A stretch of DNA of 40,464 nucleotides, taken from positions 1-40,464 of the IMG/VR virus record IMGVR_UViG_3300032285_001056. The stretch is one strand, 5' to 3'. Below are positions 1 through 40,464 of this stretch, piece after piece (the stretch's first letter is position 1; each line of letters starts with the position of its first letter). The notes beneath the pieces were generated by a model that made no database searches, was not told the DNA's origin, and worked only from the letters and a program-made list of their open reading frames with translations. Both the position numbers and the translations under genes were made by a program. The DNA comes from a virus.

Positions 1-1
1 A

Positions 2-241
2 TATTCAGCACGAAAATATAATTATGATAGTCAAGCATATATTTATAAAAATCTATTCGGATATGATCTTATTTTCATTGCAATAGATAAAGGCACAAAT
101 CAAATTGGTATATTTGATTGCTCAGACAAGTTCTTACAATCAGGTGAAGACAAAGTTAAAAGAGCTGCCGAAGCATACGAATTATTTTACAAGACTGAGG
201 ACTTTGACCCTCAACAATTTTTATTAACAAGAACTTTATAA
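2..241 (+). CDS. PD-(D/E)XK (RecE/exonuclease VIII-like) nuclease, C-terminal part
   Basis: An open frame enters from the left edge and stops at TAA 239-241, so only the last 79 residues are visible. They contain YDSQAYIYKNLFG followed by a hydrophobic strand (YDLIFIAID) and a helical tail. This matches the end of phage PD-(D/E)XK exonucleases of the RecE/PDDEXK_1 type, where a Q-x-x-x-Y helix follows the D...E-x-K core. The catalytic D and ExK would lie upstream of the window and cannot be checked. The family degrades one strand of duplex DNA during recombination and replication. The next gene, an endonuclease VII, begins 2 bases after the stop, which fits a recombination operon. The assignment rests on a short C-terminal motif and is therefore moderate. 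Confidence 0.6.
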   Translation, partial: YSARKYNYDSQAYIYKNLFGYDLIFIAIDKGTNQIGIFDCSDKFLQSGEDKVKRAAEAYELFYKTEDFDPQQFLLTRTL

Positions 242-243
242 CA

Positions 244-603
244 ATGAAACGATGTACTTATTGCTATCATTTATTGCCTCTAACTCAATTCTATACAAGA
301 ACGGACACAGGTGGATTAAAATCAAGATGTAAAACTTGCGAGTGTTTATACTCCAGAGCAAGAAATTATAAAATAACATTAGATCAAGCACAGTCATTAA
401 TGGACAGTAATAATTGTCATTGTTGTGGTAAAGAAATACTTGATAAGAGATCAACATATATTGATCATTGCCATGAAACAAATAAGATAAGAGGGATACT
501 ATGTATGTCTTGTAATTCGGGTATTGGATTTTTAGGTGATAATCTTGAAGGAGTATTAAAAGCAGTAAACTATTTAACTAATAATAATCAATTAAAACTA
601 TAA
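244..603 (+). CDS. Recombination endonuclease VII family nuclease
   Basis: 119 residues. The core has C58/C61 and C87/C90 as a zinc site around D74-H75-C-H77, R83-G84 and N91. This is the His-Me finger (ββα-metal) layout of T4 endonuclease VII (gp49), with Asp/His/His/Asn catalytic residues. An additional N-terminal C4-x2-C7...C29-x2-C32 pair looks like a second zinc ribbon, common in short phage members. The family resolves Holliday junctions and branched DNA before packaging. The gene follows the exonuclease fragment by 2 bases and precedes the SSB-like gene by 4 bases, so the three are probably co-transcribed. The start ATG has no Shine-Dalgarno. The function is solid at family level; the exact substrate is inferred. 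Confidence 0.88.
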   Translation: MKRCTYCYHLLPLTQFYTRTDTGGLKSRCKTCECLYSRARNYKITLDQAQSLMDSNNCHCCGKEILDKRSTYIDHCHETNKIRGILCMSCNSGIGFLGDNLEGVLKAVNYLTNNNQLKL

Positions 604-607
604 AAAA

Positions 608-922
608 ATGGCTAGTATAATTAAAGCGAGCATTAATCTTAATGCAATTCCAAAACACAAAATAATTGATGGGGCTAAAGGAAAGTACCTTCCCATTACA
701 ATTACATTGAATGACGAGGTAGATCAATTTGGGAATCAAGGACCAATACAAGTAGAACAATCAAAAGAAGAACGTGAATCTAAAGCAGCTAAAACATATC
801 TTGGAAATGTTAAAGTGGTATGGACGAATGGCAGTAATGTTGCTGCAGCGCCCAGAACTGATGGGCAGTCTGCCCCGCAACAAAGAGTGGCCGCAGTAGT
901 AGAAGACGATCTACCATTTTAA
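608..922 (+). CDS. Single-stranded DNA-binding protein-like
   Basis: 104 residues. The N-terminal two thirds alternates beta-prone stretches (SIIKASINLNAI, YLPITITLND, AKTYLGNVKVVWTNG) compatible with a small OB fold. A Ala/Gln-rich linker follows, then an acidic tail ending EDDLPF. That end closely resembles the conserved acidic-phenylalanine tip of bacterial and phage SSBs (DDDIPF), which recruits replication proteins. No specific family motif in the OB part is recognised by eye, so the call depends mostly on the tail, the size and the position between recombination nucleases and the primase-helicase. A strong hairpin terminator starts 21 bases after the stop. Confidence 0.65.
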   Translation: MASIIKASINLNAIPKHKIIDGAKGKYLPITITLNDEVDQFGNQGPIQVEQSKEERESKAAKTYLGNVKVVWTNGSNVAAAPRTDGQSAPQQRVAAVVEDDLPF

Positions 923-943
923 TATTGTAAATTTATAGAATAG

Positions 944-968
944 TTAAGCCCCACAAGTTGGGGTTTAA
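944..968 (+). terminator. Rho-independent terminator after the SSB-like gene
   Basis: A perfect inverted repeat of 10 bp (one G-T pair) with a 5-base loop: TTAAGCCCCA at 944-953 and TGGGGTTTAA at 959-968. It is followed by an AT-rich stretch without a long T run. It lies 21 bases after the SSB-like stop and separates the recombination genes from the primase-helicase. The remaining 75 or so bases before the next ATG probably hold a promoter, but none can be assigned with confidence. Confidence 0.8.
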
Positions 969-1047
969 TTATCTATAGCAGTGAGCTCTTACAATCTAAA
1001 TACGATTGTTTATTGATAATATATATGTAACAAATTAAATTTAATAA

Positions 1048-2754
1048 ATGCAAACAACAGAGATAAATGGTTTTTTGATTGACCAATTCAATCAATATAA
1101 GCTTGAAGAAGGTAAGTCTCAAGGCGTTTGTCCCTTATGCTCGCCAGATAGAAAACCTCAAAATGAAAAAGCAAAATGTGCTTCTTATGATTGGGAACGC
1201 GGTATAGGTACTTGTCATAATTGTAATAAGACTTTTCAATTGCATACATACCAACGTAAAGGTAAAAGTGAAAAAGTATACGTTAGACCTGACGTTGCTA
1301 TACATACTCCTCCGAGTTCAAAAGTTGTTGACTGGTTTGCAACTCGCGGTATTTCAGAACAAACATTAAACGAACTTAATGTAACTGAAGGACAAGAGTT
1401 CATGCCTCAAACAGGTAAAACAGAAAATGTAATCAACTTTAACTATTATGTTGGTGATCAACTTATAAATGTAAAATACAGAGATGGCCGTAAAAATTTC
1501 AAACTTTATAAAGGTGCTGAAAAAGTATTTTATAATATTAATAGTATTGTTGGTTTCGAGTATTGTGTTATTGTGGAGGGTGAAATGGATGTACTTGCAT
1601 TACATGAGGCTGGAATTACTAATGCAATATCTGTGCCTAACGGTGCTACATTGGGTACAAATAACTTGGAATATCTTGATAACTGTATTGACTATTTTGA
1701 TGATAAAGATAGAATCATTATTGCTGTTGATTCCGACTCTGCCGGGCAAGCTTTACAGACTGAGTTAGTAAGAAGGTTAGGATCTGAAACCTGTTACTTA
1801 GCATCGTTTGAAGATTGTAAAGATGCAAATGAATATTTATTAAAATACGGGGCAGAAGCTTTATCTCAAAGAATTTCAAGAGCTAAACCTGTTCCATTAG
1901 AAAATGTTACAACTTTTAAAGATATTGAAGATGAGGTTACTGATTTTGTTAAAAACGGCTTTAAACCGGGTTTCCAGGTTGGACTCGATAACTTTGACAG
2001 TATTTTTAGCACTTATACTGGTCAGTTTATTACGGTTACTGGTATACCTAGTAGTGGTAAATCTGATTTTGTAGATCAAATGATTGTTGGTTATAATGAA
2101 AAGTATGGTTGGAAGACTGCATATGCATCACCTGAAAATACCCCAACATATTTGCATGCTCATAAGTTAATGCGTAAAACATGGCAAGGTATGCCTACTG
2201 TTGCTGATATTAAAACGGACAAATGGAACCAAGTAGCTGATCATGTTAATGATAATTATTTCTTTATTGACATGGAACGTTATACATTAGATTCAGTCCT
2301 TAGGAAAGGTGCTGAGTTAGTTAAGCGTAAAGGTATTAAATGTTTGGTTATTGATCCATTTAATAAAGTAAGAGACAATGATGCTTCTGGTGATGTTAAT
2401 GTTTATACATTAGAATACTTAAGTAAGATTGAAATATTTGCTAAGAAGTACGATGTATTAGTAATGGTTGTTGCTCACCCTACAAAAATGTATAAAGATG
2501 CTAAGGGTAATATTGAAGAGCCTACAATGTATAACATTAAAGGTGGTGGTGAATGGTATGATGCTTCATATCATGGTTTATTAGTACATAGGAACTACGA
2601 AGATAAAACTGTTAAGGTTAAAGTGCTTAAATGTAAGTTTCAAAACCTTGGAGAGAATGGTGCTGAATGTCATTTCAAATGGGATCCAGCTTCTGGTTGT
2701 TTTATACCTCATGAACCAATTAATATTAATGAAGATCGCATGCCCTGGGAATAA
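1048..2754 (+). CDS. Replicative primase-helicase (T7 gp4/Twinkle-like)
   Basis: 568 residues with the domain order of T7 gp4. First comes an N-terminal zinc-binding domain (C28-x2-C31, C56-x2-C59). A TOPRIM primase fold follows, with the conserved Glu in VIVEGEMD (E177) and the AVDSDSAG acidic motif (D228, D230). The C-terminal half is a RecA-type DnaB helicase with Walker A GIPSSGKS (K338, S339), Walker B CLVID (D436) and a VVAHPTK motif. The protein should unwind DNA 5' to 3' and prime the lagging strand. The length matches T7 gp4 (566 aa). The ATG follows an A/T-rich leader (TTAATAAATG) with no Shine-Dalgarno. It begins the main metabolic operon. No DNA polymerase gene is visible in the window, so it probably lies to the left. 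Confidence 0.93.
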   Translation: MQTTEINGFLIDQFNQYKLEEGKSQGVCPLCSPDRKPQNEKAKCASYDWERGIGTCHNCNKTFQLHTYQRKGKSEKVYVRPDVAIHTPPSSKVVDWFATRGISEQTLNELNVTEGQEFMPQTGKTENVINFNYYVGDQLINVKYRDGRKNFKLYKGAEKVFYNINSIVGFEYCVIVEGEMDVLALHEAGITNAISVPNGATLGTNNLEYLDNCIDYFDDKDRIIIAVDSDSAGQALQTELVRRLGSETCYLASFEDCKDANEYLLKYGAEALSQRISRAKPVPLENVTTFKDIEDEVTDFVKNGFKPGFQVGLDNFDSIFSTYTGQFITVTGIPSSGKSDFVDQMIVGYNEKYGWKTAYASPENTPTYLHAHKLMRKTWQGMPTVADIKTDKWNQVADHVNDNYFFIDMERYTLDSVLRKGAELVKRKGIKCLVIDPFNKVRDNDASGDVNVYTLEYLSKIEIFAKKYDVLVMVVAHPTKMYKDAKGNIEEPTMYNIKGGGEWYDASYHGLLVHRNYEDKTVKVKVLKCKFQNLGENGAECHFKWDPASGCFIPHEPININEDRMPWE

Positions 2755-2768
2755 TAATAATATAATAA

Positions 2769-3185
2769 ATGATTATGAAACACGAAGTAAAAATAATACC
2801 AAAAGAAGAAATATTGGCTAATAGAAGTAATGCTTATGAATTTATTGATTTTGATAAAAAAGAAACACTTGAAGAAGCATTTGATAGAATATTTGATTCA
2901 TTAGATTATATTTTATTCGATTTTTGCTCGTTTGAGCAAGGTGCTAAATGGCAAAAAGAACAATATACGGTTGAGGAGCAACACGTGGGACATAGTATTA
3001 ATGATTTAGATAAATCATATATGAAAGGTTTTAATGAAGGAGCTGAGTGGCAAAAAACGGAAATGGAATATTTTGCTATTGCATTTGCAGAATGGTTTAT
3101 TTGTCATTATACAGAAGAAGCTTTTTATGAAGAGAATTATACTAAAGAGATTTTAGAAAAGTATAAACAAGAAAAAGGTTTATAA
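2769..3185 (+). CDS. Hypothetical protein with two GA-x-WQK repeats
   Basis: 138 residues, not recognised. The protein is acidic with a mainly helical look. The motif GAKWQKEQ (residues about 58-65) recurs as GAEWQKTEME (about 92-101), each preceded by F and acidic residues, suggesting a duplicated helical hairpin. Similar GA-x-WQ segments appear in small early proteins of many phages with no known function. A second Met at residue 3 is an alternative start. The stop overlaps the next gene's ATG (TAATG), indicating translational coupling. Its position after the helicase suggests an early, replication-linked gene, but that is inference. Confidence 0.7.
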   Translation: MIMKHEVKIIPKEEILANRSNAYEFIDFDKKETLEEAFDRIFDSLDYILFDFCSFEQGAKWQKEQYTVEEQHVGHSINDLDKSYMKGFNEGAEWQKTEMEYFAIAFAEWFICHYTEEAFYEENYTKEILEKYKQEKGL

Positions 3186-3523
3186 TGGGCAGTGGAACTA
3201 AAAGTAAAAGCCAAGTTGATATGGGTTTTTATGCACCAAGTCAAAATGAGAATGATGCAAGAAGATGGTGTATTAATAATGGAATATGCATATCACCAAA
3301 AGCATTTAATACTTTAGAATGGTATGTATGTATTGTAATGAATGGTAAAGAAAATAAAAGTCCTAAAACTTATAAGAAAGTTGATATATGGAAACAAGTG
3401 TATCTATTTTATGTTTATTACTATAACAAATACAATACAAATATAAAGAGCCAACCAATGTTAGAAGATAAAAAGAAAATAGTAAAAGAAAAACAACAAT
3501 CAAATACAATACAATTATTTTAA
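3185..3523 (+). CDS. Hypothetical protein
   Basis: 112 residues, not recognised. A central region with many aromatic residues (ICISPKAFNTLEWYVCIV, then VYLFYVYYYNKY) is followed by a Lys/Gln-rich basic tail ending in QLF. It has no convincing signal peptide; the Tyr-rich stretch near residues 84-97 is amphipathic rather than a clear membrane segment. The start overlaps the previous stop by one base, and the ThyA-family gene starts one base after its stop, so it belongs to a tightly packed operon. It could be a small DNA-binding or host-takeover protein, but nothing in the sequence decides this. Confidence 0.65.
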   Translation: MGSGTKSKSQVDMGFYAPSQNENDARRWCINNGICISPKAFNTLEWYVCIVMNGKENKSPKTYKKVDIWKQVYLFYVYYYNKYNTNIKSQPMLEDKKKIVKEKQQSNTIQLF

Positions 3524-3524
3524 T

Positions 3525-4292
3525 ATGACAAAGTATGAATCACAATACAAGGAATTACTGTATAAATGTCTTGCTAACGGCACTAATCGTAATGATCGTA
3601 CTGGAGTTGGATGTAATTCTATATTTAATGCTAGCTTACGGATTGATCTTAAAGAAGGATTCCCACTATTAACTGGTAGAAAAATGTTTCAAAAAACTTT
3701 TGATACAGAATTTGAATGGTTTATGAATGGCGAAACTAATATCCAAAGATTCAGAGAGGCTAATGTAAAAATCTGGGATGCTTGGGCAGATGAGAACGGC
3801 GATCTTGGCCCTGTATATGGGCATCAAATGCGCAATTTTAACGATCAAAATATAGATCAGATGCAAATGCTTATCAAGAATTTAATTGATGATCCAGACA
3901 GTCGTAGGCACATTATAAGTTTATGGAATCCAGCTCAAACAAATCAAATGGCTTTGCCTCCTTGTTATCTTTATTTCCAATTCTTTGTGGATGGATTAGA
4001 TCTTAATATGTTTGTTGTACAAAGATCTGGTGATTTATTTTTAGGTATTCCATATGATGTAGCATTGTTTTCAAAAATGCTTTTGTATGTTGCTAATAAA
4101 GTTGAATTAAACGCTAATTTTATTGACATACAAATTGTTGACGCTCACGTTTACAACAATCAACACGATGCTATACACAAGTATCTTGATCAGGAAACTT
4201 TTCAGTCTCCGCAGTATTTTTACAAAAACGAGGCTTTAACCTTAATAAATTATAAACACGGTCCAGTAATTTCAGCAAAAGTGGCCATTTAA
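3525..4292 (+). CDS. ThyA-family pyrimidine nucleotide (hydroxy)methylase, predicted dCMP-specific
   Basis: 255 residues aligning end to end with E. coli thymidylate synthase (264 aa). Conserved features are the E in EFEWF, IWDAWADENGDLGPVYG, the SRR phosphate site (R127-R128), catalytic C147 in ALPPCY, QRSGD (R167, S168, D170), DAHVY (H208, Y210) and the C-terminal KVAI end. Two changes stand out. The residue equal to E. coli Asn177 is Asp178 (LGIPYDVA instead of LGLPFNIA), and His147 of E. coli is Tyr148. Asn177 reads the uracil ring; Asp there is the hallmark of T4 dCMP hydroxymethylase and switches thymidylate synthases toward dCMP. The enzyme therefore probably methylates or hydroxymethylates dCMP using methylene-tetrahydrofolate. 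Which product forms cannot be told from sequence. It sits directly upstream of a MazG-domain gene. Confidence 0.9.
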   Translation: MTKYESQYKELLYKCLANGTNRNDRTGVGCNSIFNASLRIDLKEGFPLLTGRKMFQKTFDTEFEWFMNGETNIQRFREANVKIWDAWADENGDLGPVYGHQMRNFNDQNIDQMQMLIKNLIDDPDSRRHIISLWNPAQTNQMALPPCYLYFQFFVDGLDLNMFVVQRSGDLFLGIPYDVALFSKMLLYVANKVELNANFIDIQIVDAHVYNNQHDAIHKYLDQETFQSPQYFYKNEALTLINYKHGPVISAKVAI

Positions 4293-4300
4293 TCTAAATT

Positions 4301-5092
4301 ATGTATTATATCTATCACATTTTTGGTAAAAAGATTGGAGTTACACGTAATCTTAATAATAGGGTTACAAGCCAACAAGGTTACAAAGAAGATGAATATG
4401 AAGTTCTAGAAACTAGTGATGACATTGATTATGTGTCAGAGCGGGAACTAGAACTTCAATCTATCTACGGCTATAAAGTAGATCGACAATCATATAAGAA
4501 TTTAACTCAAAAAAAATCAAATCAAATGCAATTAAACGTAACAGAACAAACTACAACATTTCCTTGTCCTATTAATAAACTTAAAGGTAATTTAATAGAT
4601 AACAAAGGAATGAAATTTAAAACAAACTTAGGTGAATATACTGTAAGTTTATCTTTAATAGATTGGATAACTAAGAACGCTAATACTTCAATGTTTAATC
4701 CGGCAAGATCATATGTTTATAATAAAGCATTAGATGAATTTGCTAAACAATATGACAAATCAGTTTCTAAACAACAAGAAATGCCTGAAGAAGTTCCTAA
4801 CGTATATGATCTTATTAGACAATGGGCAGATGAACGTGGTATATATAGAAATGGTGATGCTAAAACTCAATTTATAAAACTTCAAGAAGAAACTGGCGAA
4901 CTTGCTAGAGCAATATTAAAAAATAATCAAGAAGAATTAATTGATGCAATTGGTGATGCAGTAGTTGTATTGACTAATTTAGCTGCTTTAGAAGGATTAA
5001 AGATTGAGGATTGTGTTAAATCCGCTTATGATGTAATTAAATCAAGGCAAGGATCAATGATTAACGGAACATTTGTAAAACAAACACTATAA
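4301..5092 (+). CDS. GIY-YIG-like / MazG pyrophosphohydrolase fusion
   Basis: 263 residues in two parts. The C-terminal about 95 residues are an all-alpha MazG-type NTP pyrophosphohydrolase. The metal motif is E197-x2-E200 (LQEETGEL) and E212-x2-D215 with D219 (EELIDAIGDA). The N-terminal about 65 residues resemble a reduced GIY-YIG fold: YYIYHI, KIGVT, an Arg in NNR and a Glu in SERELELQ. The first GIY element is degenerate, so nuclease activity is doubtful. A middle segment (about 75-160) is unassigned. MazG-like enzymes hydrolyse NTPs or dNTPs to NMP and PPi. Next to the ThyA-family gene, it may convert dCTP or dUTP to the monophosphate substrate; this is inference from context. Confidence 0.8.
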   Translation: MYYIYHIFGKKIGVTRNLNNRVTSQQGYKEDEYEVLETSDDIDYVSERELELQSIYGYKVDRQSYKNLTQKKSNQMQLNVTEQTTTFPCPINKLKGNLIDNKGMKFKTNLGEYTVSLSLIDWITKNANTSMFNPARSYVYNKALDEFAKQYDKSVSKQQEMPEEVPNVYDLIRQWADERGIYRNGDAKTQFIKLQEETGELARAILKNNQEELIDAIGDAVVVLTNLAALEGLKIEDCVKSAYDVIKSRQGSMINGTFVKQTL

Positions 5093-5093
5093 T

Positions 5094-5525
5094 ATGAGAA
5101 AACAAGAAATTGAATTTAGAGATCCAGTTGTACAATCAGTAGTAAATAAATTTGTAGATCGTTCTGATGTTGGCTTTGCTAAATACGGAAAGACTATGCG
5201 AGATGATAGATCAGATGTTTTTGTTTGGCTTAATCATTTACAAGAAGAATTAATGGATGCTACATTATATCTTCAACGTTTAAAAGAAGAAATATCTGAT
5301 CTACGAGAAGAAAAAGCATTGCTTCAAGAATTAAATGATATTGATGTTATAGATGATTTTATATTTATACCTAAAAAAAAAGAAAAGAAACTGAAACAGA
5401 AAAAATCTTCGGCGCAGAAGCTTGGTCGTGGTGATCATTTTACTTTTACGATAGACGAACCAAAATATAGTAGAACTATATCGTCAACTGCAGCTAGTCA
5501 TATATTTCCAAATGAGGAAAATTAG
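5094..5525 (+). CDS. Second MazG-like (all-alpha NTP-PPase) protein
   Basis: 143 residues. The first 70 residues contain RSDVGFAKYGKTM, then WLNHLQEELMDATLYLQRLK. That pattern is typical of small phage MazG-like or dATP/dGTP diphosphohydrolase-annotated proteins, with E51-E52-x2-D55 as metal ligands. The rest is a charged coiled coil and a Lys-rich, low-complexity tail (KKKEKKLKQKK) without recognisable fold. It starts one base after the previous MazG fusion and overlaps the next gene by 14 bases. Two consecutive MazG-type genes suggest complementary nucleotide-pool sanitation or precursor supply. Enzyme activity and substrate are not proven by the visible motif because the first ExxE pair is not obvious. 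Confidence 0.7.
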   Translation: MRKQEIEFRDPVVQSVVNKFVDRSDVGFAKYGKTMRDDRSDVFVWLNHLQEELMDATLYLQRLKEEISDLREEKALLQELNDIDVIDDFIFIPKKKEKKLKQKKSSAQKLGRGDHFTFTIDEPKYSRTISSTAASHIFPNEEN

Positions 5526-6003
5526 CAGAAAAAAAGGACCAGTAACTTCTAAGGTGGTATCATATGATGGTATCACCTTTAAATCTGGATTAGAGAAATA
5601 CATGTACAAAGCATTAAAAGATGCCGGAATACCTGTTGAATATGAAAAGCACACATTTGAATTACTACCATCGTTTACATTCAAAAATAATTGTATAGAA
5701 AGACAGGCTAATAGTAAAGGTGATTTTATAAACAGAGGTAATAAAAAAGTTTTGAATTTAAAGTACACTCCAGATTTTGTTGGTGATGGATTTATAATTG
5801 AAACTAAAGGTAGAGCTAATGACGCTTTCCCATTACGTTGGAAAATGTTCAAATACTTAATGACTTTAATGTGTGACAATAGGACACTATATAAACCACA
5901 AAGTCAACGTGACTGTGATATTACTGTTGAATTAATTTTAAAAACAAAAACAAATGACAAAAAAGAAACCAAAGTTAGCGGAAGTACCAGAACCAGAATA
6001 TGA
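5512..6003 (+). CDS. T7 endonuclease I-like Holliday junction resolvase (PD-(D/E)XK)
   Basis: 163 residues with the T7 gp3 (endonuclease I) signature: FKSGLEKYMYKAL (E28), then VEYE, YTPDF (D88) and IIETKG (E97, K99). These match T7 endonuclease I E20, D55, E65 and K67. Phage relatives are often annotated as DUF1064. A roughly 40-residue insertion lies between the first Glu and the D...ExK core. The family cleaves four-way and branched DNA and, in T7, also breaks down host DNA. This is the second branched-DNA nuclease of the operon after the endonuclease VII at 244-603. The gene overlaps both neighbours (14 and 50 bases), showing a very compact operon. Confidence 0.85.
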   Translation: MRKISRKKGPVTSKVVSYDGITFKSGLEKYMYKALKDAGIPVEYEKHTFELLPSFTFKNNCIERQANSKGDFINRGNKKVLNLKYTPDFVGDGFIIETKGRANDAFPLRWKMFKYLMTLMCDNRTLYKPQSQRDCDITVELILKTKTNDKKETKVSGSTRTRI

Positions 6004-6142
6004 TAATGATAGATATTGGAGTATATCAATAGGTCTTTATCCAGGTATATTATTTGGATTTAGAACTTATGAAGAAGTGGATTTTAATACGCATGTATTG
6101 TATTTGCCATTTGTAGATATTGCATTAGAAATAGATAAATAA
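5954..6142 (+). CDS. Small hypothetical protein
   Basis: 62 residues, not recognised. A Lys/Pro/Glu-rich start (KKKPKLAEVPEPE) is followed by a compact hydrophobic, aromatic core (RYWSISIGLYPGILFGFRTY, ending LPFVDIALEID). Its start lies inside the previous gene, giving a 50-base overlap in another frame. The ATG follows an A-rich leader (AAAAACAAATG) typical of starts here. Comparable tiny genes before ribonucleotide reductase are common in phages with no known role. Confidence 0.6.
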   Translation: MTKKKPKLAEVPEPEYDNDRYWSISIGLYPGILFGFRTYEEVDFNTHVLYLPFVDIALEIDK

Positions 6143-6158
6143 TAATTAAAAACCAAAT

Positions 6159-8027
6159 ATGAGTTTAACTTTAGATAAGCAGATTTTAAGTGACATAACA
6201 GTGTACACTAAATATGCTAAATATTTGCCAAACAAGGAAAGACGTGAGACCTGGCATGAATTAGTAACAAGGAATATGGAGATGCACGTTGCCAAGTTTC
6301 CTACAATGAAAGAATCAATTGAAGCAATATATGAAAATTTTGTATTTAATAAAAAAGTTCTTCCTTCGATGCGAAGCTTACAATTTGGCGGGAAAGCTAT
6401 TGAGCTTAATAACGCTCGCATTTATAACTGCGCTTTTTTACCTATTGATAGTATTCATAGTTTTTCTGAAACTATGTTTTTACTTCTTGGAGGTACTGGA
6501 GTTGGCTATTCGGTCCAACAACATCAAATTGACAAATTACCTGAGATTAGAAAACCTAATTATGATCGTAAGAAAAGGTATGTTGTACAAGACAGTATTA
6601 TCGGATGGGCAGACGCCATCAAAACCCTCTTCAAGTCCTACACCGGAGCAATGACTTCTCATATTGAGTTTGATTTATCTGACATAAGACAGAAGGGTGC
6701 ATTGCTTGTAACTGCTGGTGGTAAAGCTCCAGGACCAGAGCCATTAAGAATTGCATTAGTAAAAATTGAAGCTATTCTTAGAACAAAAGAGGATCGATCC
6801 AAATTAACAGACATTGAGTGTCATGATATTATGTGTCATATTGCCGATGCGGTTTTAGCTGGAGGTATTAGGCGTGCTGCAATGATCAGTTTGTTTGATT
6901 TAGATTCTACCGCTATGTTAAATTGCAAAGCTGGAAACTGGTGGGAAGAAAATCCACAAAGAGGTAGAGCCAATAATTCAGTAGTACTTTTAAGACATAA
7001 AATTGATAAGAAAACATTTGACAAAGTTTGGGAACGTATTGAAGCTTCTGGATCAGGCGAGCCAGGAATTTACCTTACTAATGATAAAGATTGGGGTACT
7101 AATCCTTGTTGTGAGATTGCTTTACGTCCTTACCAATTCTGCAACTTAACAGAAATTAATATGGCTAATATTGAAAGCCAAGACGATTTTAATGCAAGAG
7201 CATCAGCAGCATCATTCTTGGGAACGTTGCAAGCATCGTATTCAGACTTTCATTATCTGCGAGATATATGGAGAAAGAATACAGAAAAAGATGCATTGCT
7301 TGGCGTTTCAATGACAGGTATTGCATCAGAGTCAAACTTAAAATTAGATTATGAAAAAGCTGCAAAAATTGTTAAAGATACTAATAACGAAATCGCATAC
7401 TTATTACATATTAACCCTGCTGCTCGTACTACAGCGGTCAAACCCGCAGGAACTACGAGCTTGGTGTTGGGTACTTCTTCTGGGATACATGCTTGGCACA
7501 ATGATTACTATATTAGAAGAATGCGATTAGGCAAGAATGAAGCAATATATTCTTATCTTGCAATAAATCATCCAGAATTGATTGAAGATGAATATTTTAA
7601 TCCAACATTACAGTCAGTCATTTCTGTGCCTCAGAAAGCTCCAGATGGTGCTATAACAAGATATGAGTCAACATTAGATCTATTAGAAAGAGTTAAATTG
7701 ATTTCTAAGGATTGGGTTAAGCAAGGTCATTCAAAAGGTAACAATACACATAATGTTTCATGTACAGTTTCGGTAAGAGATGATGAATGGAAGATTATTG
7801 GCGAGTGGATGTGGGCAAACAAAGATTATTATAATGGATTATCTGTTTTACCATATCACGGTGGTACATACAAGCAAACACCGTTTGAAGATTGTACCAA
7901 AGAGGTATACGAGCAAATGATGGCGACATTAAAAGATGTTGATCTATCAAAAGTAATTGAGATCCAGGATAATACAAACTTTGGGGAGTCAGTTGCGTGT
8001 GGACCGGGAGGATGTGAAATAACTTAA
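6159..8027 (+). CDS. Adenosylcobalamin-dependent (class II) ribonucleotide reductase, compact monomeric form
   Basis: 622 residues. Catalytic residues match the Lactobacillus leichmannii-type enzyme by spacing. C91 (RIYNCAF) and C328 (QFCNL) form the active-site redox pair. N315-P-C317-C-E319 gives the radical Cys with its Asn and Glu, with C317 to C328 separated by 11 residues as in 408/419. C614 and C619 (CGPGGCE) form the C-terminal shuttle, 5 apart as in 731/736. SMRSLQFGG and LGGTGVGYS are also typical. The enzyme reduces ribonucleotides to deoxyribonucleotides using B12. It is about 115 residues shorter than the L. leichmannii enzyme. NPC is followed by Cys where Gly is usual. Its place behind the ThyA/MazG genes makes a nucleotide-supply operon that is independent of oxygen but depends on cobalamin. 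Confidence 0.92.
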   Translation: MSLTLDKQILSDITVYTKYAKYLPNKERRETWHELVTRNMEMHVAKFPTMKESIEAIYENFVFNKKVLPSMRSLQFGGKAIELNNARIYNCAFLPIDSIHSFSETMFLLLGGTGVGYSVQQHQIDKLPEIRKPNYDRKKRYVVQDSIIGWADAIKTLFKSYTGAMTSHIEFDLSDIRQKGALLVTAGGKAPGPEPLRIALVKIEAILRTKEDRSKLTDIECHDIMCHIADAVLAGGIRRAAMISLFDLDSTAMLNCKAGNWWEENPQRGRANNSVVLLRHKIDKKTFDKVWERIEASGSGEPGIYLTNDKDWGTNPCCEIALRPYQFCNLTEINMANIESQDDFNARASAASFLGTLQASYSDFHYLRDIWRKNTEKDALLGVSMTGIASESNLKLDYEKAAKIVKDTNNEIAYLLHINPAARTTAVKPAGTTSLVLGTSSGIHAWHNDYYIRRMRLGKNEAIYSYLAINHPELIEDEYFNPTLQSVISVPQKAPDGAITRYESTLDLLERVKLISKDWVKQGHSKGNNTHNVSCTVSVRDDEWKIIGEWMWANKDYYNGLSVLPYHGGTYKQTPFEDCTKEVYEQMMATLKDVDLSKVIEIQDNTNFGESVACGPGGCEIT

Positions 8028-8037
8028 ATTAAATAAA

Positions 8038-8247
8038 ATGAAAGAACAAACTTTAATTGAAATGAAAAACAAATTAGATGCTGTTGTTAGAGTCCTGCAA
8101 CAAATTATGGATGATCAACAACATTTAAGAACACTTGCTGCAGGTACATTTGAAACTGTAAAACTATTGCCTGGTTATGATGAAGCAATTAAATCATTAA
8201 CTGAAAAAGCAAAACCGCCGGCTGAAGAGCCAAAATTAGAAATTTAA
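8038..8247 (+). CDS. Small helical protein
   Basis: 69 residues, not recognised. It is predicted mostly helical with heptad-like Leu/Val spacing (residues 8-35) and ends in a Pro/Glu-rich tail (KPPAEEPKLEI). It has no membrane segment, which argues against a holin. It is the last gene of the plus-strand block, 10 bases after the reductase, and is preceded by the A/T leader AAATAAAATG. The bidirectional hairpin follows 10 bases later. Confidence 0.65.
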   Translation: MKEQTLIEMKNKLDAVVRVLQQIMDDQQHLRTLAAGTFETVKLLPGYDEAIKSLTEKAKPPAEEPKLEI

Positions 8248-8257
8248 TTAAATAAGA

Positions 8258-8288
8258 AAAGGGGATCACAATTAAGTGTATCCCCTTT
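8258..8288. terminator. Bidirectional terminator between the convergent blocks
   Basis: AAAGGGGATCAC (8258-8269) pairs with GTGTATCCCCTTT (8276-8288), leaving one bulged T and a 6-base AT loop. It lies between the ends of the plus-strand (8247) and minus-strand (8328) genes. Plus-strand reading runs into a T-rich tail (CTCTTTC); minus-strand reading runs into TTCTTATTTAATT. It probably ends transcription from both sides and prevents antisense read-through. Confidence 0.8.
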
Positions 8289-8327
8289 CTCTTTCATGGA
8301 TTATTAGGTATGGTGCCTATTCTATTA

Positions 8328-11300
8328 TCAACCCATTTTTCTTTTACGTTTGTTTCTTCTTTCCATAGCTTTTTCCCTTCTTATTCTCATTCGTTCTTCC
8401 ATAGGCAAAGCTTTGATAGAATCCCTAATGCGTTCTCTTGTTTCCTTAGTTTTAATTTTACCCTCTTCTTTCCTTACTTCTTTAGCTTTAGCTCTTATTT
8501 CTTGATCTCCTTTTGTATCTTCAATGCCAACACTATATGGAGACCATCCCATTCCAATCATTACTCTTTGCCATGCTTGATTTTGTGAATTCATTGCTTG
8601 TGATACATTTTCAACCTTGTTTACAAGACGATCCATTGGGAAGTTTGTACCTGCTTCAACAAGTTTTCCTGTAACACTGTACATAGGACCTAAGTGAACT
8701 CTACCATCTTGCATAACGCCCCAACCTCTTTCTTTTATAAGGTCTTTTTCAAACTTTGTTTGTTGAAGTCCTGTATATACTTTTTTAAGTTTAGATCCAA
8801 TTGGAGGAGATATGTTTGCGCCCTCAAGTACAACTTTTGCATAGTCAGCTTTAAAATTCTTTTCTTTTTCTTCACGGTATTTTAAAAACATATTTTTTAA
8901 TGTAACCGTAATTCCACCAACAAATCCAGTACCCCTTAAAATGGTATCCAAAATATCATTACCTACAGATGCTATTTTATTATCTTTTTCTTTTAATTTT
9001 TTCTTTTTATCTTTGTCAAATTCATCACTATCATCTCCTCCATGATCACCAGAAAAAGCTATTGCAAATAAACCTTGTTGTAATACAGAAAACATTAAAT
9101 TCTGAATACCTAAATAATAAATAATTTTAGCTACATTTGTTTTATCATCTCCACGTCTATTTTTAAGATCTAAAAAAGATTTTTTAACAATACGAGACTG
9201 TTGCATTGCTGTGTTTTGGAAAGTTAATAATAACCTTCCTGCTGGACTTGCTTGTTGTTTTGATATATCTCTTGGATCACCAGATTGTTGCGTTTCATCT
9301 GATACTTTAGTAAAATCATTCCACGCATTAGCCTCCGCTTCTGCTTGTGATTGTCCTTCTTTTAAGTAGGTTTTAATTCTATTTCTATAAAACGGAGCAC
9401 CTCCGGAAGCAATAGCAAAACTATCCGCTAATTGTGTTGGTGTATAACCTATTTTTAATAAATAAGATACAACTGCGTTAACTTTATTTTTACTACCTGA
9501 AGCAGCATTGGCAATTTCAGCAGCAGCAACATCTTCTTTTAAACCGCCACGTCTTTCTTTCATTTTATCTGAATTCCAAATACGTGAAAAATCTTCCCAA
9601 TATTGTTTCTGATTAGCAAAAGCTTTACCAGCGGCTACTGGATTATTATCTCTTAAGTTTAAAAAGTTAACTGCACCAATTAATTGCAAAGCAGCAGATC
9701 TAGTGTTCAAGAACATAATAGTTCCTGTAGATCCATTCACCCAATTACTCCATGCAGAAGTTTCTTTGTCTTTGCCATAACTTCTGTTTTTACCATTAGT
9801 CATTCTGTACAATTGATCTTCTAAAGCTTCTCTTACATTTGTGCCATATACCGCTTCAATCTTATTCATGTTAGGTCCGGTTAATTTACCATTGTCCCAT
9901 GTACCAAACATTTTTTCGTAGTTTTCAATAAACTCCCCTAAGAATTTTTTTCTACCTTCTCCTTCAGTTAGATTGTGTAAATCAGATATAATTGTACTTG
10001 CATCCCAGTATTCTGATGGTTTAATCCAACCTTTTCCTTGTCTACCGGTTGCAATCAATCCTTGCTTAAAAGCAGTAAGTTCAGCGTCATTATTAACAAG
10101 ATCAGTTAATTTAACTTGATCTCTTTGAGATATTCCAGGAATTTCAATACCCTGTTCTGTCCACATTGCAACTCGTAATGCTTGATCATATGTGTAATCA
10201 CCATCAGGAGTTAACTTTTCAATTTTACTTCTAATATCAGGGAATTGATTAGTTAATGCTTTGTAATCTTTCTTAATTGATTGTCTTGCCGCGTCCATCA
10301 AATCATTACCATTAGCATATGGTTTTAATAGTGCATCTGCAAAGAATTTTTTATGAGCTTCTCCTTTACTACCTTTCCCCATAAAATTATATAATAATAA
10401 TTCAAAATCTGCTGCGGATGGTGGAACATAAAAATCAAATTTGTTTTTGTTTGCTCCTCTTCTTCTTGCAACAATATCTGAAAATACTTTATAACTTTCC
10501 ATACCAGTATTTTCCTCAATTATTTTATTGAAGTTTTCACTAATATCTAAACTAAATTTCTTTTTAGCTTGTTGTACTCTTCCTTTTACGTCAAGTACAT
10601 TCAATGCATCTTTAACTACTTGAACATTTGGCAAATGATCATCTACAAAATAAAAATCATTATATCCTTCTGAAGCTTTGGCTGTAATCCAGTCAGCTTT
10701 TGCCTGTGCTCTACTATCGCCAAGACCTGTAATATTTTCAAGTGGGATGTCTAAACCAAAAGTTCTTAAAAACTCTTGGATAGGCTCCGCGGCATCAGCT
10801 GGCCTTGCGGTTAATACAAATATATCGCTTGTTCCTCTCTTTTGAGATATTGCTTTTGCAACACTTAATAGAGGACCAGGCATTCCTTCTCTAACATTAG
10901 CAAAATCACTAAAGTCAAATTGAGCACCGTCATTAGCAAGTAACCCCGCTTTTTCAGCAAACTCAGCACCTGTTAAAGCACCGACGGTGCCATCAGGCAT
11001 TGTGTATAGCACTTGATTTGTAGTTGATCCTAAAGTATCATCAAAATCAAACACTCTTATTTTTTTAACTTCATCACTATATTTATCTGTTAATGAATCA
11101 GTAATGGCATCATTTGTATCCGCAATAACTTTACTTTCTTTACTGGCTACATTAGTCTTTGCTAAAGATTCTTGGGCTTTTAATGTATCATAAAAATCTT
11201 TAGGAGTTTCCCATCCCATTAATTCTGGATTTATTATTTTAACATTTGGATTAGCTTTAATGTAATCATTCCACGCTTCCAAGGCTGCCGGATCTTTATA

Positions 11301-14300
11301 TCTAGGTTTTCCGGGTAAATCGTATTTAGGTATTGCATTAGCAACTGATCTAGGTATATAATGTACTTGTGTATTAGATAAATACTTCTCAATATTTGTA
11401 TTTTTTCTAAAATCTTTATTAGTTAAATACTTATATACAACATCTTTTGCAATTTCTATTGGGGGGTTATGTTCTGCGATCATAGGACCAAGTTTTTTAC
11501 CTTCTAATCCAGACCCAATTTTGGCTGCTTGTCTTCCATGACCTAATTGATCCGTAAATATTATGTCTAAAGATTTTTTTATACTTTTATCTAATTCTGT
11601 TTTTTGACTTGGGTTTAATAATTCACCCTTAGCATCTTTTTTAAATCCTTTATAAATAATATCATATTTATTTTCTAAATAATTAATATCTGATATTACC
11701 GCTTTAAAAGCAGAGTCTTTATGTGATTGTGCAATATCTTTTACATCATTAAATTTATACTTTATTTCTGTTGTATATACAGGTATTCTTAATTTTTCTC
11801 CTTTACTATTTAATATTGATCTATTCTCAAAAGTAATTTGTTTATCTTTTGGTAAATTAAAACTTTTTTGTAATGGATCAATTATTTTTTCAAAAATATC
11901 TTTATTTGTTTTACCAATTAATCCTAAAGTTTTTAATCCTATTTTTGAAGCAGAAGTAGTTACTGTTCTAGCTTTTGAAATTACAAATCCTTCTAAAACT
12001 GCTTTTATATAATCTTCTTTTTGTTTGTCTGTTCCTTTAAAATTATTTATATTATTGAGCAAGCTAAATTTAGCATCGTCATAAATTTTATCAATATCGC
12101 TTTGTTTTTCTTCAATAGATTTACTTTCTTTTTTATTACCTTGTTCAAATTGGCGTATAATTTCACTTTGTTGAACATCTGCCATAACAACCCCTAATGC
12201 TTCTTGATTTTTTCTAAAAGCATCAAATATAGGGTTTTCTGTTTTAATTGCATTATTAAGATCTTCAATCTTTTTATTTTCAACAGGAGTACGTTTTTCA
12301 GGACTTATATCTTCTATCTCTAATATATCATGATATTTCTGCATACCGGATAAAACATCGTCTCTCCAGGCTTCTAAAGATATTTGTTTAGCTAATTCGG
12401 TGGCTACAGCTTCTTTAGCCCCTCTACGAGGATTTCCAGTTGCTGGATCAATAATTCTATTTGTAAAAGTTGCATCTGATACGGCATTTGCTACATCAGG
12501 GGTTCTTCTAACCATTAAATCTCCAGAAGTATTTCCTCTATTATCAGTTGTTGTAGCTGTTCTATCTATTTTTTTACCAATATAATCTGGATAAGATAAC
12601 CATTCACCATTAACTCTTTTCTGAACCGCTTCTGGTATACCTCCGGCCACTTCTGTTGCACTTGATTTACCCATTAAAAAGGTAGTAGTTGCATTCTCAA
12701 GTACCGCTTTTTTATTTTTAATTAACCAGTTTACAAGTTGATTGTCTTTTTTACCACCCATAGCAGTTTTAATATCAATGTCGACTTGCGACCCCATGTT
12801 ATTAAGTATCTCCCTAATAATAGGTTCAATACTCTTATTAACTGAGGTTTTTATATCTACCCTAGTTTTAAGAGTTCTTGCAATAGGCACAACCTTATTC
12901 TTTATAGTATTTAAAGTTTCTTTATCTACTATTTTAGAGTCAGTTAAACTTTTAAATTTAGGTTTATATCCTTGATCAACCTCTGACTCAAATTCAAAAT
13001 CTGCTTCTTCTTGCGACATTAATTCTTTTACAGAGCCAACACCACCCGCTTCCACATCTATTGACGATGTACTCAATTGCTTTTTATATTTATTAGCAAT
13101 ATCCCCAATTTTATTTTTAAGTCCAAATTGACTACCTAAAATAAATCCTCCTAAACTATTGTTAACTTCTGGATTAAATTTTAATAATGTTGCTTCTAAT
13201 AAACGATCTTTTACATCTTCTATAAATGTTTCAATATGTACTCCATGAATATTATCTGCAGAAACACCATTACGTGTTAATTCTTTTTTAATTAATGGAT
13301 CAAGCATATTACCATCAATTAATTTTTCTTTTGCTTTTAATACTCCACCAGCATCCCATTCTTCCTTGGTCATTTTATATTTGCCATTAGAATCTTTTGG
13401 GCCGACAAAGCTATCTATTTCATTACCTAATTTTTTTTCATCAACAGATTTTACTTTTTCTGTTTTTGATACAGGTTGTTTTGCAATTGGTTCAATTACC
13501 GTTTCAACACTAGGATTTTCTAAAGCATCAATCTTTGCATATAATTCATCTAGATCTATTTTATTGTCCCCATATAAATCATATAATTTCTTAACTTCCT
13601 CTTCTATATCTTTTGATTGCTTTGTATTTTTTGTTCCTTCATATGCATCTACAATTGCTTTATCGGCATTAACCATTTCATAATACCTTTTAATTGCTGC
13701 TGGATCATCAAGTTCTGCATTACCAATTTCAAGATCAGTTAATTTACCAAGATCTATATTAGCTATTGCTTCCGCATATTCATAGGATTTTTTATCTCCT
13801 CTTTTAAAACTTTGGGCATAGTCATTTAATACTTCAAGTAATTCATTTGCAGATTTTACCTCAACATTAATTTCTTTGTTTCTACCAATTAAATTATTAA
13901 AATCATTTAAAAGATTTTTGAAAAGACTACGGGCTTTTAATGGATTAGTAAGATTTTTTGCTTTACCCAACTCTTCAATTACCATTCTTACTATTTCATC
14001 CTGTATTTCAGCAGGATTAGAAATTTTACCTGTTTCAGGATCTATTTTTTTATATGTATGAGTAACACCTTCAATAAGACCCACATTTTCAGGTAATCCA
14101 GTTTCTTCATTAACAATACTGTATATTTTTTCATTAAATAAATCAGGAAAATTTTTATTTAATATATCAACAATTCTTTTATTTTTATTTGCTTCTAATT
14201 GTTGTTTATACAATGATATATCCTCAGGAGATGGTTTAACTTCTTTACCATCTTTTATAATTGTGGATTCAGCATATTCTTTTGCTTTTTTATTTACTTC

Positions 14301-17300
14301 AATAGCATCTACTAAATGCGAAAGCTCATGCGCAATTACACCTGTATTTGTAACATTATTTTTATTAATTTTATCTTTATTAAGATATATTGTTCCGGGT
14401 GTTTCTAATTCATTTGTTTCTTTATTATATATTGGCTCATCAAAAGAACTATTTTTTTCTCCTGAAATTACTTTTATATTTAAATCATGACCAAATTCAT
14501 TTTTATAATTTTCCATGAATTTAGGGTGCAACTGAGCAATAAAATTTTCAAGACCTTCATCTGTCTTTATTGCCTCACTATAAGCATAGTCCATATGAGC
14601 CTGTGAAAGCACCTCATAAGCACTTTTAGCTTGATTTAGATCTTTATTTAAAGCTTTTAAATCTTCTTTATTATTTGATTTATCACTTAATTTAAATTGT
14701 TCTACGGCTTGATAAGCTTCTTCATATTTTGTTTTACTTTCTTTTAAAGATTTTTCTAATTGTTCACCAGACATAAAGAAATTACCGGTCATAGTCTTAG
14801 GCACTTCCATATATGAAAAAGCTAAAGCATTACCTAACATTCTTTTAGTTACATCACTAAAGTTGTTAAATTCTTTATCTATATATTGTCCAAAATCCTC
14901 ATTTTTTGTAATTGAGTGGAACATATTTTCTGTAATTCCCGCAAATTCCATTAATCCAGCTCCTTTAGCAGAATTATATGCAAGATTGGATACATTATTT
15001 AATCCTCTATATTTAAAAGCATTAAATATTTTAAGTTCTTCCGGCAATAATGCTCCTCCTGTATAAAAAGCTGCTCCAGCCGTCGGTCCCATGCCGATTG
15101 CACGCATTTTAGCTTCTTCTTTAATAGCGGAAGTAATATGGAAAAAAGCTCTTTCACTTAATTTTTCGCTAGTCTTTAATGCTTTAAAAGCAGCTAATGT
15201 TTCTGATCCCAATGCTGCCGTAGCAAGACCCTCTGTTACAATTTCAGCAGCAACAATTTTTGCAACTAATGGCGCTCCAACTCCAGCTCCAAATCCAACT
15301 TGTGCTTTAAAAGTGGGTACTAATTCTAATTCCGCTTTATTTGATAATTTAATACCGGATTCTTCTAAAACTTGTTTGTCAAGATCTATTTTTTCTCCAG
15401 ATGTAATATAGTTTTCGTTAATACCTTTATTTATACCTTCCCAAACATTCCCAAAAAAGCCTTTAACTTTTTTAGTTGGGGATTGGTTTAACATATACAT
15501 ATCATTAATAGCTATTGTTTTAGCTTTTAAATCAATATTTGATTCTCTCCAATTATTTAAATCCGCGTCAATTTTAACCCCCCTACCATTTTTTGCCTTA
15601 GGATTATAAGAATATAAATCTAAAGACCCCATGCCTTCTTTTTGAAATCCTAAAAATTCTGACACTCCTCCACCACCAGATCCATTTTCTGAAATAGAAA
15701 TTTCTTTATTAACCATACCGGCTAATACTTTTTTAGGTACACCTGATAATAACATATTCCCACCAGGTAATTCTTTAACAGTATAACCCATCTGTTGCAA
15801 TTTATCACTTCTATCGGGATTGTACTTCATGACGGCATTGATTTTTTTATCACCATCATTAACATTACTTTCTAATTGAGAATTATATTTTACAAAAGCA
15901 TTTGCTATTTTTTCTGTAGTAGTTCCTCCCCATATTTGTTTGAATGAAGCAATTTTATCTGTTAATTCTACAGAAGTATCTTTACCCAAATCAACTTTCC
16001 CATCTTTAACAAGGGCTCCTTTAGATGTTTCTGGATTCCAAAAATATCTATTATATTCATCTCCTTGGGCCGATAATTTTTTTGCTTGATTTTCTGAAAG
16101 CGCTATTTGGGATTTAACATTATATATTTGATTTGCAATGTTTGGGTCTTTGGAAGTTTTTGCTTTTAATTCTAAATTATAAAGAGTTTCTTTTAATGCG
16201 GTTACATTGTTCCAATAATTTGCAATTGTTTTTTTAGAACTATCAAAAGTATTGTAAACATTTTTTTTATAACGATTTAATTCTACATCAAAACTTTTAG
16301 TAGCCAAGGCTTCTTGCTCTATTTTGCTTTTTTCTGCTTTTTGTTCTATATCTAATTGAGCAATGTGCTCTATTGCATATTTTTTAATAAGATTTTCATT
16401 TAATCCCGCCTCTAATAATTTTGGATTTCTAATAATAAAACTATCAACCCAATTTTGCGCTTCTTCTCCATTTGACGCTATTTTCTTTAAAGTATTTTCT
16501 TTAAATATTGGGTCATTTTTAATATCTAATTGTACGGCTTTATTAACATCTACCTTTACTTGTTTTGCAACAGCAATAACTTTTTCAGCTTGTGTATCAG
16601 GAGAATCATTTGGATCAAAAAGAGGTTTTGCTCCACTATCAATTGCTTTTCTTGTTAAACGCACTATTTCAGTGCCTTTAGATAATAATGGTGTTACATC
16701 CGCGCCTAATACACTTTGTACAGCGGCTTTAGGCAAAGCCAACATATTTTTAGCAATTCCCCAAAGCTCTAAAGTTCCATTTCCAGCATTTTCTAAAGCT
16801 GTTTCAGTAGTAAGTCCAGTATCTTTATAATTTGCAACTTCTTTTTTGTATTTAGCGTCGGCTTCTTTTGTTGCTTTAGTATAAGAACCATTACTATAAA
16901 TAAAATTGTTTAGGTCCTCCATAGAAGAGGCTCCACCCCCTATAGCCTCATCTTGTGCATTTCTTTCTTTATTACTGTTAATAACAGAATCTAAATTAAA
17001 TAAAAGTTTTTTTCCTGTTTTATTAGACTTTATTAATACAGTGTTTTCAAACATATTAGCCGGAGCTTCAATTGAAAAATCATTATTATCTTTATTTTTT
17101 GAATTTATTATTTGTTTTAAAGTAGTAGCTGCTTCATCATCATCAAGATTTTCAGATTGCCACCATTCTTTGTCTTTTCTTTTATACCAATCATTAGGTA
17201 TTGCAATTGGATTTTTATCCTCTTTATAAGGCAAAACATTTTTAATTTCCTTTTTAGCAACTTGCGTAGGAATTCCATTTGATTTAATTGATTGTGTATT

Positions 17301-17612
17301 ATTAAACTTTTCTAACCCTAATGGATCAAATGTTTTAGTTTCACCAAATGGATTACTTGGCGATACCGAAGAAGGTTCTGCCGATTTGGATGCCGTACTT
17401 TTTGCTGTTGCAACCGCATCCTCTTTTACAACAGTTTTTGGCTTTCCCGGCGTTTCACTTGTTACTTTTTTAACTGCCTTTTCTTTTGGTTTTTTTAAAG
17501 ATAATTTATTCTTTTTAATAATATCTTCAAAAGTTGTTTTATTGTCTTTTGCTGCTTGATTTATTTCATCAACTGTGTATAAAAATCCAGCTTCGTTAAC
17601 ATATTCTTCCAT
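8328..17612 (-). CDS. Giant multidomain internal virion/ejection protein (zincin motif, HAD phosphatase, sigma-like segment)
   Basis: 3094 residues, last gene of the structural block. Visible parts are as follows. The N-terminus (FLYTVDEINQAAKD...FEDIIKKNKL) is of a type repeated on phage cargo proteins. Long Lys/Glu/Asn-rich helical regions follow. A hydrophobic Gly/Ala-rich stretch lies near residue 770-800. A zinc-protease motif HELSH is at 1095-1099. A sigma-region-2-like segment lies near 1455-1515. A HAD phosphatase domain spans about 2185-2340, with DFDDT at 2189-2193, FVLTARP near 2263 and YFVDDHLPN near 2317. A helical C-terminal region has one hydrophobic stretch near 2840 and ends in a strongly basic tail. 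By size and position it resembles the large ejected proteins of T7 (gp16), N4 and crAss-like phages. No RNA polymerase or lysozyme motif was seen. The role is inferred. Confidence 0.85.
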   Translation of the reverse strand: MEEYVNEAGFLYTVDEINQAAKDNKTTFEDIIKKNKLSLKKPKEKAVKKVTSETPGKPKTVVKEDAVATAKSTASKSAEPSSVSPSNPFGETKTFDPLGLEKFNNTQSIKSNGIPTQVAKKEIKNVLPYKEDKNPIAIPNDWYKRKDKEWWQSENLDDDEAATTLKQIINSKNKDNNDFSIEAPANMFENTVLIKSNKTGKKLLFNLDSVINSNKERNAQDEAIGGGASSMEDLNNFIYSNGSYTKATKEADAKYKKEVANYKDTGLTTETALENAGNGTLELWGIAKNMLALPKAAVQSVLGADVTPLLSKGTEIVRLTRKAIDSGAKPLFDPNDSPDTQAEKVIAVAKQVKVDVNKAVQLDIKNDPIFKENTLKKIASNGEEAQNWVDSFIIRNPKLLEAGLNENLIKKYAIEHIAQLDIEQKAEKSKIEQEALATKSFDVELNRYKKNVYNTFDSSKKTIANYWNNVTALKETLYNLELKAKTSKDPNIANQIYNVKSQIALSENQAKKLSAQGDEYNRYFWNPETSKGALVKDGKVDLGKDTSVELTDKIASFKQIWGGTTTEKIANAFVKYNSQLESNVNDGDKKINAVMKYNPDRSDKLQQMGYTVKELPGGNMLLSGVPKKVLAGMVNKEISISENGSGGGGVSEFLGFQKEGMGSLDLYSYNPKAKNGRGVKIDADLNNWRESNIDLKAKTIAINDMYMLNQSPTKKVKGFFGNVWEGINKGINENYITSGEKIDLDKQVLEESGIKLSNKAELELVPTFKAQVGFGAGVGAPLVAKIVAAEIVTEGLATAALGSETLAAFKALKTSEKLSERAFFHITSAIKEEAKMRAIGMGPTAGAAFYTGGALLPEELKIFNAFKYRGLNNVSNLAYNSAKGAGLMEFAGITENMFHSITKNEDFGQYIDKEFNNFSDVTKRMLGNALAFSYMEVPKTMTGNFFMSGEQLEKSLKESKTKYEEAYQAVEQFKLSDKSNNKEDLKALNKDLNQAKSAYEVLSQAHMDYAYSEAIKTDEGLENFIAQLHPKFMENYKNEFGHDLNIKVISGEKNSSFDEPIYNKETNELETPGTIYLNKDKINKNNVTNTGVIAHELSHLVDAIEVNKKAKEYAESTIIKDGKEVKPSPEDISLYKQQLEANKNKRIVDILNKNFPDLFNEKIYSIVNEETGLPENVGLIEGVTHTYKKIDPETGKISNPAEIQDEIVRMVIEELGKAKNLTNPLKARSLFKNLLNDFNNLIGRNKEINVEVKSANELLEVLNDYAQSFKRGDKKSYEYAEAIANIDLGKLTDLEIGNAELDDPAAIKRYYEMVNADKAIVDAYEGTKNTKQSKDIEEEVKKLYDLYGDNKIDLDELYAKIDALENPSVETVIEPIAKQPVSKTEKVKSVDEKKLGNEIDSFVGPKDSNGKYKMTKEEWDAGGVLKAKEKLIDGNMLDPLIKKELTRNGVSADNIHGVHIETFIEDVKDRLLEATLLKFNPEVNNSLGGFILGSQFGLKNKIGDIANKYKKQLSTSSIDVEAGGVGSVKELMSQEEADFEFESEVDQGYKPKFKSLTDSKIVDKETLNTIKNKVVPIARTLKTRVDIKTSVNKSIEPIIREILNNMGSQVDIDIKTAMGGKKDNQLVNWLIKNKKAVLENATTTFLMGKSSATEVAGGIPEAVQKRVNGEWLSYPDYIGKKIDRTATTTDNRGNTSGDLMVRRTPDVANAVSDATFTNRIIDPATGNPRRGAKEAVATELAKQISLEAWRDDVLSGMQKYHDILEIEDISPEKRTPVENKKIEDLNNAIKTENPIFDAFRKNQEALGVVMADVQQSEIIRQFEQGNKKESKSIEEKQSDIDKIYDDAKFSLLNNINNFKGTDKQKEDYIKAVLEGFVISKARTVTTSASKIGLKTLGLIGKTNKDIFEKIIDPLQKSFNLPKDKQITFENRSILNSKGEKLRIPVYTTEIKYKFNDVKDIAQSHKDSAFKAVISDINYLENKYDIIYKGFKKDAKGELLNPSQKTELDKSIKKSLDIIFTDQLGHGRQAAKIGSGLEGKKLGPMIAEHNPPIEIAKDVVYKYLTNKDFRKNTNIEKYLSNTQVHYIPRSVANAIPKYDLPGKPRYKDPAALEAWNDYIKANPNVKIINPELMGWETPKDFYDTLKAQESLAKTNVASKESKVIADTNDAITDSLTDKYSDEVKKIRVFDFDDTLGSTTNQVLYTMPDGTVGALTGAEFAEKAGLLANDGAQFDFSDFANVREGMPGPLLSVAKAISQKRGTSDIFVLTARPADAAEPIQEFLRTFGLDIPLENITGLGDSRAQAKADWITAKASEGYNDFYFVDDHLPNVQVVKDALNVLDVKGRVQQAKKKFSLDISENFNKIIEENTGMESYKVFSDIVARRRGANKNKFDFYVPPSAADFELLLYNFMGKGSKGEAHKKFFADALLKPYANGNDLMDAARQSIKKDYKALTNQFPDIRSKIEKLTPDGDYTYDQALRVAMWTEQGIEIPGISQRDQVKLTDLVNNDAELTAFKQGLIATGRQGKGWIKPSEYWDASTIISDLHNLTEGEGRKKFLGEFIENYEKMFGTWDNGKLTGPNMNKIEAVYGTNVREALEDQLYRMTNGKNRSYGKDKETSAWSNWVNGSTGTIMFLNTRSAALQLIGAVNFLNLRDNNPVAAGKAFANQKQYWEDFSRIWNSDKMKERRGGLKEDVAAAEIANAASGSKNKVNAVVSYLLKIGYTPTQLADSFAIASGGAPFYRNRIKTYLKEGQSQAEAEANAWNDFTKVSDETQQSGDPRDISKQQASPAGRLLLTFQNTAMQQSRIVKKSFLDLKNRRGDDKTNVAKIIYYLGIQNLMFSVLQQGLFAIAFSGDHGGDDSDEFDKDKKKKLKEKDNKIASVGNDILDTILRGTGFVGGITVTLKNMFLKYREEKEKNFKADYAKVVLEGANISPPIGSKLKKVYTGLQQTKFEKDLIKERGWGVMQDGRVHLGPMYSVTGKLVEAGTNFPMDRLVNKVENVSQAMNSQNQAWQRVMIGMGWSPYSVGIEDTKGDQEIRAKAKEVRKEEGKIKTKETRERIRDSIKALPMEERMRIRREKAMERRNKRKRKMG

Positions 17613-17628
17613 AAATATTATAATTTAA

Positions 17629-19101
17629 TTATATTTTTAACTTTGGTTTTGCTTTTAATGTTCCTCCTATATGCGAAGATAATTCCGTTGGATTAGTTAT
17701 ACCTTCTGTTCCGCTCTTTATATTTCCATATTTATCATAAACTGCCCATTTACCATTTAATAATCCAAATGTATAATCACCTTTTGTAACAGCGCCCTTT
17801 CTAGTATTAATTACATCTGCAATACGATCATTAAATGCTTTCTGATTTATTTGCGTTTTAGTCATGCCTTTGGTTGATTCCCCCTTTTTACCTTTATAAG
17901 GGTTATCAGAATCTGTAATTTTTTGCACAAGAGATACATCCTCATCATTAGGTTTTGATATTCCTTGTATTGGCATTATTTGTGTATTAATATAATATTC
18001 TTTATAATCTTCAATAAATTTTTTTTGTTCTTCGGGATCTAAAGGTTTATTTGGGTCAAAAGTATTATCGACTCCTTTCCATCTGCCTTGTGGCTTATGA
18101 ATTATATCATTATAAAAGTCAATAGCAGATGATTGATTTGCTTTTAATAACCCTTCTGCTTGTGCTGTTAAAGTTGCTTTAAAATTGGAATTATTTTTAA
18201 TAGCATTAATATCAACTTCTTGTTCATATGTTGTTACTTTTACGCCTTTACCGTCTATTTTAATATTCTCTATTACTTTTGGCTTACCGTTTTCGCCTTT
18301 TACTAAAAAATCAGGATTAATTTTACCAGTAGGTAATGGGTCTCCTTTTTCTCCGGGTTTAGGAGGCACTACTTCAAAAATACTTGAATTTGTAGATTTT
18401 AATTTATCAAATTCAGCAGTTTGATTTGGTATTGTTCTAATTAATCCATTACCTTGAGAAATCCTTTTTAATTGGTCTGCATCAAATTCATGTAAAATAT
18501 TACCTTTTTGATCTTTAACTCTCCATATTAATTTTGTAGGATCGGTATCCTTAAAATATACCTCTTTTGAACCTGGTAATCTTTGTGTAAGAATATTCAT
18601 TGCATCAGTAATTTTTGGGTCATTACTTGATGCAACTCCGCCTTGAGTACTAACACCTTTACTTATCCCATTTGTCCAAGCTGTACCAGCTGCCGAAAGC
18701 GTACCAAGACTACCAGTAACATTATCTACCGATCCTTGTATTTGGCCCAGCCTTTTCATCGCGGCTTGCTTATCACCTAAAGTTCCATTTAACATGCCAG
18801 AGCGAATTTGCACCGCCTCCTGTATTAAAGGTTCGTATGTTTTTGCCCAATCTACTGATGGATCAGATTGAGTAGATTTGCCCAAATCTGTATATAATGA
18901 AAATGCATATTCTTGGGCTTTCATATCATTAGCCCTTATTTGTTTTGCATTTTCATCTAATTGAGATCTAATTTCTTTTTGTCTATTTGTATAAGACTGA
19001 GCAACCTTAGAAAAAGATCCAGATATTGTATCTTGTAATCTTTGATAAGCTTGTGCGGATTGTGTATCTATGTATGTCTCTGGATTTGTATAAGCACTCA
19101 T
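17629..19101 (-). CDS. Probable internal virion (cargo) protein
   Basis: 490 residues, not matched to a named family. The first 170 residues are Gln/Ala/Ser-rich and helical (YIDTQSAQAYQRLQDT onward), coiled-coil like. The rest is mixed, with many Lys/Asp/Gly turns and a Lys-rich C-terminus (KAKPKLKI). It sits between the 288-aa Ala-rich protein and the giant protein, with 25 and 16 bases between genes. That is the place where podoviruses keep the internal core or ejection proteins (T7 gp14-gp15-gp16 order). No enzyme motif was seen. The assignment is by context. Confidence 0.65.
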   Translation of the reverse strand: MSAYTNPETYIDTQSAQAYQRLQDTISGSFSKVAQSYTNRQKEIRSQLDENAKQIRANDMKAQEYAFSLYTDLGKSTQSDPSVDWAKTYEPLIQEAVQIRSGMLNGTLGDKQAAMKRLGQIQGSVDNVTGSLGTLSAAGTAWTNGISKGVSTQGGVASSNDPKITDAMNILTQRLPGSKEVYFKDTDPTKLIWRVKDQKGNILHEFDADQLKRISQGNGLIRTIPNQTAEFDKLKSTNSSIFEVVPPKPGEKGDPLPTGKINPDFLVKGENGKPKVIENIKIDGKGVKVTTYEQEVDINAIKNNSNFKATLTAQAEGLLKANQSSAIDFYNDIIHKPQGRWKGVDNTFDPNKPLDPEEQKKFIEDYKEYYINTQIMPIQGISKPNDEDVSLVQKITDSDNPYKGKKGESTKGMTKTQINQKAFNDRIADVINTRKGAVTKGDYTFGLLNGKWAVYDKYGNIKSGTEGITNPTELSSHIGGTLKAKPKLKI

Positions 19102-19126
19102 ATATTGTATTTATATTATTTTTATA

Positions 19127-19993
19127 TTAAGGATTTGCGGGCACCCAACTGCCTCCCGGCCATTGGAAACCTGCTCCAGATGTTGTTTGATTTTGTGATT
19201 GATTTCCTTGTGGAGCTTGCCATACAGGAATTGAACTCCCCGTGTTAGTAGGATTTGGCGAATTTATTTGACCATATGCTGACATATAATCACTGGCCGC
19301 CGAAGTAACCCCTCCAATCATTCCGGTTAAAGCCGATGTATAATTCGCATTAGCTTGTCCTTCCTGCATTGCTGCCCCACTTAATTGAGCGGCTGTTCTT
19401 TCAATCTTTTGTTGCTCTCTATTTTCTCTTGCTCCAAACATAAATGCTTTTCCTTGTGCGCCGGCCTCTTGTACTCTTTGTGCCTCACTCATTTGAACAC
19501 CTTGGATTCTTTGTGCTTCAGCCATTTTTAAACGTTGCATATCTGCTTCTCCTTGAGCTTTTAATTTTTCATTAGCCGCTTCTTGTTGTTCAAGATTTGC
19601 AGATATACCTTGTTTACTTTTTAATGCAGCTTGTGCTAATGCAGTAGCTCCACCAGCACTTGATCCAGTTTCTTTCAATGTATCTAAAGTATTAGCTAAA
19701 GACATATCCGCTTGTTCTGCTTCAAATTTTGATGCTTTTGTTGCAACACCTAAATTTGCATATGGGTTATTTACCATACCAGATAGGTTTTGAGCTAAAC
19801 TACTAACATCTTTAATTCCTTCATAAGGATTAATAATTGCTTGTCTACTATTTTCTAAACTAGTTAATTGTGCTTGCAATCGAGCTTTTTCTCTTGCAGC
19901 AGCAGCGGCAGCATCAGAAGTCTGCCCCATACCAATTATTCCTGTAACTATACTTGCGCCGGCGGATATACAACCGGCTACTACCATTGACAT
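19127..19993 (-). CDS. Probable internal virion/ejection protein, gp14-like, Ala/Gln-rich
   Basis: 288 residues. The hydrophobic N-terminus (VVAGCISAGASIVTGIIGMG) could insert into or cross a membrane. A long helical, Ala/Gln/Glu-rich coiled coil (residues about 25-215) follows, then a Gly/Ser/Pro/Gln-rich, probably disordered tail containing several Trp. Small Ala-rich proteins with a hydrophobic start are typical of podoviral ejection proteins that extend the channel through the cell envelope. A V-A-G-C lipobox-like tetrad is present but has no basic n-region, so lipoprotein processing is unlikely. It lies directly before two further putative cargo genes, with 3 bases to the cupin-like gene upstream. 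Confidence 0.7.
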   Translation of the reverse strand: MSMVVAGCISAGASIVTGIIGMGQTSDAAAAAAREKARLQAQLTSLENSRQAIINPYEGIKDVSSLAQNLSGMVNNPYANLGVATKASKFEAEQADMSLANTLDTLKETGSSAGGATALAQAALKSKQGISANLEQQEAANEKLKAQGEADMQRLKMAEAQRIQGVQMSEAQRVQEAGAQGKAFMFGARENREQQKIERTAAQLSGAAMQEGQANANYTSALTGMIGGVTSAASDYMSAYGQINSPNPTNTGSSIPVWQAPQGNQSQNQTTSGAGFQWPGGSWVPANP

Positions 19994-19996
19994 AGG

Positions 19997-20470
19997 CTAT
20001 TCTTTTAAAAGTTTGTATTGTTCATATTTTGCATAAGAAGTACAAGTTAACATATCTTCTAATGTGTCTATATCTGTTATATTTTCTGGATTAGGGTATA
20101 CATTTACAAATATAACATCTGTAATAGCCCTAAGTACTCTTTTTGTTCCTTCTGGAGCATTAACATAACAAGGACCAATATAATAATTAATCCCTTCGTC
20201 TGTTGCTATTTCAAGTTCACCTTTTAGCAAAAACCAGGTGTGTGATATTTTATAAAGTTTACCAATTACTAATCCTCCTTCTGGCATAAACATTTCCCTT
20301 ATATACACCCCTTCAGAGAAGGAATGTTTTAAAGGGAACATATCTGTATTGCCTTTTGCAATTCTAGGATCATTGCTCGCAAGCATTGCATTCTCCAACA
20401 TTTCAACTTTATCAATAAACTCTCTACTTATTATTCTAGATTCTTTTTTTGTTTCAAGTTTATTTTTCAT
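19997..20470 (-). CDS. Cupin-like virion-block protein
   Basis: 157 residues. The second half shows cupin-type strands: YIREMFMPEGGLVIG, then SHTWFLLKGELEIAT, YYIGPCYVNAPEGTKRVL and DVIFVNVYPN. This is the double-stranded beta-helix pattern with a G-x5-G-like turn and H in SHTWF; the remaining metal ligands are incomplete. The N-terminal 50 residues are charged and helical. Related proteins occur next to tail genes in marine phages. The function is unknown; it could be a small structural protein using the cupin fold rather than an enzyme. It lies between the nozzle-type 515-aa gene and the ejection genes. Confidence 0.65.
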   Translation of the reverse strand: MKNKLETKKESRIISREFIDKVEMLENAMLASNDPRIAKGNTDMFPLKHSFSEGVYIREMFMPEGGLVIGKLYKISHTWFLLKGELEIATDEGINYYIGPCYVNAPEGTKRVLRAITDVIFVNVYPNPENITDIDTLEDMLTCTSYAKYEQYKLLKE

Positions 20471-20480
20471 TTAATTTTAT

Positions 20481-22028
20481 TTAATAAGATGACATTACAT
20501 AATTGGATGATACTGAATATAATTCAGCTGCAGTTGGTATTGTAGGATTCACAAAAGTCATTTTTACTGTTGAATAAAATCCTTTTATACCATTCATGGA
20601 ATTACCATAAATAATTTCACCATAAGTTGCTGGTGTATTATTTATAATTGTACCAAAGTATTTATTTTCTTTTCTTTTGAAATTATTTTCAAACAATTGA
20701 TTTTCCAAAGCTGCTAAATTAAGTGCATCAGATGTTTTACCTATTGGTATTGCAACATCAGAATTTGAATATAATGCTTCTAATGCCCAACCTGAGGATC
20801 CTTCATAATTCAATGTATTAAAGTTTTTAGACATCGAAACTTCAGGATTAAATATTAAGGTAACATTAGCATCATATTGAACACCATAAAAATTACAATA
20901 ATTTATTAATGTTGTTGTAGGATCTGCATAATGTTTCCATATATTACCATTTTTAAAAGTATAGAAATTATTTCGTAAACTTGTTGCAAAATCTGGTTTA
21001 AATGAAAATCTACTTGTCCATCCATTACAGTCTTCATCAAAAGCTAATGTTTGATAATCTTCTGTATTTGGCGGTTGTAATGATATAACATATTGTTTAT
21101 TATACATATCCCATCCACCAACAATTTTACCTGTAGCACCTATTAATGATAAATTATCTCTAAAGTAATCTATCATTCCATATGCTGAAATTTCAGTTAT
21201 GCCATCTTGAGATAATCTTAATACAACATTTTGGTTTTTATCTGCAAAGTATTTTCTGTATCCATAAACAGCAAAACTTTCTGGATTAGTACTAATGCCA
21301 TAGTTACCGGCATATTGCTGAACCTGGCCGATTACAGCAGATCCAGAAGTAGTCATTGGTTGTCCTTCAGCAGAATAAATTGCGTCTTTATCAATTAATG
21401 CTCTACTTACTTTAGATTCTTGGAATATAATTAAGTTAGTATCTTCAGCATACAACTTTTGTATTGAGCCAACAGATGGATCAACACTTCTTGTTATATC
21501 ATCTGCTACTGAGAATTGATTTGTATTGTTAATACCTGTTCTTGAATTAAATATACCTGAGTATATTAAAGAATTCAATTTATGTTGTTGGGCCGTTGAA
21601 TCTTCTACTAAATATGCTTTAACACCAAAATCAACAGAAGTATTATTATAACCTCCCCTGATTCTTGCCTCTTCCACATACCAATCATTAGTACCGGTGG
21701 CATATGCAGCAGGCACATGAGTAAAATCAACTATCGGCCCAAAAGTTATTAATGTACCATCGGGAATTAAAACTTCTACAGGGTCTAATAAGGTTATAGT
21801 TGATCCACTTATATATAATATTGTATTTGTATATAATGTTGAGTCTAATGTATATTCAATTAATTGTCCTACTCCAATAAATAGATCAACCGCAGTTAAT
21901 GTCATTACAGTACTGCCTATTATTACATCACCATCTGTTTCGCTTGTAGTAGGTATAACATCTACAACAGTATCCATTTTTTTTAGCCAAAATGAATTAA
22001 AATACTTTAATTCTAGGGTTGCTGCCAT
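20481..22028 (-). CDS. Tail nozzle/stabilisation protein, C-terminal propeller part
   Basis: 515 residues, beta-rich. Residues about 27-95 form a small beta module (GSTVMTL...GSTITLL...GTLITFG). The remainder carries repeated propeller-like blades: VLRLSQDGITEISAYG, GKIVGGWDMYNKQYVISL, TLAFDEDCNGWTSRFSF, then NIWKHY, NFYGVQYDANVTLIF and NFNTLNYEGS. The last block, in my recollection, is typical of the C-terminal half of very large nozzle or muzzle proteins of Bacteroidota podoviruses. There the N-terminal half starts like the adjacent 1770-aa protein. The protein is thus probably one half of the nozzle that closes the tail channel. Assignment to the nozzle is moderate because it rests on remembered motifs and context. 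Confidence 0.7.
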   Translation of the reverse strand: MAATLELKYFNSFWLKKMDTVVDVIPTTSETDGDVIIGSTVMTLTAVDLFIGVGQLIEYTLDSTLYTNTILYISGSTITLLDPVEVLIPDGTLITFGPIVDFTHVPAAYATGTNDWYVEEARIRGGYNNTSVDFGVKAYLVEDSTAQQHKLNSLIYSGIFNSRTGINNTNQFSVADDITRSVDPSVGSIQKLYAEDTNLIIFQESKVSRALIDKDAIYSAEGQPMTTSGSAVIGQVQQYAGNYGISTNPESFAVYGYRKYFADKNQNVVLRLSQDGITEISAYGMIDYFRDNLSLIGATGKIVGGWDMYNKQYVISLQPPNTEDYQTLAFDEDCNGWTSRFSFKPDFATSLRNNFYTFKNGNIWKHYADPTTTLINYCNFYGVQYDANVTLIFNPEVSMSKNFNTLNYEGSSGWALEALYSNSDVAIPIGKTSDALNLAALENQLFENNFKRKENKYFGTIINNTPATYGEIIYGNSMNGIKGFYSTVKMTFVNPTIPTAAELYSVSSNYVMSSY

Positions 22029-22070
22029 AATTAATAATTACTTGTTTTTTTATATTTTTAGTTATACCTA

Positions 22071-25000
22071 TTAAGGTGTTTCAGTATATTGGTATAAATT
22101 TCTACCATAATTGTCTAATGTTCCAGGAGTAACTAACCATGCCGTTTGAACCGTATTATCAGGAGTTGTTTGTGGAACAACTTGCCCAATAGCATCAAAT
22201 TCTGCACAACATATTGGTTTATTTGTTGGTTCACCCATTCCAGGCACAGCAACAGTAGATTCATTAAAATCTCTATCTTTATTATAAAATAAATAAAATT
22301 TGTTTGCCAATGGAGGGTTCCACAGAATTGCTAAGGCAGAATCTGCATAAAATTGTTTAACATGCAATGGATTATTTGTGGTTGCCCACACGCTACCGGT
22401 GTATACTGGTAAAACTTGTGCTGGCCAATCAAATGTATTAAAATCCAATGGATCCCCCGCACTTACTGGAGCAATAAGATTAGATGATAATATTATTGTA
22501 ATTCCATCAATCTGTATATCTGAAATTTGATAACCGCCAAACCACATTCCAGGGACTATTTGATCGTTAGGAGCAGTTATTTTTATTATATTTTGTCCTG
22601 CTAATGCGTTAGCTGCTGCCGTTGTTGATACTCTAAAAGGAAATCCAATAGACGCATTTTGTGTTCCATATGGGATAGCCGAAGGCGACCCTGGGAATCC
22701 TGGACGACGCAATTGAACAGAATATTCAATTGGAATAATTGGATCCGGAGTTGGTGGTTGCGGAGGCAATGGAACCGGGTAATCATAATTAGCATCTTTA
22801 ACTTGTACTGAAGTATAAAAGTCACTACTACAAGCTATAGGCCCTGGATCTATGCCATAAGGTGCTGCCGTATATTGATGCCATACCACTAAACAATATT
22901 CTCCGACTGTAACACCTGTTGGGTTAGATACAACTAATGTTGTAGATCTTCTAGCTAAACTTGCAGAACCTATTATATTAATTCCTAAATAATCACCAAC
23001 GCCGTTTTGCCAAGGCACAAGGGTTGAATTTGGGGATCCTACATTATTACTATCTAAAATAGATTGCCATGTATTATTAGGGGCAGTAGGTTCTCTAAAG
23101 TATAATATAAAATTAACCTCGCTTCTTCTTCTTTCATCTTCAACTCCAAGTCCTACGGTTGTTATTGTAAATTCTAATTCCCCTTGAATTAATCCTTGTG
23201 GAGGATTTGACGGGGAATACCCACCGGCATTTTCAGCCTGTACATTTACATAACTTTGGTATGCATTGACTGCTGGCGTAGGGGATGTATTTAAAAGATT
23301 AGGTAATGTAGAATAAGGATCTATATCTAAATTGTTTTTACCAATATAAACAGCTCCGTATCCTTGTCCAGCAACAGGAGAACATCCCGCTCCTGCAGCA
23401 TAATTCCAAATAAATTCTCCGGTATCATATCTTTGTAAATAATTATTTACAGGTTTTGGACCTACAGTTATAATAGCAACTACTATATCGCTTAAAGTTT
23501 GATAAGGATTTGTACCTATTAACGGAGTAGGAGGGGATGCTAAAAACGCGTCTCTTACTCTAATATTTAAAGGATATATTCCCAATGGAATATCATTAGT
23601 TAATAAAGATAAAGCTCCTGTCGTTTCATTTATGCCAAAATAACCCGCAGGATTTGTTAATGGATCTATGTCCCAATATAAATCAGTTTGATTGTCGCTA
23701 ATTTGTCGGGCTCCATTTTTTGCTGTTATAAATTCTATAAATCCTGAAACCTGTTCAATTGTTTTATTGTAAAAAGGTTCGCTATGATCAAAGGAAGGAG
23801 CAATATTACCTAATCTATTTGTATATAAAATAGTATAATCAGTTGAATTGTAAGTTATGTTAACATAAAAATTAAATGTGCTATCATTTGGTGCATTGTG
23901 ATCAAATACAAAGTATTTATCAGGATTTATTATAAATCTATAAGTACCAGAAGAAACTGGAAATTCCTCTATACCAAATTTATCAGTTACAGTAATTCCA
24001 GATATTGTTTCTACTAAACTAAATGTAGGGATAGTATCAGGTGTTATTGGAAATCCTGTATTATTTAATATATTAAAAGAACTTGTAATATATTTAGATT
24101 CAGGATCTCCAGGTGTATCATCTGCTCCGTTTGGATTTTGATTTTCAAAGAATGTAAATGTTAAATCGCCAAATTGAGTTGGCCCATCAAAGCCATTGGC
24201 AACATCGTAATTTAAATCTGATATTAAACCTGTTGACGCAGTTTCCCAAAATAAAGCTAAAGCAGAAACATCTGGAGCGGTTTCATATACGCTTAAAAAC
24301 GGTATCATTAATTCACTTGGAACCCCAACTGATTTAGTTGTTGTAACTCTACCTATCAATGGACTTGTTTGTAATTGATAAAAATTTAAACCAGCTGTTC
24401 CTCTAATATTATTTACTGTATTATCCAAGAAATTAAATTCAGCGGATGTTGCTATAGCTGACACTACATCTGCTTTTCTTGCTGGAAAATATTGAATATT
24501 TTCAGGTCTTGTAATTGTAAAATTTATATATGCGCCAGGAAATGGAGGAACTGTGCTTGCTGACCTTGTCCAGTTTGGTGGGGAAAAAGTAATTAATCCT
24601 TTTGTTGGATTGGTAAAATATAAAATTATATCCGTAGTTATAGTTACAGGTATTGCATTTGTAGTTGTTATTGTATTTCCAGCAATAAGCAATACAGAAT
24701 TATTATATATTGTGCTACCAATTGTATATACAAAAGTATCTCCATTTTCAACTAATTGATATGTAGTATTTGTAAGAACTATTGTATTCCCAGGTACAGC
24801 GTCAACATCTAAATCAGCTGTATAATTAAATAATTCATTTGATACAACAACAGTATTTGCATACCATGCGTCTGGGTTATCAGCCGTTGGAGGAGCTGGA
24901 GGAGAAGGCAATGATAATGGCGGGGATAAATCTGGGTTTGGAATAAGTGCTTTGGCTTCGTTGCATTGGATTCCATCTCCTGCTTTTATATTATGTAATG

Positions 25001-27383
25001 CGGTTGGATTAGCAGATAATAAATATGTAATTGTTGTCGCAAACTGATTATCATATGGGACTTCTCCAACTAATGATTCTTGTGTTGCAGCATTTTCAAC
25101 TCTACCAAATAATTGTACACTACTTCTATATTGTTTTTGGTCAGGGCCAACTTCATTTAAATCTCTTGGTATTTTATTAATATTATCATTAATTAATACA
25201 ATATGACTTGTTTTTCCTTCTTCTCCAACAGGAAACGATGTTGTATTTATTGAATTCTGCAATTCTGGATTTGTACCGGTATAAGTTATTTGCGATCCAA
25301 AAGTTTGTCCTGATGGATAACCATCTAACATACCCGGTAAATAAGCATTGTAATAATCTTGTTGTTGTTGTTTAACTACAATTTTATAAGAGTACCATCC
25401 AATTTCATTTAATGTATATGCGAATTTTGTATCAACAGGAGGCGTTGGTTGTGCAGGTAAATATAAATTATTTACAGGTCCAACGGTTTCTACAATCCAT
25501 TCATCAGTATTCCCAGTTGGATTAATTGATAAAACTTTAATATAGTCAGTTAACGCTCCTCTTAAATAATTTCCAGCAACAGGTAGAGTGATACCGGTTA
25601 CAGAAGAATCTATTGTAAAAGTATAAAAATTACCTGAGATTGTACCGGTTAAAATAGCAAATCCATTTGGACTAGTTGGTTCAGCGTATAAACCAGGCGT
25701 TCCTTGAGGTATATTTCTTTGCGAAGATATAGGATCATTAACTAATACCAATAACGCATTACCAAACCAATCTCTAATATCAGGGAATGGAGCGGTTTCT
25801 GATTGATACGGGGCATATACGGTTGATCCACCATAATTTATTCCACTACCAGGATTAATTGTTCTTAAATCAACTGAAGATAATAATACAGATGATTGTC
25901 TACCAAATTTATCCGCCAAAACAAATCCTATTTGATAATTACGATTTTGTTTTAATGTATGATTAGGATATTCTATAAAGTTTGTAAATAGATCAGACTT
26001 TGGTTGTACTGCTGTATTATAATTTATATTAACAGGTGGAGAATACATATTGTAAAAATTACCATATATAACTCTATTCCCTGATATTTCTTGACTTAAT
26101 GCTCTTGTTGGAACAATATCATATACTCTTGTTGTTTGGTTTTCATTTAATGTTTTATATGGCTTTTGAGATTGATATGGATACGCATAGATATTAGTAT
26201 TAGGTATTGTATTTTTAATGGTTACCCAAGAAATACTATCAACAACTTTTACTGCCAATGCATCAGATTCTTTATATAAAATTTCAACATCTGTTATTTT
26301 ATAACTATCATTTATTGTTGATCCTTTATCTGGAAGTGGTATTAATAATTCTATATTATTAACATAATTTTCCATCCATTTTATTATAGTACTTCTATAA
26401 GCAGATGTTTCATCTCCATTAATAAAATAACCTTTTTGTCTAGGTATATATGCTATTTGAGTGAAAGGAGCCATTAAAGAATACTCGTTATCATCAAACT
26501 TAAATCTATAACTGAATCTTACATATTTATCTTCCAAGAATGCAGGATCACCAGGCCAATTAGGATCATCGGATTTATCGGACATTGTAGAAATTAAGAA
26601 TGTTAATTTATCACCTGGATTAATTGAATTAGGAGAAATTGGTGCTTCATATAATGTAATTGTATCTACAGAAAAATCCATTACATATCCATACGCACTT
26701 CCTGGTAATGAAGTAGAAACTACAGTCATTCCAGATGTAATTACGCCATCTATTGAATCTAATACATAAGTATCTCCCGTCCCACTAACAACAGTTGCAG
26801 TTGCTTTTCTTATTAAAGAAATAGGTTCAACTGGAGCATATTTAGCTACAGAAATTTGAGTCTCTGTAGTATAATAATTTGGATTATTTATTGCTTTCTT
26901 ATAGTTTATTTTTCTTGGCTGATTTCTATTATCCGTCCAAAATAATAATCCTTCTATAAGGTTTACACCAATAACTAAATTTGTTGTAGAAAAGTTTAGG
27001 AAAGTACCTTCAACTAAAGTAGAATAAGTTAAAGTATTTAAATCATATACAGTTATTTTCATAACCCATCCATCCATAGGTTGGAAAGGCAATGTTGTAC
27101 ATAATGTTATTTGATTGGGTACTGGGTCTGTATAATTAGTTAAAAATTGGTATATTCTATTGTTTTGATTATCCATGAATACTCCAATGGCTTCCAAATT
27201 TGGAACTGTTTCTTCAGGAATCTCAACATTACCATATACGTTTTGTAATACCCCAATATTATTTGTTTCGGATTTACCTACTTCTATATTTAAGGCGTCT
27301 CTATATTCACTATTAGGTATAAGTCTATCGTCTAAATCTTTATTCATTTTAGACGATAGAAAACTATTTTTAATTTCAGCCAT
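22071..27383 (-). CDS. Large tail nozzle/muzzle protein with inserted beta and cadherin-like domains
   Basis: 1770 residues. The N-terminus (SFLSSKMNKDLDDRLIPN followed by EYRDALNI) is the widely shared start of phage tail-stabilisation/nozzle proteins. Beta-propeller-like repeats (YQFLTNY..., GLLFWTDNRNQPRKINY) follow over about 750 residues. Pro/Gly/Thr-rich beta domains come next. Small modules lie at about 190-265, 858-935 and 1590-1650. A cadherin/Ig-like domain lies at about 1190-1308, with YFGINETTGALSL and IPLGIYPLNIRVRDA. No transmembrane or enzymatic motif was seen. As part of the distal tail it may contact the cell surface, with the Ig/cadherin modules exposed. The neighbouring 515-aa gene supplies the propeller end that related proteins carry in one chain. 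Confidence 0.78.
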   Translation of the reverse strand: MAEIKNSFLSSKMNKDLDDRLIPNSEYRDALNIEVGKSETNNIGVLQNVYGNVEIPEETVPNLEAIGVFMDNQNNRIYQFLTNYTDPVPNQITLCTTLPFQPMDGWVMKITVYDLNTLTYSTLVEGTFLNFSTTNLVIGVNLIEGLLFWTDNRNQPRKINYKKAINNPNYYTTETQISVAKYAPVEPISLIRKATATVVSGTGDTYVLDSIDGVITSGMTVVSTSLPGSAYGYVMDFSVDTITLYEAPISPNSINPGDKLTFLISTMSDKSDDPNWPGDPAFLEDKYVRFSYRFKFDDNEYSLMAPFTQIAYIPRQKGYFINGDETSAYRSTIIKWMENYVNNIELLIPLPDKGSTINDSYKITDVEILYKESDALAVKVVDSISWVTIKNTIPNTNIYAYPYQSQKPYKTLNENQTTRVYDIVPTRALSQEISGNRVIYGNFYNMYSPPVNINYNTAVQPKSDLFTNFIEYPNHTLKQNRNYQIGFVLADKFGRQSSVLLSSVDLRTINPGSGINYGGSTVYAPYQSETAPFPDIRDWFGNALLVLVNDPISSQRNIPQGTPGLYAEPTSPNGFAILTGTISGNFYTFTIDSSVTGITLPVAGNYLRGALTDYIKVLSINPTGNTDEWIVETVGPVNNLYLPAQPTPPVDTKFAYTLNEIGWYSYKIVVKQQQQDYYNAYLPGMLDGYPSGQTFGSQITYTGTNPELQNSINTTSFPVGEEGKTSHIVLINDNINKIPRDLNEVGPDQKQYRSSVQLFGRVENAATQESLVGEVPYDNQFATTITYLLSANPTALHNIKAGDGIQCNEAKALIPNPDLSPPLSLPSPPAPPTADNPDAWYANTVVVSNELFNYTADLDVDAVPGNTIVLTNTTYQLVENGDTFVYTIGSTIYNNSVLLIAGNTITTTNAIPVTITTDIILYFTNPTKGLITFSPPNWTRSASTVPPFPGAYINFTITRPENIQYFPARKADVVSAIATSAEFNFLDNTVNNIRGTAGLNFYQLQTSPLIGRVTTTKSVGVPSELMIPFLSVYETAPDVSALALFWETASTGLISDLNYDVANGFDGPTQFGDLTFTFFENQNPNGADDTPGDPESKYITSSFNILNNTGFPITPDTIPTFSLVETISGITVTDKFGIEEFPVSSGTYRFIINPDKYFVFDHNAPNDSTFNFYVNITYNSTDYTILYTNRLGNIAPSFDHSEPFYNKTIEQVSGFIEFITAKNGARQISDNQTDLYWDIDPLTNPAGYFGINETTGALSLLTNDIPLGIYPLNIRVRDAFLASPPTPLIGTNPYQTLSDIVVAIITVGPKPVNNYLQRYDTGEFIWNYAAGAGCSPVAGQGYGAVYIGKNNLDIDPYSTLPNLLNTSPTPAVNAYQSYVNVQAENAGGYSPSNPPQGLIQGELEFTITTVGLGVEDERRRSEVNFILYFREPTAPNNTWQSILDSNNVGSPNSTLVPWQNGVGDYLGINIIGSASLARRSTTLVVSNPTGVTVGEYCLVVWHQYTAAPYGIDPGPIACSSDFYTSVQVKDANYDYPVPLPPQPPTPDPIIPIEYSVQLRRPGFPGSPSAIPYGTQNASIGFPFRVSTTAAANALAGQNIIKITAPNDQIVPGMWFGGYQISDIQIDGITIILSSNLIAPVSAGDPLDFNTFDWPAQVLPVYTGSVWATTNNPLHVKQFYADSALAILWNPPLANKFYLFYNKDRDFNESTVAVPGMGEPTNKPICCAEFDAIGQVVPQTTPDNTVQTAWLVTPGTLDNYGRNLYQYTETP

Positions 27384-27388
27384 TTATT

Positions 27389-28621
27389 TTAGTGTTTAAT
27401 CCATTTAGACTTACCTCTCATTACCTGAGTAATCTCTTCTAATTTGATATTTGATAATCTTATTTTAGCATTTCTCAATGCTGCAAATCTTTCTCTTTTA
27501 AATCTTTGAACTAAATATTCAGGCGAATTTGCTCTTACGCTAAGAATACTATGTAAGATATGTAAATACATTGCTTCCTCTGCCATCTTAGGGACTTTAG
27601 TATCCATATCATATGCTAATCCATCAGATATGTATTCTAATATAATTAAAGAACCAACAAGATCACTACTAAATGAAAATTTATTATCTCTTTGATTTAT
27701 AGTAAAGGTTCCATTGAAATTCATATATTGCGGATCACCACCATATCTTCTTCCATATGCGCCACCATAACCATAATTATTATAACCATATGCAAAATCT
27801 CCGCCACTCAATGCAATATTATTAACTAAAAATCCGGAACTATTGAGCATCCATCTTTCATCAGTCTGTGATGTTCCATCAATATTACTTCCGAAGTTAT
27901 CTTGTGTAGGATTACCTAAGAAATCTTGAACATTTGGTTGTGTAGGATTACTTGTAAGTGTTGTAGGATAAATAATATGTTTTACACCGGCTCTATCTAC
28001 CCATGACATTTTTACATAGTTAACATAATCCTGAGGTATAGGTAAACTTAAACTATGAGGCACAGTCCATTCTACAGACTTAACACTTTTTAAAGTATCA
28101 TAACTGAACTCTTGTAACCCTCTTTTAGCGTGGAATATAACATCCGTTCTTTTAACATCTGCTATTAACTTGCCAGGACCAACGTAAGCAACCATAAAGT
28201 TATTAATAATATCATTCAATGATATATAAGCATAACCTCCATAATTTTCTTCTACAGTGGTTCCATAAGCTAATGTAGCAACGTCATTTGGATCTCCATA
28301 ATTACCACCGGTTAAAACCTTTAATTGTACAACAATATAAGTTCCTGTATCTGGATCAGATGGAAAAGTAATTACATTATTAACTACAGTATATGAAGTA
28401 ATAATTTCATCAAATGTTCCTGGTAAACCGGAATCACTCGCATATACTTTAAAATTATTTAATCCATAGTCAACATCATTTGGATCCCAACTACCAAATA
28501 TTAAATCTGTATTAAATGTTGTAACAAAAGAAGCTTCATTGCCATTAGCAATAAAACCTTGGGCTCCTTCGTAATATTGTCTATTTGTTTCGGTTATTAA
28601 ACCGTCATTTGGTATCGGCAT
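27389..28621 (-). CDS. Connector/tail ring protein
   Basis: 410 residues. The first 130 residues are a beta-rich domain (YGLNNFKVYASDSGLPGTF...TGTYIVVQLKVL). The core has LADVKRTDVIFHAKRGLQEF-like helical and beta elements (residues about 150-215), including LPIPQDYVNYVKMSWVD. This is the pattern of ring proteins downstream of the major capsid gene in Bacteroidota podoviruses (T7 gp11/gp12-like or crAss ring analogues). A Gly/Tyr-rich loop lies near 272-298 (GYNNYGYGGAYGRRYGGD). The C-terminus is helical and basic (RFKRERFAALRNAKIR). It is 5 bases from the nozzle gene and 6 bases after the 231-aa ring gene, so all three are one operon. Confidence 0.75.
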   Translation of the reverse strand: MPIPNDGLITETNRQYYEGAQGFIANGNEASFVTTFNTDLIFGSWDPNDVDYGLNNFKVYASDSGLPGTFDEIITSYTVVNNVITFPSDPDTGTYIVVQLKVLTGGNYGDPNDVATLAYGTTVEENYGGYAYISLNDIINNFMVAYVGPGKLIADVKRTDVIFHAKRGLQEFSYDTLKSVKSVEWTVPHSLSLPIPQDYVNYVKMSWVDRAGVKHIIYPTTLTSNPTQPNVQDFLGNPTQDNFGSNIDGTSQTDERWMLNSSGFLVNNIALSGGDFAYGYNNYGYGGAYGRRYGGDPQYMNFNGTFTINQRDNKFSFSSDLVGSLIILEYISDGLAYDMDTKVPKMAEEAMYLHILHSILSVRANSPEYLVQRFKRERFAALRNAKIRLSNIKLEEITQVMRGKSKWIKH

Positions 28622-28627
28622 CTTTTA

Positions 28628-29323
28628 TTAGCTTTTTGAATTAATACTTTCTGCTTGTGCTTGTTGAGCCGCAATTTGTACGATTTGTGGGTCTTTAATA
28701 ACTATTCCTGAATAAAGTAATATTCTAGTTATTAAATTAGTTTGTTCTATTGGATGCAATTCAAATTGAACAGATGAAGCTGCATCATATATATATTGTT
28801 GATTTAATCCCAATGTAAAATTCCATACCGGATTGGCAGGCTTTCTAATATAGGTACAAGTAATTCCTGAAGTTATAGTTGTTGGATACACTTTAATTAT
28901 AAAATCTTTATAAGTGTATATTGGCCAATACTTTGTAGGTTTAGTAATTGGCGATAAATTAAGTTCTAACAATTCATTTGGTTGAACATATTGAACTTCT
29001 TTATCATCATTATATATTACAGTACCTAATTTATAAAAATCAGTTGCTGTAGGTATATCAAAATGATCTGTAGAAAAAGCACATACTCCTTCTGTTTGAA
29101 AGATTGCAATTTTTTCTTGTAGATTTTTTACACGATCCGCATATTCCGTATCATTATCTGGTATACGAATTTGTTGATTTAGACTTTCAAAATATTCATT
29201 AAATATTTCAAGTTGAACTTGCGCTGCTGTTTTATTAAATTCATCAGGAGTTATATAACCTCGTTGCTCCTTATTTATGATTAATAAAACGGTTCTATAA
29301 ACCGTATCTACACTTACTGCCAT
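28628..29323 (-). CDS. Head-tail connector (adaptor) protein
   Basis: 231 residues. The N-terminal helices (DTVYRTVLLIINKEQRGYIT onward, residues 6-48) are followed by a beta sandwich with a TKYWPIYTY-like strand and TITSGITCTYIRKP. This fits adaptor proteins below the portal of podoviruses (T7 gp11-like, crAss ring-1-like). It begins the tail-ring operon directly after a strong terminator hairpin at 29347-29370, so a promoter probably lies in the 65 bases upstream, but I cannot assign one. The Gln/Ala-rich C-terminal helix ends ESINSKS. Confidence 0.72.
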   Translation of the reverse strand: MAVSVDTVYRTVLLIINKEQRGYITPDEFNKTAAQVQLEIFNEYFESLNQQIRIPDNDTEYADRVKNLQEKIAIFQTEGVCAFSTDHFDIPTATDFYKLGTVIYNDDKEVQYVQPNELLELNLSPITKPTKYWPIYTYKDFIIKVYPTTITSGITCTYIRKPANPVWNFTLGLNQQYIYDAASSVQFELHPIEQTNLITRILLYSGIVIKDPQIVQIAAQQAQAESINSKS

Positions 29324-29346
29324 CTGTTATTTTTATTATAATATTA

Positions 29347-29370
29347 AGGCGGTAACCTCAGCTACCGCCT
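29347..29370 (-). terminator. Rho-independent terminator after the 256-aa gene
   Basis: AGGCGGTA (29347-29354) and TACCGCCT (29363-29370) form an 8-bp perfect stem with an 8-base loop. On the minus strand it lies after the stop of the 256-aa gene (29389) and before the 231-aa connector gene. A T-rich run (TAATATTATAATAAAAAT) follows. It ends the transcript of the 256-aa gene. Confidence 0.8.
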
Positions 29371-29388
29371 ATATATTAGTATTACGTG

Positions 29389-30159
29389 TTATTCAAATTT
29401 TTTCGCTATAGACTGATAAATTTCTACACCTTCGTCGGTCTTGAAAAATGCAGCCATCGCTGAATAAGGGTTCTCATCGAATGGTACAGTCATTAACTTT
29501 TTACCATTGCTTGCCCATTTAAAGTCTCTTTGATCTTGAGACAATTTAATAATGTTTGCTTCGCATGCTTTAATTGCAAAATTACGAAGTTGTACATTCT
29601 CATCATTAGCTAGTTCTAAGAACAATTGTGGGTTCTGTCTAGCGAATAATAGTAAATCTCTTTTTATCTCCTTAGAAGTCATCTTAGATGCCTTAGATCC
29701 AACCTCAACGCGTATAATTGCTTCAGCTTGGTCAATCTCCATCGTTAATGCAGCAGACATTGCTTCTACTTGTAATTCTAAAATATCTAATTCATTTGTT
29801 GCTTTTTGAACAGCACTAAATTCACGATACTTTTTATTAAGCATTGGGTGATACAAAGATAATAATTTTTGTAAGTTTTGTTTTTCTTTTGGCACCGTTA
29901 AAGTTCCATTTAAAAACATAATATGACCTAATGTAGCTTCTCCTTTTTGTTGTTCAACAAATGGTGAATTTTGATTAGTTGCATATCTTAATTCTTTTTG
30001 TTCTCCAGTCTCAGCATCAAACCATAATAATGGAAATCTTCTTGAGTGTCTAGATGATATTGTATAAGTTAAAGGGCTATAGTGACCCGTTAATAGATAA
30101 GTTCTATCTTTAATTTCCCAAGTACTATCTTGAGTATTTTCTGGTTTTGTTTTTGACAT
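29389..30159 (-). CDS. Hypothetical virion-block protein, separately terminated
   Basis: 256 residues, not recognised. The first 90 residues form a beta-rich segment (RTYLLTGHYSPLTYTI, FPLLWFDAETGEQKELRY) with a trailing loop. The remainder is strongly helical (KATNELDILELQVEAMSAAL, then QAEAIIRV), with a C-terminal fragment FFKTDEGVEIYQSIAKKFE. It lies just after the major capsid gene, isolated by terminators on both sides (30200-30226 upstream and 29347-29370 downstream). Such an isolated transcript suggests a dosage set apart from the tail operon. It could be an accessory capsid or head-completion protein; this is context only. Confidence 0.6.
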   Translation of the reverse strand: MSKTKPENTQDSTWEIKDRTYLLTGHYSPLTYTISSRHSRRFPLLWFDAETGEQKELRYATNQNSPFVEQQKGEATLGHIMFLNGTLTVPKEKQNLQKLLSLYHPMLNKKYREFSAVQKATNELDILELQVEAMSAALTMEIDQAEAIIRVEVGSKASKMTSKEIKRDLLLFARQNPQLFLELANDENVQLRNFAIKACEANIIKLSQDQRDFKWASNGKKLMTVPFDENPYSAMAAFFKTDEGVEIYQSIAKKFE

Positions 30160-30199
30160 GATATAATATAATTAATTAATTGTTTTTAAAAAGTAAAAG

Positions 30200-30226
30200 T
30201 TGCCCCCGTAATTACAACAGGGGCAA
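30200..30226 (-). terminator. Rho-independent terminator after the major capsid gene
   Basis: Read on the minus strand, TTGCCCCTGT...ACGGGGGCAA forms a 10-bp stem (one G-T pair) with a 7-base loop, followed by CTTTTACTTTTT. It sits 21 bases after the major capsid stop (30248) and ends the terminase-portal-scaffold-capsid transcript. It separates capsid genes from the 256-aa and tail genes. Confidence 0.9.
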
Positions 30227-30247
30227 AATTTACAATGCGTAATCTAA

Positions 30248-31690
30248 TTAGTCTACTGAAGTGAACAACACAAAGTTGTTAGCTCCCTGTACACATAAAC
30301 ATCTTTCAGACAAGAAGTTTACCTCCATTGCATCAAGATCAGATGTATAAGCTCCTCCAACAGAACCAGTTACCCATGATTTCATTCTTCTATCGTCAGC
30401 TTGTGCAGCTCTATAACGAACGTGTAAGAATGGTCTACGGATGTTAGTTCCTAAGATTTGATCGTATACAGTAGAAGTACCAGCAGGTACAAGAACTCCA
30501 TCAATACCAGAATTTGCAACAGCTCCACGAGTAGATGCATCATTTAAGTATTTCCAGTCAGTTTTGTAGAAATCGTAAGAACCTCTTCTAAATCCAGAGA
30601 ATCCTAAGTTCAATGCCATTTCTTCAGAGTTTTCGAATAAACCATAAGCAACACCACCTGCAGCTCCAGAAGATAATGCAGCAAGCATATCATCAAAGTC
30701 AAGAGATGTTTGACGGTTTAAGAATAACATGTTTTCTTCGATAGCTCCTTGAGTATCTAAGTTTTTCAAGATTGAATCAAATTCAGTTAAACCTGCAGCA
30801 GCAGAGAAGTTGTTTAATACATTACCTCTTTCTTGAACAGCAGCGAATAAACCTTGAGTACCTTTTTTACCAGCAGTTAATGCAGCAGAACCAGCAGCAG
30901 CTAATTCACCTTCAACAACAGCCATTTCTAAGTAATCTTCAAAACGTAATCTTGTTTCAGATTCAGCTTTCAAATACCAGTAGTATCCATTAGCACCATC
31001 TTCAGTAGCAATTTCTACCCATCCAATTTGAGCAGTGTCAGATCCATTAACAGTATATTTGTTACGGATGATGATTGGAGAGTTAGAGAATTGAGTGAAT
31101 GAAGGAGTGATTGATTGATAATCGTCTCCAACTAAAGTAGATCCTTTTGCATACTCAGAACCAAAAACGAAGATTTTAACTAAGTCACCAGCAGTGAATG
31201 TAGGAGTTAAAGCAGCGGTTGTATAAGAAGCAACGTCTACAGTTCCAACACCAGGAGTTGGTTTGCTAGTTACAATTGCTTTTAATTCAACACCTGTAGT
31301 AGGGTTCATAATTACAATTGTTTGATTGATAGATAATACATTAGCTACGTAATCAGCAGGATCAGCAGGAGTAAGATCAACAGGGATGCTGATTGTATTT
31401 CCATCAATAATCTCTACATCATTGTAAGCAACGTGTAATCTATTTTGTTCTGACCAAATAACTTGATCTGAAGTCATTGGCATTTCAGCACCTACCATAC
31501 GTAAGAATCCAGAAAGAGTTCTGTTTCCATAACGCTCTACTTCTGCTTCGTAGATTTCAGGTAAATATTGTTGTGCGAAAGATGAAAAATCAGGATTAGT
31601 TGGATCCGTGAAATTCAAATAGTTTGTGTTTAAAGCTTGTTGCTTCTGGGACGGAGTAATACTTCCGAACGTAGGCGTTACATTTGCCAT
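30248..31690 (-). CDS. Major capsid protein
   Basis: 480 residues, with the size and composition of an HK97-fold major capsid protein. It has an N-terminal segment (TNYLNFTDPTNPDFSSFAQQ) and a long extended region with beta-rich insertion (residues about 115-190). The spine-helix segment follows (RLRFEDYLEMAVVEGELAAA), then the LNNFSAAAGLTEFDSILKNL helix. Its C-terminus is FVLFTSVD. The codon choice here looks more regular than in neighbouring genes, suggesting selection for high expression. It is placed after the scaffold gene (12 bases) and before a strong terminator, as expected for the most abundant virion protein. The family assignment is by position and features, since no short catalytic motif exists. 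Confidence 0.88.
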   Translation of the reverse strand: MANVTPTFGSITPSQKQQALNTNYLNFTDPTNPDFSSFAQQYLPEIYEAEVERYGNRTLSGFLRMVGAEMPMTSDQVIWSEQNRLHVAYNDVEIIDGNTISIPVDLTPADPADYVANVLSINQTIVIMNPTTGVELKAIVTSKPTPGVGTVDVASYTTAALTPTFTAGDLVKIFVFGSEYAKGSTLVGDDYQSITPSFTQFSNSPIIIRNKYTVNGSDTAQIGWVEIATEDGANGYYWYLKAESETRLRFEDYLEMAVVEGELAAAGSAALTAGKKGTQGLFAAVQERGNVLNNFSAAAGLTEFDSILKNLDTQGAIEENMLFLNRQTSLDFDDMLAALSSGAAGGVAYGLFENSEEMALNLGFSGFRRGSYDFYKTDWKYLNDASTRGAVANSGIDGVLVPAGTSTVYDQILGTNIRRPFLHVRYRAAQADDRRMKSWVTGSVGGAYTSDLDAMEVNFLSERCLCVQGANNFVLFTSVD

Positions 31691-31702
31691 AATTGTTTAA
31701 TT

Positions 31703-32887
31703 TTAATTGTTAAATTTGCTTTTTATTTTCAGTTTTGAAGAATCAACGCCATTGATTGCTTTAACTTTAAATCCATTAACAAATATTTCACCTGTAGACG
31801 TTTGTCTTGGGGTTGTAGATATGTTATTGGACTTTGCAACAATATCTTTAATTGCATCGGCTTTACCCTGCTCATAAAAATGATTTGCGATAGTGTCCGC
31901 ATTCTCGGCAGCATACATAGCTTTATGATAACCTTTCATGTCCGTAACTTCACCTTTATCATTCAAGAACTTCTTGATCAGGTTGTTTATGTTTGATTGT
32001 TTATCGGCCACTGTTTCCGTGTTCTGAATACCATATCTAAAATTTTTCTCTCCTAATTTAAAATCAAAACCTTTGAATTCTTGGGAGAAGAAACCTTTAG
32101 TTTCATTCTTGAACTTTGAATGTAATGTTTCTGCGTTTGCCTGTTCTTCGTTATATCGGTTAAAAAAGTCCAATGCTTTTTGTTGATCTTTGGATACGCT
32201 CGGTTTCAACTTGATTTCGTCGTAATATTTTCCTTTAAGATCTTCTAAAAAGGTTCTGGCTTTTGCAACTTCTTCTTTAAATGCGAGTTTCTTTTTTCTG
32301 ATGTCTCGCTCATCATCTAAATCTTCATCGTAACTAAATTCATCTTCCATTAAGAAATCAATCTCTTCAGAATCTAAATGTGGTCTAGACTTTTTATAAT
32401 ACTCTTTTAATAAAGTTTCATTATTAACATTAGAGTAATCATGATTCAATCTTACATAGTCCTCAACAGACCCGCCTGTTTCTTCCATAAAAGCAACAAG
32501 TTTATTAATATTTTCGGGCAATGGTTTACCTGTGTTCTCTTGTACCTCTAACGCTTTATTCGCTTCTTCAACAAGCGTTGCCGCTGTAGTATCAACTTCT
32601 TCCTGAGTAATCTCCTGTATTACTGTTACTACTTCTTCTTGGGTTGGAGTTTGAACGGTAACTGTTTGATGTTCTTCGTTTCTTTGCTCCACTTCTTGCA
32701 ATCCCAATTCGGGTTGTTTGCTGCCCAACAGGCTTTCATCTGTGTTTTCGATTTGAACGGCATCTTCTGGTGTTTTGTTTATTCTTAAATCTACTTTTGA
32801 AATTTCGTTAGGTTTATTTAACTTTTTCATTGGGGTTCTTTTCTTTTGTAATTTGAAGTCACCCTCTTGTTTTACTTGTTCTGACAT
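31703..32887 (-). CDS. Capsid scaffolding protein
   Basis: 394 residues, highly charged. The N-terminal third is Gln/Glu/Thr-rich and disordered-looking (EEHQTVTVQTPTQEEVVTVI). The middle is helical and acidic (LDSEEIDFLMEDEF, DLDDERDIRKKKLAFKEEVA). The C-terminus is mixed with a basic end (KLKIKSKFNN). Scaffolds rarely share sequence, so the call depends on composition and on the place between portal and major capsid genes, the standard podovirus order. No protease motif is evident. Confidence 0.78.
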   Translation of the reverse strand: MSEQVKQEGDFKLQKKRTPMKKLNKPNEISKVDLRINKTPEDAVQIENTDESLLGSKQPELGLQEVEQRNEEHQTVTVQTPTQEEVVTVIQEITQEEVDTTAATLVEEANKALEVQENTGKPLPENINKLVAFMEETGGSVEDYVRLNHDYSNVNNETLLKEYYKKSRPHLDSEEIDFLMEDEFSYDEDLDDERDIRKKKLAFKEEVAKARTFLEDLKGKYYDEIKLKPSVSKDQQKALDFFNRYNEEQANAETLHSKFKNETKGFFSQEFKGFDFKLGEKNFRYGIQNTETVADKQSNINNLIKKFLNDKGEVTDMKGYHKAMYAAENADTIANHFYEQGKADAIKDIVAKSNNISTTPRQTSTGEIFVNGFKVKAINGVDSSKLKIKSKFNN

Positions 32888-32919
32888 AATATGATAATAT
32901 AAAATTGGTTAATGTATTC

Positions 32920-35328
32920 TTATTGCGGATTAAACTGTGATAAGTCAAATCCCGTATCACTACTTTCAAAATCTTTTGGTAATGAATTATTTTTTCTTTG
33001 GTCTATTAATTCTGATTGTTGAGTGGCTTGTATCTTTGTTCTTTGATCTTTACGATCTTCTGCTTGTGCTTGTTTCTGTTGTACAACGCCTAACTGTACT
33101 TGAGCAAGTTGCATATCATATTCAAACTTCTGCGCCATCTTTTGTTTTTCAATCATTAACTCCTGTTGCATTCTTTGTATTTCAAGTTGAGATTTAGATT
33201 GCAATATTTGAATTTCTGTTTGTGCTAATGCTTGTTGCTTTTGTACTTCCGCTAATGCCGCCGCTTCTGATGCTTGTGCATTTGCTTGACCTTGCGCCGC
33301 AATATTTGCTTGTTGATTTGCTTGATCTCTTTCTAACTTTTTCTTTCTTTTGTATTTTAAAGATTGATTAGCAAGTTTTAAATTTTTAATTTGTCTTAGA
33401 TCAATTACATCTTCTAAATCAATTCCACCTGATTGTAAAGCAACTTGAATATTTTGTTCAAATTGTGCTTTATCTTCTTCTTCTGGTTCTAATTCCAGGA
33501 ATATACCAAAGTCATGTAAATTTAAATTCTCTATTTCTTTTAATGTTTCAACATTAACAACTGATATACTTTCAATAAGTGCTTTACGGGTTAATGGGTA
33601 TTGTAACGAATCTTTAATTCTTAAAGCAATATTCTCACATAATCTTAATGTTAAAAATAAACTTGATTGTAATATATGACGTGTTGCAGTATTTGAACTT
33701 GCTGCTGCCATTTTTTGCAATCCAACCAAAGCATCTCTGTCTGGCATACTGCCGTCTCTTGCTTCATTCAATCCGGTTACATCACGTATCATTTGTAAGT
33801 AATACTGATAAGTAGAAATTAACGATTGTATCTTAGCATTACCTGATGATGTTTGCAACTCTTGAATTGGCACCTTGCCCGGGTTCTGGCCGCCATCTTG
33901 TGACATTGATCTACCAACAATACTACCTGTTTGGAAATACATATTTAATGCTTCTGCAGCATTGTAGTTTGTGCCATTGCCTAAATCAACTTCGGCTAAT
34001 CCATCAACATCCACAAATACTCCATCTGGCACCATTCTTGATAATACCTGTTGCAGTTTTAAATGCGTTAATTGAATCATATCCGCAAACCCTGTTATAC
34101 GGCTTACTAATGATTCTATTCTTCCTTTATACATTCTAGGAGCACAAATGGTATAATTCATTTCTACTCTTGTAGTATCTGCAAATGGTCTAGTCATATT
34201 TTCAGCTAGTTCCCATTTAAGCATTTTTTCTAATCCTAATATTTTTGCACCTGAATACAATACCTCTATTGATCTTGATACTCTTTCAAAATTATCATTT
34301 GCTGGAGGATTAAATGTATCTGGTTTTTCAAGTGCTTTTTCTAATCCATTTTCGGTTTGTTTAATTTTAAAAACCTGATTAGAATATGTTTTATATTCAA
34401 AATATAATATTTGTACAGTATTATCATTTGTATCAGCTCCATAATAATTGCGTGTATAATTTGCGTTACCTGGGAACTTTTCTATTTCTTTTAGATCAGC
34501 ATCAGTTAAATAAGGGAATTCTTTCTTAAGCTCTTCTAAGGCTACAGATTTAACTTCCCCTACATAATATATATCTTCAAAGTTTGGATCCTCTGTATAA
34601 GAATAAACTAAGTTAGCAGGATCAACATACTCAAGAACTACGCCGTTAGCTTCATTCCAATTTGTTTTAGCTGCTCCAATACCTAATACAGTCAAATCAT
34701 AATTGATTCTTCTATTAATTAAAGTATATCTATTGCGATCTAATATTTGATTTATTACTTCTTCTTCTGCAACTTCAATCGACTGTTTGTAATCTAATTG
34801 CAATTTAATTTCTAATTCTTCTTTTGTTTCAGGTAGATCTGCAGGGTTTGGACTATTATATAGATTAACACCCAATTTAGATTGGATACTATCTAATAAA
34901 TCTTTTGCCATCATATCTCTTATAATACTTTCAGCATATTTTGTTTTAGTTTGAACAGCCTCTGGATCTTCCGCATAAGCTTTGATCTCATAGTTCTTAC
35001 TTGATATACCATTGACAACAATGTCTACAAACTTAGGTATAATAGGAATAGGCTTCCAATCTAAATTAAGATATGATAAATCACCGTTAATAGATAATTC
35101 ATCTTTATACTTTTGCACTGATTGTTCACCTCTTGCATAAAGACGCAAGTTATGAAAGTTTTGCCAGTTTGATCCCCATCTATTACCTACACCTCCACCA
35201 ACTCTATCTCCACGAAACCATTCGTTTTCAATAGCTCTGCCGACTAAAGCTCCGTATTCATAACTTTGTTTTTCTTCATCCGGTACTACCTGACTAGGGA
35301 AAGAACTATTATTGTTTGTATAAATCAT
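32920..35328 (-). CDS. Portal protein
   Basis: 802 residues. It lies between the large terminase and the scaffold, with a 3-base gap after the terminase stop. The N-terminal half has FHNLRLYARGEQSVQKY, IPKFVDIVVNGI, and the strand-rich wing (YVDPANLVYSYTEDPNFED). The stem and crown region includes the TRPFADTTRVEMNYTICAPR stretch. The last about 150 residues are a Gln/Ala-rich coiled coil (AALAEVQKQQALAQTEIQIL), a barrel-like extension that exceeds many podoviral portals. Portals form the dodecameric gate for DNA packaging and ejection. The function is inferred from order, size and resemblance to Bacteroidota podovirus portals. Confidence 0.85.
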   Translation of the reverse strand: MIYTNNNSSFPSQVVPDEEKQSYEYGALVGRAIENEWFRGDRVGGGVGNRWGSNWQNFHNLRLYARGEQSVQKYKDELSINGDLSYLNLDWKPIPIIPKFVDIVVNGISSKNYEIKAYAEDPEAVQTKTKYAESIIRDMMAKDLLDSIQSKLGVNLYNSPNPADLPETKEELEIKLQLDYKQSIEVAEEEVINQILDRNRYTLINRRINYDLTVLGIGAAKTNWNEANGVVLEYVDPANLVYSYTEDPNFEDIYYVGEVKSVALEELKKEFPYLTDADLKEIEKFPGNANYTRNYYGADTNDNTVQILYFEYKTYSNQVFKIKQTENGLEKALEKPDTFNPPANDNFERVSRSIEVLYSGAKILGLEKMLKWELAENMTRPFADTTRVEMNYTICAPRMYKGRIESLVSRITGFADMIQLTHLKLQQVLSRMVPDGVFVDVDGLAEVDLGNGTNYNAAEALNMYFQTGSIVGRSMSQDGGQNPGKVPIQELQTSSGNAKIQSLISTYQYYLQMIRDVTGLNEARDGSMPDRDALVGLQKMAAASSNTATRHILQSSLFLTLRLCENIALRIKDSLQYPLTRKALIESISVVNVETLKEIENLNLHDFGIFLELEPEEEDKAQFEQNIQVALQSGGIDLEDVIDLRQIKNLKLANQSLKYKRKKKLERDQANQQANIAAQGQANAQASEAAALAEVQKQQALAQTEIQILQSKSQLEIQRMQQELMIEKQKMAQKFEYDMQLAQVQLGVVQQKQAQAEDRKDQRTKIQATQQSELIDQRKNNSLPKDFESSDTGFDLSQFNPQ

Positions 35329-35331
35329 CTA

Positions 35332-37551
35332 TTATATTATTTTTGAACTATAACCTTCATTATTATATCTTTTAAAGTTTAAAGGAACTTTATCCTTTTG
35401 GAAGTTGCTAGTTGGTGTATACATGTGTTTGTTACATGCCATTATAGCTAATCCTGAACTTATCGAAGCATCATGCTTTGTTCTATCATTAATATTGAAC
35501 CTTGCCCAATCTTCTAAAGTCTTTTGGAAATACATATCTCCATGAGAATCCCCTAAATCTCCTACGTGATGTTCTATGTAGGTTTCAATTGCGGCCGCGT
35601 GTGCTTGTATAATATCTTGCCCTGAGTTTGGTATCCCGCCAATTTCTTTTTCAGCTGGTGATAATTTATTCCATATTTTATCTGGTCTATTCATTGAGAA
35701 TCCTCTATAACCTCTTCTCTTGAAATGGTATAATAATCTTGCTTTGTTATTCTCTGCAAGTATTGGCATACCATAAAATACACAAGCCATTAAAACTTCT
35801 TCAAAAAATATCTCAGCTGTTTGAGGTCTTGCAATGTATTCTAAAAAGAAATGATTTGCCGGTACATCTTCCATTGAAAACTTTGTTAATCCATGAAGAG
35901 CACCATTAGATCCTCTATTGTCAACTGTTCCTGATATATCATAACTATCACAACCAAATGCACCACAGTGCTCATTACCCGGATATTTGTACCCATCCTT
36001 TATTATTACGCGGTTTTGCATATGTTTAGGTGGTACCCAAGAAATTAAGAATCTACCATCTTTATTTGGATAAAAACTTACTCTTGTATCTAATACACCA
36101 TTATCCCATTGGAAGTTGCCACGCGTTAAAACCGTTGAATAACGTAGATCTGCATTATAATCAATTTGTTCGTATATTTTTGTAAGATTAAACAATGATT
36201 GTTTTGTTTCATCTCTAAATGCGTGTTGTTCTGTTCTTGGAAATTGTCGGTAGTATTCGTTTAGTCCATCTGAATCTGACTTTAAACCATCAACTTCATT
36301 CTGCCAATGCTCTATTACACCTATTTCAATTTCGTTTCCGTCGATTCCTTTAACGGGTCTTTCCGGAGTGTGGAAGACAGGTAAGCCATAAGTATCAATG
36401 AATCCCTCGTAGGACCATTCCATAGGTATGAACAAACTATATAATCCTGAACTAGTCTGTCCATTGGCGTTTCTTTTCGTGACATCTGAATTGTAATAAA
36501 GTTTTTTAAAGTTTTCTCCTCCCTTATCTAAAGCATTTGATGTTGATCCCATCATACACTTACCAATAATACGGCTACCTAATCTTAAACAAGTTTTTGT
36601 AACACGCCAGTTATTTAAAATATTATCAGGCTTAAGCCATTTACCACTTTCGTCATGTACAAGAAGTTTTAATTTCTCCCCATCATAAGAGTTATCCCCT
36701 GTATTTTTCCAGTCAATTGTCGTATCAAGACCATCAAGTTCCTCAGGGTTTTCATTATTATCCAATTTCTTCCTTGTAAACTTAGAAGCAGGCACTCTAT
36801 ATGCCAACTCTGTTTTAGGTCTATCCATACCATCTTGGATAGGTTTAAAAAAGAAAGGATAGTTAATTGATATTGGTACAACTTTATCAGTAAACATTGT
36901 TTTAGCATCTGCCCCTGATTTAGATAATATACCAAATCTTGAGTCACTTGATATTGTTGCTTGATTAACTAGTTCGGCGGAAGACATGAATGAAAATCCA
37001 GAACGTCTATTCTTTAAATAGGACATTCCGTAACATCTATAATCCGCTTTACAAGCCTCCCAAAATATAAAAAATAATCTATTTGATTCTCTAAAGTCAG
37101 GTGCTCCAACATCTATCTTGCTCCATTGCAAGTACATATAATGTGTGCCTGTTATATATGTCGGAATTCCATTACTATAAAATGAAAATCCTTCATCTCT
37201 TCTTCTAAATTCCTCATCAATATAATCGAACCATTGCTCTTTAAATGTATCAGGATATTTGTTCCAATCAAATACATTTTTTATTCTACTTAGTTCTTTT
37301 GGAAATTCTAATTGTTCCCAATATTGTAATTCTTTTTTTGTATTTCTTTGATATGAATTTTCTAATAAAGGTAAAGCAATTTTTAGATTTTGTATTTCAT
37401 ATATTTCACCAATCTTCCCAGTCTTACTAATAACAACCATATCATGTTGTTTATTGTAACCGTATTTCCATGTTTTAAGTCTATTCTCTTTCTTTAAAAC
37501 ACTTGGTTTAATATAATCCGGTAAAGTTCTAAATAAAGTATTCTCGTACAT
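35332..37551 (-). CDS. terL: Terminase large subunit
   Basis: 739 residues. The ATPase carries a Walker-A-like segment KNRRSGFSF (about 180-188) and Walker B LLVHDE (D300, E301). The C-terminal RNase H-like nuclease starts with FGCDSYD (D535) and later acidic residues. Preserved terminase context includes FRESNRLFFIFWE and a long N-terminal leader of about 130 residues before the ATPase. The Walker A is degenerate (RRSGFS in place of GxxxxGKT), as in many TerL proteins. The protein pumps DNA into the prohead and cuts the concatemer. Its start overlaps the stop of the 91-aa gene (TAATG), giving translational coupling with the candidate small terminase. Confidence 0.92.
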   Translation of the reverse strand: MYENTLFRTLPDYIKPSVLKKENRLKTWKYGYNKQHDMVVISKTGKIGEIYEIQNLKIALPLLENSYQRNTKKELQYWEQLEFPKELSRIKNVFDWNKYPDTFKEQWFDYIDEEFRRRDEGFSFYSNGIPTYITGTHYMYLQWSKIDVGAPDFRESNRLFFIFWEACKADYRCYGMSYLKNRRSGFSFMSSAELVNQATISSDSRFGILSKSGADAKTMFTDKVVPISINYPFFFKPIQDGMDRPKTELAYRVPASKFTRKKLDNNENPEELDGLDTTIDWKNTGDNSYDGEKLKLLVHDESGKWLKPDNILNNWRVTKTCLRLGSRIIGKCMMGSTSNALDKGGENFKKLYYNSDVTKRNANGQTSSGLYSLFIPMEWSYEGFIDTYGLPVFHTPERPVKGIDGNEIEIGVIEHWQNEVDGLKSDSDGLNEYYRQFPRTEQHAFRDETKQSLFNLTKIYEQIDYNADLRYSTVLTRGNFQWDNGVLDTRVSFYPNKDGRFLISWVPPKHMQNRVIIKDGYKYPGNEHCGAFGCDSYDISGTVDNRGSNGALHGLTKFSMEDVPANHFFLEYIARPQTAEIFFEEVLMACVFYGMPILAENNKARLLYHFKRRGYRGFSMNRPDKIWNKLSPAEKEIGGIPNSGQDIIQAHAAAIETYIEHHVGDLGDSHGDMYFQKTLEDWARFNINDRTKHDASISSGLAIMACNKHMYTPTSNFQKDKVPLNFKRYNNEGYSSKII

Positions 37552-37826
37552 TATCTTGATCTCCCTTCCGCGAAACCTTTAAACGTTTTTGCTGTAGGTT
37601 CTTTTTCGCTTTCCTCTAACATTCTTTCTTCTTCCTCAATCCTATTAAGGATTTCAAAAGCATCAAATATAGCTAGTTTTTTTGTGGCTGCTGCATTTTT
37701 TAATTTATCGGCTGCTAAATCATCTTCTCCATTATCTAGGATAGCTTCTTCGGCAACTTTAATTAGTTCCAATACCGCTTTGTGCCCACTTCGGATTATA
37801 GCCTGTTTCGTCTCCTTTATATTCAT
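37551..37826 (-). CDS. Candidate terminase small subunit
   Basis: 91 residues, helical. Residues 1-60 contain KETKQAIIRSGHKAVLELI and KLKNAAATKKLAIFDAFEIL. A charged, acidic helix and a basic end (FKGFAEGRSR) follow. Small terminase subunits are usually small helical proteins encoded immediately upstream of the large subunit, as here. No helix-turn-helix is clear enough to confirm DNA recognition. The first Met gives a 68-base overlap with the GroES-like gene upstream; no later Met would leave a useful protein, so this start is likely. The stop overlaps the TerL start by one base. Confidence 0.55.
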   Translation of the reverse strand: MNIKETKQAIIRSGHKAVLELIKVAEEAILDNGEDDLAADKLKNAAATKKLAIFDAFEILNRIEEEERMLEESEKEPTAKTFKGFAEGRSR

Positions 37827-38376
37827 ATTTAATTACAATATCATTAGATTTCATACAATATAATCTCTGGCCTTCTATAATGAATTCAAATTCTCCAAAA
37901 GGAGTATAACCCACTAAGTCTCCAGGATTGATTTTAAGCTCTTTTAAAGAGTCATTTCCATATTTTAATATACCAATAAGTTTACGCTCTTTATCAAGCT
38001 TTAAATGGTCTATATTTTTTAATGGTTTAATAAAACATCTATCACCAAATGATTTCCATTCGTTATTTGTTTTATACAAGTAGATTTGATCTGCACTACA
38101 GAAATATAAATCTTCTTTGAAATAAGATCTACTATTTTTTTGTTTACCCTTCATATCATAAAATCTTCTAAAGACATTATGATGTATGATTACGGTATCA
38201 CCAATTTTTATATCTGTTTTATATGCCAATGGTATTGAAACTACCTCAGCTATATTATTAACAGATTTAAAACTTTCTATCTTAGTATTTACTATTAATT
38301 CTTTACCATCAATATCAATACTATTTTCATACCTAGACCCCACAGGTTTAACTATGAAATCAAATACTCCAGTCAC
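37759..38376 (-). CDS. Tandem GroES-like (co-chaperonin) protein
   Basis: 205 residues containing two GroES-like copies. Copy one has FIVKP (7-11), IAEVVSI, IKIGDTVIIHHNVFR (56-70) and LYFCSADQIYLY (90-101). Copy two has CFIKPL (114-119), LIGILKYG, INPGDLVGYTPF (149-160) and LYCMKSNDIVIKY (172-184). GroES has the same order: an early strand, the mobile loop, GEVLAVG, VKVGDIVIF, and LIMSESDILAI. A chaperonin partner (T4 gp31 analogue) helps the host GroEL fold the capsid protein, which fits its place beside the packaging and capsid genes. The predicted mobile loop lacks a clear I-V-L edge in copy one (ELIVNTKIES), so GroEL binding is unproven. Confidence 0.7.
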   Translation of the reverse strand: MTGVFDFIVKPVGSRYENSIDIDGKELIVNTKIESFKSVNNIAEVVSIPLAYKTDIKIGDTVIIHHNVFRRFYDMKGKQKNSRSYFKEDLYFCSADQIYLYKTNNEWKSFGDRCFIKPLKNIDHLKLDKERKLIGILKYGNDSLKELKINPGDLVGYTPFGEFEFIIEGQRLYCMKSNDIVIKYEYKGDETGYNPKWAQSGIGTN

Positions 38377-38377
38377 T

Positions 38378-38605
38378 TTAATATTCTAAATCGTATTCGA
38401 CTGATATAGCCATATTAGAGTTAAACTTTTTCCATGGCATTACTTCGTCTTCTTTTTTAATATATATATTATATGAGTGATCTTCTTCATCAAAAAGTAT
38501 ATGTGAAATCTCATGACCTCCATATACATTTTGATTCAATGAATAGTGCATGGCATCTGTTTTATAATCAGATCCAATGCTTATTTTGCGAATTACTGAA
38601 CTCAT
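38378..38605 (-). CDS. Conserved small hypothetical protein
   Basis: 75 residues. The sequence has a beta-rich look: ISIGSDYKTDAMHYSLNQ, then HISH-like ISHILFD, YNIYIKKEDEVMPWKKF and NMAISVEYDLEY. Small proteins with this pattern (ISIG-x-DYK, then W-K-x-F and M-x-I-S-V-E-Y) recur in Bacteroidota phages next to packaging genes. The role is unknown. The start overlaps the stop of the 82-aa gene (TAATG), and the next gene starts one base after its stop. Confidence 0.7.
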   Translation of the reverse strand: MSSVIRKISIGSDYKTDAMHYSLNQNVYGGHEISHILFDEEDHSYNIYIKKEDEVMPWKKFNSNMAISVEYDLEY

Positions 38606-38853
38606 TATTCCTCAGTTGACTTTTCCATTTCAGTATATGATCCATCCTCTATATTAATATTGATAGCTCCATATTCTGTTTCTAATTCTCCTTTAAAGTC
38701 TTCGATTGCTTTATTCACTTCTCCTAATTGATGTAAAAAGCCGTGCTTTTGGGATTCTAATACACCAATATTAGTTAATAAAGTTTGTAAATCTTTTTGT
38801 TGAGTTACAATTTTTTCTAATTGTTCTTTTGTAATTTGTTTTACTACTTCCAT
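38605..38853 (-). CDS. Small coiled-coil protein
   Basis: 82 residues. Two helices, residues about 5-30 (KEQLEKIVTQQKDLQTLL) and 33-60 (LESQKHGFLHQLGEVNKAI), meet at a short turn as in prefoldin-type hairpins. An acidic beta-prone end (YGAININIEDGSYTEMEKS) follows. The function is unknown. It is the first gene downstream of the tRNA-like element on this strand, in one tight run with the 75-aa and GroES-like genes. Confidence 0.65.
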   Translation of the reverse strand: MEVVKQITKEQLEKIVTQQKDLQTLLTNIGVLESQKHGFLHQLGEVNKAIEDFKGELETEYGAININIEDGSYTEMEKSTEE

Positions 38854-38880
38854 TTTGATTTAATTTAATTGTTAATAATT

Positions 38881-38957
38881 AGTAGCAACGTATCGGAGTC
38901 GAACCGATTTAAGCGGGCTTATGAGACCCGTGAGATACCTTACCTCCCACCTGCTAT
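38881..38957 (-). tRNA. tRNA-like element, CAT anticodon (Met-type), irregular acceptor
   Basis: On the minus strand the region shows a 5-bp anticodon stem (CGGGT/GCCCG) with a 7-base loop CTCATAA, hence anticodon CAT. A 5-base variable loop follows, then a perfect T arm ATCGG-TTCGACT-CCGAT, and a D arm with the GG of the D loop. The acceptor pairs only as TAGCAG with TTGCTA, leaving two or three unpaired bases (ACG) before the stem. No CCA is encoded: CT follows directly. It may be a degenerate tRNA or a tRNA with unusual acceptor geometry. Neighbouring genes are on the same strand. A CAT anticodon could read Met, or Ile after lysidine modification. Confidence 0.65.
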
Positions 38958-38962
38958 TCCAC

Positions 38963-39325
38963 TTATGATAATGTCAATAAGTACTTTAATTTTGCTGTTT
39001 CACCAGATAATGATTGTGCTAAATTAGATATGTCCCCAAATTTTGCGGTATCACCATAAGATTCTAAATCTTTTGAGAATTTCATTACTTGATCTGCAAT
39101 TGTCATTGCGTCTGCTTTAGGATCAATAGCCTCAATCTTTAATGATTGAATTCTTTTTCCTGTATAACCCATTAATTTTTCTACTACATCGTCTTTAAAA
39201 TCCTGCAAAAATTCATAAAACTTTCCTAAAGCCGTATGTTCTGCAAAACTTCTTGTTTGCCAATGTATTAAATGGATTTGCTCATGAAAGAACGCTAATT
39301 TTCCTGCAATTTCTTCTGTTGTCAT
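38963..39325 (-). CDS. Ferritin-like DUF5856-type protein
   Basis: 120 residues, all helical. KLAFFHEQIHLIHWQTRSFA and GKFYEFLQDFKDDVVEKLMG match the first two helices of small phage proteins related to ferritin/Dps (DUF5856). H14, E15 and H18 come first, E28/H29 later, with Asp/Glu on the second helix. The C-terminal helices (MTIADQVMKFSKDLESYGD, then NLAQSLSGETAKLKYLLTL) complete the bundle. Metal or DNA binding is not shown by sequence. It lies just before the tRNA-like element on this strand. The function in phages is unknown; a virion or nucleoid-type role is speculative. Confidence 0.65.
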   Translation of the reverse strand: MTTEEIAGKLAFFHEQIHLIHWQTRSFAEHTALGKFYEFLQDFKDDVVEKLMGYTGKRIQSLKIEAIDPKADAMTIADQVMKFSKDLESYGDTAKFGDISNLAQSLSGETAKLKYLLTLS

Positions 39326-39344
39326 ATTATTTTATTTTATTTTT

Positions 39345-40028
39345 TTAACCAATACCGTTGCCATAAAAAGTCCAAACATTACCATAATTTGTAACCCATC
39401 TATTATCTATATCTCCTCCGTTATAATTAAAAGAATTGTAATTATTAGCTACAAAAAGACTAACTATTTGTGAATCAGAATTAATTATATAATATCCATT
39501 TGGCGCTGTAAAAGCTTGTGCTTCACCAATATAATCATAAGTATTATTTATAGAATATGATTCGGCTGTAACAACAACTGTTCCTTCTCTGAATATAGTG
39601 GAACCCCCTGCATTTTCTAAAATTATATTGTAATAAATATATACACTCAATGGATTTGAATTAGCATTAATGTTTGCTTCTCCACCAATTTTTTGGGCAT
39701 ATAAATAACAAGTAAAAGTTCCAGGATCTCCATCATCAATATTCCAAGATAATTCAACATCGGCATCGTTGCATTGATTGGCAACATATCCTATAGGAAA
39801 ATTTGCTATTGAATATCCCCCTTGTGTTGATGTAGTTATTGAATCTACATATCCATATAAACCTTCGTCAATTTGTATTCTATAACCTGGTTGAAAACTT
39901 CCAATAGGATAAGGGTTAGTTACTAATGTGTCTCCTACTGCACAACTATATATGTTATAAGATTCTTGTAATGCAACATATGCGCTTGCATTAGGCCAAC
40001 CAATACTTATGCCATTACCCCATCCCAT
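39345..40028 (-). CDS. Beta-rich virion-associated hypothetical protein
   Basis: 227 residues, beta-rich with many Tyr/Asn/Gly (NYNSFNYNGGDIDNRW). The N-terminus is GWGNGISIGWPNAS, a start that I recognise from phage structural proteins without being able to name a family. It has no coiled coil and no enzyme motif. It overlaps the next upstream gene by one base (40028). Possible roles are a minor tail or decoration protein. The gene pair with the 103-aa gene looks like a structural mini-operon. Confidence 0.6.
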   Translation of the reverse strand: MGWGNGISIGWPNASAYVALQESYNIYSCAVGDTLVTNPYPIGSFQPGYRIQIDEGLYGYVDSITTSTQGGYSIANFPIGYVANQCNDADVELSWNIDDGDPGTFTCYLYAQKIGGEANINANSNPLSVYIYYNIILENAGGSTIFREGTVVVTAESYSINNTYDYIGEAQAFTAPNGYYIINSDSQIVSLFVANNYNSFNYNGGDIDNRWVTNYGNVWTFYGNGIG

Positions 40029-40339
40029 TAATATAAAGCTATTATATTACTACAAGTTGTTTCGGTATCATCATAATCAGATGAAAATACATGATTAACT
40101 ATAACTGGGAAAAAAGTGCCGTCTGGAATATTTTTAAATACAGTTGAATCCCAATTTTGAGGACTTCCTCCATAATGACTATTTCCGCCAATAACACTGC
40201 ATACTAATGTACCTCCCGTACCTATATATAAAGCCGCAGAATTTAAATTAATAATTGTGTCATTTGTTCCAGCTTGGCCAGTTGGTATTACCGTTGCCGC
40301 TCTTGTTCCAAAATCTGGTTGATTACCATATTGTCCCAT
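40028..40339 (-). CDS. Small beta-rich virion-associated hypothetical protein
   Basis: 103 residues. It is rich in Gly/Thr/Asn: ATVIPTGQAGTNDTIINLNS, LYIGTGGTLVCSVIGG, FKNIPDGTFFPVIVNHVF. The repeated pattern of short strands and turns resembles a small beta-sandwich or decoration domain. It has no signal peptide. The end overlaps the start of the 227-aa gene by one base, so the two are co-translated. Confidence 0.6.
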   Translation of the reverse strand: MGQYGNQPDFGTRAATVIPTGQAGTNDTIINLNSAALYIGTGGTLVCSVIGGNSHYGGSPQNWDSTVFKNIPDGTFFPVIVNHVFSSDYDDTETTCSNIIALY

Positions 40340-40341
40340 AG

Positions 40342-40464
40342 TTATTTTTTAAATATTTTATTGTATATTTTACTTTTGTTTTTTGTTCCAAGTTTAAATT
40401 CTAATACAGTATTACCCGGAAAAGAATAATCTTTACCTGGTTCCATCATTTTAGAATTACCTTC
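40342..40464 (-). CDS. Truncated C-terminal part of an unknown protein
   Basis: A minus-strand frame enters at the right edge and ends at TAA (40342-40344), leaving 40 residues. They read KMMEPGKDYSFPGNTVLEF followed by a Lys-rich tail (NKSKIYNKIFKK). The start lies outside the window. The stop is 2 bases before the 103-aa gene start. The fold cannot be identified from this fragment, but the PGKDYSFPGN segment is a motif that I have seen in phage structural-region proteins. Confidence 0.5.
   Translation of the reverse strand, partial: EGNSKMMEPGKDYSFPGNTVLEFKLGTKNKSKIYNKIFKK

Follow-up and report, generated by a model that had tools for sequence, protein, structure and literature searches.

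The locus and its gene neighbourhood

The window, meaning the whole stretch of DNA that was analysed, corresponds to a linear virus record of 40,464 bases in IMG/VR. Table 1 shows the features of the locus, which centres on a gene referred to as dMT. The bounds of its open reading frame are exact (start ATG at 3525 and last stop base at 4292).

Table 1. Features of the locus in the window (dMT, predicted dCMP C5-methylase; dCH, T4-type dCMP hydroxymethylase of related phages)
Feature	Position	Strand	Evidence and remarks
Primase-helicase, upstream of the slot	1048..2754	+	phrog_239, 1.7e-88; used for the exchange tree
g112, small conserved protein, left edge of the slot	3185..3523	+	Homologues in 51/80 dMT and 41/80 dCH loci
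dMT, ThyA-fold enzyme, predicted dCMP C5-methylase, 255 aa	3525..4292	+	PF00303, fold, Asp178/Tyr148
TGT TAT, catalytic Cys147 and Tyr148 (E. coli C146, H147)	3963..3968	+	TAT at 3966-3968
GAT codon, Asp178 (E. coli N177), pyrimidine-specificity residue	4056..4058	+	Alignment
MazG/PRA-PH NTP pyrophosphatase domain, C-terminal half	4301..5092	+	PF03819, 5.7e-7; PF01503, 1.8e-5
Small conserved protein with EELMDA motif, same gene block	5094..5525	+	10/10 large relatives compared; PHROG families without assigned function
Ribonucleotide reductase, class II type	6159..8027	+	phrog_367, 4.1e-128; TIGR02505, 5e-76, below curated cut-off

dMT begins right after g112, and the MazG-domain gene follows within 10 bases downstream. 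The gene order, all on the plus strand, is g112, dMT, the MazG-domain gene, the EELMDA gene, a gene at 5512-6003 and the ribonucleotide reductase. A profile search of structures with the MazG-domain product gave generic MazG-like matches only. Each of the 30 large relatives contained exactly one ThyA copy, and the PRA-PH gene was likewise present in 30/30. No match to dCMP deaminase (PF00383) was obtained in these 30 relatives, with 12/14 control genomes matched, and ThyX, DHFR and dUTPase each gave 0/30 with working controls, although the records are possibly incomplete. Genes that supply dUMP would be expected in a phage that makes dTMP, so the lack of such matches disfavours dTMP supply. 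The co-occurrence of a thymidylate synthase with PRA-PH was typical of modified contigs in the MetaGPA study (PMC8670742), and an NTP pyrophosphatase beside the modifying enzyme, as expected of a cytosine-modified phage, was found in the window. No hypermodification genes were recognised among the Pfam matches of the non-structural proteins examined from two methylase and three hydroxymethylase relatives; the TET search ran without a positive control.

Other genes of the window and its relatives were recorded. The ribonucleotide reductase that follows the slot is also exchanged, with class II in the window and many relatives and class I NrdB/NrdA in others; the class I genes lie at the equivalent place (noted in relatives G015, G017, G020 and G021) and occur with both modification enzymes. 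An endonuclease VII-like gene at 244-603 had matches in 16/80 methylase loci and 0/80 hydroxymethylase loci, which could simply follow clade. The 104-aa product of the gene at 608-922 has an acidic DDLPF tail and is conserved in all relatives compared; judged by eye, it resembles single-strand DNA binding proteins. A pyrimidine-dimer DNA glycosylase (PF03013) was found in relative G001 (L089:3054-3533), and almost every large relative has a homologue. The virion gene block has at its end a single 3094-aa ORF on the minus strand (8328-17612); it falls in no clear family, and every relative compared has large ORFs that match it.

The terminase of the window was closest to that of an uncultured Manatee Spring podovirus (65% identity), followed by those of Elemovirus phages of Flavobacterium (45%), and this kinship places the phage with podoviruses of Bacteroidota. 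The virion gene order is shared with the Elemovirus podoviruses and MW202828, which are Bacteroidota phages with terminases 45% and 65% identical to that of the window, respectively. Unlike the window, elemoA has no thymidylate synthase and MW202828 has ThyX instead of the ThyA-type gene, neither genome having a PF00303 match. An Asp/Tyr enzyme 57% identical to dMT was found on QQUU01000066, a contig binned with a Bacteroidetes MAG, which is probably a phage contig and a hint to the host.

Fold and active site of the enzyme

dMT matched the Pfam family Thymidylat_synt (PF00303) with an E-value of 3.5e-75 and 253 bits, against a curated cut-off of 24.3, and PDB thymidylate synthases with an E-value of 7e-59. 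The AlphaFold model (pLDDT 88) demonstrated a TM of 0.93 to E. coli ThyA, with which dMT shares 42% identity, and the best 50 PDB matches of the model comprised only thymidylate synthases, apart from one designed protein built on the same fold. Both the Pfam score and the ThyA fold thus place dMT in the thymidylate synthase superfamily.

Alignment to E. coli ThyA bore out the claim of the earlier note that the catalytic residues are intact: Cys147 (C146), Arg167 (R166), Ser168 (S167), Asp170 (D169), His208 (H207) and Tyr210 (Y209) are kept, as are Glu62 (E58), Trp84 (W80), Trp87 (W83), Tyr98 (Y94) and the C-terminal tail. Two positions differ, with Asp178 at E. coli N177 and Tyr148 at E. coli H147. 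This switch, which had also been pointed out beforehand, held in an alignment with ThyA, T4 gp42 and Xp12-type enzymes, the Xp12 clade being represented by DLP4 and AAT-1. Both residues are invariant in 82/82 compared sequences (74 distinct), including 80 IMG/VR relatives of 57-94% identity, and are therefore not a sequencing error. In the tree, the dMT family formed a clade of its own (support 100/98), outside which fell the gp42-like enzymes, the Xp12 clade and the Asn-type synthases.

In a panel of 29 enzymes, Asp177 was found with His147 in 0/13 cases, the partners there being Tyr, Thr, Pro or Met, while Asn177 was found with His147 in 14/16, the remaining two (Paenibacillus/Aneurinibacillus enzymes) having Val. 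Positions 177 and 147 were the top two that separated cytosine-modified from unmodified contigs among 433 phage thymidylate synthases in MetaGPA (PMC8670742). According to work cited in that paper, in which two synthases were tested, the change of Asn to Asp (N177D) turns a thymidylate synthase into a dCMP methylase that makes 5-methyl-dCMP. The proposal that this change brings a preference for dCMP is supported by this mutagenesis and by the environmental association. The Asn177 that hydrogen-bonds uracil in thymidylate synthases converting dUMP to dTMP is Asp throughout the dMT family, and Asp177 is the residue of dCMP methylases of the EC 2.1.1.54 type. The family invariance, the adjoining pyrophosphatase, the lack of a detected dUMP-feeding gene and the same-slot hydroxymethylase described below further back the dCMP reading.

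As regards the product, the signature of hydroxymethylation in the T4 enzyme is Ser94-x-Tyr96 with Asp145 three residues before the Cys, where thymidylate synthases have Leu; Ser94 and Asp145 are needed for placement and activation of water, and the synthase C-terminal tail is missing (PMC6400193). In the dMT family, the Ser94 site (Pro96-x-Tyr98 in the window; E. coli position 92) is occupied by Pro or Lys and in no case by Ser, the Asp145 site is Leu in 82/82 sequences (Leu144 in the window; E. coli position 143), and the C-terminus is VAI, VAV, IAI or IAV in 81/82. The synthase-type pocket and tail for hydride transfer of a dCMP methylase are therefore present in the family, and the gp42 signature is absent from the window enzyme. 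Because Pro/Lys, Leu and the synthase tail replace the T4 signature, methylation is predicted, and the active site would yield 5-methyl-dCMP rather than 5-hydroxymethyl-dCMP. The pocket residues of the predicted Xp12-clade methylases differ (Pro147, Asn143), so that such residues are not a complete guide to the product. The earlier note had allowed either product; the methyl part gains from the pocket and tail, and the hydroxymethyl part loses by the lack of Ser94 and Asp145.

A dCMP hydroxymethylase making 5-hydroxymethyl-dCMP like T4 gp42 would share the Asp at 177/179 that is common to dMT and gp42, and a gp42-like enzyme does occupy the same slot in sister phages. However, the hydroxymethylase reading of the window gene was rejected on the T4 signature residues, and among solved structures the window enzyme comes closest to thymidylate synthases, the sister enzyme to CMP and dCMP hydroxymethylases. 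This explanation is considered unlikely, at about one chance in ten.

Two enzymes annotated as thymidylate synthases, from Votkovvirus S28C10 (AP013540, marine) and Microbacterium phage Swervy, have Asp177 with Tyr147 or Met147, and are possibly further mislabelled dCMP-modifying enzymes.

Exchange of enzymes in one slot

A search for thymidylate synthase genes in terminase relatives showed three contigs with a different gene of the superfamily, of about 212-228 aa, in the place of dMT. Related phages with a gp42-like gene in this position have terminases 76-82% identical. A scan of the collection gave 513 relatives of the gp42-like slot gene (dCH), and Ser94, Tyr96, Asp145, Cys148, Thr149 and Asp179 (T4 numbering) were kept in all 80 of those fetched. 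Both types have a common gene order of primase-helicase, g112, enzyme and MazG gene. In the loci inspected, g112 lay immediately before the gene for the enzyme, and wherever the flank was long enough the MazG gene adjoined it, in 75/75 dMT loci and 74/74 dCH loci. The primase-helicase was found at most 4 kb upstream in 38/51 dMT loci and 33/52 dCH loci.

In the tree of the adjacent primase-helicase, the dMT and dCH types interleave. The fewest changes that explain the tree are five, and at least three exchanges are forced by well supported branches (quick method). Since dMT and dCH occupy one slot among close relatives, the group seems to have switched cytosine disguises several times. The two enzymes share a predicted dCMP specificity and not a product, so the slot would be kept by selection for cytosine modification. 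It is more probable than not that the locus is a dedicated base-modification slot in which a dCMP methylase (5mC) and a dCMP hydroxymethylase (5hmC) were repeatedly swapped, in one direction or the other, with the flanks unchanged, perhaps to escape host systems directed at one of the two modified bases. From its sequences, this lineage of Elemovirus-like podoviruses of Bacteroidota is predicted to hold both chemistries.

Restriction palindromes were also counted, on the premise that they should not be purged where DNA is protected. Among genomes without either enzyme, MW202828 contained no GATC (0 against 193 expected) and no CCGG; CCGG, GGCC and CGCG were all absent from elemoA, and GATC, CCGG and CGCG from Panino. 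Over 76 contigs, purged sites were found in 8/70 enzyme-bearing contigs (mainly CATG and GATC) and in 3/6 outgroups (Fisher p=0.036), a contrast that is only suggestive because hosts differ and the contigs are related. This lends weak support to protected DNA, and the purging that persists in the 8 enzyme-bearing contigs speaks against it; the conclusions do not lean on this contrast.

Proposed chemistry and its meaning

An ordinary thymidylate synthase that makes dTMP from dUMP and tolerates Asp at 177 is less probable still than a hydroxymethylase. dMT is ThyA-like in sequence and fold overall, and ThyA is common in phages as a source of dTMP; against this stand the tested effect of the Asn-to-Asp change, the family-wide Asp, the 0/30 matches to dUTPase and dCMP deaminase, and a same-slot substitute that, as a dCMP hydroxymethylase, is not expected to make dTMP. 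The least probable explanation is a detour in which dCMP is methylated and the product deaminated to dTMP, leaving the DNA unmodified, which is chemically possible, as 5-methyl-dCMP is accepted by some dCMP deaminases, but would require a host enzyme given the lack of PF00383 matches in the relatives, and leaves the exchange with a hydroxymethylase unexplained.

The best explanation, with a probability of roughly 78%, is that dMT is a dCMP C5-methylase with its evolutionary origin in thymidylate synthase, that it gives the phage 5mC DNA, and that the locus is a dCMP modification slot. For this enzyme, Cys147 would attack C6 of dCMP, the cytosine ring being recognised by Asp178 in place of Asn. 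With methylene-tetrahydrofolate as carbon donor, the synthase-type pocket and C-terminal tail would make hydride transfer possible, so that 5-methyl-dCMP and dihydrofolate are the products. The adjoining MazG-type enzyme, a proposed dCTPase, would probably turn dCTP into dCMP, both feeding the methylase and starving the polymerase of plain dCTP. 5-Methyl-dCTP may then be formed by host kinases, which are assumed for this step because no nucleotide kinase was recognised. The replicated DNA would carry 5-methylcytosine and be shielded from restriction, and in related phages a T4-type dCMP hydroxymethylase takes the place of the methylase in the slot.

The same proposed chemistry, 5-methyl-dCMP and then 5mC in place of C, applies to the Xp12 clade (AXL1, DLP4 and AAT-1). 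The DNA of Xp12 is fully 5mC, and AXL1 DNA resists most C/G cutters (PMC9206674, PMC7653180). DLP4 and AAT-1 also have a superfamily gene with Asp177 and a residue other than His at 147 beside an NTP pyrophosphatase. The clade differs in its 27-28% identity to dMT and in belonging to another phage family; in DLP4 and AAT-1, residues 147 and 143 are Pro and Asn, the C-terminal tail of the synthases is missing and a dCMP deaminase lies nearby, with DHFR present in DLP4 and AXL1 as well. T4 gp42 resembles dMT in its superfamily, its Asp179, its dCMP substrate and the gp42-like copies in the slot of relatives, but the two are only 24% identical, and the window enzyme has the synthase tail but neither Ser94 nor Asp145. 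The N177D thymidylate synthases of MetaGPA are, from their published description, alike in Asp177, the changed 147 and the PRA-PH co-occurrence; their worked example is 5hmC carbamoylation (PMC8670742), whereas no carbamoyltransferase was recognised here. E. coli ThyA, for all its likeness, differs from dMT at the two switched positions and lies outside its clade.

The enzyme type is known in kind. What appears new is the lineage of phages and the repeated exchange in one slot; no earlier report of a same-slot exchange of methylase and hydroxymethylase was found among the open-licence papers searched. Few known phages have 5-methylcytosine genomes, and the sequences predict such genomes for a widespread group of uncultured Bacteroidota phages. 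Because its members carry predicted 5mC or 5hmC machinery at a single locus, the group would be a natural experiment: against a common genetic background, each base could be compared for its effect on glycosylases, restriction and type IV nucleases, and the methylase and hydroxymethylase of one slot would offer a clean set of residues for the retuning of thymidylate synthase.
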